Positions 1 to 64,000 of a DNA stretch of 64,000 nt are shown piece after piece. The translations under genes were made by a program, and so were the position numbers. A model generated the notes under the pieces. The model did no database searches. It was not told the origin of the DNA and worked only from the letters and a program-made list of their open reading frames with translations. Source of the stretch: Lacibacter sp. H407 (GTDB taxonomy: Bacteria; Bacteroidota; Bacteroidia; Chitinophagales; Chitinophagaceae); the NCBI RefSeq assembly GCF_037892605.1, contig NZ_JBBKTU010000001.1, positions 930,001-994,000 of the forward strand, given 5' to 3'. Each line of letters opens with the position of its first letter. Position 1 is the first letter of the stretch.

Positions 1-71
1 TTGCCATCCATAATGATGGCAATATGCTGCGGCAGGCGACCCATATCCAATTGTTCACGCAAGGAACTCAT
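1..71 (-). CDS. uppS: Isoprenyl transferase (undecaprenyl diphosphate synthase type), 5' end only
   Basis: The reverse strand reads ATG at 71 and then MSSLREQLDMGRLPQHIAII followed by MDGN, running off the left edge. The stretch LPQHIAIIMDGN is the hallmark N-terminal motif of cis-prenyltransferases, whose Asp in MDGN binds Mg-diphosphate. The family makes the C55 lipid carrier for peptidoglycan and O-antigen synthesis from farnesyl diphosphate and isopentenyl diphosphate in the cytoplasm. Only 23 codons are visible. An open frame on the opposite strand across the same bases is a shadow. Family assignment is secure from the motif; the rest of the gene cannot be judged. Confidence 0.85.
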   Translation of the reverse strand, partial: MSSLREQLDMGRLPQHIAIIMDG

Positions 72-145
72 AGCCTTGAAAATTAAGGGCACGAAGGTAA
101 TGAAAATAAGGGCTGTGGCTGATTTTGATTCGGGGAATTCAAAGA

Positions 146-176
146 AAAAGCCGACTCAATGGTTGAGTCGGCTTTT
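146..176. terminator. Intrinsic terminator after the SusE/F operon
   Basis: A perfect 14-bp stem (146-159 with 163-176) and a 3-nt loop, flanked by A and T runs that form part of the stem. It lies just past the stop of the last gene of the minus-strand glucan operon (197). It could act in both directions, but no plus-strand gene ends here. Confidence 0.8.
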
Positions 177-196
177 GAATGATATAGAAACAACAG

Positions 197-1333
197 TTAT
201 AATTTAACAACCGTGTACTTCCCTGTAATAAAATTCACAGTGATTTTGTACGATCCGGCAGCAGCAGGTGTTGGAACCGCATCGGGGTCTCCGCCACCTC
301 CATAGTTTCCGCCAAGATTACCTCCGGTTGCTGATGAACCACCAAATTGTGGCTGCCAGTTACCCGGGCTGGAAAGGAATTTATAATATTTTCCTGGTGC
401 AAGATCAATTGTAAGTTCAAACAAACCACTCGATAAATGTGTAAAGCGCTGTGCTGTATTTGAAGTAGGATCATTGGTCCAGCTGGTAGTAGTAGCATCG
501 CCGGTGATCCAAAGCTGTGTTGGCACAGCATTGTCAACCTTGGTTACCGTATACGTTCCCTTTTGGAAATCCATGATCATTTTGTGAGCACCGGCACCAG
601 GTGAGCTCCATCCCGGATCGGCATTCCGCTTTTCAAATGTGCCTGCAAACGCATCCCCACTGAAATAACGGAACTGGGTATCCCAATTACCCCAGGTCTC
701 CCATATTTTATAGCTGCCGCTGGCTGAGTAATTAAAGATAGCTCCCCAGGTTGTTTCATCAAGTCGTGTAAATGCACGAACCGGGTTGTTTGCATTTGCA
801 TCACTCCAGCCATGCTCAGTACCATCACCAACAATAAACAAACGTAGTGTGGTTGGTAATGCCACTTTCGGTGGAATTTTATAAGGTGTAGCTCTGATCT
901 TTAGAATATTCGAATATTTCACTTCGTTATTATTGCCATAAGAGGAAGTTACACGCACATCCAGATCGTATGCTTTATTAAATTCAAAGCCCCAGCCAAG
1001 CATGGCGGCATTCAATTCTTTTGCAACAATTGAATCGGTAAGTTTTCCGATTACTGTTCTTTTGTATGCTCTTGTAAAATTCTTTGTAGTAGAGTCGATC
1101 TCAATTACAAACTTGTACAACTTTGGGTCTTGTGCATATTTTGGATCGGTCCAGTTAAGTATTAAGGAATACTTATTTGAATCAGCAGGTATGGGTGCTA
1201 CAGTTGTGGATGCAGCTGACAAAGTGGTAGCAACCCCCTCGCCGTAGAATGGAAGCTTGTCGGCCTTTTCACATGCTGCAAAAACTGTGGCCAACAACAG
1301 CAAACTGAAAATTGATTGATTGAATAATTTCAT
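197..1333 (-). CDS. SusE/SusF-like glucan-binding outer-membrane lipoprotein, two binding modules
   Basis: 378 residues. The N-terminus is a lipoprotein signal ending FAAC (Cys21), so the protein is expected to be anchored in the outer membrane and surface exposed. Residues about 25-150 resemble the SusE N-terminal Ig-like domain. Two repeated modules follow (about 162-266 and 272-378), each with a W/I-x-GD start, a GNW-x-xQF core and a G-x-YTV-x-K end, the pattern of starch-binding SusE/F carbohydrate-binding modules. The linker 335-350 is rich in Gly. It is the last gene of susC-susD-susE-susE and starts 11 bp after the shorter paralogue. Its likely role is to hold maltooligosaccharide or starch at the surface for the SusCD transporter. 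Substrate is inferred from the family and the GH13 neighbour. Confidence 0.85.
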   Translation of the reverse strand: MKLFNQSIFSLLLLATVFAACEKADKLPFYGEGVATTLSAASTTVAPIPADSNKYSLILNWTDPKYAQDPKLYKFVIEIDSTTKNFTRAYKRTVIGKLTDSIVAKELNAAMLGWGFEFNKAYDLDVRVTSSYGNNNEVKYSNILKIRATPYKIPPKVALPTTLRLFIVGDGTEHGWSDANANNPVRAFTRLDETTWGAIFNYSASGSYKIWETWGNWDTQFRYFSGDAFAGTFEKRNADPGWSSPGAGAHKMIMDFQKGTYTVTKVDNAVPTQLWITGDATTTSWTNDPTSNTAQRFTHLSSGLFELTIDLAPGKYYKFLSSPGNWQPQFGGSSATGGNLGGNYGGGGDPDAVPTPAAAGSYKITVNFITGKYTVVKL

Positions 1334-1344
1334 TTGATTACGTT

Positions 1345-2187
1345 TTACTGTTTAACAACATTGAAAAGACCTAGCTGAAAGTCTACCGTTATTTTATACG
1401 TGCCTGCAGTTGGCGGGCCGGGGAATCCGGGATCAGCATCCCGTTGTTCAAACTCACCGCCTTGCCATGAACCACCTGTAAGCATATGATATTGTGAACC
1501 CCAATCGCCTTGGGTTTGTATCAATTTGTAGTTACCACCGCCGGGCATACTCACGGTAAGCTCATATAGTGTCCTTGAAATTCTTGTAAATTTTTGACTT
1601 ACATCAAACGGTCCGGGCAATGGATTTTGCCAGGAAGAAGTAAAGGCATCACCTGTAGCCCACAAATTATTTGCTGCGGGAACAGCAACCTTTGGAGGCG
1701 GAGGGAAAGGGCTTGCCGTAAACGTGATAACATTTGATTGAAGAGGAACAGCATCAGTGCCAATTCCGAGGCTGGAGGTAATTCTTGCCTGGAAGGTATA
1801 CGATTTGCGTGGATCGAGGGGGATGCGTAAACTGTTTCCAAAAATGCCGTTCAATTCACCAACGGTGAAAGTCTTCGACAACTCTTTGGAATAAACAGTT
1901 ACATATTTGTTTCCACTCCCGAAGTTTGCACCCAATGTATCGATCTCTAACGTGTACTTCACATCCTGTGAACTGATACCGGTTGAAAAGCTATAGGCAG
2001 GGTTTGTCCAGTTAAGACGGATCGCCACATTGGCTTCTTCCCCTGCTTCTAACCGAACAACACTTGTACTGCCTGTAAGAGCAGGAGCTGTTCCATTCTG
2101 GTAGGAGATTTTATTTTCCACTTTCTCACAGGCAAACAACGAGAGCACTGCCAATAAGAGCGAAAATCTGATTGTGTATGATTTCAT
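1345..2187 (-). CDS. SusE-like glucan-binding lipoprotein, one binding module
   Basis: 280 residues from ATG 2187. An upstream in-frame start at 2220 would overlap susD and place 11 residues before the signal peptide, so 2187 is preferred. The signal ends LFAC (Cys20). An Ig-like SusE N-terminal domain spans about 20-150 and a single C-terminal binding module about 165-280, sharing the GDW-x-x-QY and DADPGF motifs with the two-module paralogue downstream. It lies between susD and the longer paralogue and is probably cotranscribed with both. Family membership is clear from the layout; the bound sugar is inferred as an alpha-glucan. Confidence 0.85.
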   Translation of the reverse strand: MKSYTIRFSLLLAVLSLFACEKVENKISYQNGTAPALTGSTSVVRLEAGEEANVAIRLNWTNPAYSFSTGISSQDVKYTLEIDTLGANFGSGNKYVTVYSKELSKTFTVGELNGIFGNSLRIPLDPRKSYTFQARITSSLGIGTDAVPLQSNVITFTASPFPPPPKVAVPAANNLWATGDAFTSSWQNPLPGPFDVSQKFTRISRTLYELTVSMPGGGNYKLIQTQGDWGSQYHMLTGGSWQGGEFEQRDADPGFPGPPTAGTYKITVDFQLGLFNVVKQ

Positions 2188-2209
2188 ATCGCTTGATTTT
2201 TTTAGTTGA

Positions 2210-3790
2210 TTAATAGCCATCGTTCTGTTTCAGATTTGGATTAGCTGCAATTTCAGAATCCGGAATCGGAAACAGTTTGCGTGTAGCTGCTACTCCCGTT
2301 CCGCCTTTTACACCACCCTTCCATTGCCACAAATAAGTGCCTTCTGTAAACCGATCAAAACGGATCAGATCAGTTCTGCGGAAACCTTCCCAATGCAACT
2401 CTCTTCCACGTTCATCGATAACATAATCCAGAGTATAAAAACCAAGAGGAGCTGCGGTTACCTGTGCCCGTGAGCGTAATGCATTGAGGTAGATCAATGC
2501 CTGTGCTTCGGTACCACCGGTACCTCCACGTTTCACTGCTTCGGCATAGATCAGATACATTTCTGCCAACCGGAATAATGGAAAATCAACATCAGAAAAT
2601 TCCTTCGAAGGATCTTTTCCAAAACCACCCGACCTTGTACGGTTACGGTATTTGATAACTGCTAAGCCGTCTTTGAATTCAGAAATATTATTGATCTCGA
2701 GAGTTTGTGTACCTGTTGTAAACTGTGCACGCTTATCGCCATTGCCGTTAACATCAGGAAACAGATCAGGCAAACTTCTTGTTGCACGGATACCACCCCA
2801 TCCGCCTAAACCCGATACATTACGATCCATATCACCACCTACTGAAGCGTTCACCAAAAAGGTTGTACCACCAAAGTTTCGGGAATTGATCCCATCATAA
2901 TTCAATGTCCAGATAAATTCAGGATTACTTACGTTGTTATCGGCAAGTCCCAACCAGCGGTAATCGCTCAACAAACCATAACCTGCATCGATTACCTTTT
3001 TAGAATAAGTAACGGCATCCGTATTTTTTTCTGTTCCTGTGTAAACCTTTGCATTCAGATACATTCTTGCAAGCAACGCCCAGGCAGCACCTTTGTCGGC
3101 ACGGCCATAATCTCCTGCACGGGCATTGGAAAGATCATTTTCAATGGCCTTTAATTCACTTTCAATAAAAGCAAACAAAGTAGCCCTGTTTGTTTGTGGC
3201 GGATTGAATTTACCGATGGGATCTGCTTCAGTTGTAAAACCGGGATTACCATACAGATCCATTAACACCCAATAAGCAAATGCCCGTACAAATCTTGCTT
3301 CGGCACGCATTTTTTTGATATTGTCAACGGTAACACCTGCAAAGCCTTTACCGGCTACTTTATCAGGAGCACTTTCACGGATAAACTCATTGGTTAACGT
3401 GATGATATAGGTACAACGGTAATACAATCCTTTGGTCATTGGATTGCTGGAGCTCCAGTTCATATTGTGAAAATCCTGGATGCCCGGATCGTTCCACGCA
3501 ACAACCGCTTCATCGGTACTTAGCTCCTGTGCTTTCCAGAACAAACGCAGAAAGTCGGAAGTACCTTCATCGATACCGGCCACGTCGCCAGCACCTGCAC
3601 CACCTACATTCCCTGTAAGCGCTACACTGCCGTACACTTTTGCCAATACCTGTAAATAACCATTCTCTGTTGTATATACATTCGCCGAAGGCAATGTATT
3701 TGGTGGTTGACGGTCGAGTTGTTTATGACAGCTTGTTAAAAGCGCCACACCCGTCAGCAGTAAACTTATATAAACTGAAATACGTTTCAT
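2210..3790 (-). CDS. susD: SusD/RagB-family outer-membrane nutrient-binding lipoprotein
   Basis: 526 residues. The lipoprotein signal ends LLTSC (Cys21). Typical SusD features follow: an N-terminal TPR-like helical region, the motif around residues 85-120 with ELSTDEAVV, and a C-terminal segment with ERGRELHWEGFRRTDLIRF, which is diagnostic for the family. SusD caps the SusC barrel and delivers glycans to it. It starts 20 bp after susC and is followed by two SusE-like genes, so one operon is likely. The family call is certain; the alpha-glucan substrate is inferred from the GH13 gene and the SusE partners. Confidence 0.93.
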   Translation of the reverse strand: MKRISVYISLLLTGVALLTSCHKQLDRQPPNTLPSANVYTTENGYLQVLAKVYGSVALTGNVGGAGAGDVAGIDEGTSDFLRLFWKAQELSTDEAVVAWNDPGIQDFHNMNWSSSNPMTKGLYYRCTYIITLTNEFIRESAPDKVAGKGFAGVTVDNIKKMRAEARFVRAFAYWVLMDLYGNPGFTTEADPIGKFNPPQTNRATLFAFIESELKAIENDLSNARAGDYGRADKGAAWALLARMYLNAKVYTGTEKNTDAVTYSKKVIDAGYGLLSDYRWLGLADNNVSNPEFIWTLNYDGINSRNFGGTTFLVNASVGGDMDRNVSGLGGWGGIRATRSLPDLFPDVNGNGDKRAQFTTGTQTLEINNISEFKDGLAVIKYRNRTRSGGFGKDPSKEFSDVDFPLFRLAEMYLIYAEAVKRGGTGGTEAQALIYLNALRSRAQVTAAPLGFYTLDYVIDERGRELHWEGFRRTDLIRFDRFTEGTYLWQWKGGVKGGTGVAATRKLFPIPDSEIAANPNLKQNDGY

Positions 3791-3809
3791 ATTTGCAGAT
3801 ATTTATTTT

Positions 3810-6782
3810 TTAGAAATCAAAATTGAACCCGAGTACATAGGTACGTGGGCGTGGATAAATTGTGTTGTCAATACCGCCGGCAATTTCTGCATCAACACCA
3901 CTGTATTTACTAATTACAAATACATTCTGAATATTGGCACTAATGCGAAGTCGAACATTCTTGGCTATTTCTCCTACGTCATACCCAAAGTTGATATTAT
4001 CCATACGCAGGAAAGAGGCGTTTTGAACATAATAATCAGAGAAATACTGATTGTTTATAAAACCGGTTCTCAGATAATCTTTTGATCCGTTTGCCAGAAA
4101 CCCTAATGGGTTAATAACCTGACGAAGAACACCCATATTAGCATTAACATTGCTGTAAGCATAATTGCCAATACTTCCACGCATTACGAAACCGGCGGTA
4201 AAACGATCAATCGATATGTTGGAGCTTAGACCAAGAAAATATCTTGCTTCAGGAGACTGGTAGATATAGAGATCTTTTTCGTTGATAATACCATCACGAT
4301 TGAGATCTTCATACAAACCTTCAATTGGTTTATCGTTACTGTCATAGATCTGCTTGTACACATAGAATGAAGCAGGGCGCTGACCAACAATATGACGTTG
4401 GATGGTGTTACCCGTACCACCACTGATTCCGCCAACAGCAATACCTGTGAAATTAGGATCTTCATTTACAAGCAGCTTAGTGATTTCAGGTACAACATAT
4501 GTAAAGTTGGCACTGATTTCCCACTCAACTTTTTTGTTACGCACAGGAATTGCATTTAAGGTTAGTTCGTAACCTTTGCTTTCGATATTTCCTACGTTGG
4601 TGAATAACTGGTTTGTAAAGTTTGAACCCGCAGGAATAGGTACTGTACTCAACAAATCGTTTGTCTTACGAATAAACCCTTCAACTGTACCGCTTATTCG
4701 GTTATCTATAAAGCCAAAGTCAATTGCTGCATTGATATTTGTTGTTGTTTCCCAACGAAGATCAGCATCGTAAGCACCCGGACGCAACATGTTGATGAAG
4801 TTATTACCCAATTGATATTGAGCCTGGTCATTGCTAATACCATACACAGGAATATATCCATAAAATGGAATACCATCTTGCTGACCGGTAACTCCATAAC
4901 CTGCACGAAGTTTAAGATTCGTTACAACTTTCGAATTCTTCAAGAAATTCTCTTCGTTGATCTGCCATGCAACAGCTGCTGATGGGAAAAAACCCCAGCG
5001 GCTTTCTTTACTGAATTTAGAGGTTCCATCTGTACGCCCATTTAAGGTAACGGTATATTTGTCTGCCAATGTATACACTAAGCGTCCATAGTAAGAGATC
5101 ATGGTATAACCGGGAGCTTGTGAAAGAAATTCCGGCTCTGAACCCGGCACTACATCACCATTAAATCTTCTGTCTGGATGATTAAAGCTGTAAAATTCAA
5201 AATCCTGATAACCCGTACCGGCTGTAAAATCGATACGGCTGTTAATGTTGTCGCCAAATGATCGTACATAATTTAAATAAAAGTCCATCAGTTTATTTGT
5301 GCGCTGCTGGAAGTAAGGACTGAAATTACCCTGACGACGATAAGAGCTGGCTGCACTGTCTGACGTAGTGTTCAACCCGCTGCCTTGTGATACATCGTAT
5401 CCAAGATTCAAGTTAGCACGCAATCCTTTTACGTATGGAATCTGGTAATCAAATTGAATATTACCAATACTTCTATATACTTCGCTTGTATTTGTGCGAT
5501 CGTTCAACAATCCTACCGGGTTACGATTCGACAATTGTGTAGGCAATCCATCTGGATCGGTCCACTCCCAATAGCCACCATAACGTGCACTTCCTGAGCG
5601 AACCGGTTTAGTAGGATCGAACGTAACTGCGTTGCCAATAGCACCTTCATTTGCGAAAGCATTGGTTGTGCGTGCGCCTTTCAGGTTTAAGTCAACTTTT
5701 AATTTATTATTGAAGAAACTAGGGCTGAGATTAATAGCTCCGGTTAAACGCTGGAAGTTTCCTGTTTTTAAAATACCATCCTGGTTCAAATAGCCACCTG
5801 AAATGCGGAACGGAAACTTACCATCTCCAAATGCACCCGTTGCACTTAAATTAAAATCCTGTGCAAACGCATTTCTGAAAATTTGGTCTTGCCAATCGGT
5901 ACTTTCTTTTCCTAATAACGCAACCTGTGCAGGTGTTCCTTTTGCAGTTACAATAGAACGAATATCATCTCCTGTTAAAACGTCAACCAATTTATTGGGT
6001 GTTTGTACAAACCCTTGTGCACTGAAATTAAAACGTGTTTTTCCTTTCTTACCTTTCTTTGTTGTAATAAGGATTACACCATTCGATGCACGTGAACCAT
6101 AAATAGCAGCTGCTGATGGATCCTTTAAAATGGTGAATGTTTCAATGTCGTTGGGATTGATGAGGTTCAGCGGATTGGTTGCACCTGAGATGCCACCATT
6201 ATCAACCGGTACTCCGTCAATTACAATTAATGGATCATTGCTTGCATTTAATGAAGCACCACCACGAATCCTGATGCGGCTACCGCTTCCCGGCGCACCA
6301 CTGTTTGGAGTGATCTGTACACCCGCTACTTTACCGGCAATCAATTGCTCCGGTGTTTGAAGAGCACCTTTCACAAAGTCTTTCGATGAAACAGTTGCAA
6401 CAGCGCCGGAGAGATCTCTCTTGCGTTGTGTACCATAACCAACTACTACCACTTCGTTTAAGGTTCCCTGTGAGGAGATCATGGTAACAGAAAGATCGGA
6501 TTGTGCACCTACTGCAACTTCGGTTTCAGAAAATCCAACGGAAGAAATAACAAGCACTGCATTGTTATCAGGAACGGCCAGCCTGAAGCTGCCGCTTGCA
6601 TCAGTAGTGGTACCAAGGTTGGTTCCTTTAATAGTAACAGACGCATTCGCTATCGGGCTTCCGTCTTTACTATCTGTCACTTTCCCCGTAACAGTTCTGC
6701 TTTGGGCAAACACATGCATTGCAAAAACCATCAGCAGGAAGCCTAGCGCCCCCGCCCTGGCAAGCATTCGTTTAAGAGTCAT
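3810..6782 (-). CDS. susC: SusC/RagA-family TonB-dependent outer-membrane transporter
   Basis: 990 residues from ATG 6782; a TTG two codons upstream is less likely. The signal peptide ends around residue 26 (HVFAQS). Next come a carboxypeptidase-regulatory-like domain (about 28-105), the TonB-box region with LNEVVVVGYGTQ, a plug domain with the DPSAAAIYGSRASNGVILIT signature, and a 22-strand-type barrel ending in FNFDF with the terminal aromatic expected for outer-membrane insertion. It imports oligosaccharides using TonB energy together with the adjacent SusD. It is the first gene of the operon. A 166-bp AT-rich gap separates it from the GH13 gene on the same strand. Confidence 0.95.
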   Translation of the reverse strand: MTLKRMLARAGALGFLLMVFAMHVFAQSRTVTGKVTDSKDGSPIANASVTIKGTNLGTTTDASGSFRLAVPDNNAVLVISSVGFSETEVAVGAQSDLSVTMISSQGTLNEVVVVGYGTQRKRDLSGAVATVSSKDFVKGALQTPEQLIAGKVAGVQITPNSGAPGSGSRIRIRGGASLNASNDPLIVIDGVPVDNGGISGATNPLNLINPNDIETFTILKDPSAAAIYGSRASNGVILITTKKGKKGKTRFNFSAQGFVQTPNKLVDVLTGDDIRSIVTAKGTPAQVALLGKESTDWQDQIFRNAFAQDFNLSATGAFGDGKFPFRISGGYLNQDGILKTGNFQRLTGAINLSPSFFNNKLKVDLNLKGARTTNAFANEGAIGNAVTFDPTKPVRSGSARYGGYWEWTDPDGLPTQLSNRNPVGLLNDRTNTSEVYRSIGNIQFDYQIPYVKGLRANLNLGYDVSQGSGLNTTSDSAASSYRRQGNFSPYFQQRTNKLMDFYLNYVRSFGDNINSRIDFTAGTGYQDFEFYSFNHPDRRFNGDVVPGSEPEFLSQAPGYTMISYYGRLVYTLADKYTVTLNGRTDGTSKFSKESRWGFFPSAAVAWQINEENFLKNSKVVTNLKLRAGYGVTGQQDGIPFYGYIPVYGISNDQAQYQLGNNFINMLRPGAYDADLRWETTTNINAAIDFGFIDNRISGTVEGFIRKTNDLLSTVPIPAGSNFTNQLFTNVGNIESKGYELTLNAIPVRNKKVEWEISANFTYVVPEITKLLVNEDPNFTGIAVGGISGGTGNTIQRHIVGQRPASFYVYKQIYDSNDKPIEGLYEDLNRDGIINEKDLYIYQSPEARYFLGLSSNISIDRFTAGFVMRGSIGNYAYSNVNANMGVLRQVINPLGFLANGSKDYLRTGFINNQYFSDYYVQNASFLRMDNINFGYDVGEIAKNVRLRISANIQNVFVISKYSGVDAEIAGGIDNTIYPRPRTYVLGFNFDF

Positions 6783-6948
6783 AATCAATAGTGGGTTTTA
6801 AAATTTACAATTTATATCCAGTCGCATGGAATTATTTTGTTTGTCAAATAATCATTTCTGTTAATGCAGATACGTTCAACAAAAAAATAAAAACACGTTC
6901 ATCGATTCAAAAAAAACAAGGCAGCATAAGAAGACAGTATCCGTGTGC

Positions 6949-9861
6949 TTACTGCTGCACCATCACCTTTTCATAGCGTACAAGATTATCAACCCGCACC
7001 TGCAACACATATTGGCCTGCTGTTAAAGGCATGCCTGCAAAACTGTTGCGATCCAGTTCAAACAACTGGTAACCTTTTAATTGGAAACCCATATTCTTTG
7101 AAGCCAATACCTGCCCCTGCATATTCATCAACTGCACACTCACTTTACCACTTTTGGGTAACTCATATTTTACAATGGCCGATTGCTGGATCGGGTTTGG
7201 ATAAATGCTTAATCGAAAATCTGCATTTGTAGCAATCATATCCCTGATATTCGTCACTACTCCACCTGATACATTCTGATTGAGAAACACTTTGTATTGA
7301 CCGGGTGCCAACACAATTGCCTGCTGATTGCCCGATACAGAAATAGTTCCTCCATTTGTATAATCGTAAAATGTACCGTTTGCAGGAAATGTAACAACCG
7401 GTGTTTGTTGCACCACATCAAAGTTTGCAACCACTACATATTTTAAATCGGCATGATCAACAACAATAGTTTTCACCAAACTTGAACCGAGATTTGTACC
7501 CAACGCAAGATTCGGTGTGCGGAATGTATTCTTGTATAAATTGCGCAGCTTGGCCATTGCTGCATAGGTTTCATACAAACGTTTCCGGCGTGTTTGTTGA
7601 AAATAATCCCAGCGAACAGGTTTATTGGCTGTTCTGCAATCGTTATTAATTGACCCGTCGGGGCACCGGTTGATTGAAAAATCGTATCCCAACTCACCAA
7701 ATTGCCAGATCATTTTCGGACCGGGGATTCCCAGAAGTACTGCAGCCGCCGCTTCATTACGATACAAACCCACAGTTGTATCTTTTACGTTATGTGCGGC
7801 ATTTGATGAATTACCGTAGTTTATATTATCATACATCAGCCTTTCTTCATCATGACTCTCGGCATAGGTAATCAAATGCGGCTTATCATTTAAAAAGGCA
7901 TCATTCCAAAAGTTCCTGTTTTTCCAGAATCCACGATTGAGGTCGGAACCAGATGAGAAACCTTTTGTGTTTTGTGCAAAACCGGAATGCATAATCCCCC
8001 ATAACATCAATCCACGCTTTGCAAGTTCTGCTTCTTCATCATCATTCCCCAAGTGCTCCAATATACAATACGATCCCGCCGATGCGGTTTGCATCGCATT
8101 ATAGTAATTCTGCCAGATATCAACACGGCCTTGATTGTAATTATTCCACGCACCAACATCGTTGGTAAAATTGGTTGTAAACCCTTTACTCAAATCCCAA
8201 CGGAAACCATCAATACGGTACTCAGTTAACCAATGTTGAATAAAGCGTTCTGTCAGCAACTTCGTTGGTGCAACGTTGTGGTTGAAATCGTGAAACACAT
8301 TGAACGGATGTTGTGCTGTCTCATAGAAATAGGGATTGTTGGCTGCTGTTCGATTGAGCGTTGGATTCCACCACATGGCTGCCATGGCTGATTGGCCCGT
8401 TGCGTGATTGAGAACAGCATCCTGTATCACTGCGATACCAAGACTATGAGCCTGATCAATAAAAGCTTTCAATGCATTCTTTGTACCATAATATTTATCC
8501 GGTGCAAAGAAGTACATCGGGTTGTAACCCCAGCTTTCATTGCCATCAAATTCATTGATGGGCATCAGGCCAATGGCGTTGAAACCAAGATTTTTAATAT
8601 AGTTGAGTGTATCTTTTAATGCTTGCCAGTTTCGGGCAGAGGTATAGTCACGCACCAGTAATTCGTAGATCATCAGATCACGCTTATCGGGACGAACATA
8701 GCTGTTACTTGTCCAGTTGTATGCAGCTTCACCGGGAGTAAGTACACCAACAATACCGCCCGTTGTTTTTCCTGTTGGATAAGCAGGCAGGTTGGGATAA
8801 GTGGATGCTGAAATAAACTGATCGTTGTTGGGATCAAGCACCAGTTCACTATATGGATCTGCTACACGAATGGTATCATCCACTTTGTATTGATATCTGT
8901 ATTGTTGACCCGGTGTTAAATTGGTTACTTCGGTCCAGAAATAGTCACCATCTTTTGTCATTAAACCGGAACAGGTCTCTGTCCAGTTATTAAAATCACC
9001 AACAAGGGAAACTTTATTTTTCTGTGGTGCGTATAAGATCAATACAGCTTTTGTATTCCCATTTTCATAGGTAATTCCATCTTTCCGTCCTGCCGGTCTT
9101 GCTCCGGTTGGATAGGTGGCCGGTGCTACAAAGAAATTGATCGTATCACGCTTGATGGTACCATTATCGTTTGCTTCAGCAGTAATTTGCTGATCGCAGT
9201 TGGCTGTTACATTGGCTGTGCCGCTAACTGTTTGTGCGGCTGCTGCTGTACCGATCTGGTTGCCGTTAAATCGTATGGTGAGATTTGCATTTTTTGAACT
9301 CACGGCTGTAACCGGCACATTAAACGGTAATGCAGCTGTAGCAACAGGTTCCGGTATAGGATTGTACGTTGGCTGCATGGCCGGTGAAGTAAACTTCAGT
9401 GCAAATTCATTGGCGGGATACACTTGAATATACATATCACTACCGTCTGAATTCGCTTGCTTCAGTTGTCCGTTTCCGCTGCGGAAAAGAATAGAAACTC
9501 GTAAAATCGTTTCGCCTGCAGGAACGCCATAAAAAGCACGAATATTTGCAATCGTAAATTGCCACTTATTGCCGCCGATCGATGTGGCCTGCAATGCCAC
9601 GTTGGGCTGATTAAAGTTCTGATTGAATTTAACGTAACGCCAGTTAGTTGGGCCGGTGCTGAGATTTGTAATAACACCTGTGTGAACGTACACATCAGAT
9701 GCAGTGTGGTTGAGTAATCCTTTGTTGCCTTTATTTGCATCCACTGTTACAACAACGGTACTGGCATCGGTTGGAAAAGCAATATCGGTAGATAACAGCT
9801 GTGCATGGCCAGCAACAGCTGCAAAGCAAATCAGATAGAACGCAAGCAAAGTTTTTCTCAT
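6949..9861 (-). CDS. T9SS-secreted GH13 alpha-amylase-family enzyme with CBM48-like domain
   Basis: 970 residues. Signal peptide 1-21 (AGHAQ). An N-terminal region of about 25-250 probably holds beta-sandwich domains. A CBM48-like module follows at about 265-335 (VSLVGDFNNW), then a GH13 barrel from about 395. Catalytic residues can be placed: nucleophile Asp556 in GFRWDLSKG, acid/base Glu602 in ILEHL, and the transition-state Asp671 in AESHDEE. The last 90 residues start with YPNP and end YEKVMVQQ, a type A T9SS sorting domain, so the enzyme should be exported and surface attached or released. It probably cuts starch or glycogen to oligomers for SusCD. A separate promoter upstream (10019-10047) suggests transcription partly independent of the regulator. 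Confidence 0.93.
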   Translation of the reverse strand: MRKTLLAFYLICFAAVAGHAQLLSTDIAFPTDASTVVVTVDANKGNKGLLNHTASDVYVHTGVITNLSTGPTNWRYVKFNQNFNQPNVALQATSIGGNKWQFTIANIRAFYGVPAGETILRVSILFRSGNGQLKQANSDGSDMYIQVYPANEFALKFTSPAMQPTYNPIPEPVATAALPFNVPVTAVSSKNANLTIRFNGNQIGTAAAAQTVSGTANVTANCDQQITAEANDNGTIKRDTINFFVAPATYPTGARPAGRKDGITYENGNTKAVLILYAPQKNKVSLVGDFNNWTETCSGLMTKDGDYFWTEVTNLTPGQQYRYQYKVDDTIRVADPYSELVLDPNNDQFISASTYPNLPAYPTGKTTGGIVGVLTPGEAAYNWTSNSYVRPDKRDLMIYELLVRDYTSARNWQALKDTLNYIKNLGFNAIGLMPINEFDGNESWGYNPMYFFAPDKYYGTKNALKAFIDQAHSLGIAVIQDAVLNHATGQSAMAAMWWNPTLNRTAANNPYFYETAQHPFNVFHDFNHNVAPTKLLTERFIQHWLTEYRIDGFRWDLSKGFTTNFTNDVGAWNNYNQGRVDIWQNYYNAMQTASAGSYCILEHLGNDDEEAELAKRGLMLWGIMHSGFAQNTKGFSSGSDLNRGFWKNRNFWNDAFLNDKPHLITYAESHDEERLMYDNINYGNSSNAAHNVKDTTVGLYRNEAAAAVLLGIPGPKMIWQFGELGYDFSINRCPDGSINNDCRTANKPVRWDYFQQTRRKRLYETYAAMAKLRNLYKNTFRTPNLALGTNLGSSLVKTIVVDHADLKYVVVANFDVVQQTPVVTFPANGTFYDYTNGGTISVSGNQQAIVLAPGQYKVFLNQNVSGGVVTNIRDMIATNADFRLSIYPNPIQQSAIVKYELPKSGKVSVQLMNMQGQVLASKNMGFQLKGYQLFELDRNSFAGMPLTAGQYVLQVRVDNLVRYEKVMVQQ

Positions 9862-10018
9862 AACGCAATCCGTTTACATCAAACCAAATAAAACAATGAT
9901 CAATGAAATTTGTTGGATTATCGTTGTGATTGCAATTTGTAAGAAAGATGTTCGGTCTTTTATATAACAGCTGGTCGCAAAATCATTACCCTCTTCATTT
10001 TCCGCAATCAGAACAGCA

Positions 10019-10047
10019 CAAAATTAACCTATGTTCGAGGGTACAAA
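10019..10047 (-). promoter_or_regulatory. Candidate promoter for the GH13 gene
   Basis: On the minus strand a perfect -7 box TAATTTTG (10019-10026) follows a TTTG (10044-10047) by 17 nt, slightly shorter than the 19-21 nt usual for Bacteroidota promoters. It would give a 5' untranslated region of about 150 nt. The position also lies between the divergent AraC gene and its target. Confidence 0.45.
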
Positions 10048-10125
10048 TTGAACTAAAATTCCAATTTCTGGCACTATATTGCCAACTTCCTGTACATTTA
10101 TGTCACGAAAAAAATTGGTGGTTTT

Positions 10126-10971
10126 ATGAAAGCTGAACTCGAAAAAATTGTTCCGGGAAACGACAAGCCGGTATTTGTGGCTTACGAAATGAGCCTCCCT
10201 TTCCTTGAGTTTTACTGGCATCACCATCCGGAATATGAATTGACCTACAAGATCAATGTATCGGGCAAGCGAATTGTGGGCGATAGTTATGAAGAATTCG
10301 GTGAAGGTGATCTGGTGCTGATCGGTCCTGATATGCCGCATACCTGGGTAACCGATAAAAAGATCAAAAACAAATCCTGCGATTTTGTGGTGATCCAGTT
10401 TTCAGGTTCCTTGTTCAACAGCTTTACAGGTTTACCGGAGTTTGAAAGTATCAAGCGACTGCTGCAAAACTGCCGGCATGGATTGCATTTTAAAAACAGC
10501 AAGCCGTTTAAAGATCTTATTCTTTCGCTGCCACGAAAAACAGGCGTTGAAAAAATTACTGACCTGATCGAATTGCTGAATCAACTCTCGAAACAAAAAG
10601 GAACCAAGCTTGCGTCCGCCGATTACGATATTTCCCAGGCGAAAAGCAGTGAGCCAAGAATCAACAAAGTATGTACCTATGTTGAACAGAATTTTGCAAA
10701 ACCCATCACCATTAATGAAGCAGCATCCATTATTAATATTTCGCCCAGCGCCTTCTGTAAGTTTTTTAAACGGGCAACGGGTAAAACATTTTCTGATTAT
10801 GTGAACGATCTCCGTGTGGGTTATGCCTGTTATCAATTGATCGAAACAGATAAACAGATCTCCACCATTGCCCGCAGTGCAGGATTTGAATCACTCACCT
10901 ATTTCAACCGTGTGTTTGCACGTAAGAAACACAGCACACCACGGGAATTCAGGAATGAAGCGGTGTATTAA
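10126..10971 (+). CDS. AraC-family transcriptional regulator, probably of the glucan locus
   Basis: 281 residues. The N-terminal half (about 15-100) is a cupin-like sensor with HHHPEYEL and GPDMPHTW, typical of sugar-responsive AraC proteins. The C-terminal 95 residues hold two helix-turn-helix motifs, including EAASIINISPSAFCKFFKRA and a second one ending in FNRVFARKKHSTPREFR. It is transcribed divergently from the GH13 gene across 264 bp, the usual arrangement for a local regulator. Its stop codon overlaps that of the convergent amidohydrolase by 4 bp (ttaa, 10968-10971). Control of the Sus-like genes is inferred from position only. Confidence 0.88.
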   Translation: MKAELEKIVPGNDKPVFVAYEMSLPFLEFYWHHHPEYELTYKINVSGKRIVGDSYEEFGEGDLVLIGPDMPHTWVTDKKIKNKSCDFVVIQFSGSLFNSFTGLPEFESIKRLLQNCRHGLHFKNSKPFKDLILSLPRKTGVEKITDLIELLNQLSKQKGTKLASADYDISQAKSSEPRINKVCTYVEQNFAKPITINEAASIINISPSAFCKFFKRATGKTFSDYVNDLRVGYACYQLIETDKQISTIARSAGFESLTYFNRVFARKKHSTPREFRNEAVY

Positions 10972-12611
10972 TTTTTATTGAAAACAGTTTCGCCTCCGCA
11001 AATGGTTTTCAATACTGTTGTTTTCAACACCTGCTCGAATGTTGCTGTCATGAGATCGGTATCGAGCAACACAAAATCGGCCAGCTTTCCTTTTTCAATA
11101 CTTCCTTTTTCATTTTCTTCAAAGCAGGAACGGGCCGCCCAGATCGTCATACCTCTCAACGTAGCTTCTCTTGTTAATGCATTTTCCACTTGATAACCTT
11201 GTTCTGGCCATCCTTTTGCATCTCTGCGAAATACAGCAGCATAAAATGTTTTCAGCGGATCAATATCTTCCACGGGGAAATCAGTACCCAACGGAATCCA
11301 GTTATTTTGTTTCAACAGATCATTGAAGGCATATGCGCCTTTTACACGCTTTGGTCCAAGGCGTTGCTCTGCCCAATACATATCGCTTGTTGCATGAGTG
11401 GGTTGTACACTCGGTACAATACTGTATTTACCAAAGAGGTTAAAATCATTTTCATTCACCACCTGCGCATGTTCAATGCGCCAACGCAGATCGTTGGTTT
11501 CTTTTAAATACTTACCATAAATATTGAGAATGGTTCTGTTGCCGCTATCACCAATGGCATGTGTACACATTTGAAATCCTTTTGCATACAACACAGATGC
11601 TACGGAATCAAAATGCTCCGGATTGCTTAATAAAAATCCTGTATGACCGGGCTTATCTGCATACGGCTCCAGCAAGCATGCACCTCTTGAACCTAATGCC
11701 CCATCGCCATATACTTTGAAGCTGCGTACATTCAACCGATCGGTTTTTATTTTACCCCGTTCAAAAATGGCATCATAGTTTTTCTTTGCATCACTCAGCA
11801 TTACATACATACGCATTTTCAATACGCCACTTTCGTTTGCTTTTTCAATGTTCAGCACATCGGTATAATCCAATCCGCAATCCACTACAGAAGTCAATCC
11901 CGCAGCAAAGCAATTTTTCTGCGCTGCCACTAACCCTTCAGTGATTTGTTCTGTTGTTGCAGCCGGAATTTTAGCCGATACCAGATCGATCGCATTATCG
12001 ATCAACACACCGGTTGGTTTCCCATTTACCACAAACACATCACCACCGGTTAATTTGGTTTGTGCAGTAATACCTGCTTGCTGCAATGCAAGATCATTTA
12101 CAACAGCACCATGTCCATCCACTCTTGTAAGCAGAACAGGATTGCCAGGAAATAATTTATTCAACGAGTCATTCGTTGGAAACTCTTTCACTTCCCAATC
12201 GTTTTGATCCCAGCCACGGCCAATCAACCATTCGCCCGGTTGCAGCGTTTGTTCTGCAGCACGCTTTTGTAATCGTTCCAAGCATTCAGTCCAACTGGTA
12301 GTACCGGTTAAGTCAACCGTACGCAGCCCCAATCCATAACGGTAAAAATGTGCATGTGCATCAATAAAGCCAGGGTATAAAAATTTCCCTTGAAGATCAA
12401 CTACTTCTTTCGCTGTGTACGCTTGCTGCAGTTCGGCAGTGGTTCCCGTGGCAACAATTTTTCCATCTTTCACAGCTACCGCTTCGGTTTTAGAAAAGTT
12501 AGAATCAACTGTGTACACCGTTCCGTTGATCAACAAAGAATCAACTGCGTTTTTGGTAGTACACTGCGTAAACATGGCAACGAGCAAAAAGAGCGCAAAC
12601 AATCGGATCAT
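10968..12611 (-). CDS. YtcJ-like amidohydrolase (amidohydrolase 3 family), lipoprotein
   Basis: 547 residues. The start has a short lipoprotein-type signal ending MFTQC (Cys17), which suggests membrane anchoring on the periplasmic side. The family motifs are visible: GFIDAHAHFYRYG (metal ligands His-x-His), GRGWDQNDW, VDGHGAV, the C-terminal HAIGDSGN and GTDFPVE. Members hydrolyse N-acyl or amide bonds or act as metal-dependent deacetylases; the substrate here is unknown. It is convergent with the AraC gene and does not obviously belong to the glucan pathway. The metal-binding residues look intact. Confidence 0.85.
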   Translation of the reverse strand: MIRLFALFLLVAMFTQCTTKNAVDSLLINGTVYTVDSNFSKTEAVAVKDGKIVATGTTAELQQAYTAKEVVDLQGKFLYPGFIDAHAHFYRYGLGLRTVDLTGTTSWTECLERLQKRAAEQTLQPGEWLIGRGWDQNDWEVKEFPTNDSLNKLFPGNPVLLTRVDGHGAVVNDLALQQAGITAQTKLTGGDVFVVNGKPTGVLIDNAIDLVSAKIPAATTEQITEGLVAAQKNCFAAGLTSVVDCGLDYTDVLNIEKANESGVLKMRMYVMLSDAKKNYDAIFERGKIKTDRLNVRSFKVYGDGALGSRGACLLEPYADKPGHTGFLLSNPEHFDSVASVLYAKGFQMCTHAIGDSGNRTILNIYGKYLKETNDLRWRIEHAQVVNENDFNLFGKYSIVPSVQPTHATSDMYWAEQRLGPKRVKGAYAFNDLLKQNNWIPLGTDFPVEDIDPLKTFYAAVFRRDAKGWPEQGYQVENALTREATLRGMTIWAARSCFEENEKGSIEKGKLADFVLLDTDLMTATFEQVLKTTVLKTICGGETVFNKN

Positions 12612-12785
12612 AATTAGTAGTATTGGTGACGGTATAACTCAAAACAACAATGATTGTTTATTCCGTCCGGTATAAATTTTATTGATGGTGATTCCATCTG
12701 ACAAATGGAACAACTGAAAATGAATCTGTGAATTTAAATTGTTTTGTCTTTCATCCTTGTATTTTTACTGCCTGATTTATTTTAT

Positions 12786-14888
12786 ATGTATTCAGCCAAC
12801 ACTACCAAAGAATTACAACACGCTGCCACCAACTTACTTTCCCAATTAAAAAGTTCAGCTATTCAAAAAGAGCAGATCGAAGAACTGAGAGCTGTGCTCC
12901 GTTTTCACGAATACCGTTACTACATCCAGAACGATCCGCTCATCAGCGATTTTGAATATGATCAGTTGTACAAAGCTTTGGAAAAACTGGAAGCGGAAAA
13001 CCCTTCACTCATTACGCCTGAATCGCCCACACAACGGGTTGCAAAAGGATTGGGGAATGATTTTAAAAAAGTGCAACACCTGGTTCCGATGTTGAGTTTA
13101 GAAAACTCGTACAATGCCGACGATCTTGTTGATTGGGACCGGAAAGCAAAAGAAGCAAGCGGTTTATCTGAGATCGAATATTGTGTAGAACCGAAGTTTG
13201 ATGGCGCCAGCATTTCATTGATCTATGAAGATGACAAACTCATTCGTGGTACAACACGTGGTGATGGAACAGAAGGCGAAGAGATCACCACCAACGTACG
13301 GCAGATACGTTCCATTCCTTTATCAGCTGATTTTTCAACATACGGCATCAAACAAATTGAGATACGTGGCGAGATATTGATGAGTAAGAAAAATTTCAAA
13401 GCTTACAATGATCAATTGGCTGAAGAAAATTTACCACCGCTGGCCAATCCACGCAATGCTGCCAGTGGAAGTTTGCGCATTAAAGATGCCAAAGAAGTTG
13501 CACGCAGAAACCTGGAAGCGTTTTTATATCATGTTGGTTACGTGGCGATGGTTGATCGGAAACAATCGACCTATGATGTTTTGCATACACATAGCGGCGC
13601 ATTAAAGATGATGTGGGAGCTTGGATTCCGGAGCCCGGAAAAAGAAAAAAAGATCTGCAAAGGCATACAGGAAGTAATTGATTACTGTAACGAGTTTGAG
13701 CAGAAGCGTGATACACTGCCGTATGAAATTGATGGCATGGTGATAAAAGTAAATGATCTGCAGTTGCAGGATCAGATGGGTATGACCAGTCATCATCCAC
13801 GCTGGGCTATTGCATACAAGTTTAAAGCAAGACAAGGAACCAGCAAACTCCGTGCAGTTGAATATCAGGTGGGCCGAACAGGAGCTGTTACACCTGTTGC
13901 CAAGATCGATCCTGTTGCCATTGGCGGTGTAACGGTAACGAGTATCTCACTGCACAACCAGGATTTTATTGCAGAGAAAGATCTGATGCTGGGTGATACG
14001 GTGTTGGTAGAGCGGGCCGGTGATGTAATTCCTTACATCGTAAAATCGATGGCCGAGTTACGTGATGGATCAGAAACCAAGATCATATTCCCAACTCATT
14101 GTCCCGTTTGCAACAGCTTACTGGTAAAGCCCGAAGAAGAGGCTGTGTGGCGATGTGTGAATTATAATTGTGAAGCACAACTGGTAGAACGCATCATCCA
14201 TTTCACCAGTAAAGATGCGATGGACATACGTGGTATGGGCGATGCGAATGTGCGGAAATTTTATGAGCTTGGTTTTTTGAAAGATGTTCCCGGTTTGTAT
14301 CGTTTACCATTCGATCAAATCAAAACGCTGGAAGGATATGGAGCAAAGAGTGTAGAGAACCTGCAGGCAGCGCTTGAAAATTCAAAGAAGCAGCCTTTGT
14401 TCCGTTTGATCTATGCATTGGGCATTCGTTTTGTTGGTGAGGCAACGGCTAAAACATTAGCTACTGCAACCAATCATTTATTGGAAGTGAGTAATAAATC
14501 GGTGGAAGAGTTACAACAACTTGAAGACGTTGGGCCAAGGGTTGCCAACAGCATTCATGATTTTTTCAGCAATGCAGACAATCTCAACATGCTGAAACAA
14601 CTGGAAGAACTGGGACTGCAATTGAAGAATGAACACAAAGAACGGAAGCACGAAGGAAATTTAACCGGTGTTACGTTTTTATTTACAGGAACATTGCCTA
14701 CCTTGAAGAGAAGTGCGGCAGAACAGATGGCGGAAGAACATGGTGGAACAATTCTTGGAGGAGTAAGTGCGAAGCTGAATTACTTAGTGGTGGGCGAAGA
14801 TGCTGGTAGCAAATTAGAGAAAGCGAAAAAGATCAGCACTATTAAAGTTATTTCAGAAGAAGAATTTCTGGCGCTGTTAAAAAATTAA
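12786..14888 (+). CDS. ligA: NAD+-dependent DNA ligase
   Basis: 700 residues from ATG 12786. A TTG start 42 bp upstream would add a hydrophobic tail not seen in the family. Domains in order: the Ia domain, the adenylation domain with catalytic Lys137 in EPKFDGAS, the OB fold, a four-Cys zinc finger (CPVC, then CVNYNC), helix-hairpin-helix repeats (ALGIRFVGEATA, LEDVGPRVA) and a C-terminal BRCT domain ending at residue 700. It joins nicks in DNA during replication and repair in the cytoplasm. Length and motifs are normal for LigA. Confidence 0.97.
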   Translation: MYSANTTKELQHAATNLLSQLKSSAIQKEQIEELRAVLRFHEYRYYIQNDPLISDFEYDQLYKALEKLEAENPSLITPESPTQRVAKGLGNDFKKVQHLVPMLSLENSYNADDLVDWDRKAKEASGLSEIEYCVEPKFDGASISLIYEDDKLIRGTTRGDGTEGEEITTNVRQIRSIPLSADFSTYGIKQIEIRGEILMSKKNFKAYNDQLAEENLPPLANPRNAASGSLRIKDAKEVARRNLEAFLYHVGYVAMVDRKQSTYDVLHTHSGALKMMWELGFRSPEKEKKICKGIQEVIDYCNEFEQKRDTLPYEIDGMVIKVNDLQLQDQMGMTSHHPRWAIAYKFKARQGTSKLRAVEYQVGRTGAVTPVAKIDPVAIGGVTVTSISLHNQDFIAEKDLMLGDTVLVERAGDVIPYIVKSMAELRDGSETKIIFPTHCPVCNSLLVKPEEEAVWRCVNYNCEAQLVERIIHFTSKDAMDIRGMGDANVRKFYELGFLKDVPGLYRLPFDQIKTLEGYGAKSVENLQAALENSKKQPLFRLIYALGIRFVGEATAKTLATATNHLLEVSNKSVEELQQLEDVGPRVANSIHDFFSNADNLNMLKQLEELGLQLKNEHKERKHEGNLTGVTFLFTGTLPTLKRSAAEQMAEEHGGTILGGVSAKLNYLVVGEDAGSKLEKAKKISTIKVISEEEFLALLKN

Positions 14889-14952
14889 TATGCTGTTCCG
14901 CTTGCAGGTACAGGGTTTGCTGTTGTATATTTAGAAACTCCAATTTATTGAT

Positions 14953-15522
14953 ATGATCAAGAAACTTCCCGGCGAAAAATGGAAACAATTGCAATTTGCC
15001 GGTTGGAAACAGTTACGGAAAAAATATGCTGTCTCCAATCTTGGACGTTGCGCCAGTTATTCAACCGATGTAACGGAAGATGGTAAGTTGCTGAATGGTT
15101 CCATTACAACCGGCTACCGCACTTTAAATCTGCATCGTGCCGATAACAAGGGAACCATTTATCTGCATCGTGAAGTGGCAAAAATATTTTGCACAAAACC
15201 ATCGCCCCGCAGCAAATATGTGATTCATGTCAATCATAATAAAACAGATAACAAAGCTTCTAATCTGAAATGGGCCACATTGGAACAGATGTCAACACAT
15301 CAGCAAAAGAGCCCGCAAAAAATTGCATACAAACAACTTCAGAAAGAACGCAGCACTTCGCAAAAAGGATTAAAGCTTACACCGGTGCAGGTGAAAACGA
15401 TCAAGAAAATTATTCAGGATCCTAATCGCAGTGTTACCTACAAACAGCTTGCAAAAAAATACAGCGTTAGTGAAATGACATTGTACCGCATCAGAAGCGG
15501 TGAGAATTGGGGCGCTGTTTAA
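14953..15522 (+). CDS. NUMOD4-HNH endonuclease-like protein with C-terminal HTH
   Basis: 189 residues. The N-terminal part has a NUMOD4-like motif (WKQLRKKYAVSNLGRCASY). The middle has an HNH_3-like segment (YLHREVAKIF, then VIHVNHNKTDNKASNLKWAT) with the key His and last Asn kept, although the usual VNH is VIH here. The C-terminal 45 residues carry a helix-turn-helix (TYKQLAKKYSVSEMTLYRI). This layout matches homing-endonuclease-like proteins found as free-standing genes in Bacteroidota and phages. It follows ligA by 64 bp on the same strand. No intron or intein was seen nearby, so it may be a domesticated DNA-binding protein or an active nuclease. Confidence 0.75.
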   Translation: MIKKLPGEKWKQLQFAGWKQLRKKYAVSNLGRCASYSTDVTEDGKLLNGSITTGYRTLNLHRADNKGTIYLHREVAKIFCTKPSPRSKYVIHVNHNKTDNKASNLKWATLEQMSTHQQKSPQKIAYKQLQKERSTSQKGLKLTPVQVKTIKKIIQDPNRSVTYKQLAKKYSVSEMTLYRIRSGENWGAV

Positions 15523-15558
15523 CTACGCTTTTCTTTTTCAAAAAATAGTACACATAAC

Positions 15559-15586
15559 AAAGGCCACACATTTCTGTATGGCCTTT
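15559..15586 (+). terminator. Intrinsic terminator after the HNH gene
   Basis: A 12-bp stem with one mismatch (15559-15570 with 15575-15586) and a 4-nt loop, followed by a T-rich stretch. It lies 36 bp after the HNH stop and before the convergent T9SS gene, so it may work in both directions. Confidence 0.7.
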
Positions 15587-15622
15587 TTGTTAGAACCTCT
15601 AAAACGGACTAAGCTTATTGTT

Positions 15623-16729
15623 TTACTGTTTAACGATTGTTTCAGAATAAATTTTGCTGTTGTTCGACATCAGTTCAATTACATACAGACCACCTGACAA
15701 TCTACTTAATTGATCAACCAACTGAATATTGTTTGTACCGGCAGTTGTTATCTGGCGTTTGTTATATACTATTACACCGCTCATATTGAACATTCGCACT
15801 TCGAGTACAGCACCTGCTTCCTGCTCAACCTGCAAATTCAACTGGCTGCTGAATGGACTTGGCCACACCTGTACTTTGCTTTGTTTTACCAGGCGAATTG
15901 CAATTGTATTTGAGTAACTGTACTTACCATCAACATCTACCACTCTGATACGATAAAATACTACCGGCTTTGTTGCAATAGCTCTGATATCATCTGCAGA
16001 AGTATAAGTTGTAGTTGACGTAGTGTTACCTGCTGCCTTTGTTGTACCCAATGCCATGAAGCTGCGCCCATCTACACTACGTTCAATTTCGAAATGATCG
16101 GTGTTGTATTCACTTTCAGTTACCCATTTCAAATTTACAGATGATGCATTGCTGGTACTTCCCAAATGAACAGAGCGTACCGGTAATGAGGAACCTGCTG
16201 CAACTGTAAACTGCTTTGCAACATTATCATTTCCGGTTGAGCTGTTTGCGGTTGTAATAGGAACGGTGCGATCAACATTTAATGTAACAGTTTCACCTGC
16301 CGGAGTCGTAGTGTTCGATGTTGGCTTTACATTCAAATAGAAATCCAACACATCACCTGCTGCCATCGGTACACTATTGGTTAGCTGAATCACATAAGTT
16401 TCAGCATCCATAAATGTTACTGCAAATTCAGTTGTAGAAACAAGGCTGTTAAATGTATAGAATGGATTGAACTGTACAGTATAGGTTAATGCTCCCGCAG
16501 GAATTGTACCTGTTGCACCTGGAACAGCACTGTTATTGGCCACTCTGAATTTAAACACCGTATTACCAGCGATGTTTGTACCAATTGGTGAAGGATCAGT
16601 TGGTGATTGCTGTGTAATAGTGATCACTGCCGGATCGGCTTCTGTTGCTGTTATTTGAGCAAATGAAGTGTTGATAAAAAGTACTGTACTAAGTACGATC
16701 GCTATGCTATATGATAAAATTGCTTTCAT
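15623..16729 (-). CDS. Secreted protein with T9SS C-terminal sorting domain
   Basis: 368 residues with a signal peptide ending about residue 24 (SFAQ). Residues about 25-180 form a beta-rich domain of unknown function. A fibronectin-like segment follows (about 190-280: VNLKWVTESEYNTDHFEIER, FYRIRVVDVDGKYSYS), then the T9SS type A sorting domain (about 290-368) ending YSETIVKQ. It lies 27 bp after the 1219-residue repeat protein on the same strand, so the two are probably cotranscribed. The larger protein lacks a clear sorting domain, so the two may be a secreted pair. No enzymatic motif was recognised. Confidence 0.8.
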   Translation of the reverse strand: MKAILSYSIAIVLSTVLFINTSFAQITATEADPAVITITQQSPTDPSPIGTNIAGNTVFKFRVANNSAVPGATGTIPAGALTYTVQFNPFYTFNSLVSTTEFAVTFMDAETYVIQLTNSVPMAAGDVLDFYLNVKPTSNTTTPAGETVTLNVDRTVPITTANSSTGNDNVAKQFTVAAGSSLPVRSVHLGSTSNASSVNLKWVTESEYNTDHFEIERSVDGRSFMALGTTKAAGNTTSTTTYTSADDIRAIATKPVVFYRIRVVDVDGKYSYSNTIAIRLVKQSKVQVWPSPFSSQLNLQVEQEAGAVLEVRMFNMSGVIVYNKRQITTAGTNNIQLVDQLSRLSGGLYVIELMSNNSKIYSETIVKQ

Positions 16730-16756
16730 AAAAATAATTTTTAGAGGTTGTTATAA

Positions 16757-19700
16757 TCAAAAGATGTTAAGAATACGGTTAACAAGGTTGTTTGAAAAAT
16801 TGGTTTCGGTACCAGAACCCGCAACGATGGACACATTGAAGTTATCTGTGCCTTTTGATGCACCGGCTACTACTTTCAACTTCACTGCAATGGAACTCAA
16901 CCCTGATGCAGCAATGTTTTTTCCGGGTTTCAACGTAAACACCAGCACCGTACCCGAATTGGTCGTAAGATCCCAATCAGCATTATTCACCGGAGTTGCA
17001 GCGGGTACGTTAGCAGAAGCAGAAGCAGAAGCAGCATCAAACGTATAAATAAAGTTGTCTGATTTTAATACACGCACCTGTATCGGCACTGCTGCGTTAT
17101 TGGTTGTTGCTCCGGCAATTTCACTTACATCAATTACAATGGTGCGTTCAGTTTGCTCAGCCACATTGAAACCTGAAGATGAAACTCTTGTTGAAGGTGT
17201 TAAGTCAGGAACAGCCGGAGAGTTAATGCCGCCAAATTCATCTGGTTTGGTATCTAAGCCACCGTTGTTAGCTATACCATCACCGTCGGGATCTGAAGGA
17301 TTATCAACTCTTCCGTCGCCATCCTGATCAAGGAAACCATGACCGCCTTCAATAATATCTTTAATGCCATCATTATCACTGTCAAGATCACGATAGTCTG
17401 GCGTACCATCTGCATCGGTATCTTTTGGTGCAGGTGTGGCGGCATCACCAAACAGGTTATCATTACCATCAGCACTATCCTGGATTCCATCGCCATCAGC
17501 ATCAGGTCCATCAACAACACCATCATTGTCTGCATCAATTAATCCAGGGTGACCACTTTCAACTAAATCACCAATACCGTCGTTGTCGCTATCAAGATCA
17601 CGGAAATCAGGAACACTATCTCCATCTGTATCTCTTGGTGCAATTTCACCTGCATCACCAAATACTGCATCATTACCATCGGCACTATCCTGAATACCAT
17701 CACCATCAGCATCAGGTCCATCAACAACACCATCATTGTTAGCGTCGATCAAACCAGGGTGACCACTTTCGATAATATCATTGATACCATCGTTATCGCT
17801 ATCAAGATCACGGAAATCAGGAATGCTATCTCCATCCGTATCTCTTGGTGCCATTTCATCTGCATCACCAAATGCTGCATCGTTACCATCGGCACTATCC
17901 ATAATTCCATCAGCGTCTGCATCAGGACCATCAACCACACCATCATTATTTGCATCGATCAAACCGGGATGGCCACTTTCAATGATATCATTGATGCCAT
18001 CGTTATCACTATCAAGATCACGGAAATCAGGAACGTTATCAGCATCTGTATCTTTTACTGCAGGATTGTTTGCATCGCCAAACACTGCATCGTTACCATC
18101 AGCACTATCCTGAATACCATCACCATCAGCATCAGGTCCGTCAACCACACCGTCATTATTTGCATCGATCAAACCAGGGTGGCCGCTTTCAATGATATCA
18201 TTGATGCCATCGTTATCACTATCAAGATCAAGATAATCAGGATTGCCATCACCATCTGTATTCTTTAATGTATAGTTGATTGATGCATTGCTGTTATCAT
18301 TTGTTTCAACAGCATTGGCCATACCGTTGCTGCCTTTTGGAACAGATGCATCAATTACACCGTCATTATCTGCATCCAATGTTGCAACAGTTGCTGCATC
18401 GATACCAGATTCGTTAATATCATTGATACCATCGTTATCACTATCAAGATCCTGGTAGTTCGGAACACCATCACCATCAAAATCATCATTGGTTGGATCG
18501 CCATCGTTATTAGCATCTTCCACCACATCTGCAATACCATCGTTGTCACTATCTGCATCACATGCATCAGCAACACCATCAGCATCGGTATCTTTTGTTG
18601 GAGATTTAAATAGATTACCGGTACAGTCATCACAAGCATCAGGCGTTCCATCACCATCTGTATCAATACTGTTATCACCACTTGGACAGGCATCAATACA
18701 ATCCGGTGTTCCATCATTATCAATATCACCAATCACAAACGCATAATAGATACGGTAACTGCTACCGAGGAAACCACCTGCATACAGTAATCCGTTATCA
18801 ATAATGATTTGTATGCGGTTAAATGCTGCAGCAGATTGAAAGCCCACGAAAGATTTACCTGCTGTGCCCGATAAAACACCGGCGTTTAATAAAGCTGCTC
18901 CTGTTTTACTGCCCACCTCTGTTGTACCATTATAAAGTTTTATTGTAATGGCTGAAAGAAGATTTACATCAAGCAAGCCACCTTCTTTTTGAATAACAAA
19001 ACCACCAAAGGTTCCGGCAGGGAACAAGGGACCTGCATCACCAGTTGGGCTGTTATCAACTGTTAATTTGAAACTTGCGCTGCTTGTAAGACCAATAACA
19101 TTTAAACCTAAATCAATTACAGGAGGAGTATAGGTTGCATAGTCTGCAAGGCTGCTGTTAACAACATTTCCCTGATCCTGAATAGTACCGGCAATTGTTA
19201 CATCCGGCAAAATCGGAATATTCAACGTAAGACCGCCAGCTGTTGTCCAGCTGCTTCCAGTTACAATTGTTACAGTGTATGGATTTGAACGATCTGAGGT
19301 CAATGCTTCATGACAATCGCCACAACCTGCAGGTTCTTCAAATGCATAAAAGATACGCAATGCACCGAGTGTAACACCAACGGGTTGGTTTACACGAAGC
19401 TTTACTTCATTAAAATTCTTTGTTGTTGTAAAGCCGATCTTAGTTTTTTGAACCGAATTGAAACTAAGAGCAGAAACAGTAAGTAAACCACCGCTTCCAC
19501 TGTTAAATGTTTGCGACTCCTGCAAGGTGCCAAACAAATAAGTTTCAATGGTAATACTATTTAAAAGGTTAGCATCAAGTATTGTGTTTGCAAGATCGGG
19601 TGCAATTACAAAACCTGCCTTGTTACCCGCAGGGTAAATATTTTTTTCATCCAACACACCTACCGATACAGTACTGAGTGCTGCAGCAGGCATGGTTAAT

Positions 19701-20416
19701 GTTGCATAATTGTTTTTATCGGCATCAACAAGGTTATTGCTGTTAAGCAAGGAACATAATGCACAAACAAGACCACCATTGTAAGTAACGCTTGTGCCAT
19801 TGCCCTGAATTGCATCATCACAAATTGCATTGTTTTCAATTGTACCGCAATTAGGATCGAATGCCATTGCGTAATACACTCTTACTTCACTAAGCACTGA
19901 TGCAAGTGAAGAAAACGTAAAACGAACCTCATCAAACGATTGGTTGGTCTCGAAATAGAGATAAGCCCGACCAGTGCTTCCACCTAAAATTGGCGTTGCT
20001 TTCAATGATGCGCCAGTTGCAGTTTGCTGCAACACATCATCTTTAAATGTTGAAATGCTGATCGCATTTAACACATTTACATTGAGATCATTTCCCAATG
20101 CAACAACAAAGCCTGCATAATAACCTGCAGGATAATCAAATGATGTTTGCTTTACAGTAATACCATTACCGTTGATAAGCGAAACAAATTGAGATAGATC
20201 AGCAAAATTGTTTTTGTTGGCATCTGTTACATTGTTGATTCCGGTACGGTCGCAATCAAGACAAATAAGTGAGTTCCTGATTGGATTAACCTGGACACCA
20301 AATCCAGTAATTGGTTTGTAACATTCACTGACATTTTGAGCGAACGAGGAGAGCATCCACAAAGAACAGAGCATAAAAAGCAGCCCTCTCTTTGCAAGGT
20401 GTAGAAGTGGAGACAT
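16757..20416 (-). CDS. Giant secreted protein with thrombospondin type 3-like Ca2+-binding repeats
   Basis: 1219 residues; signal peptide ending SSFAQ near residue 27. The first 560 residues hold three copies of a module of roughly 150-170 residues, each with YPAG..AGFVI or [10 protein letters not shown], then a V-N-L-L-x-x-I-T-I strand and a closing RxYYA or RIFYAF. Residues about 565-1100 are Asp-rich DxDxDGxxD repeats of the thrombospondin type 3 kind, including four 70-residue copies encoded by exact 210-bp units. A final domain of about 120 residues follows and ends LVNRILNIF without a recognisable sorting domain. The Asp repeats should bind calcium and stiffen the chain, as in adhesins and OmpA-linked proteins. 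It starts a likely two-gene operon and faces a divergent AraC regulator. Confidence 0.85.
17391..18230 (-). repeat. Four tandem 210-bp repeats inside the Ca2+-repeat protein gene
   Basis: The motif atcaagatca recurs at 17591, 17801, 18011 and 18221, with a one-base variant at 17381: an exact 210-bp period. The units differ by a few substitutions only, and the encoded 70 residues ([20 protein letters not shown] and so on) are mostly identical. Diverged partial units flank the array on both sides. This suggests recent expansion or gene conversion. Confidence 0.95.
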
Positions 20417-20833
20417 AATTATTTGTTTGGAGGTTATAATTATGGTCTCACAGGATAGACTTGATTTCTTAGTGCAGGTTTTTCACAAGTATTGGATTAA
20501 CAACCAGAAGAAAAAGGGAATAGGTGTTTTCAAATGATCTGGTACAAAGATTGCCCGCTAACCTTCATATTCGTATTCACCGAAGGGTCAACCTATATAA
20601 CCAAAAGGTCAAATTGAAAAAAAGTTATTTATTTAGGTTGGTTGAAGGAAGTAGTAGTTGAGATGGAGACCTGCAACCGAATAAACTAAATGAAAACACT
20701 TATCTGTAAATAATAATTTGCCTTTTCAATCAAAAAACCCAACATTTTTTGTGCATTTCGCATTAAAACAAAAATCCATGTTTTCAGAAGTTTCGTAAGG
20801 GTATTTTAACACCCCTAACCAAACCGAAAACAT
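20417..20833. promoter_or_regulatory. 417-bp divergent intergenic region with a 21-bp-spaced direct repeat
   Basis: The gap separates the repeat-protein operon (minus) from an AraC-type gene (plus). It is AT-rich, with no ORF, RNA gene or clear TAnnTTTG box seen. The sequence GGTCAA occurs in direct repeat at 20586-20591 and 20607-20612, start to start 21 bp, with further matches upstream of each. Two-turn-spaced direct repeats are the usual AraC-family operator geometry, so this is a candidate binding site for the adjacent regulator. That is inference from spacing. Confidence 0.45.
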
Positions 20834-21748
20834 ATGCAACCTCATCTGCACACCACAACAAAGAGCAACTCACAGCTACCGATTTCCTGTGTACTTGAAC
20901 AAGGCTTACACATCCGTATTGAAGATGGGCTTTTTATCAGTTATTCATTTCTACAATCGCCCGGCAAAGCCCAGTTACAAAACCTTTACGGCAAAGCGGG
21001 TATTAAGAGTAACTATCAACTTTTTTATTGCAGTAATCAGCAAACAGCAGAATTACTGGTCTGTCAAACAGCAGCTGATAGTTTAACTAATCGTCGAATT
21101 ATTTACAAGCCGGGAGCCGTAAAACAAAAAAATATACAATCTGATATTATTGTTGCACTTTCTTTCAGTAGTTGCTGGGTTGAGGCAAATTATGGCAACA
21201 ATGCATCCGTTATTGAAGATTATATTATTCAACTGCAACCTCTCTGCAGTACAAATGATTTAACTGCAATCATTAACGTTGAATCATTACAATACCTGAA
21301 AAAAATTATCAGTTTATTACAAAGAGGCGCAACAGAATCACTTGCCTTACGTGTAAATATTCTTGGCCTGTTGAATCAGTTGTTTGAAAAAGCAGCTGTA
21401 ATGAATGAAAAAGCTAACTGTAAACATCTTTCCTATGCTGTAGAAATGGAAGCCTTAAGTGCGCAGCTAAGCAGCTTTTTGAAGATTGCATTACCTGATT
21501 TGAAAGTGTTTGCCAAAGAATACAATATGAGCCTAAGTTCGCTCAAACGGCATTTTAAAAAAGTACATGGCAAACCAATCTATGAATACTACCTGGAGCA
21601 AAAAATGATGCTCGCCCGGAACATTATTCAAGACTCGCACCGTTCCGTTTCACAAGTAGCCTATGAGCTTGGGTATGAAGACCCCAATTGCCTCATTAAG
21701 TCGTTTAAAAAAGTGTATGGCATTTCGCCCGGTAAATTATGTGCGTAA
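20834..21748 (+). CDS. AraC-family transcriptional regulator
   Basis: 304 residues. The C-terminal 90 residues contain the AraC DNA-binding domain: a first helix-turn-helix (KEYNMSLSSLKRHFKKVHGK) and a second (VSQVAYELGYEDPNCLIKSF), ending GISPGKLCA. The N-terminal 200 residues have no recognisable sensor domain. It is divergent from the calcium-repeat surface protein operon, a natural regulatory target. A 19-bp inverted repeat starts 23 bp after its stop codon. Family call is secure; target and signal are unknown. Confidence 0.85.
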   Translation: MQPHLHTTTKSNSQLPISCVLEQGLHIRIEDGLFISYSFLQSPGKAQLQNLYGKAGIKSNYQLFYCSNQQTAELLVCQTAADSLTNRRIIYKPGAVKQKNIQSDIIVALSFSSCWVEANYGNNASVIEDYIIQLQPLCSTNDLTAIINVESLQYLKKIISLLQRGATESLALRVNILGLLNQLFEKAAVMNEKANCKHLSYAVEMEALSAQLSSFLKIALPDLKVFAKEYNMSLSSLKRHFKKVHGKPIYEYYLEQKMMLARNIIQDSHRSVSQVAYELGYEDPNCLIKSFKKVYGISPGKLCA

Positions 21749-21770
21749 CCATTTAAACTATTCTTGGTGA

Positions 21771-21824
21771 AAAGCGTTTTGTAAAACAATAAAGATTTTG
21801 TCAATTTGTTTTACAAAACGCTTT
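21771..21824. repeat. Perfect 19-bp inverted repeat built from two 12-bp palindrome-like sites
   Basis: Arms 21771-21789 and 21806-21824 are exact reverse complements around a 16-nt spacer. Each arm itself contains a near-palindrome GTTTTGTAAAAC or GTTTTACAAAAC (21776-21787 and 21808-21819), with centres 32 bp apart, about three helical turns. It ends 3 bp before the ATG of the DUF2461 gene. It could be a paired operator or an mRNA hairpin that hides the start codon; it lacks the T-run of a plus-strand terminator. Confidence 0.85.
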
Positions 21825-21827
21825 CTT

Positions 21828-22502
21828 ATGCTGCAAACTGCTACACTTAAATTTCTAAAGGACTTAAAAAAGAATAACAATAAACCCTGGTTTGATGCGA
21901 ATCGAAAAGCATACGATGCTGCCAAATCAGATTTTATCGGCTTTGTTGATACAGTGATTGAAAAACACGGCAAAAAAGATCCTTCTATTGCACATCTTGC
22001 TGCAAAAGACTGCATCTTCCGCATTAACCGTGATGTACGCTTCAGTAAAGACAAGAGTCCTTACAAATCAAACATGGGAGCGTACATTAATAAAGATGGA
22101 AAGAAAGGTATCAGTGCAGGTTACTATTTTCATTGTGAACCCGGTGCTGCCTTTGGTGGTGGTGGTTTGTATATGGCACCTCCCGATCAGATAAAAAATG
22201 TGCGCCAGGAAATTGATTATAACTGGAAAGAATTTTTCAAGATCATCAACAGTAAAAAATTCAAAGCGGTGTTTGGTGATTTATCAACAGAAGGCGACAT
22301 GAAGTTGAGCCGGCCACCAAAAGGATATGAAGCCGATAATCCGGCCATTGAATACCTGAAATTGAAAAGCTGGGTTGGAATGCAACAATTTTCAGATGCT
22401 GATCTTACTTCAAAAGACCTGGTTAAAAAAGTATGTACAAATTTTGAAACACTGCAACCATTGTTACAGTTTTTGAATGAAGGATTGCATGCAGGTGAAT
22501 AA
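21828..22502 (+). CDS. DUF2461 family protein (TIGR02453)
   Basis: 224 residues from ATG 21828; a TTG start 30 bp upstream would run through the inverted repeat and is rejected. Family features are visible: FLKDLKKNNNKPWFDANRKA at the start, DCIFRINRDVRFSKDKSPYK in the middle, then GGGLYMAPPDQ and FKAVFGDLSTEGDMKLSRPP. The family is widespread in Bacteroidota and has no established function. The gene stands alone between an AraC gene and asd (convergent), with a strong terminator after it. Its start codon sits directly after the 19-bp inverted repeat, so its expression may be locally controlled. Confidence 0.85.
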   Translation: MLQTATLKFLKDLKKNNNKPWFDANRKAYDAAKSDFIGFVDTVIEKHGKKDPSIAHLAAKDCIFRINRDVRFSKDKSPYKSNMGAYINKDGKKGISAGYYFHCEPGAAFGGGGLYMAPPDQIKNVRQEIDYNWKEFFKIINSKKFKAVFGDLSTEGDMKLSRPPKGYEADNPAIEYLKLKSWVGMQQFSDADLTSKDLVKKVCTNFETLQPLLQFLNEGLHAGE

Positions 22503-22550
22503 AGAGTTGCTAACTCCTGAGCTCGTCGAAGGATGAAGGTTAGCAACTCT
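22503..22550. repeat. REP-like palindromic element
   Basis: Perfect 12-bp arms (22503-22514 and 22539-22550, agagttgctaac / gttagcaactct) enclose a loop with ctcgtcgaaggatg, a motif often met in dispersed Bacteroidota intergenic repeats. It starts at the DUF2461 stop codon. A related element occurs at 53502-53565. Confidence 0.6.
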
Positions 22551-22586
22551 GCTGAACAAATTTTGTTTTATACTGGTAACAATAAT

Positions 22587-22616
22587 AAAAGAGCGCTTCA
22601 TATGAAGCGCTCTTTT
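22587..22616. terminator. Bidirectional intrinsic terminator between DUF2461 and asd genes
   Basis: A perfect 30-bp palindrome with the core gagcgcttca and A/T tracts on both sides. It serves the convergent DUF2461 gene (stop 22502) and asd (stop 22664). Confidence 0.88.
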
Positions 22617-22663
22617 TTGTGTTAAGTTTTTTTGGCTCTGACGGCTGGAAGCCGTTGCCACCA

Positions 22664-23653
22664 TTACAACAAACCTTTGCCGCTTAAATACTCTGCAATT
22701 TGTACTGCATTCGTTGCCGCACCTTTACGAAGGTTATCACTAACGATCCACATATTTAATGTGTTGGCCTGTGTTTCATCTCTGCGTAAACGACCAACAA
22801 ACACATCATCTTTTTCATGCGCATCCATTGGCATTGGGTATTGCTGTGTAGCAGGATCGTCAACAACTACAATACCGGGCGCAGAACTGAGCAATGATTT
22901 CACTTCATTCAGGTCGAAATCATTTGCAAACTCAACGTTTACACTTTCACTATGTCCGCCCATTACAGGTATACGTACAGTAGTTGCCGTTACACGAATG
23001 GAATCATCGCCCATGATCTTGCAGGTTTCTTTCACCATTTTCATTTCTTCTTTGGTGTAACCGTTTTCAAGGAACACATCGATCTGCGGAATCACATTCA
23101 GATCAATTGGATATTTATATGCCATTTCACCAACAATTCCTTTTCGCTCATTCAACAACTGATCAACTGCTTTTACACCCGTACCTGTTACACTCTGGTA
23201 GGTTGATACAACCACACGTTTGATCTGGTATTTTTTATGCAGCGGTTGCAATGCCACCACCATTTGAATAGTAGAACAGTTTGGGTTTGCAATTACTTTA
23301 TCCTCGGCTGTTAATACATCAGCATTTACTTCAGGTACCACTAATTTTTTTGTTGGGTCCATGCGCCATGCACTGGAGTTATCGATCACGGTTATACCGG
23401 CTTCTGCAAACTTTGGTGCCCACTCTGTTGAAGTACCACCACCGGCACTGAATAAAGCCACAGCAGGTTTGGCAGCTATTGCATCCGTCATACTGACCAC
23501 TTTGTATTTCTTTCCCTTAAACTCTACTTCTTTACCAATAGAACGTTCACTGGCAACGGGAATTAATTCAGTAACGGGAAAATTTCTTTCTGCTAATACC
23601 TGTAACATTTTGGTACCTACAAGACCTGTAGCGCCAACTACTGCAACTTTCAT
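22664..23653 (-). CDS. asd: Aspartate-semialdehyde dehydrogenase
   Basis: 329 residues from ATG 23653 (MKVAVVGATGLVGTKML). An upstream in-frame start at 23737 only translates repeat DNA and is rejected. The NADP-binding GxxGxVG loop is at residues 7-13 and the catalytic Cys is in NPNCSTIQMV; GHSESVNVEF carries the substrate-side His. The enzyme reduces aspartyl phosphate to aspartate semialdehyde, the branch point to lysine/diaminopimelate, threonine, methionine and isoleucine. It is monocistronic. Upstream lie a promoter, an 18-codon leader ORF rich in Met, Ile, Lys and Thr, an intrinsic terminator and a REP doublet, which suggests attenuation control. Confidence 0.96.
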   Translation of the reverse strand: MKVAVVGATGLVGTKMLQVLAERNFPVTELIPVASERSIGKEVEFKGKKYKVVSMTDAIAAKPAVALFSAGGGTSTEWAPKFAEAGITVIDNSSAWRMDPTKKLVVPEVNADVLTAEDKVIANPNCSTIQMVVALQPLHKKYQIKRVVVSTYQSVTGTGVKAVDQLLNERKGIVGEMAYKYPIDLNVIPQIDVFLENGYTKEEMKMVKETCKIMGDDSIRVTATTVRIPVMGGHSESVNVEFANDFDLNEVKSLLSSAPGIVVVDDPATQQYPMPMDAHEKDDVFVGRLRRDETQANTLNMWIVSDNLRKGAATNAVQIAEYLSGKGLL

Positions 23654-23672
23654 TTTGTGTTTTGTTTTGTTT

Positions 23673-23744
23673 CTGTCCGACGCCCTCATCTGACAGAATT
23701 TTTTTGTTTGATTAATAATTCCGTCCGACGAGGGCATCTGACGG
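23673..23744. repeat. REP doublet in the asd leader
   Basis: Two 24-bp elements, 23673-23696 and 23721-23744, share CGTCCGACG-like and ATCTGAC flanks but have the central CCCTC inverted to AGGGC, so the RNA copies can pair with each other over most of their length. A third copy lies at 35676-35699. Each has its own 5-bp end stem. They lie between the attenuator terminator and the asd start codon. Confidence 0.7.
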
Positions 23745-23748
23745 GTGG

Positions 23749-23781
23749 AAAAAAATAAGGCCTTCCATTTCGGGAAGGCCT
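23749..23781 (-). terminator. Attenuator-type intrinsic terminator in the asd leader
   Basis: On the minus strand a perfect 9-bp stem (23781-23773 with 23766-23758, AGGCCTTCC / GGAAGGCCT) with a 6-nt loop is followed by TATTTTTTT. It lies 31 nt after the leader ORF stop and about 95 nt before asd. The leader end GGGAAGG (23821-23815) is exactly complementary to CCUUCCC (23778-23772) in the 5' arm and loop, giving a 7-bp antiterminator. Confidence 0.8.
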
Positions 23782-23811
23782 GTTATTATGTTTACAACAC
23801 AACGTACAATG

Positions 23812-23868
23812 TTACCTTCCCTTGCGGAACTGTTTCTTTGTGCGTTTTGTATGTTTAATAATCATCAT
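23812..23868 (-). CDS. Putative asd leader peptide (attenuation ORF)
   Basis: A minus-strand ORF of 18 codons from ATG 23868: MMIIKHTKRTKKQFRKGR, then TAA. Eleven residues are Met, Ile, Lys or Thr, the end products of the pathway in which the next gene, asd, acts. The start codon is 6 nt after a perfect -7 promoter box, so the message would be practically leaderless. Its last codons (AAG GGA AGG) contain GGGAAGG, which can pair with the following terminator. Stalling at the Lys/Thr codons would leave this segment free for antitermination, while a ribosome at the stop would cover it. That is the classical logic of amino-acid attenuation. No experimental support is available. Confidence 0.68.
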   Translation of the reverse strand: MMIIKHTKRTKKQFRKGR

Positions 23869-23874
23869 GAAATT

Positions 23875-23906
23875 CAAAAGTAAAGCTGAATCTGCGTTTC
23901 ACCAAA
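23875..23906 (-). promoter_or_regulatory. Promoter of the asd leader transcript
   Basis: On the minus strand TTTG (23906-23903), 20 nt, then TACTTTTG (23882-23875): both elements of the Bacteroidota consensus TTTG / TAnnTTTG with ideal spacing. Transcription should begin around 23868-23870, at or next to the leader ATG. Confidence 0.8.
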
Positions 23907-23967
23907 TTGTTTTAGAAATTTCAATAAGGTTTTTACGCAATCGTTTGATTAATGTTATTTTTAAAGC

Positions 23968-25689
23968 ATGCTTCGTTTTCTGTATTTTATTGTAACGATT
24001 GTTTGTTCGTGTGTGCACGGCAACAGTTCGTTTGCGCAAAACCGTTATGCAATTGTGATCACGGAGATCATGAGCGACCCTACGCCGCAAATCGGGTTAC
24101 CCAATAATGAATGGATCGAAATACGCAATACAACCAACGCTGCTATCAATCTTCAAAACTGGCGTGTTGGCGATGCCGGCGGAGTAAGCGGAGCACTACC
24201 CAACTTCTTATTACAACCCGATAGCAGTGCTATTATTTGCGGCACAGCTGCCGCAGCAACCATGCAACAGTATGGCCGCACTTTCGGCGTTACAAGTTTT
24301 CCTTCTCTTGATAATACAGGTGAATTGATTTTTATCCGCAGCAACAATGGCTCTACGATTCATGCTGTCGAATACAATCTTAACTGGTTTAACAATACAG
24401 TAAAAAGTGATGGTGGCTGGACACTTGAAATAATCGATGTCAACAATCCTTGCAGCGGAGTCAATAACTGGCGGGCGAGTATCGATCCACGAGGTGGAAC
24501 ACCCGGTATAAAAAACTCTGTTGACGGAACCAATACCGATCAAATACCTCCTGCTTTGCTCAAAGCATTCGCCATTGACAATACAACTATACTATTGAGT
24601 TTTGATGAACCGTTAGATAGTTTGTCAGCTGCTACAGCAGCCAACTACCAGATCAGTAACGGTATCGGTTCACCGCTTTCTGCTATTTGTATTGCACCAT
24701 TGTTCAATATGGTACAACTAACACTCAGCAATGCATTACAGGCCGGAACAACTTATACAATTACCGCCAGTAACGTTACTGATTGTAAAGGCAACCGCAT
24801 TGCTGCTTTTAATCAAACCAAAGCGGGAATCAGTTCAGCAGTTGCAGCAAATGATTTGATCATCAACGAAGTGTTGTTTAACCCAACCAGTGATGGAACC
24901 GACTATGTGGAGATCTACAATCGAAGCAATAAGATCATCAATCTGAAAAATGTATTGCTGGCTAACAGAAGCAGTGCAGGTGTAATAGCCAGTATGCGTC
25001 CATTTAGTGCAAATGATCTTGCGATGTTTCCAGGTGAGTACTATGTATTAAGTGCCGATGAGCAAATTGTAAAACGACAGTTCACTGCAAAAAATCTTTC
25101 TGCGTTTCTCAATCTGTCTTCCATGCCTTCGTATCCGGATGCCAGCGGAACAGTTGTGTTAAGTGATAATGGCGGGTTGGTAATTGATGAACTCGCCTAC
25201 GATGAGAAATGGCATTTTGCATTGATCAATAATCCGGAAGGTGTTGCGTTGGAGCGCATTGATCCAAACGCTGCTACTCAAAATAAAGATAACTGGCATA
25301 GTGCCGCCAAAGATGTTGGCTATGGAACGCCATCTTATCAAAACTCGCAGTTTCGTTTAGACTTGCAGGTACAAGGTGAGGTGACAGCAACTCCTGAAGT
25401 ATTTTCTCCCGATAATGATGGCAACGATGATTTTGTAACCATCGGCTATCGGTTCCCTGAAACCGGTTATGTGATGAGCATAACAGTATTTGATGCGGCC
25501 GGTCGTCCGGTAAAAGCATTGCAGCGAAATACTGTTTGCAGTCAGCAGGGAAATTTCCGTTGGGATGGATTGAATGATAAATTTCAACCGTTGCCGCTTG
25601 GGCCGTATGTGATCTTTACCGAAGTATTTAACCTGCAGGGAAAAGTAAAGCGGTTTAAGAAACAAGTAGTACTTGCCCGCCGGTTCTAA
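23968..25689 (+). CDS. Lamin-tail-domain surface protein with T9SS type B (gliding-motility) C-terminus
   Basis: 573 residues with a signal peptide ending near residue 24 (SFAQN). Two lamin-tail domains are visible: about 27-150 (VITEIMSDPTP, NEWIEIRN) and about 295-420 (LIINEVLFNPTSDGTDYVEI). An Ig-like segment lies between them (PPALLKAFAIDNTTILLSFD). The last 95 residues (EVFSPDNDGNDDF, FRWDGLNDKFQPLPLGPYVI, KRFKKQVVL) match the FlgD-like/type B sorting domain of CHU_C-type secreted proteins. It is expected on the cell surface; the binding partner is unknown. It is a stand-alone gene, divergent from the asd leader. Confidence 0.88.
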   Translation: MLRFLYFIVTIVCSCVHGNSSFAQNRYAIVITEIMSDPTPQIGLPNNEWIEIRNTTNAAINLQNWRVGDAGGVSGALPNFLLQPDSSAIICGTAAAATMQQYGRTFGVTSFPSLDNTGELIFIRSNNGSTIHAVEYNLNWFNNTVKSDGGWTLEIIDVNNPCSGVNNWRASIDPRGGTPGIKNSVDGTNTDQIPPALLKAFAIDNTTILLSFDEPLDSLSAATAANYQISNGIGSPLSAICIAPLFNMVQLTLSNALQAGTTYTITASNVTDCKGNRIAAFNQTKAGISSAVAANDLIINEVLFNPTSDGTDYVEIYNRSNKIINLKNVLLANRSSAGVIASMRPFSANDLAMFPGEYYVLSADEQIVKRQFTAKNLSAFLNLSSMPSYPDASGTVVLSDNGGLVIDELAYDEKWHFALINNPEGVALERIDPNAATQNKDNWHSAAKDVGYGTPSYQNSQFRLDLQVQGEVTATPEVFSPDNDGNDDFVTIGYRFPETGYVMSITVFDAAGRPVKALQRNTVCSQQGNFRWDGLNDKFQPLPLGPYVIFTEVFNLQGKVKRFKKQVVLARRF

Positions 25690-25759
25690 TGATGAAAATC
25701 AGCAACGCATCTGCGTACCGATATGAATTATCTTTAACAGGAAGCTGAAGTTTGCATGT

Positions 25760-26797
25760 ATGATCACCCGCAAAAAAATCATTTACCCCGTTAACAAAGC
25801 ATTACGCAAGTATCTGCAAACGTACCAGCGTGAAAAACGATTACCTGTATCGTACCAGCAACTGAAATTTTTCTTAGAAACAATTCCTGTTATTGATGCA
25901 CGTGGAAAAGATACGTTGTGGGAAAGCGTGATCTATACACAGGATCAGATCGAAGATATTCATACCGGCCTCAAGCAGGTGTATGCGATGTTAAAAGCAG
26001 GTGGCGATATTAAAGTACAGAAGCATTTGTACATTGAACGCATTGATTACTGCACGTTTGGCAATACACATCCCTTCCGCATCAAGATCGTAAACAGTTA
26101 TAACGATGTGCATGATTATTTCTATGTAAAAGTTCCTGATGCATCACGGGTGTATGGGTTGGAGCTGGAGCATATTCTATCGCCCAATCAATTGAATTAT
26201 CTGGTAGATGAGAACACGTTAGTGGAAGAACATATTGCCGGTATTCCGGGCGATGTGTTTTTGCCCTTGTACAGCAACCGACCGGAGTTTAATGCAAAAC
26301 GAATCGGCAAAGAGTTTGTAAAATTTAATGAGCGTTGTTTTGTGCGTTTACTGGGCGATATGCGTGCCTATAATTTTGTGTTTGATATTACGCCAGACTT
26401 TGATGACTTCCAGTTCCGCATCCGTGCCATTGATTTTGATCAGCAGTTTTTTGAAGGAAGCTTGAAGATCTATCTGCCCCAATACTTCAAAGAAAACTTT
26501 CCGTACGTTGACATGGCGCTTACGCACTTTAATAAAGATGTGATGATGCAATATCAACAGGAAGAACGTGCCTTGATTGCACGGCGTATCAAAGAAGAAC
26601 GCTACCGTTTAACCGATCTGCGTGATGTGCTGGTGAAAGATGAAATTTCAACCAAGGAAAAGATCAAACAACTTGGTAGTGAATTAGCAGATCACTATGA
26701 AGATCCTGTATTTTCAAGATGCAGCAGTATGGGCGAATTAATTGACCGGAGTTTGAAACGGGTGTTGATTACAACGCATGTGAAGAGTCCGTTGTGA
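25760..26797 (+). CDS. Unrecognised conserved-looking protein with a kinase-like signature
   Basis: 345 residues, soluble, with no signal peptide or membrane segment. I do not recognise the family. Residues about 190-235 read FVRLLGDMRAYNFVFD, then RIRAIDFDQQFFEG. The spacing GD-x4-N followed by IDFD resembles the catalytic loop and metal-binding DFD/DFG of aminoglycoside-kinase-like folds. The C-terminal third is helical and charged (QYQQEERALIARRIKEERYR). It starts 70 bp after the lamin-tail gene on the same strand and could be cotranscribed. A phosphotransferase-like fold is inference only; it may be a pseudokinase or unrelated. Confidence 0.7.
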   Translation: MITRKKIIYPVNKALRKYLQTYQREKRLPVSYQQLKFFLETIPVIDARGKDTLWESVIYTQDQIEDIHTGLKQVYAMLKAGGDIKVQKHLYIERIDYCTFGNTHPFRIKIVNSYNDVHDYFYVKVPDASRVYGLELEHILSPNQLNYLVDENTLVEEHIAGIPGDVFLPLYSNRPEFNAKRIGKEFVKFNERCFVRLLGDMRAYNFVFDITPDFDDFQFRIRAIDFDQQFFEGSLKIYLPQYFKENFPYVDMALTHFNKDVMMQYQQEERALIARRIKEERYRLTDLRDVLVKDEISTKEKIKQLGSELADHYEDPVFSRCSSMGELIDRSLKRVLITTHVKSPL

Positions 26798-27122
26798 TTT
26801 TAAATCTGCTCTAGTTTCACTCTCCATAACAGAAATTAATTAGCCTGATTAGACTTTGCAACCTCAGGTTGTTGAGATGTCTCGTGCCTCGACATGACGG
26901 TGCAGTTGGTTTGAGTAACCGCAGGGTTCTAAAATATTCGGAGTATCGTCATTTCGACGCAGGAGAAATCTCTAAAGACTAGGGTGTGCAGCAAATACGC
27001 CGATTTTTTCCTATCGCACAAATGACAAGCTATCTCCAAAAAAGTAATCAAATGCATTTTCAGCAAACAAGAACGACCCCCGATAAGTCGGGAGGCGTTC
27101 TTTAAAAATATCAATTGTTTTA
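26798..27122. repeat. 325-bp intergenic region with an inverted pair of 26-bp dispersed repeats
   Basis: No gene is visible. Element one (26874-26899, read on minus) and element two (26947-26972, plus) match at 22 of 26 positions, with the core CGTCAT.TCGA.GCA.GAGA. This type, ending GAGAAATCTC, is a familiar dispersed Bacteroidota intergenic sequence. A palindrome caacctcaggttg lies beside element one (26859-26871). The region ends in the terminator of the PfkB gene. Confidence 0.65.
27071..27100 (-). terminator. Intrinsic terminator after the PfkB kinase gene
   Basis: A 13-bp stem with two mismatches (27071-27083 with 27088-27100), followed on the minus strand by TTGTTTG. It lies 22 bp past the kinase stop at 27123. 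Confidence 0.65.
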
Positions 27123-28046
27123 TCACACCAACTCAATATCAAAACTCACCAGTTGTACAAACTGTTGAATACGGGCATCAATTTCTTCTTTTGAAATTTC
27201 TTTCAACCGTGTGGTGCCGAATTTTTCAACACAGAAGCTGGCCATGGCACTACCTACAATAATAGCCGTCTTCATATTTTCAAAGCTGATGTCTTTTGTT
27301 TTTGCAATATGACCAATAAATCCGCCCGCAAATGTATCGCCCGCACCTGTTGGATCAAACACATCTTCTAACGGCAACGCAGGAGCGAAAAACACTTTGT
27401 CTTCGTGAAAGAGCAAAGCTCCATGTTCGCCTTTCTTGATCACCAGGTATTTCGGACCCATGTTCATGATCACTTTTGCCGCTTTCACCAACGAGTATTG
27501 TGCACTCAACTGGCGGGCTTCGCTGTCATTCACCATCAACACATCCACTTTACTCAACACTTTTTCAAGATCGGGCATGGCAATTTCCATCCAGAAATTC
27601 ATGGTATCGAGCACAACTAGTTTGGGTTTGTTCTTCATTTGATCGATCACAGAATTCTGTACGGCTGGCACCAGATTCCCCAGCATCAGGAACTCACAAT
27701 CCTGGTAACTATCTGGCACTACCGGGTTAAAATTCGCCAACACGTTCAGCTGTGTATCCAGCGTATCACGGGTGTTCATGTCCAGATGGTAGCGGCCACT
27801 CCAGAAAAATGATTTTTCGTCTTCTTTAATGTCAACGCCTTCTGTAACCACACCTCTTGCTTCCAGCATGTGCAATTCCTCTTTCGGAAAATCGCCGCCA
27901 ACAACACTCAGTTGTTTGATGGGTTGGGTAAAGTTTGAAGCGCTCCAGGCAATATAGGTAGCCGCACCGCCAATGATCTTATCACTTTTACCAAAAGGGG
28001 TTTCAATTGCATCAAAGGCCATGGAACCAACAACTACTAACGACAT
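27123..28046 (-). CDS. PfkB-family carbohydrate kinase
   Basis: 307 residues. The family signatures are complete: GSMAFDAIETP near the start, the GGA motif at about 26-28 (IIGGAATYIAWSAS), and the C-terminal DPTGAGDTFAGGFIGHI with the catalytic Asp. PfkB kinases phosphorylate ribose, fructose, adenosine or similar sugars with ATP in the cytoplasm. The exact substrate cannot be read from the sequence; the N-terminal half is diverged from ribokinase. It is monocistronic, with a candidate promoter at 28091-28098 and a terminator downstream. Confidence 0.9.
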   Translation of the reverse strand: MSLVVVGSMAFDAIETPFGKSDKIIGGAATYIAWSASNFTQPIKQLSVVGGDFPKEELHMLEARGVVTEGVDIKEDEKSFFWSGRYHLDMNTRDTLDTQLNVLANFNPVVPDSYQDCEFLMLGNLVPAVQNSVIDQMKNKPKLVVLDTMNFWMEIAMPDLEKVLSKVDVLMVNDSEARQLSAQYSLVKAAKVIMNMGPKYLVIKKGEHGALLFHEDKVFFAPALPLEDVFDPTGAGDTFAGGFIGHIAKTKDISFENMKTAIIVGSAMASFCVEKFGTTRLKEISKEEIDARIQQFVQLVSFDIELV

Positions 28047-28090
28047 AATGGGAGTTTGTTTTTAAGTTTTCCGCTTTTTACGGATGCGGA

Positions 28091-28098
28091 CAAAGGTA
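28091..28098 (-). promoter_or_regulatory. Candidate -7 box for the PfkB gene
   Basis: TACCTTTG on the minus strand fits TAnnTTTG exactly and lies 45 nt before the ATG. No TTTG is seen at the -33 position. Confidence 0.4.
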
Positions 28099-28135
28099 AT
28101 GGCTACAGACCTATCCATGAAAGAATGCATAAAAA

Positions 28136-28161
28136 AAGCGTTGCCATTACCGGCAACGCTT
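28136..28161 (-). terminator. Intrinsic terminator after the 155-residue secreted protein gene
   Basis: A perfect 10-bp stem (28136-28145 with 28152-28161, aagcgttgcc / ggcaacgctt), 6-nt loop, followed on the minus strand by a run of T. Confidence 0.88.
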
Positions 28162-28181
28162 ACGATGATTAAAAACCCGTT

Positions 28182-28649
28182 TTACTTCTTATCGCTACGA
28201 ACGAGGTCGAAAAACTTATTATCGCTCATGCCCAGCCAGATCATATCGATCTGATTAATGTCAAAAGCTTTATCAAAACAGATATACTGAATGTGGTTTT
28301 GTCCGGCTGGTACCGTCCACGTGCAGGCGAGGTCGCCATCTTTGGCCTGTGTGGTATAATTATAGAACATTTCGTTGTTCTTTAACTTGATATACACTTT
28401 ATAATCGCTCCATTTCAGGGGATCGGCTCCCTCCTGGTTAATGACCGCCATGCGGATCTTTGTGTAGCCGGTACCATCATCACGGGTAATAAATTCATTT
28501 TTTGTTACATACACACCAATCAGAAAATTAATGGTTTTGCTGGGGTTGGAGATGCTTTCATAATAATAATAGTCAGACTGGGCTTTTGCGGGGGCAGCCA
28601 TCATTATAGCTCCGCAAACAAGGGCGAGGAAAAGAAGTTTTTGTTTCAT
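28182..28649 (-). CDS. Small secreted protein of unknown function
   Basis: 155 residues from ATG 28649; an upstream ATG nine codons earlier would spoil the signal peptide. The signal ends about residue 23 (APAKAQ). The mature part begins with a Tyr cluster (SDYYYYES) and is beta-rich and polar, with one Cys pair candidate (ACTWTV, YICFDK). No family was recognised. The gene is monocistronic, with its own -7 box (28755-28762), a dyad near the expected transcript start and a good terminator. A periplasmic or surface role is likely. Confidence 0.75.
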   Translation of the reverse strand: MKQKLLFLALVCGAIMMAAPAKAQSDYYYYESISNPSKTINFLIGVYVTKNEFITRDDGTGYTKIRMAVINQEGADPLKWSDYKVYIKLKNNEMFYNYTTQAKDGDLACTWTVPAGQNHIQYICFDKAFDINQIDMIWLGMSDNKFFDLVRSDKK

Positions 28650-28730
28650 TTGATTGATTTTATTGGTTTGGGGCAACCTGATCTACCAGTAAAAACGAGG
28701 CAATGGTCGCAGCTCAACTTTCTGCAGGTA

Positions 28731-28762
28731 GTATCAATTGCTTTGTTGATACCTCAAATTTA
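28731..28762 (-). promoter_or_regulatory. Candidate promoter and dyad for the secreted-protein gene
   Basis: On the minus strand TAAATTTG (28762-28755) is a perfect -7 box. Directly downstream lies a 7-bp inverted repeat gtatcaa (28731-28737) / ttgatac (28746-28752), which would cover the transcript start. It could be an operator or a 5' mRNA hairpin. Confidence 0.45.
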
Positions 28763-28826
28763 CTTTGCATTAAAAACCCTTGCCATACCCACCAAACGGT
28801 ATTTTTAAAAAAAGACACAAACACAT

Positions 28827-28834
28827 TACATTTG
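28827..28834 (+). promoter_or_regulatory. -7 box four bases before the TetR start codon
   Basis: TACATTTG matches TAnnTTTG and is followed by ttac and the ATG at 28839, so a leaderless message is predicted. No TTTG is present at -33. A weak dyad ACAAA / TTTGT (28817-28821, 28831-28835) overlaps the box and could serve autoregulation. Confidence 0.45.
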
Positions 28835-28838
28835 TTAC

Positions 28839-29429
28839 ATGGGAAAACTGAAAGTGCCAAAGAATGGCAACCGCAAAGACCTCATTGTAAAAGCCGGCGC
28901 CGCCCTCTTCAGGGAAAAAGGTTTTGGTGCAGCCAGTATGAGAGACCTGGCTGAGAACCTTGGTATCGAAGCAGCCAGCTTGTACAACCACATCCGCTCC
29001 AAGAACGAGATTCTGGAATCGGTATGTTTTAATGTAGCCAATCGCTTTAACCTGCATTTGGATGAAATTGAAAGTGGCAGTTTGAGTCCGATCAAAAAGA
29101 TCGAGACGCTGCTTCGCTTTCATATCCAGCAGATGATCGACAACTACGAAGAAGTAATGGTGAGCGACAGAGAGTGGAAACACCTCGATGAGCCTTATCG
29201 CTCCAACTTCCACACGCAGCGTCGTAATTACAGGAAACGTTTTGCATTGATCATTGAAGAAGGAATGAAAAAAGGCGAGATCAAAAAAATTGATGCCCCA
29301 ACAGCAGTTGTTATTCTGCTTCATTCAGTAAGTGGCATTGAAAGCTGGCACCGTTCCACTGCCAAGATCAGTGGTCCTGAGCTGGAAGACAATATGGTGT
29401 TGATCATGATCGACGGGTTAAGAAAATAA
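28839..29429 (+). CDS. TetR-family regulator, probably of phenylacetate genes
   Basis: 196 residues. The N-terminal TetR DNA-binding domain is clear (AALFREKGFGAASMRDLAEN, IEAASLYNHIRSKNEILE). The C-terminal ligand domain is of the TetR_C type, with WHRSTAKISGPELEDNMV. It lies 220 bp before paaE in the same direction. A TetR-type repressor responding to phenylacetyl-CoA is known for paa genes in other bacteria, so control of this cluster is a reasonable inference from position. Confidence 0.85.
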   Translation: MGKLKVPKNGNRKDLIVKAGAALFREKGFGAASMRDLAENLGIEAASLYNHIRSKNEILESVCFNVANRFNLHLDEIESGSLSPIKKIETLLRFHIQQMIDNYEEVMVSDREWKHLDEPYRSNFHTQRRNYRKRFALIIEEGMKKGEIKKIDAPTAVVILLHSVSGIESWHRSTAKISGPELEDNMVLIMIDGLRK

Positions 29430-29469
29430 GATTGCTCCATTACTTCACATCAAGCTGATTGCTTTTCCA

Positions 29470-29581
29470 ATGAAATACCTGTTTTATACTTGCGCTGTGC
29501 CTTTCAGTTTTACTACCGAAGGCGCAAACAGACAGCCTTTTGCTGAAACAAACCATTCAGGAGTTGCTGAAAAATTATTAG
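29470..29581 (+). pseudogene. Possible remnant of a secreted-protein gene
   Basis: Between the TetR gene and paaE, the frame from 29474 reads NTCFILALCLSVLLPKAQTD and then SLLLKQTIQELLKNY before TAG. That is a convincing signal peptide plus the start of a helical domain. The ATG at 29470 is out of frame with it by a small deletion (ATGAAATACC where ATGAAAAATACC would restore the frame). The ATG frame itself is open for 48 codons with no recognisable product. This looks like a decayed gene start. Confidence 0.35.
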
Positions 29582-29649
29582 CGGATTGTTCAAATTGCAC
29601 AACAAAAGCTGCTTAAAAGAATAAAAAGGATTAATTTTTTGATTGCCAT

Positions 29650-30732
29650 ATGTCTATCCATTTCCATGCGTTGAAAGTGAAAGAGGTTAAGAAAGAAACC
29701 AGCGACTGTGTTTCTGTTTTGTTTGATGTGCCCGAAAATCTGAAAGAAGAATTCAACTTTACACAAGGACAAAGCCTTACCATGCGTGCCACCATCAATG
29801 GTGAAGAAGTAAGACGTACTTATTCCATTTGCAGTAGTCCATTAGAACATCAACTGAAAGTAGCCATCAAAAAAGTAGAGGGTGGTTTGTTTTCCAACTT
29901 TGCCAACGAGCAACTCAAGATGAATGATGTGATGGAAGTAATGACGCCCATCGGTCGTTTCTACACAACACTTGATGCAGCCAACAGAAAAAATTATGTG
30001 GCTTTTGCGGCAGGCAGCGGTATCACTCCTCTTCTTTCCATTATCAAAACAACCCTGGCAATTGAACCGGATAGTACGTTCACTTTGGTGTATGGAAACA
30101 AAACCCGTTCATCTATTATTTTCTTTGAAGAACTGGAAGGGTTGAAGAATAAATACATCAACCGGTTTAACCTCATTCATATTTTAAGCAGGGAAAAAAC
30201 AGATGCGGATCTGAATTTCGGCAGAATTACCAAAGACAAATGCAGCGATCTCTTCGACAAACTGCTGGATGTAAAAACAGCTGATGAGTTTTTCATTTGC
30301 GGACCGGAAGACATGATCTTTTCTGTAAAAGAATTTTTAGAAAGCAACGGCGTAGCTGAAAAGAAAATTCACTTTGAATTGTTTACTACACCGGGACAAA
30401 ATAAGAAGTCAGAGGTAAGAAGTACGAAGTACGAATCAAACGGCCCGCAAAGCAATATTACGGTTAAGTTAGATGGACGGAGTTTTGATTTCTCCATTCC
30501 GCTCAACAGCGATACAACCATTCTTGATGCTGCTATGCAACAAGGTGCCGATGTGCCTTATGCCTGCAAAGGCGGTGTATGCTGCACCTGCAAAGCCAAG
30601 CTATTGGAAGGTGAAGTAAAAATGGATGTTCATTGGGGTTTAGAGCAGGAGGAAATTGAACAGGGTTTTATTCTTACCTGTCAGGCCCACCCCACAACCG
30701 CAAACGTAACGGTTGATTTTGATGTGAAGTAA
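29650..30732 (+). CDS. paaE: Phenylacetyl-CoA epoxidase reductase subunit
   Basis: 360 residues, the usual length. Domains: FAD-binding barrel (1-105, RTYSICSSP), NAD-binding domain (about 110-245, AAGSGITPLLSI and FFICGPEDMI) and a C-terminal plant-type 2Fe-2S ferredoxin (about 265-360, ACKGGVCCTCKAKL, then LTCQAHP). It passes electrons from NADPH to the PaaAC oxygenase that makes the 1,2-epoxide of phenylacetyl-CoA. It is the first paa gene here, before paaABCD, an order often seen in Bacteroidota. Residues about 251-266 (NKKSEVRSTKYESNG), in the linker between the reductase and ferredoxin domains, look like translated repeat DNA. Confidence 0.95.
   Translation: MSIHFHALKVKEVKKETSDCVSVLFDVPENLKEEFNFTQGQSLTMRATINGEEVRRTYSICSSPLEHQLKVAIKKVEGGLFSNFANEQLKMNDVMEVMTPIGRFYTTLDAANRKNYVAFAAGSGITPLLSIIKTTLAIEPDSTFTLVYGNKTRSSIIFFEELEGLKNKYINRFNLIHILSREKTDADLNFGRITKDKCSDLFDKLLDVKTADEFFICGPEDMIFSVKEFLESNGVAEKKIHFELFTTPGQNKKSEVRSTKYESNGPQSNITVKLDGRSFDFSIPLNSDTTILDAAMQQGADVPYACKGGVCCTCKAKLLEGEVKMDVHWGLEQEEIEQGFILTCQAHPTTANVTVDFDVK
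30401..30440 (+). repeat. Dispersed repeat translated within the PaaE linker
   Basis: The stretch contains gtaagaagtacgaagtacga, a gtacga-type repeat related to that at 35641-35670. Its peptide SEVRSTKYE is atypical for the family and sits in the interdomain linker, where an in-frame insertion is tolerated. Confidence 0.5.
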
Positions 30733-30777
30733 GCACTCACATTTTAGCATGAGATAATCTGTACAAACAATAAACAA

Positions 30778-30818
30778 AAACCACAAACAGGCGTTAGTTT
30801 TGACTAAATTTGTGGTTT
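30778..30818 (+). promoter_or_regulatory. paaA promoter region with nested dyads
   Basis: Two perfect -7 boxes, TAGTTTTG (30795-30802) and TAAATTTG (30805-30812), lie 14-36 nt before the paaA ATG. They are enclosed by a perfect 10-bp inverted repeat aaaccacaaa (30778-30787) / tttgtggttt (30809-30818), with a second inner repeat ttagt / actaa (30794-30798, 30803-30807). This looks like a regulated promoter; the TetR protein upstream is the natural candidate. Confidence 0.55.
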
Positions 30819-30831
30819 CTAAAGCATTGTT

Positions 30832-31797
30832 ATGTCAGTACACGATTTTGAACAAGTATTTCAATCGAAGATCGATCAGGAAATAAAGATCGAGCCAAAG
30901 GAATGGATGCCCGATGCCTACCGGAAAACGAATATCCGGCAGATCAGTCAGCATGCGCACAGCGAAATTGTGGGTATGTTGCCCGAAGGCAACTGGATTT
31001 CCCGTGCTCCATCGCTCAAACGCAAGGCTATTCTGATGGCGAAGGTGCAGGATGAAGCCGGACATGGTTTGTACCTCTATTGTGCTGCTGAAACATTGGG
31101 CATGAGTCGTGAACAAATGATCGACGACCTGCACAGCGGCAAAGCCAAATACTCTTCCATCTTTAATTATCCCACTTTAACATGGGCCGATATGGGTGCC
31201 ATCGGTTGGTTGGTGGATGGCGCTGCCATTCTCAATCAGGTAATGTTGTGCCGCACCAGCTACGGACCATATGCCAGAGCGATGGTGCGAATTTGTAAAG
31301 AAGAAAGTTTTCATCAACGCCAGGGATTTGAATCGTTGCTTGTTTTATCAAAAGGAACCGATGAACAAAAAGCGATGTGCCAGGACGCCATCAACAGATG
31401 GTGGTGGCCGAGCCTGATGATGTTTGGACCTAAGGATAGTGAAAGCACCAACAGCGATCAAAGCATGAAGTGGAAGATCAAACGCAAAACAAATGATGAG
31501 CTGCGTCAGCAGTTTGTAGACATGGCGGTTGAACAGGTGAAATTGTTAGGTATGACCTTGCCCGATCCGGATTTGAAATGGAATGAAGAACGTGGTCATT
31601 ACGATTTTGGTGAAATTGACTGGAACGAATTCTGGAATGTGGTGAAAGGAAATGGTCCTTGTAACAAACAACGTTTAGAAGCACGCCGCAAAGCACACGA
31701 AGAAGGAAGATGGGTGCGTGAAGCAGCGGCAGCGCATGCGGAGAAACAAAAGGCCTCCCTAAATCCCTCCAAAGGAGGGACTTTGGCAGCAGCTTGA
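30832..31797 (+). CDS. paaA: Phenylacetyl-CoA epoxidase catalytic subunit A
   Basis: 321 residues. Di-iron oxygenase with [17 protein letters not shown] near residue 35-55, [20 protein letters not shown] (the E-x-x-H iron ligands) at about 70 and [16 protein letters not shown] at about 155. It is the catalytic subunit of the PaaABCE multicomponent oxygenase that epoxidises the ring of phenylacetyl-CoA. The C-terminal about 15 residues ([15 protein letters not shown]) are encoded by a dispersed repeat element and extend the protein beyond the family's normal end. It is followed by paaB after 18 bp. Confidence 0.96.
31752..31787 (+). repeat. Dispersed repeat forming the 3' end of paaA
   Basis: The sequence cctccctaaatccctccaaa followed by ggagggacttt is a common Bacteroidota intergenic repeat, with a tccctcc/ggaggga hairpin (31764-31770, 31774-31780). 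Here it is in frame inside paaA and encodes the [10 protein letters not shown] tail. The same hairpin may also trim transcription before paaB. Confidence 0.6.
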
Positions 31798-31815
31798 TTA
31801 ATCTTAAAATTTTGA

Positions 31816-32184
31816 ATGATGAACTTTCAGATAAGAAAATTTTATTACGGCGATATTCCTGAAGAAAAAGGAGGAGGCAGTAATTATCAGACACAAGCTG
31901 ATGCGGCCGCCTGGCCTTTGTGGGAAGTATTCATCCGCAGCAAGCAAGGTCTCGATCACAAACATGTGGGTAGTTTAAAAGCTGCTGATGCACAAATGGC
32001 CATTGAAAATGCACGTGATGTTTATACACGACGAATGGAAGGTGTAAGCATCTGGGTGGTTGAAAGCAATTACATTCATGCGAGTAATCCTGATGAAGCA
32101 GAAAGTTTATACGATCCTGCGAATGATAAAGTATACCGTCATCCTACTTTTTATGATTTGCCTGATGAGGTGAAGCATATGTGA
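31816..32184 (+). CDS. paaB: Phenylacetyl-CoA epoxidase subunit B
   Basis: 122 residues. The conserved core WPLWEVFIRSKQGLDHKHVG, then SLKAADAQMAIENARDVYTR and EGVSIWVVES, is typical of PaaB, a small structural subunit needed for the oxygenase complex. About 30 residues before WPLWEVF (MNFQIRKFYYGDIPEEKGGG and on) are not usual for the family; there is no in-frame ATG, GTG or TTG nearer the core, so the extension seems real. Two ATG codons stand at the start. It is 20 bp before paaC. Confidence 0.92.
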   Translation: MMNFQIRKFYYGDIPEEKGGGSNYQTQADAAAWPLWEVFIRSKQGLDHKHVGSLKAADAQMAIENARDVYTRRMEGVSIWVVESNYIHASNPDEAESLYDPANDKVYRHPTFYDLPDEVKHM

Positions 32185-32204
32185 TCTTAATTGATAATTT
32201 TTCA

Positions 32205-32942
32205 ATGGATAATTCTCTAATCAACTATACGCTACATTTAGCAGACACAACGCTTATTCTTTCTCAACGAAACAGTGAGTGGTGTGGACATGGACCAATA
32301 CTGGAACAGGATATTGCCATCACCAATATCTCATTGGACTTACTCGGGCAGGCAAGAAATTTTTATCAATACGCTGCTTCATTGATGAATGATGGATCAA
32401 CTGAAGATTCATTAGCCTATTTGAGAACAGAACGGGAGTTTAAAAATTTATTGCTTGTTGAACTGGAGAGTGGCGATTGGGGACAAAGCATCTTACGTCA
32501 ATTTCTCTTCAGCCAATTTCAACATTTACTGTTTCAACAACTGCAACAAAGCAGTAATGAACAGTTAGCAGCTATTGCAGCAAAAGCTATTAAAGAAACA
32601 ACCTATCACCTTCGTTGGAGCAGTGAATGGGTGATTCGTTTGGGCGATGGAACAGAAGAAAGTCATAAACGTATACTGCATGCCATTGATGAACTGTGGC
32701 GTTACACCGGCGAACTGTTTGAAGCAGCAGATTATGAAACAGCAATGGGCATTGACCTTGCTTCCATCAAACAATCATGGACAGAAAAAGTAACGGCAGT
32801 GTTTGATGAAGCAAAACTCCCTGTTCCTGAAAATGTATTTATGCAGTCGGGTGGTAAGAAAGGAATTCATACAGAACAACTCGGTTATATCTTAACAGAA
32901 TTACAATACCTGCAACGCACTTATCCGGGAGCAAAGTGGTAA
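32205..32942 (+). CDS. paaC: Phenylacetyl-CoA epoxidase structural subunit C
   Basis: 245 residues from ATG 32205; a GTG at 32181 would overlap paaB and adds no conserved sequence. Ferritin-like fold: QRNSEWCGHGPILEQDIAIT near the start and ETTYHLRWSSEWVIRLGDGT in the middle. PaaC resembles PaaA but lacks a working di-iron site and forms the core with it. Next to paaB and paaD in the usual order. A 64-bp gap with repeat DNA separates it from paaD. Confidence 0.94.
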   Translation: MDNSLINYTLHLADTTLILSQRNSEWCGHGPILEQDIAITNISLDLLGQARNFYQYAASLMNDGSTEDSLAYLRTEREFKNLLLVELESGDWGQSILRQFLFSQFQHLLFQQLQQSSNEQLAAIAAKAIKETTYHLRWSSEWVIRLGDGTEESHKRILHAIDELWRYTGELFEAADYETAMGIDLASIKQSWTEKVTAVFDEAKLPVPENVFMQSGGKKGIHTEQLGYILTELQYLQRTYPGAKW

Positions 32943-33006
32943 AGCCCCACCTCGAACTACGTTCCTTCCTTACAGGAACCCCGAAGGGGAGGGATAATTC
33001 AGCAAC
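32943..33006. repeat. Dispersed repeat between paaC and paaD
   Basis: The gap holds ccccacctcgaactacgttc, then a cccc-gaa-gggg hairpin, a composition very different from the flanking genes and of the kind seen in Bacteroidota dispersed elements. It may affect expression of paaD. Confidence 0.45.
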
Positions 33007-33525
33007 ATGAATAATATCGAACAACATATTGATGCTTCCGCAGCAGAACAAAAAATCTGGTCGATACTTGCAACAGTAGTTGATCCGGAAGTTCCTGTGT
33101 TAACGGTACTTGATTTGGGAATTGTTCGGGATGTAATAATTAATGCAAGTGAAGTTGAAGTGATCATCACTCCCACTTACACCGGTTGTCCTGCCATGGA
33201 TATGATTGCCATGAACATTCGTCTTGCATTAGCTGAGCAGGGATATAAACAGGTAAAAATTACGTCTGTACTTTCTCCTGCATGGACAACTGATTGGATG
33301 ACCGAAGCAGGAAAAGAAAAACTGAAACAATACGGCATCGCTCCTCCTAATCCCAAGCAACAGGTTTGTAACGATCAATTGTTTGCGGCAAATGAAGCGG
33401 TTCAATGTCCGCACTGCAACTCACATCACACGCACCGCATCAGCGAGTTTGGATCAACGGCCTGCAAAGCATTATATCAATGCGATGATTGCAAAGAGCC
33501 GTTCGATTACTTCAAATGCCATTGA
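33007..33525 (+). CDS. paaD: Phenylacetate pathway assembly protein PaaD (MIP18 family)
   Basis: 172 residues. The MIP18/DUF59 domain covers about 15-115 (VVDPEVPVLTVLDLGIVRDV, YTGCPAMDMI with the conserved Cys, PAWTTDWMTEAGKEKL). The C-terminal part has four Cys in a zinc-ribbon arrangement (CPHCNSHH, CDDCKEPF). PaaD is required for the oxygenase and probably helps iron-sulfur or di-iron assembly. It ends the paaEABCD block and is convergent with the sugar isomerase-like gene. Confidence 0.95.
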   Translation: MNNIEQHIDASAAEQKIWSILATVVDPEVPVLTVLDLGIVRDVIINASEVEVIITPTYTGCPAMDMIAMNIRLALAEQGYKQVKITSVLSPAWTTDWMTEAGKEKLKQYGIAPPNPKQQVCNDQLFAANEAVQCPHCNSHHTHRISEFGSTACKALYQCDDCKEPFDYFKCH

Positions 33526-33547
33526 GGATTTTAGATTTGGGATTTAC

Positions 33548-33596
33548 GATTGCAGATTGATTCTAAGTAATGCCAGCAAATCTGAAATCTGCAATC
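33548..33596. repeat. Inverted repeat between convergent genes, possible terminator
   Basis: Perfect 11-bp arms gattgcagatt (33548-33558) and aatctgcaatc (33586-33596) with a 27-nt loop fill the gap between paaD and the next convergent gene. There is no clear T-run. The surrounding gattttagatttgggattta is repeat-like. Confidence 0.55.
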
Positions 33597-33597
33597 A

Positions 33598-34512
33598 TCA
33601 GAAGCTATCTGCTTCACGATATGCTTTTATCAAAGCCAGCTCACCTTCTTTACCAGGCCCAGCATTACCATGTTCCATACCCATAATTCCTTTGAAGCCC
33701 TTCTTGTGAATATGTTTGAAGATGTTCCTGTAATTCATTTCACCGGTGCCGGGTTCTTTACGGCCGGGGTTATCACCGATCTGGAAATAAGCGGTTTCTT
33801 CCCAAACACGATCGATGGATGCAATGATGTTTCCTTCGTTGCGTTGCATGTGATACATATCAAACAAAAACTTGCACGACGGACTGTTCACTGCTTTACA
33901 GATCATATAGGTTTGATCAGTGCCACGTAAGAACAGATCATTGTTGTCGCTCAACGCTTCAAGCACCATGATCAAACCATGTGGCTGTAATATTTCAGCA
34001 CCTTTACGCAAAGCGGTGATCACATTTGCCGTTTGCAGATCGAGTGATAAACGACGATCATAATTTCCCGGTACAACGGTTAACCATTTTGCATTGCAAC
34101 GCTTGGCTACTTCTACTGCTGTTTTACAATCCTTCATCATCTTATCAATCCATTCTTGCTTGCCTGTTGTAAGCGATGTGATCCAATGCCAGTTATCAGA
34201 TGTAATGACAAACACACCCATACGCATACCCAGCTTTGCCAACAAATCACCAATCTTCTTTTGTTCATCTGCAGGGCGGCCCATCATACCATTGTCTTCA
34301 ATACTACGAAAGCCCTGATCATATGCCCAGCGGATCTGATCTAAAAAACTTTCGCCGCCATGATTTTTAAACATCCCTGCATGAAAAGCATAATCGAGTT
34401 GAAAAGGTTTTTCTGCTGCCTGAGTTTTATTTGATTCTGCTAACACACCTGCGCCTGTTACGGTTGCTGCACCTGCTAATACCGATTGTTGAAGAAATTG
34501 TCTGCGTTGCAT
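33598..34512 (-). CDS. Hydroxypyruvate isomerase-like TIM-barrel protein with Tat-type signal
   Basis: 304 residues. The start MQRRQFLQQSVLAGAATVTG is a twin-arginine export signal. The rest is a xylose isomerase-like/sugar phosphate epimerase barrel: GFRSIEDNG, GLIMVLEALSD (metal-binding Glu), FLFDMYHMQRNEGN (Asp-x-x-His), and GIMGMEHG near the end. Exported barrels of this type are common in Bacteroidota and are often found near Gfo/Idh oxidoreductases, as here. Substrate unknown, probably a sugar or hydroxy acid. It is convergent with paaD and lies within the interval that splits the paa genes. Confidence 0.85.
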   Translation of the reverse strand: MQRRQFLQQSVLAGAATVTGAGVLAESNKTQAAEKPFQLDYAFHAGMFKNHGGESFLDQIRWAYDQGFRSIEDNGMMGRPADEQKKIGDLLAKLGMRMGVFVITSDNWHWITSLTTGKQEWIDKMMKDCKTAVEVAKRCNAKWLTVVPGNYDRRLSLDLQTANVITALRKGAEILQPHGLIMVLEALSDNNDLFLRGTDQTYMICKAVNSPSCKFLFDMYHMQRNEGNIIASIDRVWEETAYFQIGDNPGRKEPGTGEMNYRNIFKHIHKKGFKGIMGMEHGNAGPGKEGELALIKAYREADSF

Positions 34513-34674
34513 AGTTGTTTGTTTGGGTTCTCAATTTAACGACTATGTTTCAATAATTAAGAACTCCATTTATCCGGCTGCGCAAACGGTTTCGCAGGCA
34601 AAAGAGGTACCATTCACATTTCGCTAACAAGTGTAACCATTAGTTTCAGTAATTTCCATGTTCCTATTTCAATC

Positions 34675-35637
34675 ATGAAGAAGTTATTATTATCTATTCC
34701 GTTTTTTGCAACGATTTTACTTGGTAAGAGTCAAACGGCCGATACATCATTCCGTACCTATCTGCAAGCTATTCCTTCCGGCAGTTTACAAAGCAAAATG
34801 ATCGCCATCCCTGCAGGATCATTTATGATGGGAAGCAGTGATGCCGACAAACTGAAAGAAGCAGATGAAACGCCGCAACGACAGGTGAAAGTAGATGCTT
34901 TCTGGATGGGAGCTTATGAAGTTACCTATGATGAGTTCAATGCTTTTTTCCTTGACGAATCAATCAGTCAAAATACAGTTGTTGATGCAGTAACAAGACC
35001 AAGCTCTCCTTATATTGATATGACATTGGGCATGGGCAAAGAAAGTGGCTTCCCTGCTAACAGCATGCAGCAATATGGTGCATTGATGTATTGCAAATGG
35101 TTGTATAAAAAAACAGGTGTGTTCTTTCGTTTGCCAACAGAAGCAGAATGGGAATATGCCTGTCGTGCTGGTGCAACAACTGCTTACCCGTTTGGCACAG
35201 ATACAAAACAATTAGAGAAGTTCGCATGGTTTAAAACCAACAGCGATAACCGTTATCATAAAGTTGGAGAGAAACAACCAAATGCATGGGGCTTGTATGA
35301 TATGTTGGGCAATGTTGGTGAATGGGTGTTAGATCAATACAGTGAAACGTATTTTACAACTATTGGTGATAAAGCAAGCAATCCATTGATTGAACCAACA
35401 GCACGTTACCCAAGAACAGTGAAAGGCGGCACTTACCAGGATGAAGCAAAGGAATTACGTAGTGCAAATCGCATTAAGTCTGATCCTGTATGGAACCGTC
35501 GTGATCCGCAGATACCAAGAAGCAAATGGTGGAATGCTGATGCGCCGTTTATTGGTTTTCGCATCATCCGTCCGTTGAAACAACCAAGTGCGGAAGAAGC
35601 AGAAGCATTTTTTCAAAAGTATTTCGGTGAAGACTGA
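34675..35637 (+). CDS. Secreted FGE/SUMF1-fold protein lacking the catalytic Cys pair
   Basis: 320 residues with a signal peptide (KKLLLSIPFFATILLGKS). The formylglycine-generating-enzyme fold is clear: MIAIPAGSFMMGSSDAD, VDAFWMGAYEVTYDEFNAFF, FRLPTEAEWEYACRAG, WGLYDMLGNVGEWVLDQYSE and FIGFRIIRP. At the place where true FGEs have two Cys after the GGS motif the sequence is KGGTYQDEAKELRSANR, with no Cys. So it is likely a structural or ligand-binding member, as in gliding-motility GldJ/GldK-type proteins, not a sulfatase activator. Neighbour of a Gfo/Idh gene on the same strand after a 171-bp repeat-containing gap. Confidence 0.85.
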   Translation: MKKLLLSIPFFATILLGKSQTADTSFRTYLQAIPSGSLQSKMIAIPAGSFMMGSSDADKLKEADETPQRQVKVDAFWMGAYEVTYDEFNAFFLDESISQNTVVDAVTRPSSPYIDMTLGMGKESGFPANSMQQYGALMYCKWLYKKTGVFFRLPTEAEWEYACRAGATTAYPFGTDTKQLEKFAWFKTNSDNRYHKVGEKQPNAWGLYDMLGNVGEWVLDQYSETYFTTIGDKASNPLIEPTARYPRTVKGGTYQDEAKELRSANRIKSDPVWNRRDPQIPRSKWWNADAPFIGFRIIRPLKQPSAEEAEAFFQKYFGED

Positions 35638-35640
35638 AGA

Positions 35641-35699
35641 AATGTACGAAGGAAGATGTACGATGTACGAACGCTCCGTCAGACGCCCTCGCCGGACGT
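35641..35699. repeat. Composite dispersed repeat incl. third copy of the asd-leader REP element
   Basis: A gtacga-type stretch (35643-35670) is followed by ccgtcagacgccctcgccgg (35676-35699), whose reverse complement differs from the asd-leader element at 23721-23744 at two or three positions. It lies between a plus-strand stop (35637) and the next start (35809). Confidence 0.65.
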
Positions 35700-35808
35700 G
35701 TAACATCAAGAGGTAAGGAATTGGGATTTAGGAATTGAAAGAACTTCAGTGTTTCTGAGGCTTAGTGATAAATTAAAATTATAAACTGTAAATATCTAAA
35801 CCATCTTC

Positions 35809-37128
35809 ATGAACAACGATAACAAATCACGCAGGGATTTTGTAAAAAATTCTTCGCTGCTTGCCGGTGGTCTCATCATGAGTCCCCTCTTTTCAAATGC
35901 TAATTTCTTTTCCGGTGCCGATGAAACTATCAAGGTTGCATTGGTTGGTTGTGGCGGTCGTGGTACCGGTGCTGCCATGCAGGCATTGCTCACAAAACAA
36001 AATGTAAAACTGGTAGCAATGGCCGATGCATTCCGTGACCGCATCGACAACTGTTATAGAACATTAACGAAAGATGATGGATCAGGTTCTTCTGTTAAAT
36101 CAAGAGTTGATGTTCCTGAGGAGCGCAAGTTTGTTGGCTTTGATGCTTATGCAAAAGCAATTGCATTGGCTGATGTGGTGATCCTTACCACACCTCCGGG
36201 TTTCCGCCCAATTCATTTTGAAGAAGCGATCAACAAAGGCAAGCATGTGTTCATGGAAAAACCGGTAGCAACTGATCCTGTTGGTATTCGCAGAGTGTTG
36301 GAAGCTGCTGAAAAGGCAAAACAACAAAAGCTGAACGTGGTGGTTGGTTTGCAACGTCGCTATCAAAATTCTTACCGTGAATTATATAAACGCAAAGACG
36401 TAATTGGTGACATCACATCTGCACAAGCCTGGTGGAACAATGATGGTGTTTGGGTGAACAAACGCAAATACGGACAAACAGAAATGGAATACCAGATGCG
36501 TAACTGGTATTACTTCAACTGGCTTTGCGGCGATCATATCGTAGAACAACACATTCATAATATTGATGTGGTGAACTGGTTCAAAGGTGGCTTCCCTGTT
36601 AAAGCACAAGGTATGGGCGGAAGACAAGTACGTAAAGGAAAAGATCATGGTGAAATTTTCGATCATCACTTTGTTGAGTTTACGTATGCCGATGGTTCTG
36701 TGCTGAACAGTCAGTGCCGTCATATTCCTGGTACCATGAGTCGTGTAGATGAATTGATCGTTGGTACCAAAGGAAGTATTAAAGGTGATGCAGCAACAAT
36801 TCTTGATGCAAAAGGAAAACCCATTTTCCAGTTCGATAAGAAAGGAGAAAACAATCCTTACCAGAACGAACATGATGAACTGTTTGCAGCCATTGCAAAA
36901 GGTGAATACAAATTTGCTGATGCAGAAATTGGTGCTAAGAGTACACTTACTGCAATCATGGGTCGTATGGCAACATATTCCGGCCAAATGCTTGAGTGGG
37001 ATAAAATTTTAGCATCCAACCTCAATCTTCAACCAAAGAAATACGATTGGGATGCAGCACCTCCTATTCTTCCAAATGATGATGGTTATTACCCTGTTGC
37101 AATACCGGGTGTTACAAAATATGTGTAA
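35809..37128 (+). CDS. Gfo/Idh/MocA-family oxidoreductase with Tat signal
   Basis: 439 residues. The start has SRRDFVKNSSLLAGGLIMSP, a twin-arginine export signal. The Rossmann fold begins IKVALVGCGGRGTGAAM; the family EKP motif is at HVFMEKPVATDP, and the second domain contains WYYFNWLCGDHIVEQHIHNI with the catalytic-type His. Members oxidise or rearrange sugars using bound NAD(P). An exported enzyme of this family is common in Bacteroidota. It may work with the nearby TIM-barrel protein; substrate is unknown. A strong terminator follows. Confidence 0.9.
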   Translation: MNNDNKSRRDFVKNSSLLAGGLIMSPLFSNANFFSGADETIKVALVGCGGRGTGAAMQALLTKQNVKLVAMADAFRDRIDNCYRTLTKDDGSGSSVKSRVDVPEERKFVGFDAYAKAIALADVVILTTPPGFRPIHFEEAINKGKHVFMEKPVATDPVGIRRVLEAAEKAKQQKLNVVVGLQRRYQNSYRELYKRKDVIGDITSAQAWWNNDGVWVNKRKYGQTEMEYQMRNWYYFNWLCGDHIVEQHIHNIDVVNWFKGGFPVKAQGMGGRQVRKGKDHGEIFDHHFVEFTYADGSVLNSQCRHIPGTMSRVDELIVGTKGSIKGDAATILDAKGKPIFQFDKKGENNPYQNEHDELFAAIAKGEYKFADAEIGAKSTLTAIMGRMATYSGQMLEWDKILASNLNLQPKKYDWDAAPPILPNDDGYYPVAIPGVTKYV

Positions 37129-37143
37129 ATAGTTTTCATTGAT

Positions 37144-37174
37144 AAAAAAGCCATCAGTTAGTGATGGCTTTTTT
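37144..37174 (+). terminator. Intrinsic terminator after the Gfo/Idh gene
   Basis: A perfect 13-bp stem including the A/T tracts (37144-37156 with 37162-37174), 5-nt loop and a following T-run. Confidence 0.88.
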
Positions 37175-37274
37175 TTATGCGTTATAAACAGCATAAAACT
37201 TTCCCGCTTACCCACTTCCCCGCATATCTTAAACTACATTTTACTAACTTGTCTTGGCTTAAAGGATACAACTT

Positions 37275-37916
37275 ATGGATATTACCATTTACTTAGAAGA
37301 AGCCGCACAGGTTTCTGCTGCATTCATCATTGGTGCAGTTATTGGACTTGAACGTGAGTTCCGCAATAAACCTGCAGGTTTTCGTACCATGATCTTCATT
37401 TGTGTTGGTTCCTGTTTGTATACCATTCTTTCAAAAGAAAGTAACACCGTTAGTCCGGATCGTATTGCCAGCAATATTGTAACAGGTGTTGGTTTTATTG
37501 GAGCAGGTGTAATTTTTAAGGAGGGTATTTCAGTAAACGGCTTAACCACATCAGCACTCATCTGGATCATAGCGGCATTGGGCATGGCTATTGGTTATAA
37601 AAACTATCCAATAGCGATTGTTGTAACAAGTATGGTAGTAATTGCCTTATTTGTTCTGGAGCCGGTACAACGTTTTATCAACCGCTTCCACAAAGTGAAA
37701 GATTATAAGATCAAAACATCCGACACAACCGATGCGTTAAAAAATGAAATGGAATCCTTTTTCGAATCGCACGATATCAGTTACCGCTGCGTAAAAATGA
37801 ACAAAGAAAATAACGAGGCTATTTATGTCTACCGTATTGGTGCTCCGAAGGATGATTACGATATTGTAAATGAATTTCTGTTAAAACATAAAAGCATCAA
37901 TAGCTTTGATATTTAA
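37275..37916 (+). CDS. MgtC/SapB-family inner-membrane protein
   Basis: 213 residues. The N-terminal 135 residues hold four to five membrane helices with the family signature: GAVIGLEREFRNKPAGFRTM, then NIVTGVGFIGAGVIFKEG and GLTTSALIWIIAALGMAIG. A cytosolic ACT-like C-terminal domain of about 75 residues follows. MgtC-type proteins support growth at low magnesium and modulate ATP synthase in some bacteria, though the role of general SapB homologues is open. It lies 30 bp before paaG on the same strand and could be cotranscribed with it, without an obvious functional tie. Confidence 0.9.
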   Translation: MDITIYLEEAAQVSAAFIIGAVIGLEREFRNKPAGFRTMIFICVGSCLYTILSKESNTVSPDRIASNIVTGVGFIGAGVIFKEGISVNGLTTSALIWIIAALGMAIGYKNYPIAIVVTSMVVIALFVLEPVQRFINRFHKVKDYKIKTSDTTDALKNEMESFFESHDISYRCVKMNKENNEAIYVYRIGAPKDDYDIVNEFLLKHKSINSFDI

Positions 37917-37945
37917 TTTTTTACTGACTCTATAACAATTGCTTT

Positions 37946-38722
37946 ATGTCATCCATTCTGTTTGAAATAAAAGATTCCATCGCCTTTATTACACTCAATC
38001 GTCCCGATAAATTCAATTCGTTTAACCGTGAGATGGCATTGTTGCTGCAAAACAAGCTGGATGAATGTGCATCAATGCAGGAAATACGTTGTGTATATAT
38101 CACCGGAGCAGGAAAGGCTTTCTGTGCCGGACAGGATATTGGTGAGCTTGTTGGTGAAAATAAAATTGAGTTGGCACAAATTTTATCAGAACATTACAAC
38201 CCAATTGTGAAACGTATCCGCAATTTGCCAAAGCCGGTAATTGCAGCAATAAATGGAGTGGCAGCTGGTGCGGGTGCCAACATTGCTTTGTGTTGCGACA
38301 TTGTGGTTGCTGCAGAATCAGCTTCGTTTATCCAGGCGTTTTCTAAAATCGGATTGATCCCCGACAGTGGCGGTACGTTTACACTTCCCCGTTTGATCGG
38401 TTGGCAAAAAGCAAGTGCGTTAATGATGACGGGCGACAAAGTTTCTGCGAATGAAGCCGAACGACTGGGTATGATCTACAAAGTATTTGCCGATGTAACG
38501 TTTGAAGAAGAAAGTAAAAAAATTGCGAATACTATTTCGCTAATGCCAACGAAAGGCCTGGCTTATACCAAACAGGTGCTGAATGCTTCGCTCACCAATT
38601 CATGGGATGAGCAACTTCAACTGGAAGATGCGTTTCAACAGAAAGCCGCTTCAACAGAAGATTATCAGGAAGGCATCAATGCCTTCTTAGAAAAAAGACA
38701 GGCGGCATTCAAAGGAATATAA
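37946..38722 (+). CDS. paaG: Ring-1,2-epoxyphenylacetyl-CoA isomerase
   Basis: 258 residues, crotonase superfamily. Oxyanion-hole segments are AGKAFCAGQDIGEL and NGVAAGAGANIALCCD, and the catalytic-type Asp is in KIGLIPDSGGTFTLPR, as in PaaG rather than plain enoyl-CoA hydratase. The whole sequence follows E. coli PaaG closely (LNRPDKFNSFN, ITGAGKAFCAGQD, YNPIVKRIRNLPKPVIAAIN, SADYREG-type STEDYQEGINAFLEKRQ). It converts the epoxide made by PaaABCE to the oxepin ring. It lies about 4.4 kb beyond paaD in the second paa block. Confidence 0.92.
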   Translation: MSSILFEIKDSIAFITLNRPDKFNSFNREMALLLQNKLDECASMQEIRCVYITGAGKAFCAGQDIGELVGENKIELAQILSEHYNPIVKRIRNLPKPVIAAINGVAAGAGANIALCCDIVVAAESASFIQAFSKIGLIPDSGGTFTLPRLIGWQKASALMMTGDKVSANEAERLGMIYKVFADVTFEEESKKIANTISLMPTKGLAYTKQVLNASLTNSWDEQLQLEDAFQQKAASTEDYQEGINAFLEKRQAAFKGI

Positions 38723-38723
38723 A

Positions 38724-38751
38724 GGCCCGTCACAAAAAAATGTAACGGGCC
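38724..38751. terminator. Hairpin between convergent paaG and T9SS genes
   Basis: An 11-bp stem with one mismatch (38724-38734 with 38741-38751, ggcccgtcaca / tgtaacgggcc). A poly-A/T stretch lies in the loop rather than after the stem. It probably ends both transcripts. Confidence 0.6.
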
Positions 38752-38775
38752 GGGCAGGTGGTTTCGGAAGCTATC

Positions 38776-40227
38776 TTAATTAGCTTTAATAAAACGGAAC
38801 GTTTGCATATTCCCTACATCATCTTTTAATTGCAGAAGATATGACCCTGCAGAAAGAATCCCCAGGTCAAAATTCATTTTATGATCCCCTTTTGTAAAAT
38901 GTTGGTTGTATTTATAGATCAACACGCCCGATGCATTGGTAATAGTTGCAGTAATGAATGCATTTTGCTGTAGCGAAAAACTGAGGGTTGTTTTATCTTT
39001 TACCGGGTTTGGATAAAGCGTAGCTCTGTTGGTTGCAGCAACATTGATCCGGATCGTTTTTGAATATCCGATCGTTCCATCAACATCCACTTGCTTAATA
39101 CGATAATAAAATGATCGGTTATTGATTTGCTGATGAGTAAACTGATACGAACGCAATCTGTTACTGTTGCCTGCAGCCACTACTCTTCCTTCTTCTGTAA
39201 AATCAGTTCCGTTCAATGAAGATTCAACTGTATAAAAAGCGGTATGCTGTTCTGATGCAGTTGACCAGTTGAGTATATTTTCATTCCCGTTATTCTTACC
39301 TGTCAATTCCAATGAACCAGCCGGTAAAATAGCCATCAACATGGTTACTGCAAAGGGAGAAAAACTTGTAAACCCTGAACGTGTAACCGTGTAAGGGTTC
39401 ATTCCGGATGCCATAATGTTTAACATTCCATAATCCCAGGCGGATGATGTGTAATGTGCAAGACGACTGAATACTCTATTGAAGCCTGTAAGCTCTAATG
39501 ATGCAGGCCATTGGCAGGTAAGGGTAGCGCTTGAACCACCATTCACCGTTTCGGAAACCATCCATGTTGCATTAACAGAGTTCGAATTCATCGTGTTGCC
39601 GGTTATTCCGTTTGTATAAACAGCAGTCAGCATTCGCACATTAAATACATCTGTGGTTGAAAACATTGCCAGTGAAATGGTGATCGGCGTATAAGCTACA
39701 GAAGTACCAACCGGAAAAGTTTTTGTGTCCAAGGCAGCTATCTGTTGTTTCAATTCACCTGTGCCGGTCGCAATTAAATAGGTATCGGTTCCGCCTCCAA
39801 CGATGCTTGCGCTGTTTCCAATCGTCATATTATAATTATCGAGTGATAATTTACCTGCAGTTAACGTTAATGTATTATTCACTGTTACAGCGGAGGAGAG
39901 CGTTGCAAGACCAGATGCTTTGTTGATGGTGAGTTTATAAAAAGGCGAAGTGCCCGTTGTAGTAATGTATTGTGCACCTGTACCATTTAATGTAAGCTCA
40001 CCGGTACCAACCGGAGTTGAAGCTTGGTTATTTGTATAACTTTCTTTCACATAAAATCTTCCATTGTTGGTCAGGGATGCAGAAGAAGCATTTGTGAAAT
40101 TACCAGTAACAGAAACAGTATCTGTATTGCCCGTAATATAGAAAATCCCGTTGTTCGTAATATCAACTTGTGCATTTGTAAGAAGTACAGTGCAAAAAAA
40201 TAAACAGGAACAGATTATTTTCCTCAT
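38776..40227 (-). CDS. Secreted protein with T9SS C-terminal sorting domain
   Basis: 483 residues, signal peptide ending near residue 20 (LLTNAQV). Residues about 20-300 contain repetitive beta-rich sequence with GTGELTLNGTGAQYI and TLTAGKLSLDNYNMTIG, like autotransporter-type beta-solenoids. A fibronectin-like module (about 310-400, ILNWSTASEQHTAFYTVESS, FYYRIKQVDVDGTIGYSKTI) and a type A sorting domain (YPNPVKDKTTLSF to FRFIKAN) follow. The module pair is the same as in the protein at 15623-16729. It lies 23 bp after the beta-helix gene and is probably cotranscribed. Surface exposed; function unknown. Confidence 0.82.
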   Translation of the reverse strand: MRKIICSCLFFCTVLLTNAQVDITNNGIFYITGNTDTVSVTGNFTNASSASLTNNGRFYVKESYTNNQASTPVGTGELTLNGTGAQYITTTGTSPFYKLTINKASGLATLSSAVTVNNTLTLTAGKLSLDNYNMTIGNSASIVGGGTDTYLIATGTGELKQQIAALDTKTFPVGTSVAYTPITISLAMFSTTDVFNVRMLTAVYTNGITGNTMNSNSVNATWMVSETVNGGSSATLTCQWPASLELTGFNRVFSRLAHYTSSAWDYGMLNIMASGMNPYTVTRSGFTSFSPFAVTMLMAILPAGSLELTGKNNGNENILNWSTASEQHTAFYTVESSLNGTDFTEEGRVVAAGNSNRLRSYQFTHQQINNRSFYYRIKQVDVDGTIGYSKTIRINVAATNRATLYPNPVKDKTTLSFSLQQNAFITATITNASGVLIYKYNQHFTKGDHKMNFDLGILSAGSYLLQLKDDVGNMQTFRFIKAN

Positions 40228-40250
40228 AGCATTTGAATATTTATCCCGGT

Positions 40251-41786
40251 TTATTTAATGGTCAGGTTCATTGTTTCAACCGTCATGCTGCTGGCATCAG
40301 ATGTGTTAGCTGCCCAAATTTCAACATAATCGTTTGTTGAAAGCTGCACGGTGCAGGTAATTGTAAGTGAGCCTTTATCTACACCCGTAGATAAACGCAT
40401 TGCCTGTTCTGATTCAGGAAGTTTTACCCCGTTTTTATAAATGTAGAAGGAAAAATATTTATTGGCTGACTGTGAAGTAACACTCACAGACGCCACTACA
40501 GAAAACCGACGGGTTTTAATACCATCATACACTAACCTGTTACTTGTTGATGAACTAACCCTGAAAAAACCAACGCCAGTTGTTGTGCATAATACTTTTG
40601 TAGGCGTGTTAACGGCTGAAAATGTTGTTGCAGCAGCAGACGTAAGATAAAGATTACCTGTTGCCACATCATCTTTTTCGGTAGTGATACCGGGACATTC
40701 CACTTCCCATTTTCCGGAGAAGGTTCCGTTCACCCTTGTTCCGGTACCCATCATCGCTGTATTCTTGAATGTTGCGGCATCTGTAATATCTACAATACCT
40801 GCTACATCAAGTTCTACTGCTGAGTTAGCACTCGAACCATGACTAAACCCACCGAGTTTTTCAATCATTGAAAATGTTCCTACCAATTTCTCAAACGTAT
40901 TAGAGTTTGTAGAGAACCAGGCTGTATTATCCAATAAAAGATGGTTCACATCCTGGTAGGTAATACCATTTGTGTTGCCTGAATAATTTACAACACTGAA
41001 GAAAACAATGTATCCTCCTTTCACTAAGCCAACATCTTTACAGTTGGCAATTACATTATCTCTGAAAACAAGATTTTCAGTTGAGGCAAGATCTAGATTA
41101 AAAAGCTTTGCACCGGTAGTAATTGCTGCCAGTGTAAGTGTTTTAATGGTTCCGCCTTTTGTACCGGTAAACAATTCGCCACTGGCCGGAGTATAGATCA
41201 GTTTATCATTATTGGCATCTTTCCCGATCAAATAGCAACCATTTAAGTTGATCTTACTCGTAAGCATGATGGTACCGTTAATTTCATAGGTAGTACCGGC
41301 AGCTAATGTAATAACACCCGATACAGGTGCAGGTAAATCGGCAGTAGATTGTACTAACACAAAATTATTTCTGGCTTTTACTATACCGGAACTGATGATG
41401 TTCCAGTTACTCCCGTCACTGATCACAGTCACCGTTGCTTTGGAATTAGAAAGTAACAGCGCTGTATTCCCGTCAATTGTTTGGGATGATGTGGTTGCCA
41501 GCGTTACAACGGGCATCGGTGTTGTTGAGCTGATATTTTTTATTGTGTACATTCTTCCTGCACAGGCGCTGGCGTTCGGCAGCGTAACGGTTGCAGCTGA
41601 GGCGCCGGTAAACAATAAGGTTTGATCAGTAGAGCCAGCCGTGGTAGAAGATGTAAAACTTCGGGAGTTGAGTGATAATGACCCACGTATATCTAAAGTA
41701 GATACGGGCGACGTGGTTCCGATCCCAATCTGGGCATTCACATTTACCAAACATGCACAAAAAAATAAAGCAAAAACGATTTTCAT
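40251..41786 (-). CDS. Secreted beta-helix protein with tail-fibre-like N-terminus
   Basis: 511 residues, signal peptide ending about residue 18 (NVNAQ). The mature start IGIGTTSPVSTLDIRG is the motif found at the head of many Bacteroidota tail-fibre-like surface proteins. Residues about 130-330 have the short repeating strands of a parallel beta-helix (INLNGCYLIGKDANNDKLIY, LVFRDNVIANCKDVGLVKGG). The C-terminal 150 residues look like a jelly-roll or trimer-forming domain. There is no sorting domain of the type A kind; its neighbour on the same strand has one. A polysaccharide- or surface-binding role is possible but unproved. Confidence 0.78.
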   Translation of the reverse strand: MKIVFALFFCACLVNVNAQIGIGTTSPVSTLDIRGSLSLNSRSFTSSTTAGSTDQTLLFTGASAATVTLPNASACAGRMYTIKNISSTTPMPVVTLATTSSQTIDGNTALLLSNSKATVTVISDGSNWNIISSGIVKARNNFVLVQSTADLPAPVSGVITLAAGTTYEINGTIMLTSKINLNGCYLIGKDANNDKLIYTPASGELFTGTKGGTIKTLTLAAITTGAKLFNLDLASTENLVFRDNVIANCKDVGLVKGGYIVFFSVVNYSGNTNGITYQDVNHLLLDNTAWFSTNSNTFEKLVGTFSMIEKLGGFSHGSSANSAVELDVAGIVDITDAATFKNTAMMGTGTRVNGTFSGKWEVECPGITTEKDDVATGNLYLTSAAATTFSAVNTPTKVLCTTTGVGFFRVSSSTSNRLVYDGIKTRRFSVVASVSVTSQSANKYFSFYIYKNGVKLPESEQAMRLSTGVDKGSLTITCTVQLSTNDYVEIWAANTSDASSMTVETMNLTIK

Positions 41787-42015
41787 TGGATATGGAATAA
41801 GGATTATAAATTAAAGCGAACCTTACGTTCGAATTAAGAAGTAAAAGTAGACGAACTAATCAGTTTCCTTTATAGAACATTAATCTAATGTTTACTCGTT
41901 TTTCTACTACAATTGTCTATTTAACCCTTATTCCTTCTACTTGTTTTTACTTAGCAGAATCCGTGGCTCGTTCGATGAAAATGAAGCATTTGAAAATAAT
42001 GATGTAAACTTGATC

Positions 42016-42438
42016 ATGAGCACAGATCAAACTGCCGAAAATGTTGTTTCTCACATGATGCAACACGACCTGTTCAGCCAATGGCTGGGCATTGAAGTAA
42101 TACACATTAAAGAAGGATACAGTAAAATAAAAATGACGGTACGTCCTGAAATGATCAACGGCTTTGGGATCGTACATGGAGGCGTTGCTTTTTCGTTGGG
42201 CGACAGCGCCTTTGCATTTGCCTGCAATAACCGGAATAATTTATCAGTAGCATTAGACACATCCATCAATTTTATTAAGCCCGTACATGTGGGTGATGTA
42301 TTAACAGCTGAAGCAAAAGAATTGCACAACGGCCGATCAACAGGTTTGTATCATATTCAGATCTTTAACCAGAAAGATCATTTGGTAGCACAGTTTAAAG
42401 GAACCTGTTACCGCACAGGCAAGCCACTTATTTCATAA
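42016..42438 (+). CDS. paaI: PaaI-type hotdog-fold acyl-CoA thioesterase
   Basis: 140 residues from ATG 42016. A TTG at 41941 would add 25 residues that do not fit the family. The hotdog core has MINGFGIVHGGVAFSLGDSA (catalytic-type HGG and the Asp) and SINFIKPVHVGDVLTAEAKE. PaaI releases CoA from phenylacetyl-CoA or ring-hydroxylated dead-end thioesters and so protects the CoA pool in the phenylacetate pathway. It sits between paaG and paaY on the same strand, though a minus-strand pair separates it from paaG. Confidence 0.88.
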   Translation: MSTDQTAENVVSHMMQHDLFSQWLGIEVIHIKEGYSKIKMTVRPEMINGFGIVHGGVAFSLGDSAFAFACNNRNNLSVALDTSINFIKPVHVGDVLTAEAKELHNGRSTGLYHIQIFNQKDHLVAQFKGTCYRTGKPLIS

Positions 42439-42512
42439 CGATCATTGTAAGAACAATCCTTTTTTTATACTTTGTAAAAGGAGTCCCCTCTTTTCACCCA
42501 AAATCAAAGTAT

Positions 42513-43202
42513 ATGAAACAATTATCGTATTGGGCTAAGCTTCATCCAAAAACAGCAAGAGTTAGTATCATCTTGCTTCATATCCCTTTAAACATTGCAG
42601 GTATTGTAACGGGTTTACTTTTATTCGATCTCAATGTTTCAATGGGGCAAGCATTTATTTACTCTCTCATTACCATTACACTACTTTTATTTCTTTTTGA
42701 ACGGAAGAAAACTCCTTACTACACCCGGAAATTTCTGCATCTCACCATGGCAGTATGTACGTATTTACTATTTGTTTTTGCAGGAAACCAGGTACATCAA
42801 CCGAAACCTTATTTCCCGTTCAGCCAATCTGTTAATGCAGTTGGAACCTCCTTGTTATCAACAACCATTTCTAAACCCTTACAAGCGAAAGAAAAAAAGC
42901 CGCAAAAAAAATTAAGCCGGAAGGAATCGAAGAACCTGTTTCTAAAAGTTGATGAAAAAGTTAACAACTTACCGCTTTGGGCGAAAATAGTTTTGATCTT
43001 TTTGGCGGTTGTTGTTGCAGCAGGTCTTCTGTATGTACTGGCAGCATTGGCATGTACAATTTCCTGTAATGGCTCCGAAGCATTGGCTGTAATTGTTGCA
43101 CTCGTGGGTACATTTGGAATTGTATTTGGCGCTATTCGTTTAATTCAGGCTATTCTCGGAAAAAAACGAAGGAAAAAGAGAAGTACATCAACCACAGATT
43201 GA
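42513..43202 (+). CDS. Membrane protein of unknown function
   Basis: 229 residues. About five hydrophobic segments: near residues 18-38, 45-60, 72-92, 158-180 and 192-212. The middle (about 100-150) is a long polar, basic stretch (KEKKPQKKLSRKESKNLFLK), and the C-terminus is basic and Ser/Thr-rich (KKRRKKRSTSTTD), probably cytosolic. No family was recognised. It lies between paaI and paaY on the same strand, 75 bp and 30 bp away, so it may be part of this transcript. A link to aromatic catabolism is not shown. Confidence 0.75.
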   Translation: MKQLSYWAKLHPKTARVSIILLHIPLNIAGIVTGLLLFDLNVSMGQAFIYSLITITLLLFLFERKKTPYYTRKFLHLTMAVCTYLLFVFAGNQVHQPKPYFPFSQSVNAVGTSLLSTTISKPLQAKEKKPQKKLSRKESKNLFLKVDEKVNNLPLWAKIVLIFLAVVVAAGLLYVLAALACTISCNGSEALAVIVALVGTFGIVFGAIRLIQAILGKKRRKKRSTSTTD

Positions 43203-43232
43203 TTTTACCTTCGTATCAATTTTTGCTTAGTC

Positions 43233-43826
43233 ATGATTTATTCCTTCAAAGGTTTTATACCGGTTGTACATGAAACTTCGTTTGTACATCCGCAGGCAAC
43301 AGTAACCGGCAATGTAATTATTGGCAAGCATTGTTATATTGGACCCGGTGCTGCATTACGTGGCGATTGGGGTGGCATTGTTTTAGAAGATGGTTGCAAC
43401 GTGCAGGAGAATTGTACCATTCATATGTTTCCCGGAGTTACGGTTTTGTTGAAGGAAGGAGCACATATTGGTCATGGTGCAGTCATACATGGTGCAACTA
43501 TTGGCCGCAACTGTTTGGTTGGGATGAACAGCGTGATCATGGATAATGTTCAGTTGGGTGATGAATGTATTGTTGGCGCCCTGAGTTTTATTAAAGAGGG
43601 TGAAGTGTTTGAACCACGCAGTTTAATTGTTGGCAACCCTGCAAAAAAAATAAAAGAAGTGAGCGATGAAATGGTCGGTTGGAAAACAAAAGGAACACAA
43701 CTCTATCAATCATTACCTAATGAAATGATGGAAGAATGGGAAGCTTGTGAACCGTTACGGAAAATTCCTGCCGACAGACCAGCACAGGAAAAATTATATG
43801 AGAACTGGAAGAAAATGAAAGAATAA
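43233..43826 (+). CDS. paaY: PaaY-like hexapeptide-repeat protein (gamma-carbonic-anhydrase family)
   Basis: 197 residues. Left-handed beta-helix with hexapeptide repeats (VTGNVIIGKHCYIGPGAALR, GDWGGIVLEDGCNVQENC) and metal-binding His residues in ENCTIHMF and GAHIGHGAVIHG. It follows E. coli PaaY along its whole length, including SFVHPQATV, NCLVGMNSVIMD, LIVGNPAKKIKEVSDE and WKTKGTQLYQ. PaaY is a thioesterase of the phenylacetate pathway that removes dead-end CoA esters, with a carbonic-anhydrase-like fold. It closes the second paa block and is followed by a terminator. Confidence 0.9.
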   Translation: MIYSFKGFIPVVHETSFVHPQATVTGNVIIGKHCYIGPGAALRGDWGGIVLEDGCNVQENCTIHMFPGVTVLLKEGAHIGHGAVIHGATIGRNCLVGMNSVIMDNVQLGDECIVGALSFIKEGEVFEPRSLIVGNPAKKIKEVSDEMVGWKTKGTQLYQSLPNEMMEEWEACEPLRKIPADRPAQEKLYENWKKMKE

Positions 43827-43832
43827 ATTTAA

Positions 43833-43858
43833 AAAGCCCCTGTCGTAACAGGGGCTTT
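43833..43858 (+). terminator. Intrinsic terminator after paaY
   Basis: A perfect 11-bp stem (43833-43843 with 43848-43858, aaagcccctgt / acaggggcttt), 4-nt loop, with a pyrimidine-rich tail. It also serves the convergent membrane-protein pair. Confidence 0.85.
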
Positions 43859-43871
43859 CTCTTTCTAAAAT

Positions 43872-44279
43872 TTATGCATTTCGTTGTTCAGCATTTCTCA
43901 CTATTTCGGCAATGCGACTTTTCTCTTTCGAAACTCTTCTTCCACGAAAGAAGAGGTAAAGATTAAAGAACAACATAATGCCTAAATAAATACTAAAGCC
44001 ACCAATTTTGTAACTCAGTATTTCAAGCATTGTTTGTCCGTCCAGAATTTCTGCTGCTATTTCCATGATCACTAATGCAAAGCCAAGATTCAATAAATAA
44101 AATCCTGTTTTAAATAAGGTATTGGTTGATGTGGCTATTTCTTCTTTGCCATGAAAAATATCAAGCATGAATGTTCGGCTGTTTTTAAACAATACATAGG
44201 CTACATACCAGGTAAGAGAAATAACAATTGGAAGATAAATAAGGTAGGCGGCGAAGTTGAAAGAAGCTTTCATGATCAT
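43872..44279 (-). CDS. Small membrane protein, paralogue of its upstream neighbour
   Basis: 135 residues with about four membrane helices (about 10-30, 55-75, 90-115) and a charged C-terminal tail (RGRRVSKEKSRIAEIVRNAE). Unknown family. It resembles the adjacent 120-residue protein: both have a motif like SRTFMLDIFHGKEE / GRLYILNLLNGDEA and GFYLLNLGFALVIM / GYYLLNLGYAAMMI. Its start codon overlaps the stop of that gene by ATGA (44276-44279), so the pair is translationally coupled. They probably work as a hetero-oligomer; function is unknown. Confidence 0.75.
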   Translation of the reverse strand: MIMKASFNFAAYLIYLPIVISLTWYVAYVLFKNSRTFMLDIFHGKEEIATSTNTLFKTGFYLLNLGFALVIMEIAAEILDGQTMLEILSYKIGGFSIYLGIMLFFNLYLFFRGRRVSKEKSRIAEIVRNAEQRNA

Positions 44280-44638
44280 TTGTTTTTAGAAGTGAGGGGA
44301 GATTGTTTTTGTTTGCTCAGAAAATAAATAACTGTCATGTTGATGAAATGAATCACTCCGAGTGTCAGCATAATGCGGCCGGTCATGATGCAGATACTGG
44401 TGAACAGATCGATCCAGTTTGTAATTGTTTCCCAAACGCTGATCATCATTGCAGCATAACCAAGGTTGAGAAGGTAATAGCCCACAAGTAATAACCTGTT
44501 GATGAAATTTGTCAGCGCTTCATCTCCGTTGAGTAAGTTGAGAATATAGAGCCTGCCATTTGTGTAAAACCGAAGCCCAACATGTACTGTAATAAGATAA
44601 GTGAGCAGTAAGTAAACGACGTAGGCGATTATGTTCAT
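44276..44638 (-). CDS. Small membrane protein, first gene of a paralogous pair
   Basis: 120 residues from ATG 44638 (MNIIAYVVYLLLTYLITVHV); an upstream start at 44695 would add 19 residues before the first helix and overlap the promoter box. About four membrane helices. It is a diverged copy of the downstream gene, with the shared LLNLG(Y/F)A core. A perfect -7 box TAAGTTTG (44665-44672) lies 27 nt before the ATG. The product may be part of a small membrane complex; no family was recognised. Confidence 0.75.
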   Translation of the reverse strand: MNIIAYVVYLLLTYLITVHVGLRFYTNGRLYILNLLNGDEALTNFINRLLLVGYYLLNLGYAAMMISVWETITNWIDLFTSICIMTGRIMLTLGVIHFINMTVIYFLSKQKQSPLTSKNK

Positions 44639-44664
44639 AAAATCCGTTTGATTGAATGACAGAA

Positions 44665-44672
44665 CAAACTTA
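44665..44672 (-). promoter_or_regulatory. Candidate -7 box for the paralogous membrane pair
   Basis: TAAGTTTG on the minus strand fits TAnnTTTG and lies 26-34 nt before the start codon. No TTTG at -33. Confidence 0.4.
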
Positions 44673-44819
44673 AACCATATTTTCCGAATTTTCAATATTT
44701 TCTGAAAATTAAATTTACTTACCCTGTTTAGTAATGTGATTTAGTACAAGAGTGCGACGCCAATGCAGTTGAATAGAAATACGGCTGCTCGGCCCATAAA
44801 AACTATCTTTGCCGCCAGC

Positions 44820-45809
44820 ATGGAAAAGAATTTCATTGATTACATACGGGTATTTTGCCGCAGCGGACATGGTGGTGCAGGCATTAAGCATTTTATGCGC
44901 AATAAGTTAACTGCTATGGGCGGGCCCGATGGTGGCGATGGTGGCCGTGGTGCACACATCATTTTACGGGGTAATTCGCAACTGTGGACCCTGTTACACC
45001 TCCGCTATTACAAAAACGTATTAGCCGATGATGGCGATCCCGGCGGCAAAAACAATATGACCGGAAAGGATGGCAAAGACATTATTATTGAAGTACCGCT
45101 TGGTACCATTGCCCGTGATGAAGTAACCGGTGAAGTAAAGGCTGAAATTCTGGAACATGGTCAGCAGGTGATATTAATGAAAGGCGGACGTGGTGGTTTG
45201 GGCAATGCCAATTTTGCAACGCCTACCAACCAGGCACCTGAACATGCACAACCGGGTGAGCCGGGCGTGGAAGGTTGGATGCAATTAGAATTGAAAGTGT
45301 TGGCTGATGTTGGGTTGGTTGGATTTCCCAATGCGGGGAAATCAACGTTACTCTCATCGATCACTGCTGCTAAACCAAAAATTGCTGATTACGCATTTAC
45401 TACGCTTACGCCACAACTGGGCATGGTGGAATACCGTGATGGAAAAAGTTTTTGCATTGCCGATCTGCCGGGAATTATTGAGGGGGCTGCTGAAGGCAAA
45501 GGGCTTGGTCATCGTTTCCTTAGACACATTGAACGGAATGCAGTATTGCTATTTTTAATTCCGGCCGATTGCAATGATCACAAAAAAGAATTCGAAATTC
45601 TGCACAATGAACTGGAAGAATATAACCCGGAAATGCTGCAGAAAGAATTCATCATTGCTGTAAGTAAAAGCGATATGCTGGATGATGAATTGAAAGAAGC
45701 CATTGAAAAAGAGTTGCCGAAAAATATTCCGCATGTATTTATTTCTGCTGTTACAGGGCAAGGGTTGGTGGAGCTGAAAGATATTCTGTGGCAGAAGTTG
45801 AATGCATAA
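44820..45809 (+). CDS. obg: Obg/CgtA ribosome-assembly GTPase
   Basis: 329 residues from ATG 44820 ([20 protein letters not shown]); an ATG 57 bp upstream adds a non-conserved tail. The glycine-rich Obg fold fills about 1-160 ([40 protein letters not shown]). The G domain follows with G1 [10 protein letters not shown]3 DLPGIIEGA and G4 SKSD. Obg GTPases bind the 50S subunit precursor and couple growth state to ribosome assembly. No Obg C-terminal domain is present, usual for Bacteroidota. Followed by a CPBP-like gene after 39 bp. Confidence 0.96.
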
Positions 45810-45848
45810 ATAGCGTTGCATATTTTCAGCAAATCATAACGAATCGTT

Positions 45849-46742
45849 TTGAAAAACCTGATTGCACTTACAGCAACAGACCTGTTGCAACCTGCATCCT
45901 TTAAAAAATATCTTGCTGCTTTTGGCATTATTGCCATTGCGTGTTACCTCAACTATTATGCTGATGTTTCGTTGTGGTTGAAAAGAGAACCGTTTCACAT
46001 TTCATTGACCTGGTACAGTGTTCTGTTTGCTGTTTTTTTTGCGGCCGGTATTCTCATTGAAGCAGGAACCGGTTTTTTCAGATACAAAAGTGTACAACTA
46101 CTGTTGATTGCAGCACCGGTATTGTTTGCACTGAAAGTAGCTACCCCATTTTATCATCTTCTGCCTTTTGCTGAAGGAAGCCCTTACCAAAAAATATTTC
46201 AGCAACCGGCTACCTGGTTCGGCGGACTTATTCTGTTCATCAGCTCATTGTTGTTTTTACATCGCTTTACAGAAAAACAAAACGGACTGTACGGCACAGT
46301 CAAAACAGTTTCATTGCAAACTTATTTTTTATTAGTGCTCATGATGGTTCCGTTGCTCATTTGGGCATCACTACAAACTGATTTTTCGGCCGTATATCCC
46401 AAAGCTCAAATTGTAGCTGCCCAATTAGGTACACAAGCAAAACCATGGCACTACGTATTATTTGAAACCACCTATGCTTCCGATTTCATCAGCATTGAAT
46501 TATTCTTCCGTGGATTTCTAATTATTACACTTGGGAAAATTATGGGAAGGCAATGTCTACTGCCGATTGCACTCTTCTATTTTTCCATCCATTTAGGCAA
46601 ACCAATGATGGAAGCGATCAGCAGTTTTTTTGGCGGATTGATACTCGGTGCTATTTCTTACAACAGCAAAAGCATCTGGGGCGGTTTATTGGTACATGTA
46701 AGTATTGCATTGCTGATGGAGTTATTCGGGTTCTTATTTTAA
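45849..46742 (+). CDS. CPBP-family (Rce1-like) intramembrane protease homologue
   Basis: 297 residues from a TTG at 45849; no ATG gives a better start. About eight membrane segments. The C-terminal CPBP region reads SIELFFRGFLIITLGK, then YFSIHLGKPMMEAISSFFGG and GGLLVHVSIALLME, matching motifs 1-3 of the family, with the HxxxN-like His kept. Motif 1 is IExFFRG where EExxFRG is usual, so one catalytic Glu is replaced. Function unknown; roles range from protein processing to bacteriocin self-immunity. It follows obg closely and may be cotranscribed. Confidence 0.7.
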   Translation: MKNLIALTATDLLQPASFKKYLAAFGIIAIACYLNYYADVSLWLKREPFHISLTWYSVLFAVFFAAGILIEAGTGFFRYKSVQLLLIAAPVLFALKVATPFYHLLPFAEGSPYQKIFQQPATWFGGLILFISSLLFLHRFTEKQNGLYGTVKTVSLQTYFLLVLMMVPLLIWASLQTDFSAVYPKAQIVAAQLGTQAKPWHYVLFETTYASDFISIELFFRGFLIITLGKIMGRQCLLPIALFYFSIHLGKPMMEAISSFFGGLILGAISYNSKSIWGGLLVHVSIALLMELFGFLF

Positions 46743-46825
46743 CAGTGCAGTTGGAGTGCTTTCGTTAATTTTAATATTCATTTCAGCAGCCCGAAAGCTG
46801 CTACACCCTAACAAGATCGTAACAC

Positions 46826-47647
46826 ATGAAACAACTCTTTCTTTTCTTTTTTAGTGCAGCCATTGTTTTTTCGTCAGCATCAGCACAGTCTGTTCGCCAA
46901 TTACGTCAAACCATTGAATTGAAAATGCCGAAAGGTCCTGGCGATAACGGTGGTACGGTTGCACAAAACGGAAAGAACCGGTATTTCTATGCAACCGTTG
47001 CCGGTAATAAAACATACAGCTTTGCATACTTCAACCAGGTTGGTGAAATGATGTCGCCGCCCGATCTTTCAATATTGGCCGATGTGCGTGGCTTGTGGTA
47101 TAACAATGCACTTAAAACATTCCAGGGGAATTTATTTGGCAATGGTGGCTGGGTAAATTATGTATTGGATGATGCCGGAATTCCATACGATGCAAAACCA
47201 TTTTTACCCGGACAGTTACAACCTTATCCGAATTCAGTTGCACAATACAATCTGCGTGAAAATCTTGTACACTTTTTAAAAGGTTCAACCGTAGTAGCCT
47301 ACAATGCAGCTACCGGTGCAGAAGTAAAAGAACGAACGGTATTGCTGAAAGCTGGCTATGGTAAAAAAACTCCGCCACCTGCTGATCTGGTGATCGATTC
47401 AAATGCAGTGCTTACAAAATACAATACAACAACGGTTGTTTACACCGGCATCAGCAATGCAGAATATGGTTTGCTGAATCTTGAAACAAAAGAAATTGAA
47501 CTGTACAGCAAAAACGACGGACTCATTTCGCAAAAACTGAAACTGCCGGCCGATGCTGTTGTAAAAGATAAACTCAATTTCAGCTATTCAAACAATACGT
47601 ATTTTTTGTATGATGCCCGGAAACGAAGCTGGATCGGCTATCGCTGA
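46826..47647 (+). CDS. Secreted protein of unknown function, beta-rich
   Basis: 273 residues with a signal peptide ending near residue 20 (SASAQS). The mature part has repeated short strands with Tyr/Phe ends (NRYFYATVAGNKTYSFAYFN, GNLFGNGGWVNYVLDDAGIP, YSYSNNTYFLYDARKRSWIG) that suggest a beta-propeller-like fold. No catalytic motif or family was recognised. It lies 83 bp after the CPBP gene, and a small zinc-ribbon gene follows 40 bp later on the same strand. Confidence 0.7.
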   Translation: MKQLFLFFFSAAIVFSSASAQSVRQLRQTIELKMPKGPGDNGGTVAQNGKNRYFYATVAGNKTYSFAYFNQVGEMMSPPDLSILADVRGLWYNNALKTFQGNLFGNGGWVNYVLDDAGIPYDAKPFLPGQLQPYPNSVAQYNLRENLVHFLKGSTVVAYNAATGAEVKERTVLLKAGYGKKTPPPADLVIDSNAVLTKYNTTTVVYTGISNAEYGLLNLETKEIELYSKNDGLISQKLKLPADAVVKDKLNFSYSNNTYFLYDARKRSWIGYR

Positions 47648-47687
47648 TTGATTTTGAAAACAAATCAAACAATTTTAATTTCAGGAT

Positions 47688-47888
47688 ATGCAACAGTGTT
47701 TATTCTGCGGACATACGGTACAATTGGTACATGTGCATGGACATTATCAATGTCCCGTTTGCTTTATCAATGCCCTGCCTTGTTGCGATGGCGATAATTG
47801 TCATACCAATCAGTATTTTGATAATAAGATCAATACCATCGAAAACAATTCAACTATCCCCGTACATCCCAGCCCAAAAGCTGAATGA
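47688..47888 (+). CDS. Small zinc-ribbon protein
   Basis: 66 residues: CLFCGHTVQLVHVHGHYQCP then VCFINALPCCDGDNC. Cys4/His patterns (C-x2-C, C-x2-C, CC-x4-C) in the first 38 residues look like one or two zinc ribbons, while the tail is polar and probably disordered. The compact Cys spacing makes chance unlikely. It may bind metal or nucleic acid; the role is unknown. It is on the same strand as its neighbours, 90 bp before the S46 peptidase. Confidence 0.65.
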   Translation: MQQCLFCGHTVQLVHVHGHYQCPVCFINALPCCDGDNCHTNQYFDNKINTIENNSTIPVHPSPKAE

Positions 47889-47936
47889 AAGCAGAAAGGC
47901 TGACCGCAAACAGGTTTTCTGATTTTGCTTTTTCCG

Positions 47937-47944
47937 TAGGTTTG
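47937..47944 (+). promoter_or_regulatory. Candidate -7 box for the S46 peptidase gene
   Basis: TAGGTTTG fits TAnnTTTG and lies 33 nt before the ATG at 47978. The -33 element is not at the usual distance. Confidence 0.35.
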
Positions 47945-47977
47945 TTCGCTTAAATTTTTGTCATAAAAAATAATCAC

Positions 47978-50140
47978 ATGAGAAAGATTCTTGTAACGAT
48001 TGTATTTGCTTTTACATTATTGCGCACCTATGCCGATGAAGGCATGTGGTTACCGCTTCTTTTAGGCGAGCAGGTATATGCTGATATGCAGAAAAAAGGG
48101 TTGAAGCTTACCAAAGAGCAATTGTATCATATCAACAAAGCGTCGCTGAAAGATGCCATCATCATTTTCGGAAACGGCTGTACTGGCGAAATTGTAAGCA
48201 GCAAGGGTTTGATCTTTACCAACCACCATTGTGGCTATGGCGCTATAGCATCCGCATCATCAGTAGAATACAATTATTTGCGTGATGGCTTTTATGCAAA
48301 AAGTTTGAAAGATGAGATACGAACCGGACTTAGCGTTCAGTTTTTAGTAAGCATTGCCGATGTTACAAAAGAAGTAAACGATTCGCTGGGCACATTGCTT
48401 GGCAAAGCAAGAGCCGATAAACAAGCAGCGGTGCTTGCATCCATCAATCAACGTTTATCAAATGCTGAGCAATCGATCGAATGCCGCATCAGTCCGTTGT
48501 TTAAAGGCAATCAGTTTTTAGCGTTCATCTATCAGCGTTATCGTGATATTCGTTTGGTAGGAACACCGCAGGAAAGTGTTGGAAAATTTGGTGGCGATAC
48601 AGACAATTGGGAATGGCCACGCCACACCGGTGATTTCAGTGTGTTTCGTGTGTACACTGGTAAAGATGGTAAGCCCGCTGAGTTTGGTCCTGAAAATATT
48701 CCATTGAAACCAAAATACTTTTTACCTGTTTCGATCCGTGGATTGAAGGATGGTGATTTCGCCATGACCTGGGGTTACCCCGGCAGCACCAACCGTTATG
48801 AAACATCGTTGGGTGTAAAACTATCAACCGATATCAACAACCCAACTTTAGTAAAGCTGCGTGATGAACGTTTGAAATACATGTTTGCAGAAATGCAGAA
48901 AGATGCCGGTACCAAATTAAAATTAGCCAGCAGCTATGCAAGTATTGCCAATTACTGGAAGTTTTATGATGGCGAAACAAAACAGTTGTTGAAGTATGAT
49001 GTGTATGGACAGAAACAAAAAGCCGAGGCTGCCTTTATTAAATGGGCAAGCGACAAACAGGACTATGCTGCTATTTTTCCTGAATGGGAGAAAGTATATG
49101 CTGCCTGGCAACCATATGCACTTCATCGTGTGTACATGATAGAAGGAATTTTTGGATCACCATTACTCTCCTTTGCTTCTTCATTGATTCAACTGGAAGC
49201 CGCCATTGTAAAACCAAATGCAAGTAAAGCCGATGTAACCAATGCAACGAATGCTGCTGTTGCTGCCCGCAAGAGTTTTCTGGAAGCACACAATGCAGCC
49301 AGTGACCAACAGATCGTTGGAAAAATATTGATGATGTATTACCAAAATGTACCAAAAGAGCAACACCCAATCAGTTATTTTGAAGGCGTGAAAGGCAGTT
49401 TTGGGGATTTGAAAGAGGAAGCTACCTGGAAAAAATATGCAGCCGCTGTGTTTGCCAATACAATGATCCTGAATGAATCAAAATGGAATGCATTTGTAAG
49501 TAATCCCGATGGAGTGAAATTACAGGAAGACCCTGCCTTTGCGATTGCCAGTGCGTTCTTTAAAAACTGGAATGTAAAATTTCAACCACGTTTTACAGAG
49601 TTTACGATCAAGAATAATGATCTGGGCAGATTATACCTGAAAGGTATTATGGAGATGAATCCGGCAAAAGCAAAGAAGATGTATCCCGATGCCACCTTTA
49701 CCATGCGTGTTTCGTATGGCAATGTAAAAAGCTATGCGCCGAAAGATGCAGTGAAATATGATTTCGTTACTACTTCAAAAGGTTTGCTGGAAAAATATAA
49801 ACCGGGTGATTATGAATTTGATCTTCCTGCCAAACAAATTGAGTTGCTGAAGAAAAAAGACTTCGGTCAGTACATCGATAAAAGCCGCAACGATCTTGTG
49901 ATTGGTTTCATTACCAGCAATGATATTACCGGCGGTAACAGTGGCTCACCCGTTATCAATGCAAATGGGGAATTGATTGGTTTGGCCTTTGACGGTAATT
50001 ACGAAGCATTAAGTCATAAACTCACATTCGATAAAGATCTCAACCGCACCATTTGTGTTGACATTCGTTATGTGCTGTGGTGTATTGATAAGCTGGGTGG
50101 TGCTGATCATTTGATTAAGGAGTTGAAGTTGGTGAAATAA
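47978..50140 (+). CDS. S46-family dipeptidyl peptidase, DPP7-like
   Basis: 720 residues with a signal peptide of about 20. The chymotrypsin-like triad is visible: His84 in FTNHHCGYGA, an Asp in the GGDTDNWEWPRHTGDFSVFR region, and Ser in GGNSGSPVINANG near residue 650. The residue 18 after the Ser is Gly (GLAFDGN), the position that separates DPP7 (Gly, broad hydrophobic P1) from DPP11 (Arg, acidic P1), so DPP7-type specificity is inferred. The enzyme removes dipeptides from peptide N-termini in the periplasm. The dipeptide epimerase 0.5 kb downstream fits dipeptide metabolism. Confidence 0.92.
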   Translation: MRKILVTIVFAFTLLRTYADEGMWLPLLLGEQVYADMQKKGLKLTKEQLYHINKASLKDAIIIFGNGCTGEIVSSKGLIFTNHHCGYGAIASASSVEYNYLRDGFYAKSLKDEIRTGLSVQFLVSIADVTKEVNDSLGTLLGKARADKQAAVLASINQRLSNAEQSIECRISPLFKGNQFLAFIYQRYRDIRLVGTPQESVGKFGGDTDNWEWPRHTGDFSVFRVYTGKDGKPAEFGPENIPLKPKYFLPVSIRGLKDGDFAMTWGYPGSTNRYETSLGVKLSTDINNPTLVKLRDERLKYMFAEMQKDAGTKLKLASSYASIANYWKFYDGETKQLLKYDVYGQKQKAEAAFIKWASDKQDYAAIFPEWEKVYAAWQPYALHRVYMIEGIFGSPLLSFASSLIQLEAAIVKPNASKADVTNATNAAVAARKSFLEAHNAASDQQIVGKILMMYYQNVPKEQHPISYFEGVKGSFGDLKEEATWKKYAAAVFANTMILNESKWNAFVSNPDGVKLQEDPAFAIASAFFKNWNVKFQPRFTEFTIKNNDLGRLYLKGIMEMNPAKAKKMYPDATFTMRVSYGNVKSYAPKDAVKYDFVTTSKGLLEKYKPGDYEFDLPAKQIELLKKKDFGQYIDKSRNDLVIGFITSNDITGGNSGSPVINANGELIGLAFDGNYEALSHKLTFDKDLNRTICVDIRYVLWCIDKLGGADHLIKELKLVK

Positions 50141-50150
50141 ACTAATTCAG

Positions 50151-50199
50151 TTTCTATACAAAACGCCCGCTACAGAATAACGGGCGTTTTGTATAGAAA
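50151..50199 (+). terminator. Extended-stem terminator after the S46 peptidase
   Basis: A perfect 19-bp inverted repeat (50151-50169 with 50181-50199) around an 11-nt loop. Its GC core aaacgcccg / cgggcgttt is followed by ttt inside the extended stem. It starts 11 bp after the stop codon. Confidence 0.8.
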
Positions 50200-50252
50200 G
50201 TCACAGGTTGAAACCAACATGTAAATAAGCTATTTTAGCATTCTTTCTACTT

Positions 50253-50597
50253 ATGCGTTTTCTTCTTTCACTTCTAGGTTTGTTATTTATCCAAGGGTCG
50301 TTTGGCATTATTCAATTCTACAACTGCCCGCATGATGTTATGCCTGAAAAGGACAAGAATGGATTTATGGTCTTTCAATTTATTTTGGGCTTTATAATAA
50401 CAGTGTGGCTGTTTCTTTTATTATCTGACCTGTTTGATATTGAGAATCGTTTTGGCGAAAGTCATTGGCAACGTATTGTATTCGCAATTTGTCTGGGCTT
50501 TATCGTTTATTATTTTCTGGGTTTGCTCATAGAAGGTTTTCTTTGTTTAACGTCCACATCGTATCGAAACTGGCGAACAGGAAAAGAAGATTTATGA
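50253..50597 (+). CDS. Small membrane protein of unknown function
   Basis: 114 residues with three hydrophobic segments (about 3-20, 43-60, 78-100) and charged ends. No family was recognised. It sits between the S46 peptidase and the dipeptide epimerase on the same strand, with 112-bp and 80-bp gaps, so it is plausibly independent. A polar loop with NCPHDVMPEKDKNG follows the first helix. Confidence 0.6.
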   Translation: MRFLLSLLGLLFIQGSFGIIQFYNCPHDVMPEKDKNGFMVFQFILGFIITVWLFLLLSDLFDIENRFGESHWQRIVFAICLGFIVYYFLGLLIEGFLCLTSTSYRNWRTGKEDL

Positions 50598-50677
50598 ATA
50601 ATTGTTGATAGTTCAAACTACTCCCAATCTCATACATCACATAATGAAACTGAATATAGTTTTCCTAACTTCATTCT

Positions 50678-51787
50678 ATGCAACTTCAAATCACATCCAT
50701 CGAATTATATAAGCTTCGTATTCCACTCAAACAACCCTTTGTGATTTCATTGGGCGCACAATACGATGCAGATAATGTATTGGTCATCATCCGCACCAAC
50801 AAGGGCATCAGTGGTTTTGGCGAATGCAGCCCGTACATGAGCATTAACGGCGAAAGCATGGACACTTGTTTTATTGTTGGTCAATACCTTGCCGGTTTAT
50901 TGAAAGGAAAAGATCCATTGCGTATTGAAGAATGTGTGTTGGCGATGGATCGACTCATTACCCGTAATGAAAGTATCAAGAGTGCATTTGATATGGCGTT
51001 GTATGATATTGCTGCGCAGTTTATGCAGCAGCCTTTGTATCAATTACTCGGCGGCACTAAGAATAAACTGATCTCTACTGATATGACGGTGGGATTGGGC
51101 TCTCCTGAAAAGATGGCTGCAGAAGCTGTACAATACAAAGCAGCAGGTTTCCCTTCCATTAAAGTGAAATTGGGTACTACCACGGCAGACGATGTAGCCC
51201 GGATCAAAGTCATACGTGATGAAATTGGCAACGAATTACCATTGCGCATTGATGCCAATCAGGGTTGGGATGTTGAAACAGCCATTGCAACATTAAATGC
51301 TTTGAAAGATTTCGGGATTGAACATTGTGAAGAGCCCATTGCACGTTGGAACTATATGTCGTTGCCGGAAGTAAGAAAAAACAGTCCCATCAAGATCATG
51401 AGCGATGAAAGTTGTTTTGATGAACACGATGCCGAACGATTAGCAAAACTCAACGCCTGCGATTATTTCAATATCAAACTTGGAAAGAGTGGCGGTATCT
51501 GGCATGCATTGAAAATTGTGGAAGTAGCCAAAGCACATAATTTAAAATTACAGGTAGGCTGTTTTATGGAAAGTCGTTTGGCCATTACAGCGTTGGTGCA
51601 CTTTGCCTATTGCAGTGATCTGATCGTACATTACGATTTGGATACACCGTTGATGTTAAAAGAAGATCCTGTTGTGGGTGGCATGAAGTTTCTTGAGAAT
51701 GGCATTGTAGAAATTAATGATGCGGATGGGATAGGTGCTACTGTTGATGAAGCGTATTTGAAAGGCTGTGAAATGATAGAAATTTAA
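50678..51787 (+). CDS. Dipeptide (L-Ala-D/L-Glu type) epimerase, enolase superfamily
   Basis: 369 residues. The enolase-superfamily barrel has the two catalytic Lys: FPSIKVKLG (second Lys) and YFNIKLGKSGG, the metal-binding Asp/Glu in RIDANQGW, EHCEEPI and MSDESCF, and the DLDTP motif near residue 327, which is diagnostic of dipeptide epimerases. It inverts the second residue of dipeptides such as those from murein recycling or from the action of dipeptidyl peptidases. An S46 peptidase lies upstream, which supports a dipeptide role. The 3' end overlaps the next gene by one base. Confidence 0.88.
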   Translation: MQLQITSIELYKLRIPLKQPFVISLGAQYDADNVLVIIRTNKGISGFGECSPYMSINGESMDTCFIVGQYLAGLLKGKDPLRIEECVLAMDRLITRNESIKSAFDMALYDIAAQFMQQPLYQLLGGTKNKLISTDMTVGLGSPEKMAAEAVQYKAAGFPSIKVKLGTTTADDVARIKVIRDEIGNELPLRIDANQGWDVETAIATLNALKDFGIEHCEEPIARWNYMSLPEVRKNSPIKIMSDESCFDEHDAERLAKLNACDYFNIKLGKSGGIWHALKIVEVAKAHNLKLQVGCFMESRLAITALVHFAYCSDLIVHYDLDTPLMLKEDPVVGGMKFLENGIVEINDADGIGATVDEAYLKGCEMIEI

Positions 51788-52308
51788 TGAGAATAGACCT
51801 AATACTTCTTCTTTTGATTTTTGGTTCCTGCAAAGCTGTCGCTCAACTATCAATACAAGCGAAGCAAATCGAATCGTTTTGTAAGTTGATTGATAAAGAT
51901 AGTTCTCTCAAAAAAAAGGTATTTGAGCAGGAAGAGTTCATGGATCATGTAACAGATAACGGGGGAAGTTTGACCTTTTACTATAAGAAAGGAATCGTTT
52001 ACAGGATAACAGAATGGATTGGGTTATCTGGCTATGTTGTTATCATGGATTATTATTTTCAGTCGGGAAAGCTTGTTTATGTAAGAGATGAAGAGTTCAC
52101 GTACGAACGTCATCCTGTTACTGGTGATCTAACAGGAAAATTTTCACAAGATGACCGGTTTCTCGGAAAATACTTTTTTCGCAACAACAAACTCTTCGAT
52201 CAGGTAAGCTTGGGTCACAACCGCTTTGAAGATGATGAACACAACGATGCAGAAAAAGAGTTTACAACATCGGCAAAAAAACACCTTTCGCTTTTTTACA
52301 AAAAATAA
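51787..52308 (+). CDS. Exported protein of unknown function coupled to the epimerase gene
   Basis: 173 residues. The start MRIDLILLLLIFGSCKAVAQ could be a lipoprotein signal (FGSC, Cys15) or an ordinary signal cleaved after VAQ. The mature part is beta-rich and charged (GGSLTFYYKKGIVYRITEWI, DYYFQSGKLVYVRDEEFTYE) and resembles small DUF proteins of the Bacteroidota periplasm, none recognised. The ATG overlaps the stop of the epimerase gene (TAATG), which suggests translational coupling. Confidence 0.7.
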   Translation: MRIDLILLLLIFGSCKAVAQLSIQAKQIESFCKLIDKDSSLKKKVFEQEEFMDHVTDNGGSLTFYYKKGIVYRITEWIGLSGYVVIMDYYFQSGKLVYVRDEEFTYERHPVTGDLTGKFSQDDRFLGKYFFRNNKLFDQVSLGHNRFEDDEHNDAEKEFTTSAKKHLSLFYKK

Positions 52309-52330
52309 ATAGAGCTCACAAATAGTTCAG

Positions 52331-52831
52331 CTAATCCAACCGCTTCAAAACCACTTCCACATCTTCCAATGATCCTGAGCGAACCAATATCATTCCCTCT
52401 TTATCCAGCAACATATACGTTGGAAAATCGGTGATCTGCAATACATCAATTACGTTTGCGCCCGCAGGATTCGTTTGCCGGTACTGCAGTAAATGTGTCC
52501 ACTTGAGTTGCTTGGTAACCGTCATTTCTTTGGCAGCAGGAATTTGTTGCTTGTACTCATACGGGAATCCATACACCGTGAGTTTCTGATCATATTTCTT
52601 AACGAGGGCAACCAGCTTTGGAAAATCGTTGATACAACTATCGCTCTGGCTTTTCCAGAAATGAAACAAGGTATAATCTTTCGATTCCCGGAACACAACA
52701 TTGATCACTTTGTTCGTCATCATATCTACACCCGACAATGAACGAAGTGCTGAGCCCGCAGTAGGGCCATCCTGCGCATCAAGTTTATGCGACAAAGCCA
52801 ATAACAACAGTATCATTATCGCCTGTTTCAT
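52331..52831 (-). CDS. Periplasmic thioredoxin-like protein lacking the CxxC nucleophile
   Basis: 166 residues from ATG 52831 (MKQAIMILLLLALSHKLDAQ); an open frame 37 codons longer runs into the DNA glycosylase gene and is rejected. It is a TlpA/thioredoxin fold: FHFWKSQSDSCINDFPKLVA, TVYGFPYE, TDFPTYMLLDKEG (cis-Pro). In a normal TlpA the motif would be W-x-x-W-C-x-x-C; here only the second Cys remains (SQSDSC). So it is probably not an oxidoreductase by the usual mechanism. It lies 50 bp after the glycosylase gene on the same strand. Confidence 0.8.
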   Translation of the reverse strand: MKQAIMILLLLALSHKLDAQDGPTAGSALRSLSGVDMMTNKVINVVFRESKDYTLFHFWKSQSDSCINDFPKLVALVKKYDQKLTVYGFPYEYKQQIPAAKEMTVTKQLKWTHLLQYRQTNPAGANVIDVLQITDFPTYMLLDKEGMILVRSGSLEDVEVVLKRLD

Positions 52832-52881
52832 ACAGCACAATCCCTTTGAACTATTTTCATTATTCATTATAACATTATCAA

Positions 52882-53481
52882 TTAACCATTGTCTTTCCAT
52901 CGCCACAAATGCACACAGGCATAGGTGCGGTAGGGCCGCCATTTTTCTGCAACCTTGTGCATTTGTTCGTAAAGTAATTTCTTATTGGAGTTGTCTAACT
53001 TATACAATTTAATCATTGCCTGCTGGATTCCCAGATCATCCACCGGCAACACATCTTCGTGCTGCAAGGCAAACATCAGGATCATTTCTGTTGTCCATTT
53101 TCCAACGCCTTTTATTTGCGTGAGTTTATTGATCACATCTTCATCACTCATTTTATATAGCTGCGCATCCGTAATTTTTTCATCAATAAAAAACCTGCAC
53201 ACATTGTGTACGTAGTTGGTTTTTGCATTACTCAATCCAATTGCCCGTAGGGTTTCAAACGGCGTGTCCAGTATTTGCTGTGCAGTCGGTTCTTTCTTCC
53301 CGTACAATGCAAGAAACCGTTTGTAGATCACATCAGCTACTTTGGTTGATAACTGTTGACTCATTATGGATGCACAGAGATGCAGGTAAACTTTCTTCCG
53401 TTTTACCAAAACGTGAGCGTCCTGGTTCTCCAATACTTTTCTGAGTTTTTTATCTTTTGTAAGATGTTCGATGTAATGCAT
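52882..53481 (-). CDS. DNA-3-methyladenine glycosylase II (AlkA-like, HhH-GPD)
   Basis: 199 residues. The helix-hairpin-helix is LTQIKGVGKWTTEMILMFAL, and the catalytic Asp is in DVLPVDDLGIQQAM. The N-terminal half (AHVLVKRKKVYLHLCASIMS, SQQLSTKVADVIYKRF) matches the short bacterial AlkA-type glycosylases. It excises alkylated purines from DNA. No Ada-like domain is present. Length is typical for the compact type. Confidence 0.92.
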   Translation of the reverse strand: MHYIEHLTKDKKLRKVLENQDAHVLVKRKKVYLHLCASIMSQQLSTKVADVIYKRFLALYGKKEPTAQQILDTPFETLRAIGLSNAKTNYVHNVCRFFIDEKITDAQLYKMSDEDVINKLTQIKGVGKWTTEMILMFALQHEDVLPVDDLGIQQAMIKLYKLDNSNKKLLYEQMHKVAEKWRPYRTYACVHLWRWKDNG

Positions 53482-53501
53482 ATTGATTGAATAAGGTTGT
53501 G

Positions 53502-53610
53502 AAGGTTGCCAACCCTCACACAGATTATTACTATTCTCTCGGTGTCAAACAGGGTTGGCAACCTTGTGTTTTCGTTTAAAGGTGTCTGACGTCTGCGACC
53601 TCCCGACACC
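53502..53610. repeat. Two REP-like palindromic elements in a 194-bp intergenic region
   Basis: A perfect 15-bp inverted repeat aaggttgccaaccct (53502-53516) / agggttggcaacctt (53551-53565) is followed by ggtgtc (53581-53586) / gacacc (53605-53610) around a sequence with tgacgtctgcgacctccc. The first resembles the element at 22503-22550. No gene lies here. Confidence 0.6.
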
Positions 53611-53675
53611 GGCTTAACATTCCCCTTACAATTTATTCATTCTTCGTTAATACACAAGCAATCTTCAGGTAACAA

Positions 53676-54518
53676 ATGCTTTCAATCTTTGTAAAACCCT
53701 TCGCTGTGAAGACCTGGTATAAAACAATTATCCTTTCCGATATTCATCTCGGTATCCGTAACTCACGGGTAAAAGAAGTAGTGGATTTTCTAAATCATCA
53801 CAAATGTGATACGCTTATCCTCAATGGCGATATCATTGACGGATGGCAACTCCGGAAATCGGGTGAATGGAAAAAGAAGCATACCTCTTTTTTCCGCATC
53901 ATTATGAAGTACATGCACAAGTACAACACCAAAGTGATTTACCTGCGTGGTAACCATGATGATTTCCTGGATGAAATACTGCCGTTCTCATTTGGACAGT
54001 TCATTATCAAACGGCATCATATTCTGCAAAGCGGTGCTAAGAAATATTATGTAGTACACGGAGATATCTTCGATACCGTTACTACAAAGCTGAAATGGTT
54101 AGCCAAACTTGGCGATGTGGGTTATACATTTTTACTCTGGCTCAACCGTCATTACAATCAATATCGTACCAAACGAGGATTGCCTTACTATTCGCTATCG
54201 CAAGTGGTAAAAGCAAAAGTGAAAACGGCTGTTTCGTTCATCAGCGATTATGAAGAGCAGTTATGTGCAGTAGCAGCAGCCAACCATTGTGAAGGTGTTA
54301 TTTGTGGGCATATTCATCAGGCTGCCGATAAAAACATCAACAATATCCATTATCTCAATAGCGGCGATTGGGTGGAAACAATGTGTGCATTGGTTGAAAC
54401 AGAAGATGGCAACTGGAGTATTCTTTATTATAACGATTGGTTGCAACAACAATCACCGGTTGAGACAATTGAAACAAGCACAAGCTATTTTCCAAGTTTA
54501 ACACCTGAACTTTTATGA
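53676..54518 (+). CDS. LpxH-like metallophosphatase (UDP-2,3-diacylglucosamine hydrolase family)
   Basis: 280 residues. Calcineurin-like phosphoesterase motifs in order: IILSDIHLG, LILNGDIIDGW, IYLRGNHDDF, VVHGDIFD and VICGHIHQA. This matches the LpxH/YbbF-type family that cleaves UDP-2,3-diacylglucosamine to lipid X in lipid A synthesis, although many Bacteroidota have several paralogues with other substrates. The next gene, a glycosyltransferase, overlaps by 4 bp (ATGA), so the two are likely coupled in an envelope glycolipid step. Cytoplasmic, peripheral membrane. Confidence 0.85.
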   Translation: MLSIFVKPFAVKTWYKTIILSDIHLGIRNSRVKEVVDFLNHHKCDTLILNGDIIDGWQLRKSGEWKKKHTSFFRIIMKYMHKYNTKVIYLRGNHDDFLDEILPFSFGQFIIKRHHILQSGAKKYYVVHGDIFDTVTTKLKWLAKLGDVGYTFLLWLNRHYNQYRTKRGLPYYSLSQVVKAKVKTAVSFISDYEEQLCAVAAANHCEGVICGHIHQAADKNINNIHYLNSGDWVETMCALVETEDGNWSILYYNDWLQQQSPVETIETSTSYFPSLTPELL

Positions 54519-55702
54519 ACAACACATTTGTTTTTGCTGTACAAGGCGAAGGCCGTGGGCATTTAACGCAAGCCATTGCTACATATGAGTTATTACTTTC
54601 ACGTGGCCACAAAGTAGCAGCAGTCCTTATTGGCAGCAGCAGCCGGAGAGAAATTCCATCGTTTGTAAGAGAGCGGATCAAAGCACCCATCATTACCTAT
54701 CGCAGTCCAAATTTTGTAACAGATAAGGAAAACAAATCGATTCTGCTGGGTGCATCTGTTTTCAAAAATGTATTGCAATGGAGGAAGTTCAGAAAAAGTA
54801 TGAAACTGATCCGTGAAGTAGTGGATGAATACCAACCTGATCTGCTGCTCAACTTTTATGAACCGCTGATCGGCATCTGCTCCATCTTTAAAAAACTCAA
54901 CACAAAAATCATTTCAGCAGCACATCAATACATTTATCTGCATCCCTCGTTTCAGTTTCCGGAAGGCGGCAGCAAGTCAGATCAGCTGGCGATCAAATTT
55001 TATACAAAACTCACCGCCAAAGGATCTGAAAAATTATTAGCTCTTTCGTTTTATCCATTAGACCCATCATCATTCAAACAACTGAAAATTTGTCCACCCT
55101 TGTTGCGCAAAGAAGTGTTTCAGCAGGAAGTATTCGCAGGCAATCATATTCTGATATACCTGCTTAACTCGGGTTACATGCAGGATATTATCAATTGGCA
55201 CAAAGAACATCCGGAAGTAGAACTGCATTGCTTTACTGATAGCGCAACGGTAAAAGGCAAATGGCGATTTGATGAAACCCTTTGCTTTCATTCATTGGAT
55301 GATCAGAAATTTCTGCACTTTATGGCAAATGCAAAAGCACTGGTTACAACAGCAGGATTTGAAAGTGTATGCGAAGCGATGTATTTCGGTAAACTTGTTT
55401 TAATGGTACCGGTGCAAGGTCATTTCGAACAATGGTGCAATGCAAGAGATGGAGCCAAAGCAGGTGCGGGTACACATGCAGAAACATTTGATCTGGATGT
55501 GTTGCTGGATTATTTACCGCAACATCAAAATAACAGTGCACAGTTCCGGCAATGGACCAAACAAACGAAACAAATTTTGCTGCATAGTTTTACAGAAGTA
55601 TTGCATCAGCCAATGGAAGAAGAAATACCAGAAGAAAAAGCGTCGCCATTTTTTCAGTTCCCTTCGCTGTTATCCGGGAATCATCAATTGGGACATAGTT
55701 AA
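54515..55702 (+). CDS. Glycosyltransferase (MurG/UGT-like, GT-B fold)
   Basis: 395 residues. The N-terminal half has the GT-B nucleotide-free domain with QGEGRGHLTQAIATYELLLS; the C-terminal half has LVTTAGFESVCEAMYFGKLV and MVPVQGHFEQWCNA, the UDP-sugar-binding region of the UGT/MurG type. Translationally coupled (ATGA) to the LpxH-like gene, so a lipid or cell-wall precursor is the likely acceptor. The last residues are Glu-rich, and the stop overlaps the convergent response-regulator gene by 4 bp (55699-55702). Confidence 0.85.
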   Translation: MNNTFVFAVQGEGRGHLTQAIATYELLLSRGHKVAAVLIGSSSRREIPSFVRERIKAPIITYRSPNFVTDKENKSILLGASVFKNVLQWRKFRKSMKLIREVVDEYQPDLLLNFYEPLIGICSIFKKLNTKIISAAHQYIYLHPSFQFPEGGSKSDQLAIKFYTKLTAKGSEKLLALSFYPLDPSSFKQLKICPPLLRKEVFQQEVFAGNHILIYLLNSGYMQDIINWHKEHPEVELHCFTDSATVKGKWRFDETLCFHSLDDQKFLHFMANAKALVTTAGFESVCEAMYFGKLVLMVPVQGHFEQWCNARDGAKAGAGTHAETFDLDVLLDYLPQHQNNSAQFRQWTKQTKQILLHSFTEVLHQPMEEEIPEEKASPFFQFPSLLSGNHQLGHS

Positions 55703-56460
55703 GCTTCGGCCCAGGTTTTAAATTCATGCACCCGCTCACGGCTCAGCACTACTTCTTCTGTTTTGGAACCATTGCGTAACAACAATTTCAAACGGCTGTT
55801 CACATACGGTTTTATTTGAGCAATACTGCTGTAGCGTGCAATGTATTGGCGGTTGAGACGAAAAAATTCTTTGGGATTCAGCAATCCTTCGAGGCGTTCC
55901 AGCGTGTAATCCACCATCAGCTTATTTCCCTCTTTATCTACGAGGTACACGATCTTATCATCGGCCTGAAAATATTGCACCTCCGATGTTTCTACAAAAA
56001 ACATACGCTGGCCTGCTTTGGCAAGGAATCTGGATTTAAACGAAGCACTGTCAAACAAATTTGATAACTGATCGTAGTTACCTGCTGCAAAATTGGATTG
56101 CAGTTGTGCAAACTTCTGCATGGCTTTCGCCAATGCTTCTGCTGTTACCGGTTTTAACAGGTAATCGATACTGCAAAGTTGAAATGCATCCAGCGCATAT
56201 TCGTTGTAGGCTGTTGTAAAAACAATGGGCTTTCTGTAATCCACCTGTTTAAAAATATCAAAACAAAAACCATCTGCCAATTGAATATCGAGGAACAGCA
56301 GATCCGGATGTGCATTTGTATTCAACCATTGAATGCTTTCTTCAACACTGTACAGATGCTTTATAATTTCAATTGCGGGATCATATTGTTTCAACAACAT
56401 GATCAGGCGCTCTGCCGCCAGTTGCTCATCTTCAATAATCACAATTCGTTTTGTATTCAT
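55699..56460 (-). CDS. LytTR-family response regulator
   Basis: 253 residues. The receiver domain (1-120) has acidic residues IIEDEQ, the phospho-acceptor Asp in LLFLDIQLADG and Lys in IDYLLKPV. The LytTR DNA-binding domain (about 150-253) has VQYFQADDKIVYLVD and FFRLNRQYIARYSSI. With the LytS-like histidine kinase 41 bp upstream it forms a two-component pair. The Bacteroidota family often controls envelope or stress genes; the target here is unknown. Confidence 0.95.
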   Translation of the reverse strand: MNTKRIVIIEDEQLAAERLIMLLKQYDPAIEIIKHLYSVEESIQWLNTNAHPDLLFLDIQLADGFCFDIFKQVDYRKPIVFTTAYNEYALDAFQLCSIDYLLKPVTAEALAKAMQKFAQLQSNFAAGNYDQLSNLFDSASFKSRFLAKAGQRMFFVETSEVQYFQADDKIVYLVDKEGNKLMVDYTLERLEGLLNPKEFFRLNRQYIARYSSIAQIKPYVNSRLKLLLRNGSKTEEVVLSRERVHEFKTWAEA

Positions 56461-56501
56461 CGGTTTGCAGTTTACTGGTTTTGTTTGGTATTATTTTCAG
56501 A

Positions 56502-57539
56502 TCATCCTATTTCAATTAAAGGCAGGGTAACTTTAAATTCATGATCGTTCTTTTCTACCTCAATCTTCCTGCCAGTTATGATTTCATAACGCTGATTAAT
56601 ATTATTCAACCCAATATTGGATGATGGCTCCCGGTTAATTTTCGGCTGCAGATTATTACTCACTTCCAGTACAGCCGTTCCGTTTGCTTTGATTGTTATC
56701 TCCAATGGTTTTGTATGCGACACCACGTTGTGTTTAATTGCGTTCTCCACCAACATTTGTAATGCGACGGGCACAACATATGCATGATTCCATCGCTCAT
56801 CAATTTCTGTTTTCAATTCAACACCGGCAGGAAAACGTTTTTTCAGGAGATACATATAGGGTTGTAAAAACTCCACTTCCTTCTGCAGCTCGATCAACTC
56901 TTTATCCTGGTTGCGTAAAATATATTGATACACTTTCGAGAAGGCTTCAATAAAATCATTTGCTTCTTCGCTGTTTTTCATTACCAGCGATGACAATACG
57001 TTCAGGTTGTTAAATAAAAAATGCGGATTGATCTGCGACTTGATGCCTTGCAATTGTGCCTGTGTGTTCATCCGCAACAATTCTTCTGCCTCCAGTTGTT
57101 TGGTTTTATATTTCTGCATATAAAAAACAACCGCATTCAGCAAATGAAACAACAGTGTGATCAATGATGTGTAGGTAAGTGTCAGCTTCAACGGGTTATC
57201 TAACGACATGGGCACATGTAACACAAACACTTCAAACGACACTACCACCATTACCGTTAAAATGAGACTTCCCGCCAAACCCAAACCAAAAAAAGAAAGC
57301 AGGCGTTTGTTAATATGCTCATCGCCATGAAACCATTTGGTGAAATAGGGTTGAATCAACCGGCTCCATTCCCAACTGAGAAGAGTAATGAGCAAAATGC
57401 TCAGGAAAGCCTGGTACCAATCGATGGGCAATTGGAAGTAGTCATACACCCGGCAAACTGCTGTATTTACATACGTATATACTGCCAGCGCCAGAATGAA
57501 CCAGTAGCGGTATTTATGCTGAAATAACATGTAGTCCAT
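56502..57539 (-). CDS. LytS-type sensor histidine kinase
   Basis: 345 residues from ATG 57539; a TTG at 57563 would start inside a terminator stem. Four membrane helices fill about 10-150, with a charged linker. The His_kinase (PF06580) motif is QINPHFLFNNLNVLSSLV with the phospho-acceptor His, and the N-box is LVENAIKHNV. Paired with the LytTR regulator downstream. An intrinsic terminator (57555-57576) ends just 8-15 nt before the start codon, so its transcription depends on readthrough or a promoter overlapping that hairpin. Confidence 0.92.
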   Translation of the reverse strand: MDYMLFQHKYRYWFILALAVYTYVNTAVCRVYDYFQLPIDWYQAFLSILLITLLSWEWSRLIQPYFTKWFHGDEHINKRLLSFFGLGLAGSLILTVMVVVSFEVFVLHVPMSLDNPLKLTLTYTSLITLLFHLLNAVVFYMQKYKTKQLEAEELLRMNTQAQLQGIKSQINPHFLFNNLNVLSSLVMKNSEEANDFIEAFSKVYQYILRNQDKELIELQKEVEFLQPYMYLLKKRFPAGVELKTEIDERWNHAYVVPVALQMLVENAIKHNVVSHTKPLEITIKANGTAVLEVSNNLQPKINREPSSNIGLNNINQRYEIITGRKIEVEKNDHEFKVTLPLIEIG

Positions 57540-57554
57540 AGTTGAAACAAAAAA

Positions 57555-57576
57555 CCGGCCCAAAGGTTTGGGCCGG
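57555..57576 (-). terminator. Strong terminator between fasciclin and histidine-kinase genes
   Basis: A perfect 10-bp GC-rich stem (57576-57567 with 57564-57555, ccggcccaaa / tttgggccgg) is followed on the minus strand by TTTTTTGTTT, the last part of which reaches the histidine kinase's start codon region. It ends the fasciclin gene transcript. Confidence 0.9.
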
Positions 57577-57597
57577 TATAAATGATTTAATGAATAC

Positions 57598-58560
57598 TTA
57601 CGGAAGAATTACCTTGTTGATGAGGTGAACCACCCCGTTCTTCGCCATAATATCAGTGGCAACAATGGTTGCTGTTGCACTGGTTGCTCCGCTTCCTTTA
57701 ATGGTAGCGTTACCACCTGAAATAGCAATTGTTGCGTTCGTACCACTTGCCGTAGCCACATTACCTGCGGCTACATCATTGGAAAACACACGAGCACCTG
57801 CAACAACGTGATGCCTTAATACTTGTCTCAGGGTTGCAACCGAAACCTGTGACAAACTGGTAACTCCTAATTGTGCCAACAAATCAGTAAATGCCTGGTT
57901 GGTTGGTGCAAATACGGTAGCACCATTAATGTTCGATAAAACTTCGGCAATGTTATCAGCACTGCCTGCTGCAGTACCCGCACTTGCAAGTGTTACAGCA
58001 CGAACCAATGAATCAAGTGCCGGTGCTGCTGCAACTGCTACTTGTACAATATTCCGTCCGCCTGCAGGAATCAACACACGTCCAATCACATGTGCCACAC
58101 CGTTAGAAGCTTCTGCATTGGCAGTTGTTACACGCTGTCCGTTTACAAACACATCGTTACCTACACGCTTCACATACAATGTGTCGGTAGTTGCATTTTT
58201 CGATGCAATGGCTGTTAATGTAGTTGGAACAGCTGCTGCTAATACTTTACCATCAAACACATGATAAAGCAATACACTTTGCAAAGTTGCTGCCGGTGTG
58301 TTTGCAGGAATTGCTGCTGCAGTAAAGGCTGCATTTGTTGGTGCGAAAACAGTGAACGGACCGGCGCCTCTCAACGTGTTGGTTAAACCGGCTGCTTCTA
58401 CTGTTGCTACCAATGAAGTGAGCCCGGCCGACGTTGCCACTTCCACCAATGTGTTAGGAGCCGGATCATCATTTTTCTTTTTACAACTGCTGATACTGCC
58501 CATCAATGTTAAGGCAGCAAGGGCCATTGCCCCATTACGTAATACCTGGTTCTTTTTCAT
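57598..58560 (-). CDS. Fasciclin-domain surface lipoprotein, two FAS1 domains
   Basis: 320 residues from ATG 58560; the open frame extends 37 codons upstream but without a signal start. The signal ends SISSC (Cys25), a lipobox, followed by a charged linker (KKKNDDPAPNT). Two FAS1 domains (about 40-180 and 185-320) each contain the conserved GPFTVFAPTNAAF / GATVFAPTNQAF and a histidine segment (LLYHVFDGK, LRHHVVAGA). FAS1 proteins mediate adhesion and are often at the cell surface. It stands upstream of the histidine-kinase pair. Confidence 0.9.
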   Translation of the reverse strand: MKKNQVLRNGAMALAALTLMGSISSCKKKNDDPAPNTLVEVATSAGLTSLVATVEAAGLTNTLRGAGPFTVFAPTNAAFTAAAIPANTPAATLQSVLLYHVFDGKVLAAAVPTTLTAIASKNATTDTLYVKRVGNDVFVNGQRVTTANAEASNGVAHVIGRVLIPAGGRNIVQVAVAAAPALDSLVRAVTLASAGTAAGSADNIAEVLSNINGATVFAPTNQAFTDLLAQLGVTSLSQVSVATLRQVLRHHVVAGARVFSNDVAAGNVATASGTNATIAISGGNATIKGSGATSATATIVATDIMAKNGVVHLINKVILP

Positions 58561-58661
58561 GATTTTGATTTTGGTATAGAACAACGAAAAAGCACAACGG
58601 GCAGCAAAAACCGCTGAACTGTTGAATAGAGGGAGTGAATGTACAGTTGGAGGTAATGAAA

Positions 58662-58681
58662 AGAGGGGCACATGCCCCTCT
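58662..58681 (-). terminator. Intrinsic terminator after cysS
   Basis: A 9-bp perfect stem agaggggca (58662-58670) / tgcccctct (58673-58681), followed on the minus strand by TTTTC. It lies 36 bp after the cysS stop. Confidence 0.75.
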
Positions 58682-58716
58682 GAAAATTTATTGATGTAGA
58701 ATGAACCCTTTACTAC

Positions 58717-60210
58717 TTAAATTGAAAAACTCATGCCGCCATCTTTTTCATCTTTTAACTGAATGCCAAGTTCAGCTAACTGATTCCGTATTTTATCGCT
58801 GGTAACAAAGTCTTTTTTTGCTTTTGCATCTTTCCGCAGGTCGATCAGGATCTGCATCACTTCCTTCAGCTTGTTATTGTCTTCTCCTGTTACGTTACGC
58901 AAGCCCATGATGTCTTCGATGTACAACTTCATTTGTTGTTGCAGCAATGCGATGGTATCGCTGCTCAATGCATCGGCAGCGATATGTTTATCTTTTAACC
59001 CGTTGATCACAGGAACCAGTTCAAACATGCTCGCCAATACTTTGGCCGTGTTGAGATCATCATTCATAAATTCATCAAACTCGGCTATCAGTTGCAACAC
59101 CTTTTCATTAAGCGACTTATCTTTCGCTTCGTACGATGTTTTTGCTACTTCGTACTTGCTGATCCATTCATATGCTTCCCACAAACGCTTCAATCCCTTC
59201 TCTGCACCCTGTAATGCTTCGTTTCCAAAATCAAGTGTACTTCTGTATTGCGTTTGCAGAATAAAGAAACGCACCGTCATTGGGTGATAGGCTTTCTCCA
59301 ATATCGGATGGTTACCGCTGAACAGTTCCGTTAACTTGATGACATTGTTATAACTCTTCCCCATCTTCTTTCCGTTGATGGTGATCATATTATTGTGCAT
59401 CCAGTAACGAACAGGTGCTGTATGGTTGCAAATAGTACTCTGTGCAATTTCACTTTCATGATGTGGAAATTGCAAGTCCATACCACCGCCATGTATATCG
59501 AATTGTGCACCTAAATATTTTGTAGCCATTGCCGAGCACTCAATGTGCCAGCCCGGGAAACCAACACCCCATGGGCTTTTCCAACGCATGATATGTTCGG
59601 GTGCTGCATTTTTCCATAACGCAAAATCAGCACGGTCTTTCTTTTCTTCCTGGCCTTCAAGTTCACGTGTTGTTTCTAACAGATCATCAATCACACGGCC
59701 ACTGAGTTTTCCATAATCGTGGCTCGCCGCATATTTTTTTACATCGAAATAAACAGAACCGTTTGTTACATAGGCATAACCCGCTTCAATGATCTTTTCG
59801 ATCATTCCGATCTGCTCTACAATATGTCCGGTTGCAGTTGGTTCAATCGATGGTTGTACTGTATTGAATTGCTCCATTGCCCAATGAAACAGATTGGTGT
59901 ATTTCTGCACCAGTTCCATCGGCTCCAGTTTTTCCAATACCGCTTTCTTCGAAATTTTATCTTCCGCTTCTCTGCCTTCTTCTTCAAAATGACCGGCATC
60001 GGTGATGTTGCGAACGTACCGCACTTTATAGCCGAGATGAGTGAGGTAACGATACAATACATCAAACGTGATATAAGGACGTGCATGACCCAAATGACTT
60101 TCACCACTTACGGTTGGTCCGCACACATACATGCCTACATGGCCGGGTGTAATGGATTCAAAAACTTCTTTCTGGCGTGTAAGGGAGTTGTAAACTTTTA
60201 GCTGCGACAT
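58717..60210 (-). CDS. cysS: Cysteinyl-tRNA synthetase
   Basis: 497 residues. Class I signatures: HLGH in [16 protein letters not shown] and KMGKS in [14 protein letters not shown]. Zinc-binding residues are in [20 protein letters not shown] and HHES. The anticodon-binding helical domain (about 330-460) is present. It charges tRNA-Cys. It is preceded by a poly-Cys leader ORF (60265-60309) and a promoter, a strong hint of cysteine-charging-dependent control. A 125-bp gap separates it from the EEP-nuclease gene. Confidence 0.97.
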
Positions 60211-60264
60211 AAAACTGAATGATTGGAATGAAGAATGGTTGTTATAGCGGGAAAGGTTGCCTGA

Positions 60265-60309
60265 TCAGCAACAACAAAAACAACAACAGGTATGTACTAA
60301 ATTCTTCAT
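60265..60309 (-). CDS. Putative poly-Cys leader peptide of cysS
   Basis: A 14-codon minus-strand ORF, MKNLVHTCCCFCCC then TGA, ending 54 bp before the cysS ATG. Six of its last seven codons are Cys (TGT TGT TGT TTT TGT TGT TGC). The ATG lies 5 nt after a perfect -7 box, so the message would be nearly leaderless. Shortage of charged tRNA-Cys would stall ribosomes on these codons. No intrinsic terminator with a T-run was found between the leader and cysS; the Cys codons can pair with a downstream aacaac stretch, and GUUGC with GCAAC, so translational or Rho-dependent control is possible. The codons are low-complexity TTG repeats, so chance must be considered. Confidence 0.6.
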   Translation of the reverse strand: MKNLVHTCCCFCCC

Positions 60310-60314
60310 TGAAA

Positions 60315-60351
60315 CAAAGATAGGGCTTCCACCGGTTAATTTTTATCCAAA
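60315..60351 (-). promoter_or_regulatory. Promoter of the cysS leader transcript
   Basis: TATCTTTG (60322-60315 on minus) is a perfect -7 box; a TTTG lies 25 nt upstream (60351-60348), a little further than usual. The expected start point is at or next to the leader ATG at 60309. The upstream part lies inside the 3' end of the EEP-nuclease gene. Confidence 0.6.
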
Positions 60352-61475
60352 ATAAAATCGGCGAGTACGGGGCTGTGATCGCTGCGGGGCGAACGTAACA
60401 CCTGTACCCGCTCTACTTTCAGCGATTTACTGTGCAGCACATAATCGATCCGTAACGTAGGCGATAGAAACTTGAATGTGCGGCCAATGCCCCAGCCTTT
60501 TTCTGTAAACGCATCATACAAATCGTTGCTGATGATTTGGTAAGCGTTGGAGTTAGGCACATCGTTCATATCGCCACAAACAATAACAGGATGGGGGCTT
60601 TTCGCCATTTCATCTTTGATGTCTCTTGCCTGACCTGAGCGCAGCAGGTTGGCTGTTTTCATTTTACGAATGATGCTACGGCCTGCTGTTTGCACATCAC
60701 TCATATCCTGCTGATCAATGTTTTCAATGAACGCATAATCTTTTTTTGCAAAATGCATGCTTTGCAGATGGATATTGAAGATGCGGATGGTATCGCCTTT
60801 CACCAACACATCGGCCCATAAAAACGTATGATTGTATTCCTTGATGCTTTGCACTTTTTCCCAACGGATGATGGGATAGTTAGAAAAAATGGCCACGCAA
60901 AACGGATGATACCGTTCATTTCGCTGACGGATGTTGGTGTGTACACCAAAAGCACGATCATTAGCGGCTACGGCATACCGGTAGCCTAATTTTTTCTTTA
61001 CCTTTTCCAATGTAAAGGATGATGAACTGTCTAATGAAAACACAAACTCCTGCAACGCCAATACATCTGCTTTGAACGATTTTGCTTCCTGCAACATGGC
61101 GGGATCAAGATTGCCACCCTGATCAAAAAAATTAAAAAGGTGTGCATTCCATGTAACTACACGATATGTATCCCCTGTTGATTGCGTTGCTTTTGCCGAT
61201 GGATGAAAGCCAAAAAAAGAACCAATGAGGTTCCAGCAAAGTAACAATGTTATCGCAGGTATAAAAGCGAGCTTCCGTTTTGCCATCAACCAAAAAACCA
61301 AAAATCCCAGTTGCAAAATCAATAAAAAAGGAAACAGTAATGCAAAGAGATTAACGATCCACGAAGTGGCCGGTGAAAGATGAGGCAGCGCATACAACAA
61401 CAGCATACAAACACTCACAATCAAATTGCAGATGATGACAAACTGCTTGGTGAACCTGCGCAGAAATCCGGCCAT
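60336..61475 (-). CDS. Membrane-anchored endonuclease/exonuclease/phosphatase-family protein
   Basis: 379 residues. Three hydrophobic segments at about 12-90 anchor it in the inner membrane. The EEP domain follows: VTWNAHLFNFFDQGG, VLALQEFVFSLDS (catalytic Glu), VIVCGDMNDVPNSNAY (Asn/Asp) and RSDHSPVLADF (His near the end). Such proteins in Bacteroidota hydrolyse phosphodiesters or phospholipids; the target here is unknown. It is the last gene of an operon after two rhomboid genes, 5 bp from the second. The end of the gene contains the cysS promoter. Confidence 0.88.
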   Translation of the reverse strand: MAGFLRRFTKQFVIICNLIVSVCMLLLYALPHLSPATSWIVNLFALLFPFLLILQLGFLVFWLMAKRKLAFIPAITLLLCWNLIGSFFGFHPSAKATQSTGDTYRVVTWNAHLFNFFDQGGNLDPAMLQEAKSFKADVLALQEFVFSLDSSSSFTLEKVKKKLGYRYAVAANDRAFGVHTNIRQRNERYHPFCVAIFSNYPIIRWEKVQSIKEYNHTFLWADVLVKGDTIRIFNIHLQSMHFAKKDYAFIENIDQQDMSDVQTAGRSIIRKMKTANLLRSGQARDIKDEMAKSPHPVIVCGDMNDVPNSNAYQIISNDLYDAFTEKGWGIGRTFKFLSPTLRIDYVLHSKSLKVERVQVLRSPRSDHSPVLADFILDKN

Positions 61476-61480
61476 AGTTA

Positions 61481-62410
61481 TTATGAAGTTTCGTTGTCAG
61501 CCGCTTTTTTCAAGATATCTTTTTCTTCCTGTGTGAGTGATTGATACCCTTGCTGGCTGATCTTATCCAGGATATCATCCACACGTTGTTGTGTAACCGT
61601 TGGTTTACGTACAAAAGGATCTTGCCCCTTTGTGTTGTAAAATACTTCTTTCTTAAATGGCTTTTGCTTTGGTTCTTTCGCCGGTTCAAACAAACCAGTA
61701 AACCAGTTGTACAAATTGTGCATCCATGCACCGGGAAGTTTGCCGGCCTGCACCTGTTTAATATAAACATACCCGATAGCTGCGCCGCCCAAATGCGCCA
61801 AATGATGCGGGAAAGATGAACTCGCCAAACCTGCAAAATCAATGATCACATAAATGAGTGTAATGATCCAAAGCGGAATACCTCCATTGATCATAGGAAA
61901 CACACGATAGTCGGGAGCTGTAACCGTTGCAGCAATGGCAATAGCCATTACACATGCACTTGCACCAAGATAACTGAACGAATTGATCTCAGCAGCAAAC
62001 TTGGGCAACAGGTTAGCACTTGCCATAAACAAAACAGCACCAGCCAGTCCGCCATAAACATAAAGTGGAACGATATGTTTGTTACCCACCATATCCTGCA
62101 ATAAAAATCCAAAGGCCCAGAGAAAAAGCATATTGCCCAGCAATTGCCAAAGGCTGTACTGCGCAATCATGTGTGTAAGCAATACCCATGGGCGGGTGAT
62201 AAAGGTGGACAGATTTCCCGGCAAGCCTACCCAATCCAAAACGTTCGTTTTGTATAGACTTACATCAACATTCGGTGTAAGCTGAAATACGATCTCAACA
62301 AATTTGAGGATCACAAATATGATTACGTTAAGGGCAATGAGCCGCATAACTGCATCGCCATCTTCTCCAAAGAGAACTCTCCGTTTCCGTTCTGCCTGCA
62401 TATAACTCAT
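61481..62410 (-). CDS. Rhomboid-family intramembrane serine protease homologue, second of a tandem pair
   Basis: 309 residues; ATG 62410, a second ATG three codons later. About six membrane helices. The catalytic Ser is in YLGASACVMA (GxSx instead of GxSG) and the His in HHLAHLGGAAIGYVY. The oxyanion-type Asn remains in LLGNMLFLWAFG, but the nearby His of the HxxxN motif is replaced by Gln. A soluble C-terminal tail (about 240-309) ends with DDILDKISQQGYQSLTQEEK. It follows the other rhomboid by 14 bp. Possibly active with altered oxyanion hole; substrates unknown. Confidence 0.85.
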   Translation of the reverse strand: MSYMQAERKRRVLFGEDGDAVMRLIALNVIIFVILKFVEIVFQLTPNVDVSLYKTNVLDWVGLPGNLSTFITRPWVLLTHMIAQYSLWQLLGNMLFLWAFGFLLQDMVGNKHIVPLYVYGGLAGAVLFMASANLLPKFAAEINSFSYLGASACVMAIAIAATVTAPDYRVFPMINGGIPLWIITLIYVIIDFAGLASSSFPHHLAHLGGAAIGYVYIKQVQAGKLPGAWMHNLYNWFTGLFEPAKEPKQKPFKKEVFYNTKGQDPFVRKPTVTQQRVDDILDKISQQGYQSLTQEEKDILKKAADNETS

Positions 62411-62424
62411 AGATCAACCATTTA

Positions 62425-63264
62425 TTAATAAAACGTCTTTCGGTTCCGTTTGTTCCAATACCACACTAATAAAAATCCGATCAAAGCCCCGCCAAGGTGT
62501 GCAAAGTGTGCCACACTGCCGCCACTGTTTCGTACGCCCATCCAAAGTTCGGCAGCAGCATACAAAATCACAAACCATTTTGCTTTTATCGGGAAGAAAA
62601 AATAAATATAAATGAGTGTGTTGGGGAAGAGGTAACCAAATGCTGCCAGGCAACCAAATACAGCGCCCGATGCACCAACGGTTGGTCGGCTCAAAATCGA
62701 TTGCGAACCTTCTTTTACATATACGATACTGTCGTTGATATAGGCAGGATTGCTCAGATCAGTTGACCAGCGATTGGCCAGTGTGTTGAGTTGTTCAACA
62801 TTCATTTCTCTTCCTACGCCATGTTCCTGAAAAAAAGCAATGAACTTACCGGGCGAAGGTGACAATTGAAATGCAGCCACATCACTCAACATCGGTTGCA
62901 TTTCGTACGATAGCCAACCGAGATGTATCGCTGCCGCACCTAATCCACACAATACATAAAACGTAAGAAAACGTTTGGAGCCCCAGAAATTTTCCAGCAT
63001 ATTTCCAAACATCCACAAGGCAAACATGTTGAAGAAGAAGTGAAAGAAATCGCCATGCATAAACATGTGCGTTACCAGCTGGTGCGGCTTAAACAAATCG
63101 GACTGCACATTATGCAATGCAAATAAATCAATGATCGCCTGCTCATTACCCCATGCACCACTGGTGTATTGCGCCAGCAATACAAGGCCGTTGATAATGA
63201 TGAGATTTTTAATTACTGGAGGCAGTACATTAAAACCACCCGGACGTACTTGCTGATAACTCAC
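62425..63264 (-). CDS. Rhomboid-family intramembrane serine protease, first of a tandem pair
   Basis: 279 residues from a GTG at 63264; no ATG fits, and the sequence SYQQVRPGGFNVLPPVIKNL resembles the start of related proteins. Six membrane helices with HGDFFHFFFNMFALWMFG (HxxxN), VGASGAVFGCLAAFGYLFPN (GxSG, catalytic Ser) and HFAHLGGALIGFLL (catalytic His). All active-site residues are present. A long loop between helices one and two or so (about 120-170) is unusual. It is the first gene of the rhomboid-rhomboid-EEP operon. Confidence 0.9.
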   Translation of the reverse strand: MSYQQVRPGGFNVLPPVIKNLIIINGLVLLAQYTSGAWGNEQAIIDLFALHNVQSDLFKPHQLVTHMFMHGDFFHFFFNMFALWMFGNMLENFWGSKRFLTFYVLCGLGAAAIHLGWLSYEMQPMLSDVAAFQLSPSPGKFIAFFQEHGVGREMNVEQLNTLANRWSTDLSNPAYINDSIVYVKEGSQSILSRPTVGASGAVFGCLAAFGYLFPNTLIYIYFFFPIKAKWFVILYAAAELWMGVRNSGGSVAHFAHLGGALIGFLLVWYWNKRNRKTFY

Positions 63265-63364
63265 TATAAACTTATTTGAGAGGTTAACTGCGAATTTCGG
63301 AATAGATCATGAAACCCACCTGAAAACATTTTGACGGAAACGTTAAATCAAGTTTCGTTTACGA

Positions 63365-64000
63365 CTAACGCAACACCAACGCCGCCACATTTTCAATATG
63401 GTGCGTATGCGGAAACATATCAACCGGTTGCAACTGTTCCACCACATATTTTTCGTTGAGCAGCTGCAAGTCTCTTGCCTGTGTAGCAGGGTTACAACTT
63501 ACATACACAATACGTGGCGCTTCGATCTCCAGCAGTTTACGCACCAACTTTTCGTGCATGCCTACCCGTGGCGGATCGGTAATGATCACATCAGGGCGAC
63601 CATGCTCCGCAAAAAACTCATCATTGCAGATATCAATTACATCACCTGCATAAAACGAAGTGTTGGATAAACCGTTCGCCTGTGCATTCAATTTTGCATC
63701 TTCAATTGCTTCGGTTACTGCTTCTACGCCGATGATTTTTTTTGCTCCCTTGCTGCAAAAGATACCAATGCTGCCGGTACCACAATAGAGATCGTACAAG
63801 GTTTCGTTACCGGTTAGTTTTGCAAACTCCCTTGTGATCCTGTATAATTCTTCGCCCTGCTTGGTATTGGTTTGAAAAAAAGATTTCGGACCGATCTTGA
63901 ACACAAACTCTTCCAGCTTTTCATTTACATAACCACTGCCAAAATAGGTTTGCGGCTGCAGATCATAAATACTATCGTTCCATTTGGGGTTGATGGTATA
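63365..64000 (-). CDS. 23S rRNA (uracil-C5)-methyltransferase RlmD-type, 3' part
   Basis: The reading frame is open to the right edge (TINPKWNDSIYDLQPQTYFG then SGYVNEKLEEFVFKIGPKSF), so the gene is cut by the window end. Visible motifs: the SAM-binding LYDLYCGTGSIGIFCSKGAK, the DPPRVGMHEKLV motif and the catalytic Cys in YVSCNPATQARDL. This is the RumA/RlmD-TrmA class that methylates uracil in rRNA or tRNA. The internal GTG used as a start by a simple ORF finder is not the real start. The class is certain; exact target uridine is inferred. Confidence 0.9.
   Translation of the reverse strand, partial: YTINPKWNDSIYDLQPQTYFGSGYVNEKLEEFVFKIGPKSFFQTNTKQGEELYRITREFAKLTGNETLYDLYCGTGSIGIFCSKGAKKIIGVEAVTEAIEDAKLNAQANGLSNTSFYAGDVIDICNDEFFAEHGRPDVIITDPPRVGMHEKLVRKLLEIEAPRIVYVSCNPATQARDLQLLNEKYVVEQLQPVDMFPHTHHIENVAALVLR

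Follow-up and report, generated by a model that had tools for sequence, protein, structure and literature searches.

The window analyzed here, 64,000 nucleotides of Lacibacter sp. H407 (contig NZ_JBBKTU010000001.1, positions 930,001 to 994,000 of the forward strand), contains a short open reading frame (ORF) set between a promoter and a terminator, ahead of a gene that we take to be asd (this name and that of dapA, used below, are assigned from the sequence), which raises the question of whether these elements together control the gene. The reading that we favor, at a probability of about 0.9, is that they form a ribosome-mediated transcription attenuator that would couple asd to charged Lys-tRNA and, secondarily, to charged Thr- and Ile-tRNA. 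Such a leader would probably raise the shared step of Lys, Thr, Ile, and Met synthesis upon shortage of those amino acids.

Anatomy of the asd leader

The whole leader element spans positions 23906 to 23749 of the minus strand (Table 1), with 215 nt from the leader ATG to the asd start codon and a linker of 30 nt from the ORF to the terminator. A sequence-only reading had reported a TTTG-N20-TACTTTTG promoter, an 18-codon ORF 6 nt farther on, and a 9-bp terminator followed by a run of T's, and each is present where it had been placed; Lys, Thr, Ile, and Met make up 11 of the 18 leader residues, as that reading had it, when the start Met is counted.

Table 1. Elements of the asd leader and the presumed regulated gene, in window coordinates
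Feature	Position	Strand	Basis or remark
-33 element TTTG, Bacteroidota-type promoter	23903..23906	-	Sequence
-7 element TACTTTTG (TAnnTTTG)	23875..23882	-	20 nt after TTTG; sequence
Leader ORF MMIIKHTKRTKKQFRKGR, 18 codons plus stop	23812..23868	-	ATG at 23868, 6 nt after TACTTTTG
Region A, sensor codons KHTKRTKK, proposed stall site	23833..23856	-	Column conservation, codon use, tree counts
Region B, GGGAAGG, antiterminator 5' arm, overlapping the last codons of the ORF	23815..23821	-	Sequence, folds
Region C, linker segment pairing with region A in free RNA	23794..23811	-	Folds, cross-pairing test
Region D, terminator 5' arm and antiterminator 3' arm	23772..23781	-	CCTTCCC at 23778-23772
Region E, terminator 3' arm GGAAGGCCT plus T-run	23749..23766	-	Hairpin listing; two-sided pair changes
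Terminator AGGCCTTCC-(6 nt)-GGAAGGCCT, 9 perfect pairs	23781-23758	-	Followed by TATTTTTTT at 23757-23749
asd, aspartate-semialdehyde dehydrogenase, presumed regulated gene, 329 aa	22664..23653	-	Translation

An intrinsic terminator thus stands between the leader ORF and asd. It does not mark the 3' end of another gene, because the neighbor beyond the promoter (23968-25689, plus strand) is divergent to asd. The hairpin scores as terminator-like on both strands, and the run of seven T's occurs on the asd strand only. The leader folds more stably than shuffled sequences (z of -3.7), with 1 of 200 shuffles as good. Between the terminator and asd lies a long inverted repeat (23665-23742), to which a sequence at 35678-35695 is related and variants of which precede asd in several genomes of the same genus; it looks like a palindromic repeat.

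Distribution and codon-level conservation

To place the leader among relatives, we searched 59 related genomes with the Asd protein of the window and read the regions upstream of asd at 54 loci. The leader is present at 26 of the 34 asd loci from the family of the window, the Chitinophagaceae (one of the 34, L040, contains a run of N), with an identically placed ORF in all 26, and at none of the 20 loci from other families of the order (the upstream piece of L042 was not extracted). Family genomes that carry the leader encode an Asd 79 to 100% identical to that of the window. A covariance model built from these first 26 leaders, with which the later ones were found, matches 172 of 294 family genomes at an E value of ≤1e-7, representing 67 of 101 genera, and has no match at that threshold in the other 122; at a looser cutoff (E of ≤0.01), which admits weak matches, 222 of the 294 match. 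Scanning the order at an E value of ≤1e-4 yielded matches in 67 of 298 genomes, and the five that fall outside the family (L107 to L111) were judged by eye to be chance terminators. In a scan of the phylum at an E value of ≤1e-5, 10 of 345 genomes match, nine of them in the family; the two matches in the tenth genome (L253 and L254 in G842) likewise appear by eye to be chance terminators. Outside the Chitinophagaceae, these scans yielded almost nothing of this leader family.

Named genomes form a set that overlaps the genome set and is not independent of it. The leader peptide pattern is clear in at least 18 of the best 80 named asd loci, a lower bound in that the pattern missed one probable leader (L173), and carriers include Niastella, Limnovirga, Sediminibacterium, Flavihumibacter, and Parafilimonas. 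One more match, the 19th (L221), appears to be spurious, and no locus of Mucilaginibacter, Pedobacter, Sphingobacterium, Flavobacterium, or Hymenobacter matches the peptide pattern among these 80.

For finer comparison, 128 loci entered curation, of which 9 lacked asd or dapA, 8 could not be parsed, and 111 were parsed, yielding 99 unique sequences; after one misparse (L070) was dropped, there remained 98 distinct leaders, 89 before asd and 9 before dapA. Presence of the ORF was a condition of entry into this set, and two start codons (L017 and L079) were set by hand. The eight unparsed loci comprise five asd loci without a leader and three leaders that are real by eye (L123, L147, and L154).

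In the Bacteroidota promoter consensus as used here, transcription starts a few bases past the TAnnTTTG box. The full promoter pattern, at no more than one mismatch, has one match in the window against 1.24 expected and is unremarkable alone; it is conservation that raises the leader above chance. The TAnnTTTG box scores 5 or 6 of 6, at 4 to 11 nt 5' of the ATG, in 96 of the 98 leaders, and TTTG is intact (4 of 4) in 70, with the 20-nt spacing in 55 of these 70. Given where transcription starts relative to the box, the RNA is expected to begin with the leader ATG or very close to it. The transcript start is accordingly predicted to lie close to 23868, and the ORF is probably leaderless.

Across the 98 leaders, the peptide has the core K-H-(T/I)-K-x-(T/I)-K-K. 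In the 89 leaders before asd, the six sensor columns read K in 78; T in 72 and I in 14; K in 81, T in 6, and I in 2; T in 58 and I in 20 of 88; K in 82 of 88; and K in 83 of 89. Synonymous codons are used freely at these positions: the second Thr site is encoded by ACA 19, ACC 15, ACG 14, and ACT 10 times, and the second Lys site by AAG 42 and AAA 39 times. When codon changes are counted on an Asd tree covering 85 of the 89 asd leaders, synonymous and nonsynonymous changes number 72 and 73 in the six sensor columns, against 21 and 137 in the four other ORF columns tested; the sensor columns were picked after the alignment had been viewed, so these figures are descriptive and do not constitute a blind test. 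Of 71 nonsynonymous changes that replace Lys, Thr, Ile, or Met in the sensor columns, 52 end within the same four residues, compared to a neutral expectation of 0.13 to 0.46, depending on codon and transition bias. Column 6, outside the core, behaves likewise (25 of 41) and may be a further sensor, or else the pattern may in part reflect base composition.

With respect to composition, Lys, Thr, Ile, and Met account for 51% of ORF residues, versus 32% expected from the base composition of the ORFs. The enrichment is 1.75-fold for Lys, 1.33-fold for Thr, and only 1.13-fold for Ile; for comparison, Asn, whose codons are also A rich, stands at 0.55-fold, and His at 2.16-fold. Met is enriched 3.24-fold with the initial Met excluded, but this value is not separable from effects of proximity to the start codon. 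The sequence-only reading had pointed to all four residues as products of the aspartate pathway; Lys proves the most constant, with Thr and Ile second, whereas the case for Met cannot be told apart from such proximity effects. Its expectations for an alignment of relatives were borne out in that the ORF position, the Lys, Thr, and Ile codons, and the terminator are kept across much of the family and in that the sensor codons mostly change synonymously or within Lys, Thr, Ile, and Met, with drift at the remaining ORF codons. The short ORF thus holds end-product codons that are conserved as codons, and comparison of these sequences indicates that the leader peptide is selected at the codon level.

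A conserved basic peptide might instead be a functional small cationic protein, with the terminator merely ending its own short mRNA, and peTrpL, as described in a portion of PMC10117765, is a precedent for a leader peptide that itself has a function. Yet the C terminus of the peptide varies in both length and sequence while the sensor codons stay, the end of the ORF is complementary to a terminator arm, and all inspected matches at an E value of ≤1e-7 stand before asd or dapA. We regard a small-protein function as very improbable and return to the attenuator.

Alternative pairings and a proposed mechanism

The terminator is 99.4% paired over 100 leaders, and seven of its nine pairs have changed on both sides. 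RNAalifold, applied to the first alignment, recovered the terminator and a tiny hairpin and nothing else, and for this reason each leader was examined individually for alternative pairings. In folds of the free RNA, at least five pairs between the sensor codons and the linker (A:C in the lettering of Table 1) form in 96 of the 98 leaders, and the terminator forms in 96. This hairpin was overlooked by the sequence-only reading, which had named the ORF and the terminator correctly as elements. A further candidate hairpin that seemed promising by eye, between region C and AACAUA within the linker, was set aside as weak, with 9 of 66 leaders at the 5% level and a mean z of -0.67 against shuffles.

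With the sensor codons masked and the 3' arm E absent, an antiterminator (B:D) of at least five pairs forms in all 98 leaders (in the five with no sensor motif by pattern, codon 10 was masked instead), and this count is unchanged with 6, 9, or 12 nt added to the ribosome footprint. With the ribosome placed at the stop codon (footprint from -18 to +11 nt of the end of the stop), at least part of the B arm is occupied in every one of the 98 leaders and the whole arm in 91, and the terminator forms in 98 of 98. That antiterminators number zero in this state follows from the mask itself; when D is free to pair with any upstream segment, at least five such pairs persist in 4 of the 98 leaders.

Both pairings are stronger between partners from the same leader. 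In 66 leaders thinned at 75% similarity, the A:C pairing averages -12.2 kcal/mol with own partners versus -9.0 with partners from other species, and the B:D pairing averages -14.3 versus -12.8, with 0 of 20,000 permutations as good in either case; in a smaller first set of 16 nonredundant leaders, 3 (A:C) and 549 (B:D) of 20,000 permutations were as good. Covariation at fixed alignment columns is no better than in shuffles for B:D and A:C, and support for these two pairings comes from per-sequence folding and the permutation test. Thus, the GGGAAGG:CCUUCCC antiterminator pointed out from the sequence is present in the window and holds across species by both approaches, while the compensatory changes anticipated for the leader are found in the terminator but not, at fixed columns, in B:D.

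Once the RNA is complete, folding with a stalled ribosome gives the terminator as the most stable structure in 65 to 75 of the 98 leaders and the antiterminator in only 23 to 33, depending on the footprint. Since the complete RNA mostly prefers the terminator, the decision of the switch must fall during transcription, as a kinetic choice. An exclusive antiterminator that depends on ribosome position is therefore found by calculation prior to synthesis of the 3' arm (98 of 98) and in the permutation test, but not in the complete RNA of most leaders or in fixed-column covariation. With no ribosome and before synthesis of E, 75 of 98 leaders fold most stably into the antiterminator, such that A:C alone predicts termination without translation weakly; a role for A:C as an anti-antiterminator is plausible, though not firmly predicted by these folds.

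We propose the following sequence of events. RNA polymerase would begin transcription on the leader ATG or no more than a few bases from it, with a ribosome trailing the polymerase. When Lys (or Thr or Ile) is scarce, the ribosome would halt within KHTKRTKK and mask region A, upon which B (GGGAAGG) could pair with D (CCUUCCC) ahead of the synthesis of E, permitting readthrough into asd. When the amino acids are plentiful, the ribosome would reach the stop codon and cover B, leaving the D:E terminator to form. The A:C pairing would loop out B and in this way possibly act as an anti-antiterminator.

Alternative pairings in a structured RNA ahead of genes of the lysine pathway might also belong to a metabolite-binding riboswitch, such as a lysine sensor, with translation uninvolved. 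Conservation in this leader, however, follows codons; no match in the window attains the gathering score of its Rfam family, and nothing below threshold is convincing (e.g., Phe_leader, at 28.9 of 55 bits), with no lysine riboswitch listed up to an E value of 10. A riboswitch is, in our judgment, extremely improbable. Ribosome-mediated transcription attenuation, as first suggested for this locus from its sequence, is supported by the conserved anatomy and by both the codon-level and the cross-species pairing evidence.

Amino acids predicted to be sensed and relation to known systems

Copies of the leader before dapA, which we take to encode the first lysine-specific step, bear on which amino acid is sensed. 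In the nine curated dapA leaders, Lys occupies the four Lys columns in 9, 9, 9, and 7 cases, and the second Thr/Ile site is Val in seven and Ser in two. Val or Ser at this site fits a gene that would serve lysine only, though this concerns few genera and perhaps few events. Two strong copies (E of ≤1e-7) occur in 15 of the 172 genomes, and in all eight of those inspected (G015, G065, G120, G137, G209, G247, G300, and G324), one copy stands before dapA; the second stands before asd in the seven where it was read (all but G137). Another genome (G072) has the same asd/dapA pair as one strong and one weaker copy. Four genomes of one genus (G060, G156, G271, and G310 of g47) have two strong matches each. 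Before the dapA gene of the window's own genome, the 420 nt that were read contain no leader of this type.

In the genus of the window, thrA is preceded by a short ORF of another kind, whose C-terminal part carries a Thr/Ile run (...TTIITTTIR in the window's own genome), in 13 of 14 genomes searched (L104, L255 to L267, and L284). G006 has only a short run, and the ORF is absent from G005. No hairpin-plus-T match lies between this ORF and thrA in those 13 genomes; in G008, one such match falls inside the short ORF. The genome that lacks the thrA ORF, which is 2.4 Mb in size, also lacks the asd leader (L019 and L268), possibly a linked loss in a small genome.

From the constancy of Lys, the loss of the second Thr/Ile site before dapA, and the separate ORF before thrA, we take lysine to be the main signal for the asd leader, with Thr and Ile probably as a second input. 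The same observations suit an attenuator for which lysine is the sole signal and the Thr and Ile codons result from A-rich RNA-pairing constraints, as does the position of the first Thr within an ACAUACA segment that pairs with the linker. Before asd, however, the second site is Thr or Ile in 78 of 88 leaders, with all four Thr codons in use, and the repeated exchange of Thr and Ile there (16 amino acid changes on the tree) indicates that the identity of the residue is kept and not the base. Lysine as the only signal is accordingly a possible but doubtful alternative to a leader that also senses Thr and Ile. Whether seemingly leaderless short ORFs before asd, dapA, and thrA divide the sensing in Chitinophagaceae among Lys plus Thr/Ile, Lys, and Thr/Ile, respectively, we hold to be evenly balanced; if true, a lysine-sensing ribosome attenuator would occupy the place held elsewhere by the lysine riboswitch.

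A his leader was observed in the window's own genome (MILNAHTHHHHTCPNR, directly after a TTATTTTTG box before hisG; L106, G000:C1:3809500-3811500, minus strand). It bears HTHHHHT directly 3' of a TATTTTTG box, together with an ORF:linker hairpin and a terminator, and a similar his leader (MFKKAHTHHHHFLFNG) occurs in L118. Among eight weaker covariance-model matches inspected in this genome (L056 to L063), one (L058) is the his leader, and the others look like ordinary terminators.

The classical leader-peptide attenuators are those of the Escherichia coli thr, his, and trp operons, and Rfam includes the families Thr_leader, Trp_leader, and Lysine riboswitch. None of these three, nor Bacteroid-trp (RF01692) or asd RNA (RF01732), has a covariance-model match at its curated score in the window. 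The Bacteroid-trp RNA is listed for Bacteroidetes in Table 1 of PMC2864571, and 5' regions encoding leader peptides, with suspected attenuation, are reported upstream of amino acid operons in Flavobacterium psychrophilum (PMC9723704, in whose main text the words asd and lysine are absent). As far as these portions of the sources go, both are cis-regulatory leaders from the same phylum, but they precede other or unnamed operons. The asd RNA motif, assigned to Lactobacillales in the same Table 1 of PMC2864571, is named after the same gene, but it belongs to a different taxon and has no match here. Closest in codon content is SEP5 of Sinorhizobium meliloti, a suspected leader peptide before an aspartate-pathway gene; as presented in part of PMC10117765, which also reports a leaderless trp leader from Sinorhizobium, SEP5 has six Thr and three Lys codons, is confined to Sinorhizobium, precedes a gene called aspartate dehydrogenase, and, unlike the asd leader, is given no attenuator structure.

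Among the open-licence literature matches listed, and in the portions of text that these offer, there is no leader-peptide attenuator for asd or dapA in Bacteroidota, although the general kind had already been suspected in the phylum (PMC9723704, in part). The kind is known, therefore, and what is new to the literature searched is the unannotated family, together with the lysine codons in its leader peptide and the copies before dapA. These provide a concrete, testable mechanism for control of the lysine pathway in a large bacterial family and point to attenuation by lysine-codon leader peptides at both asd and dapA, whose copies amount to a natural experiment on the retuning of regulatory codons after copying. 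They also suggest that other unannotated, leaderless short ORFs before amino acid genes of Bacteroidota may be attenuators. By the tests possible on sequence, the asd leader belongs to the class of ribosome-mediated attenuators: it shares with the classical systems a short ORF with regulatory codons and a mutually exclusive antiterminator and terminator, and it differs from them in having Lys as its main codon, in an ORF that is seemingly leaderless, and in sensor codons whose pairing partner, the linker, is located 3' of the antiterminator 5' arm.
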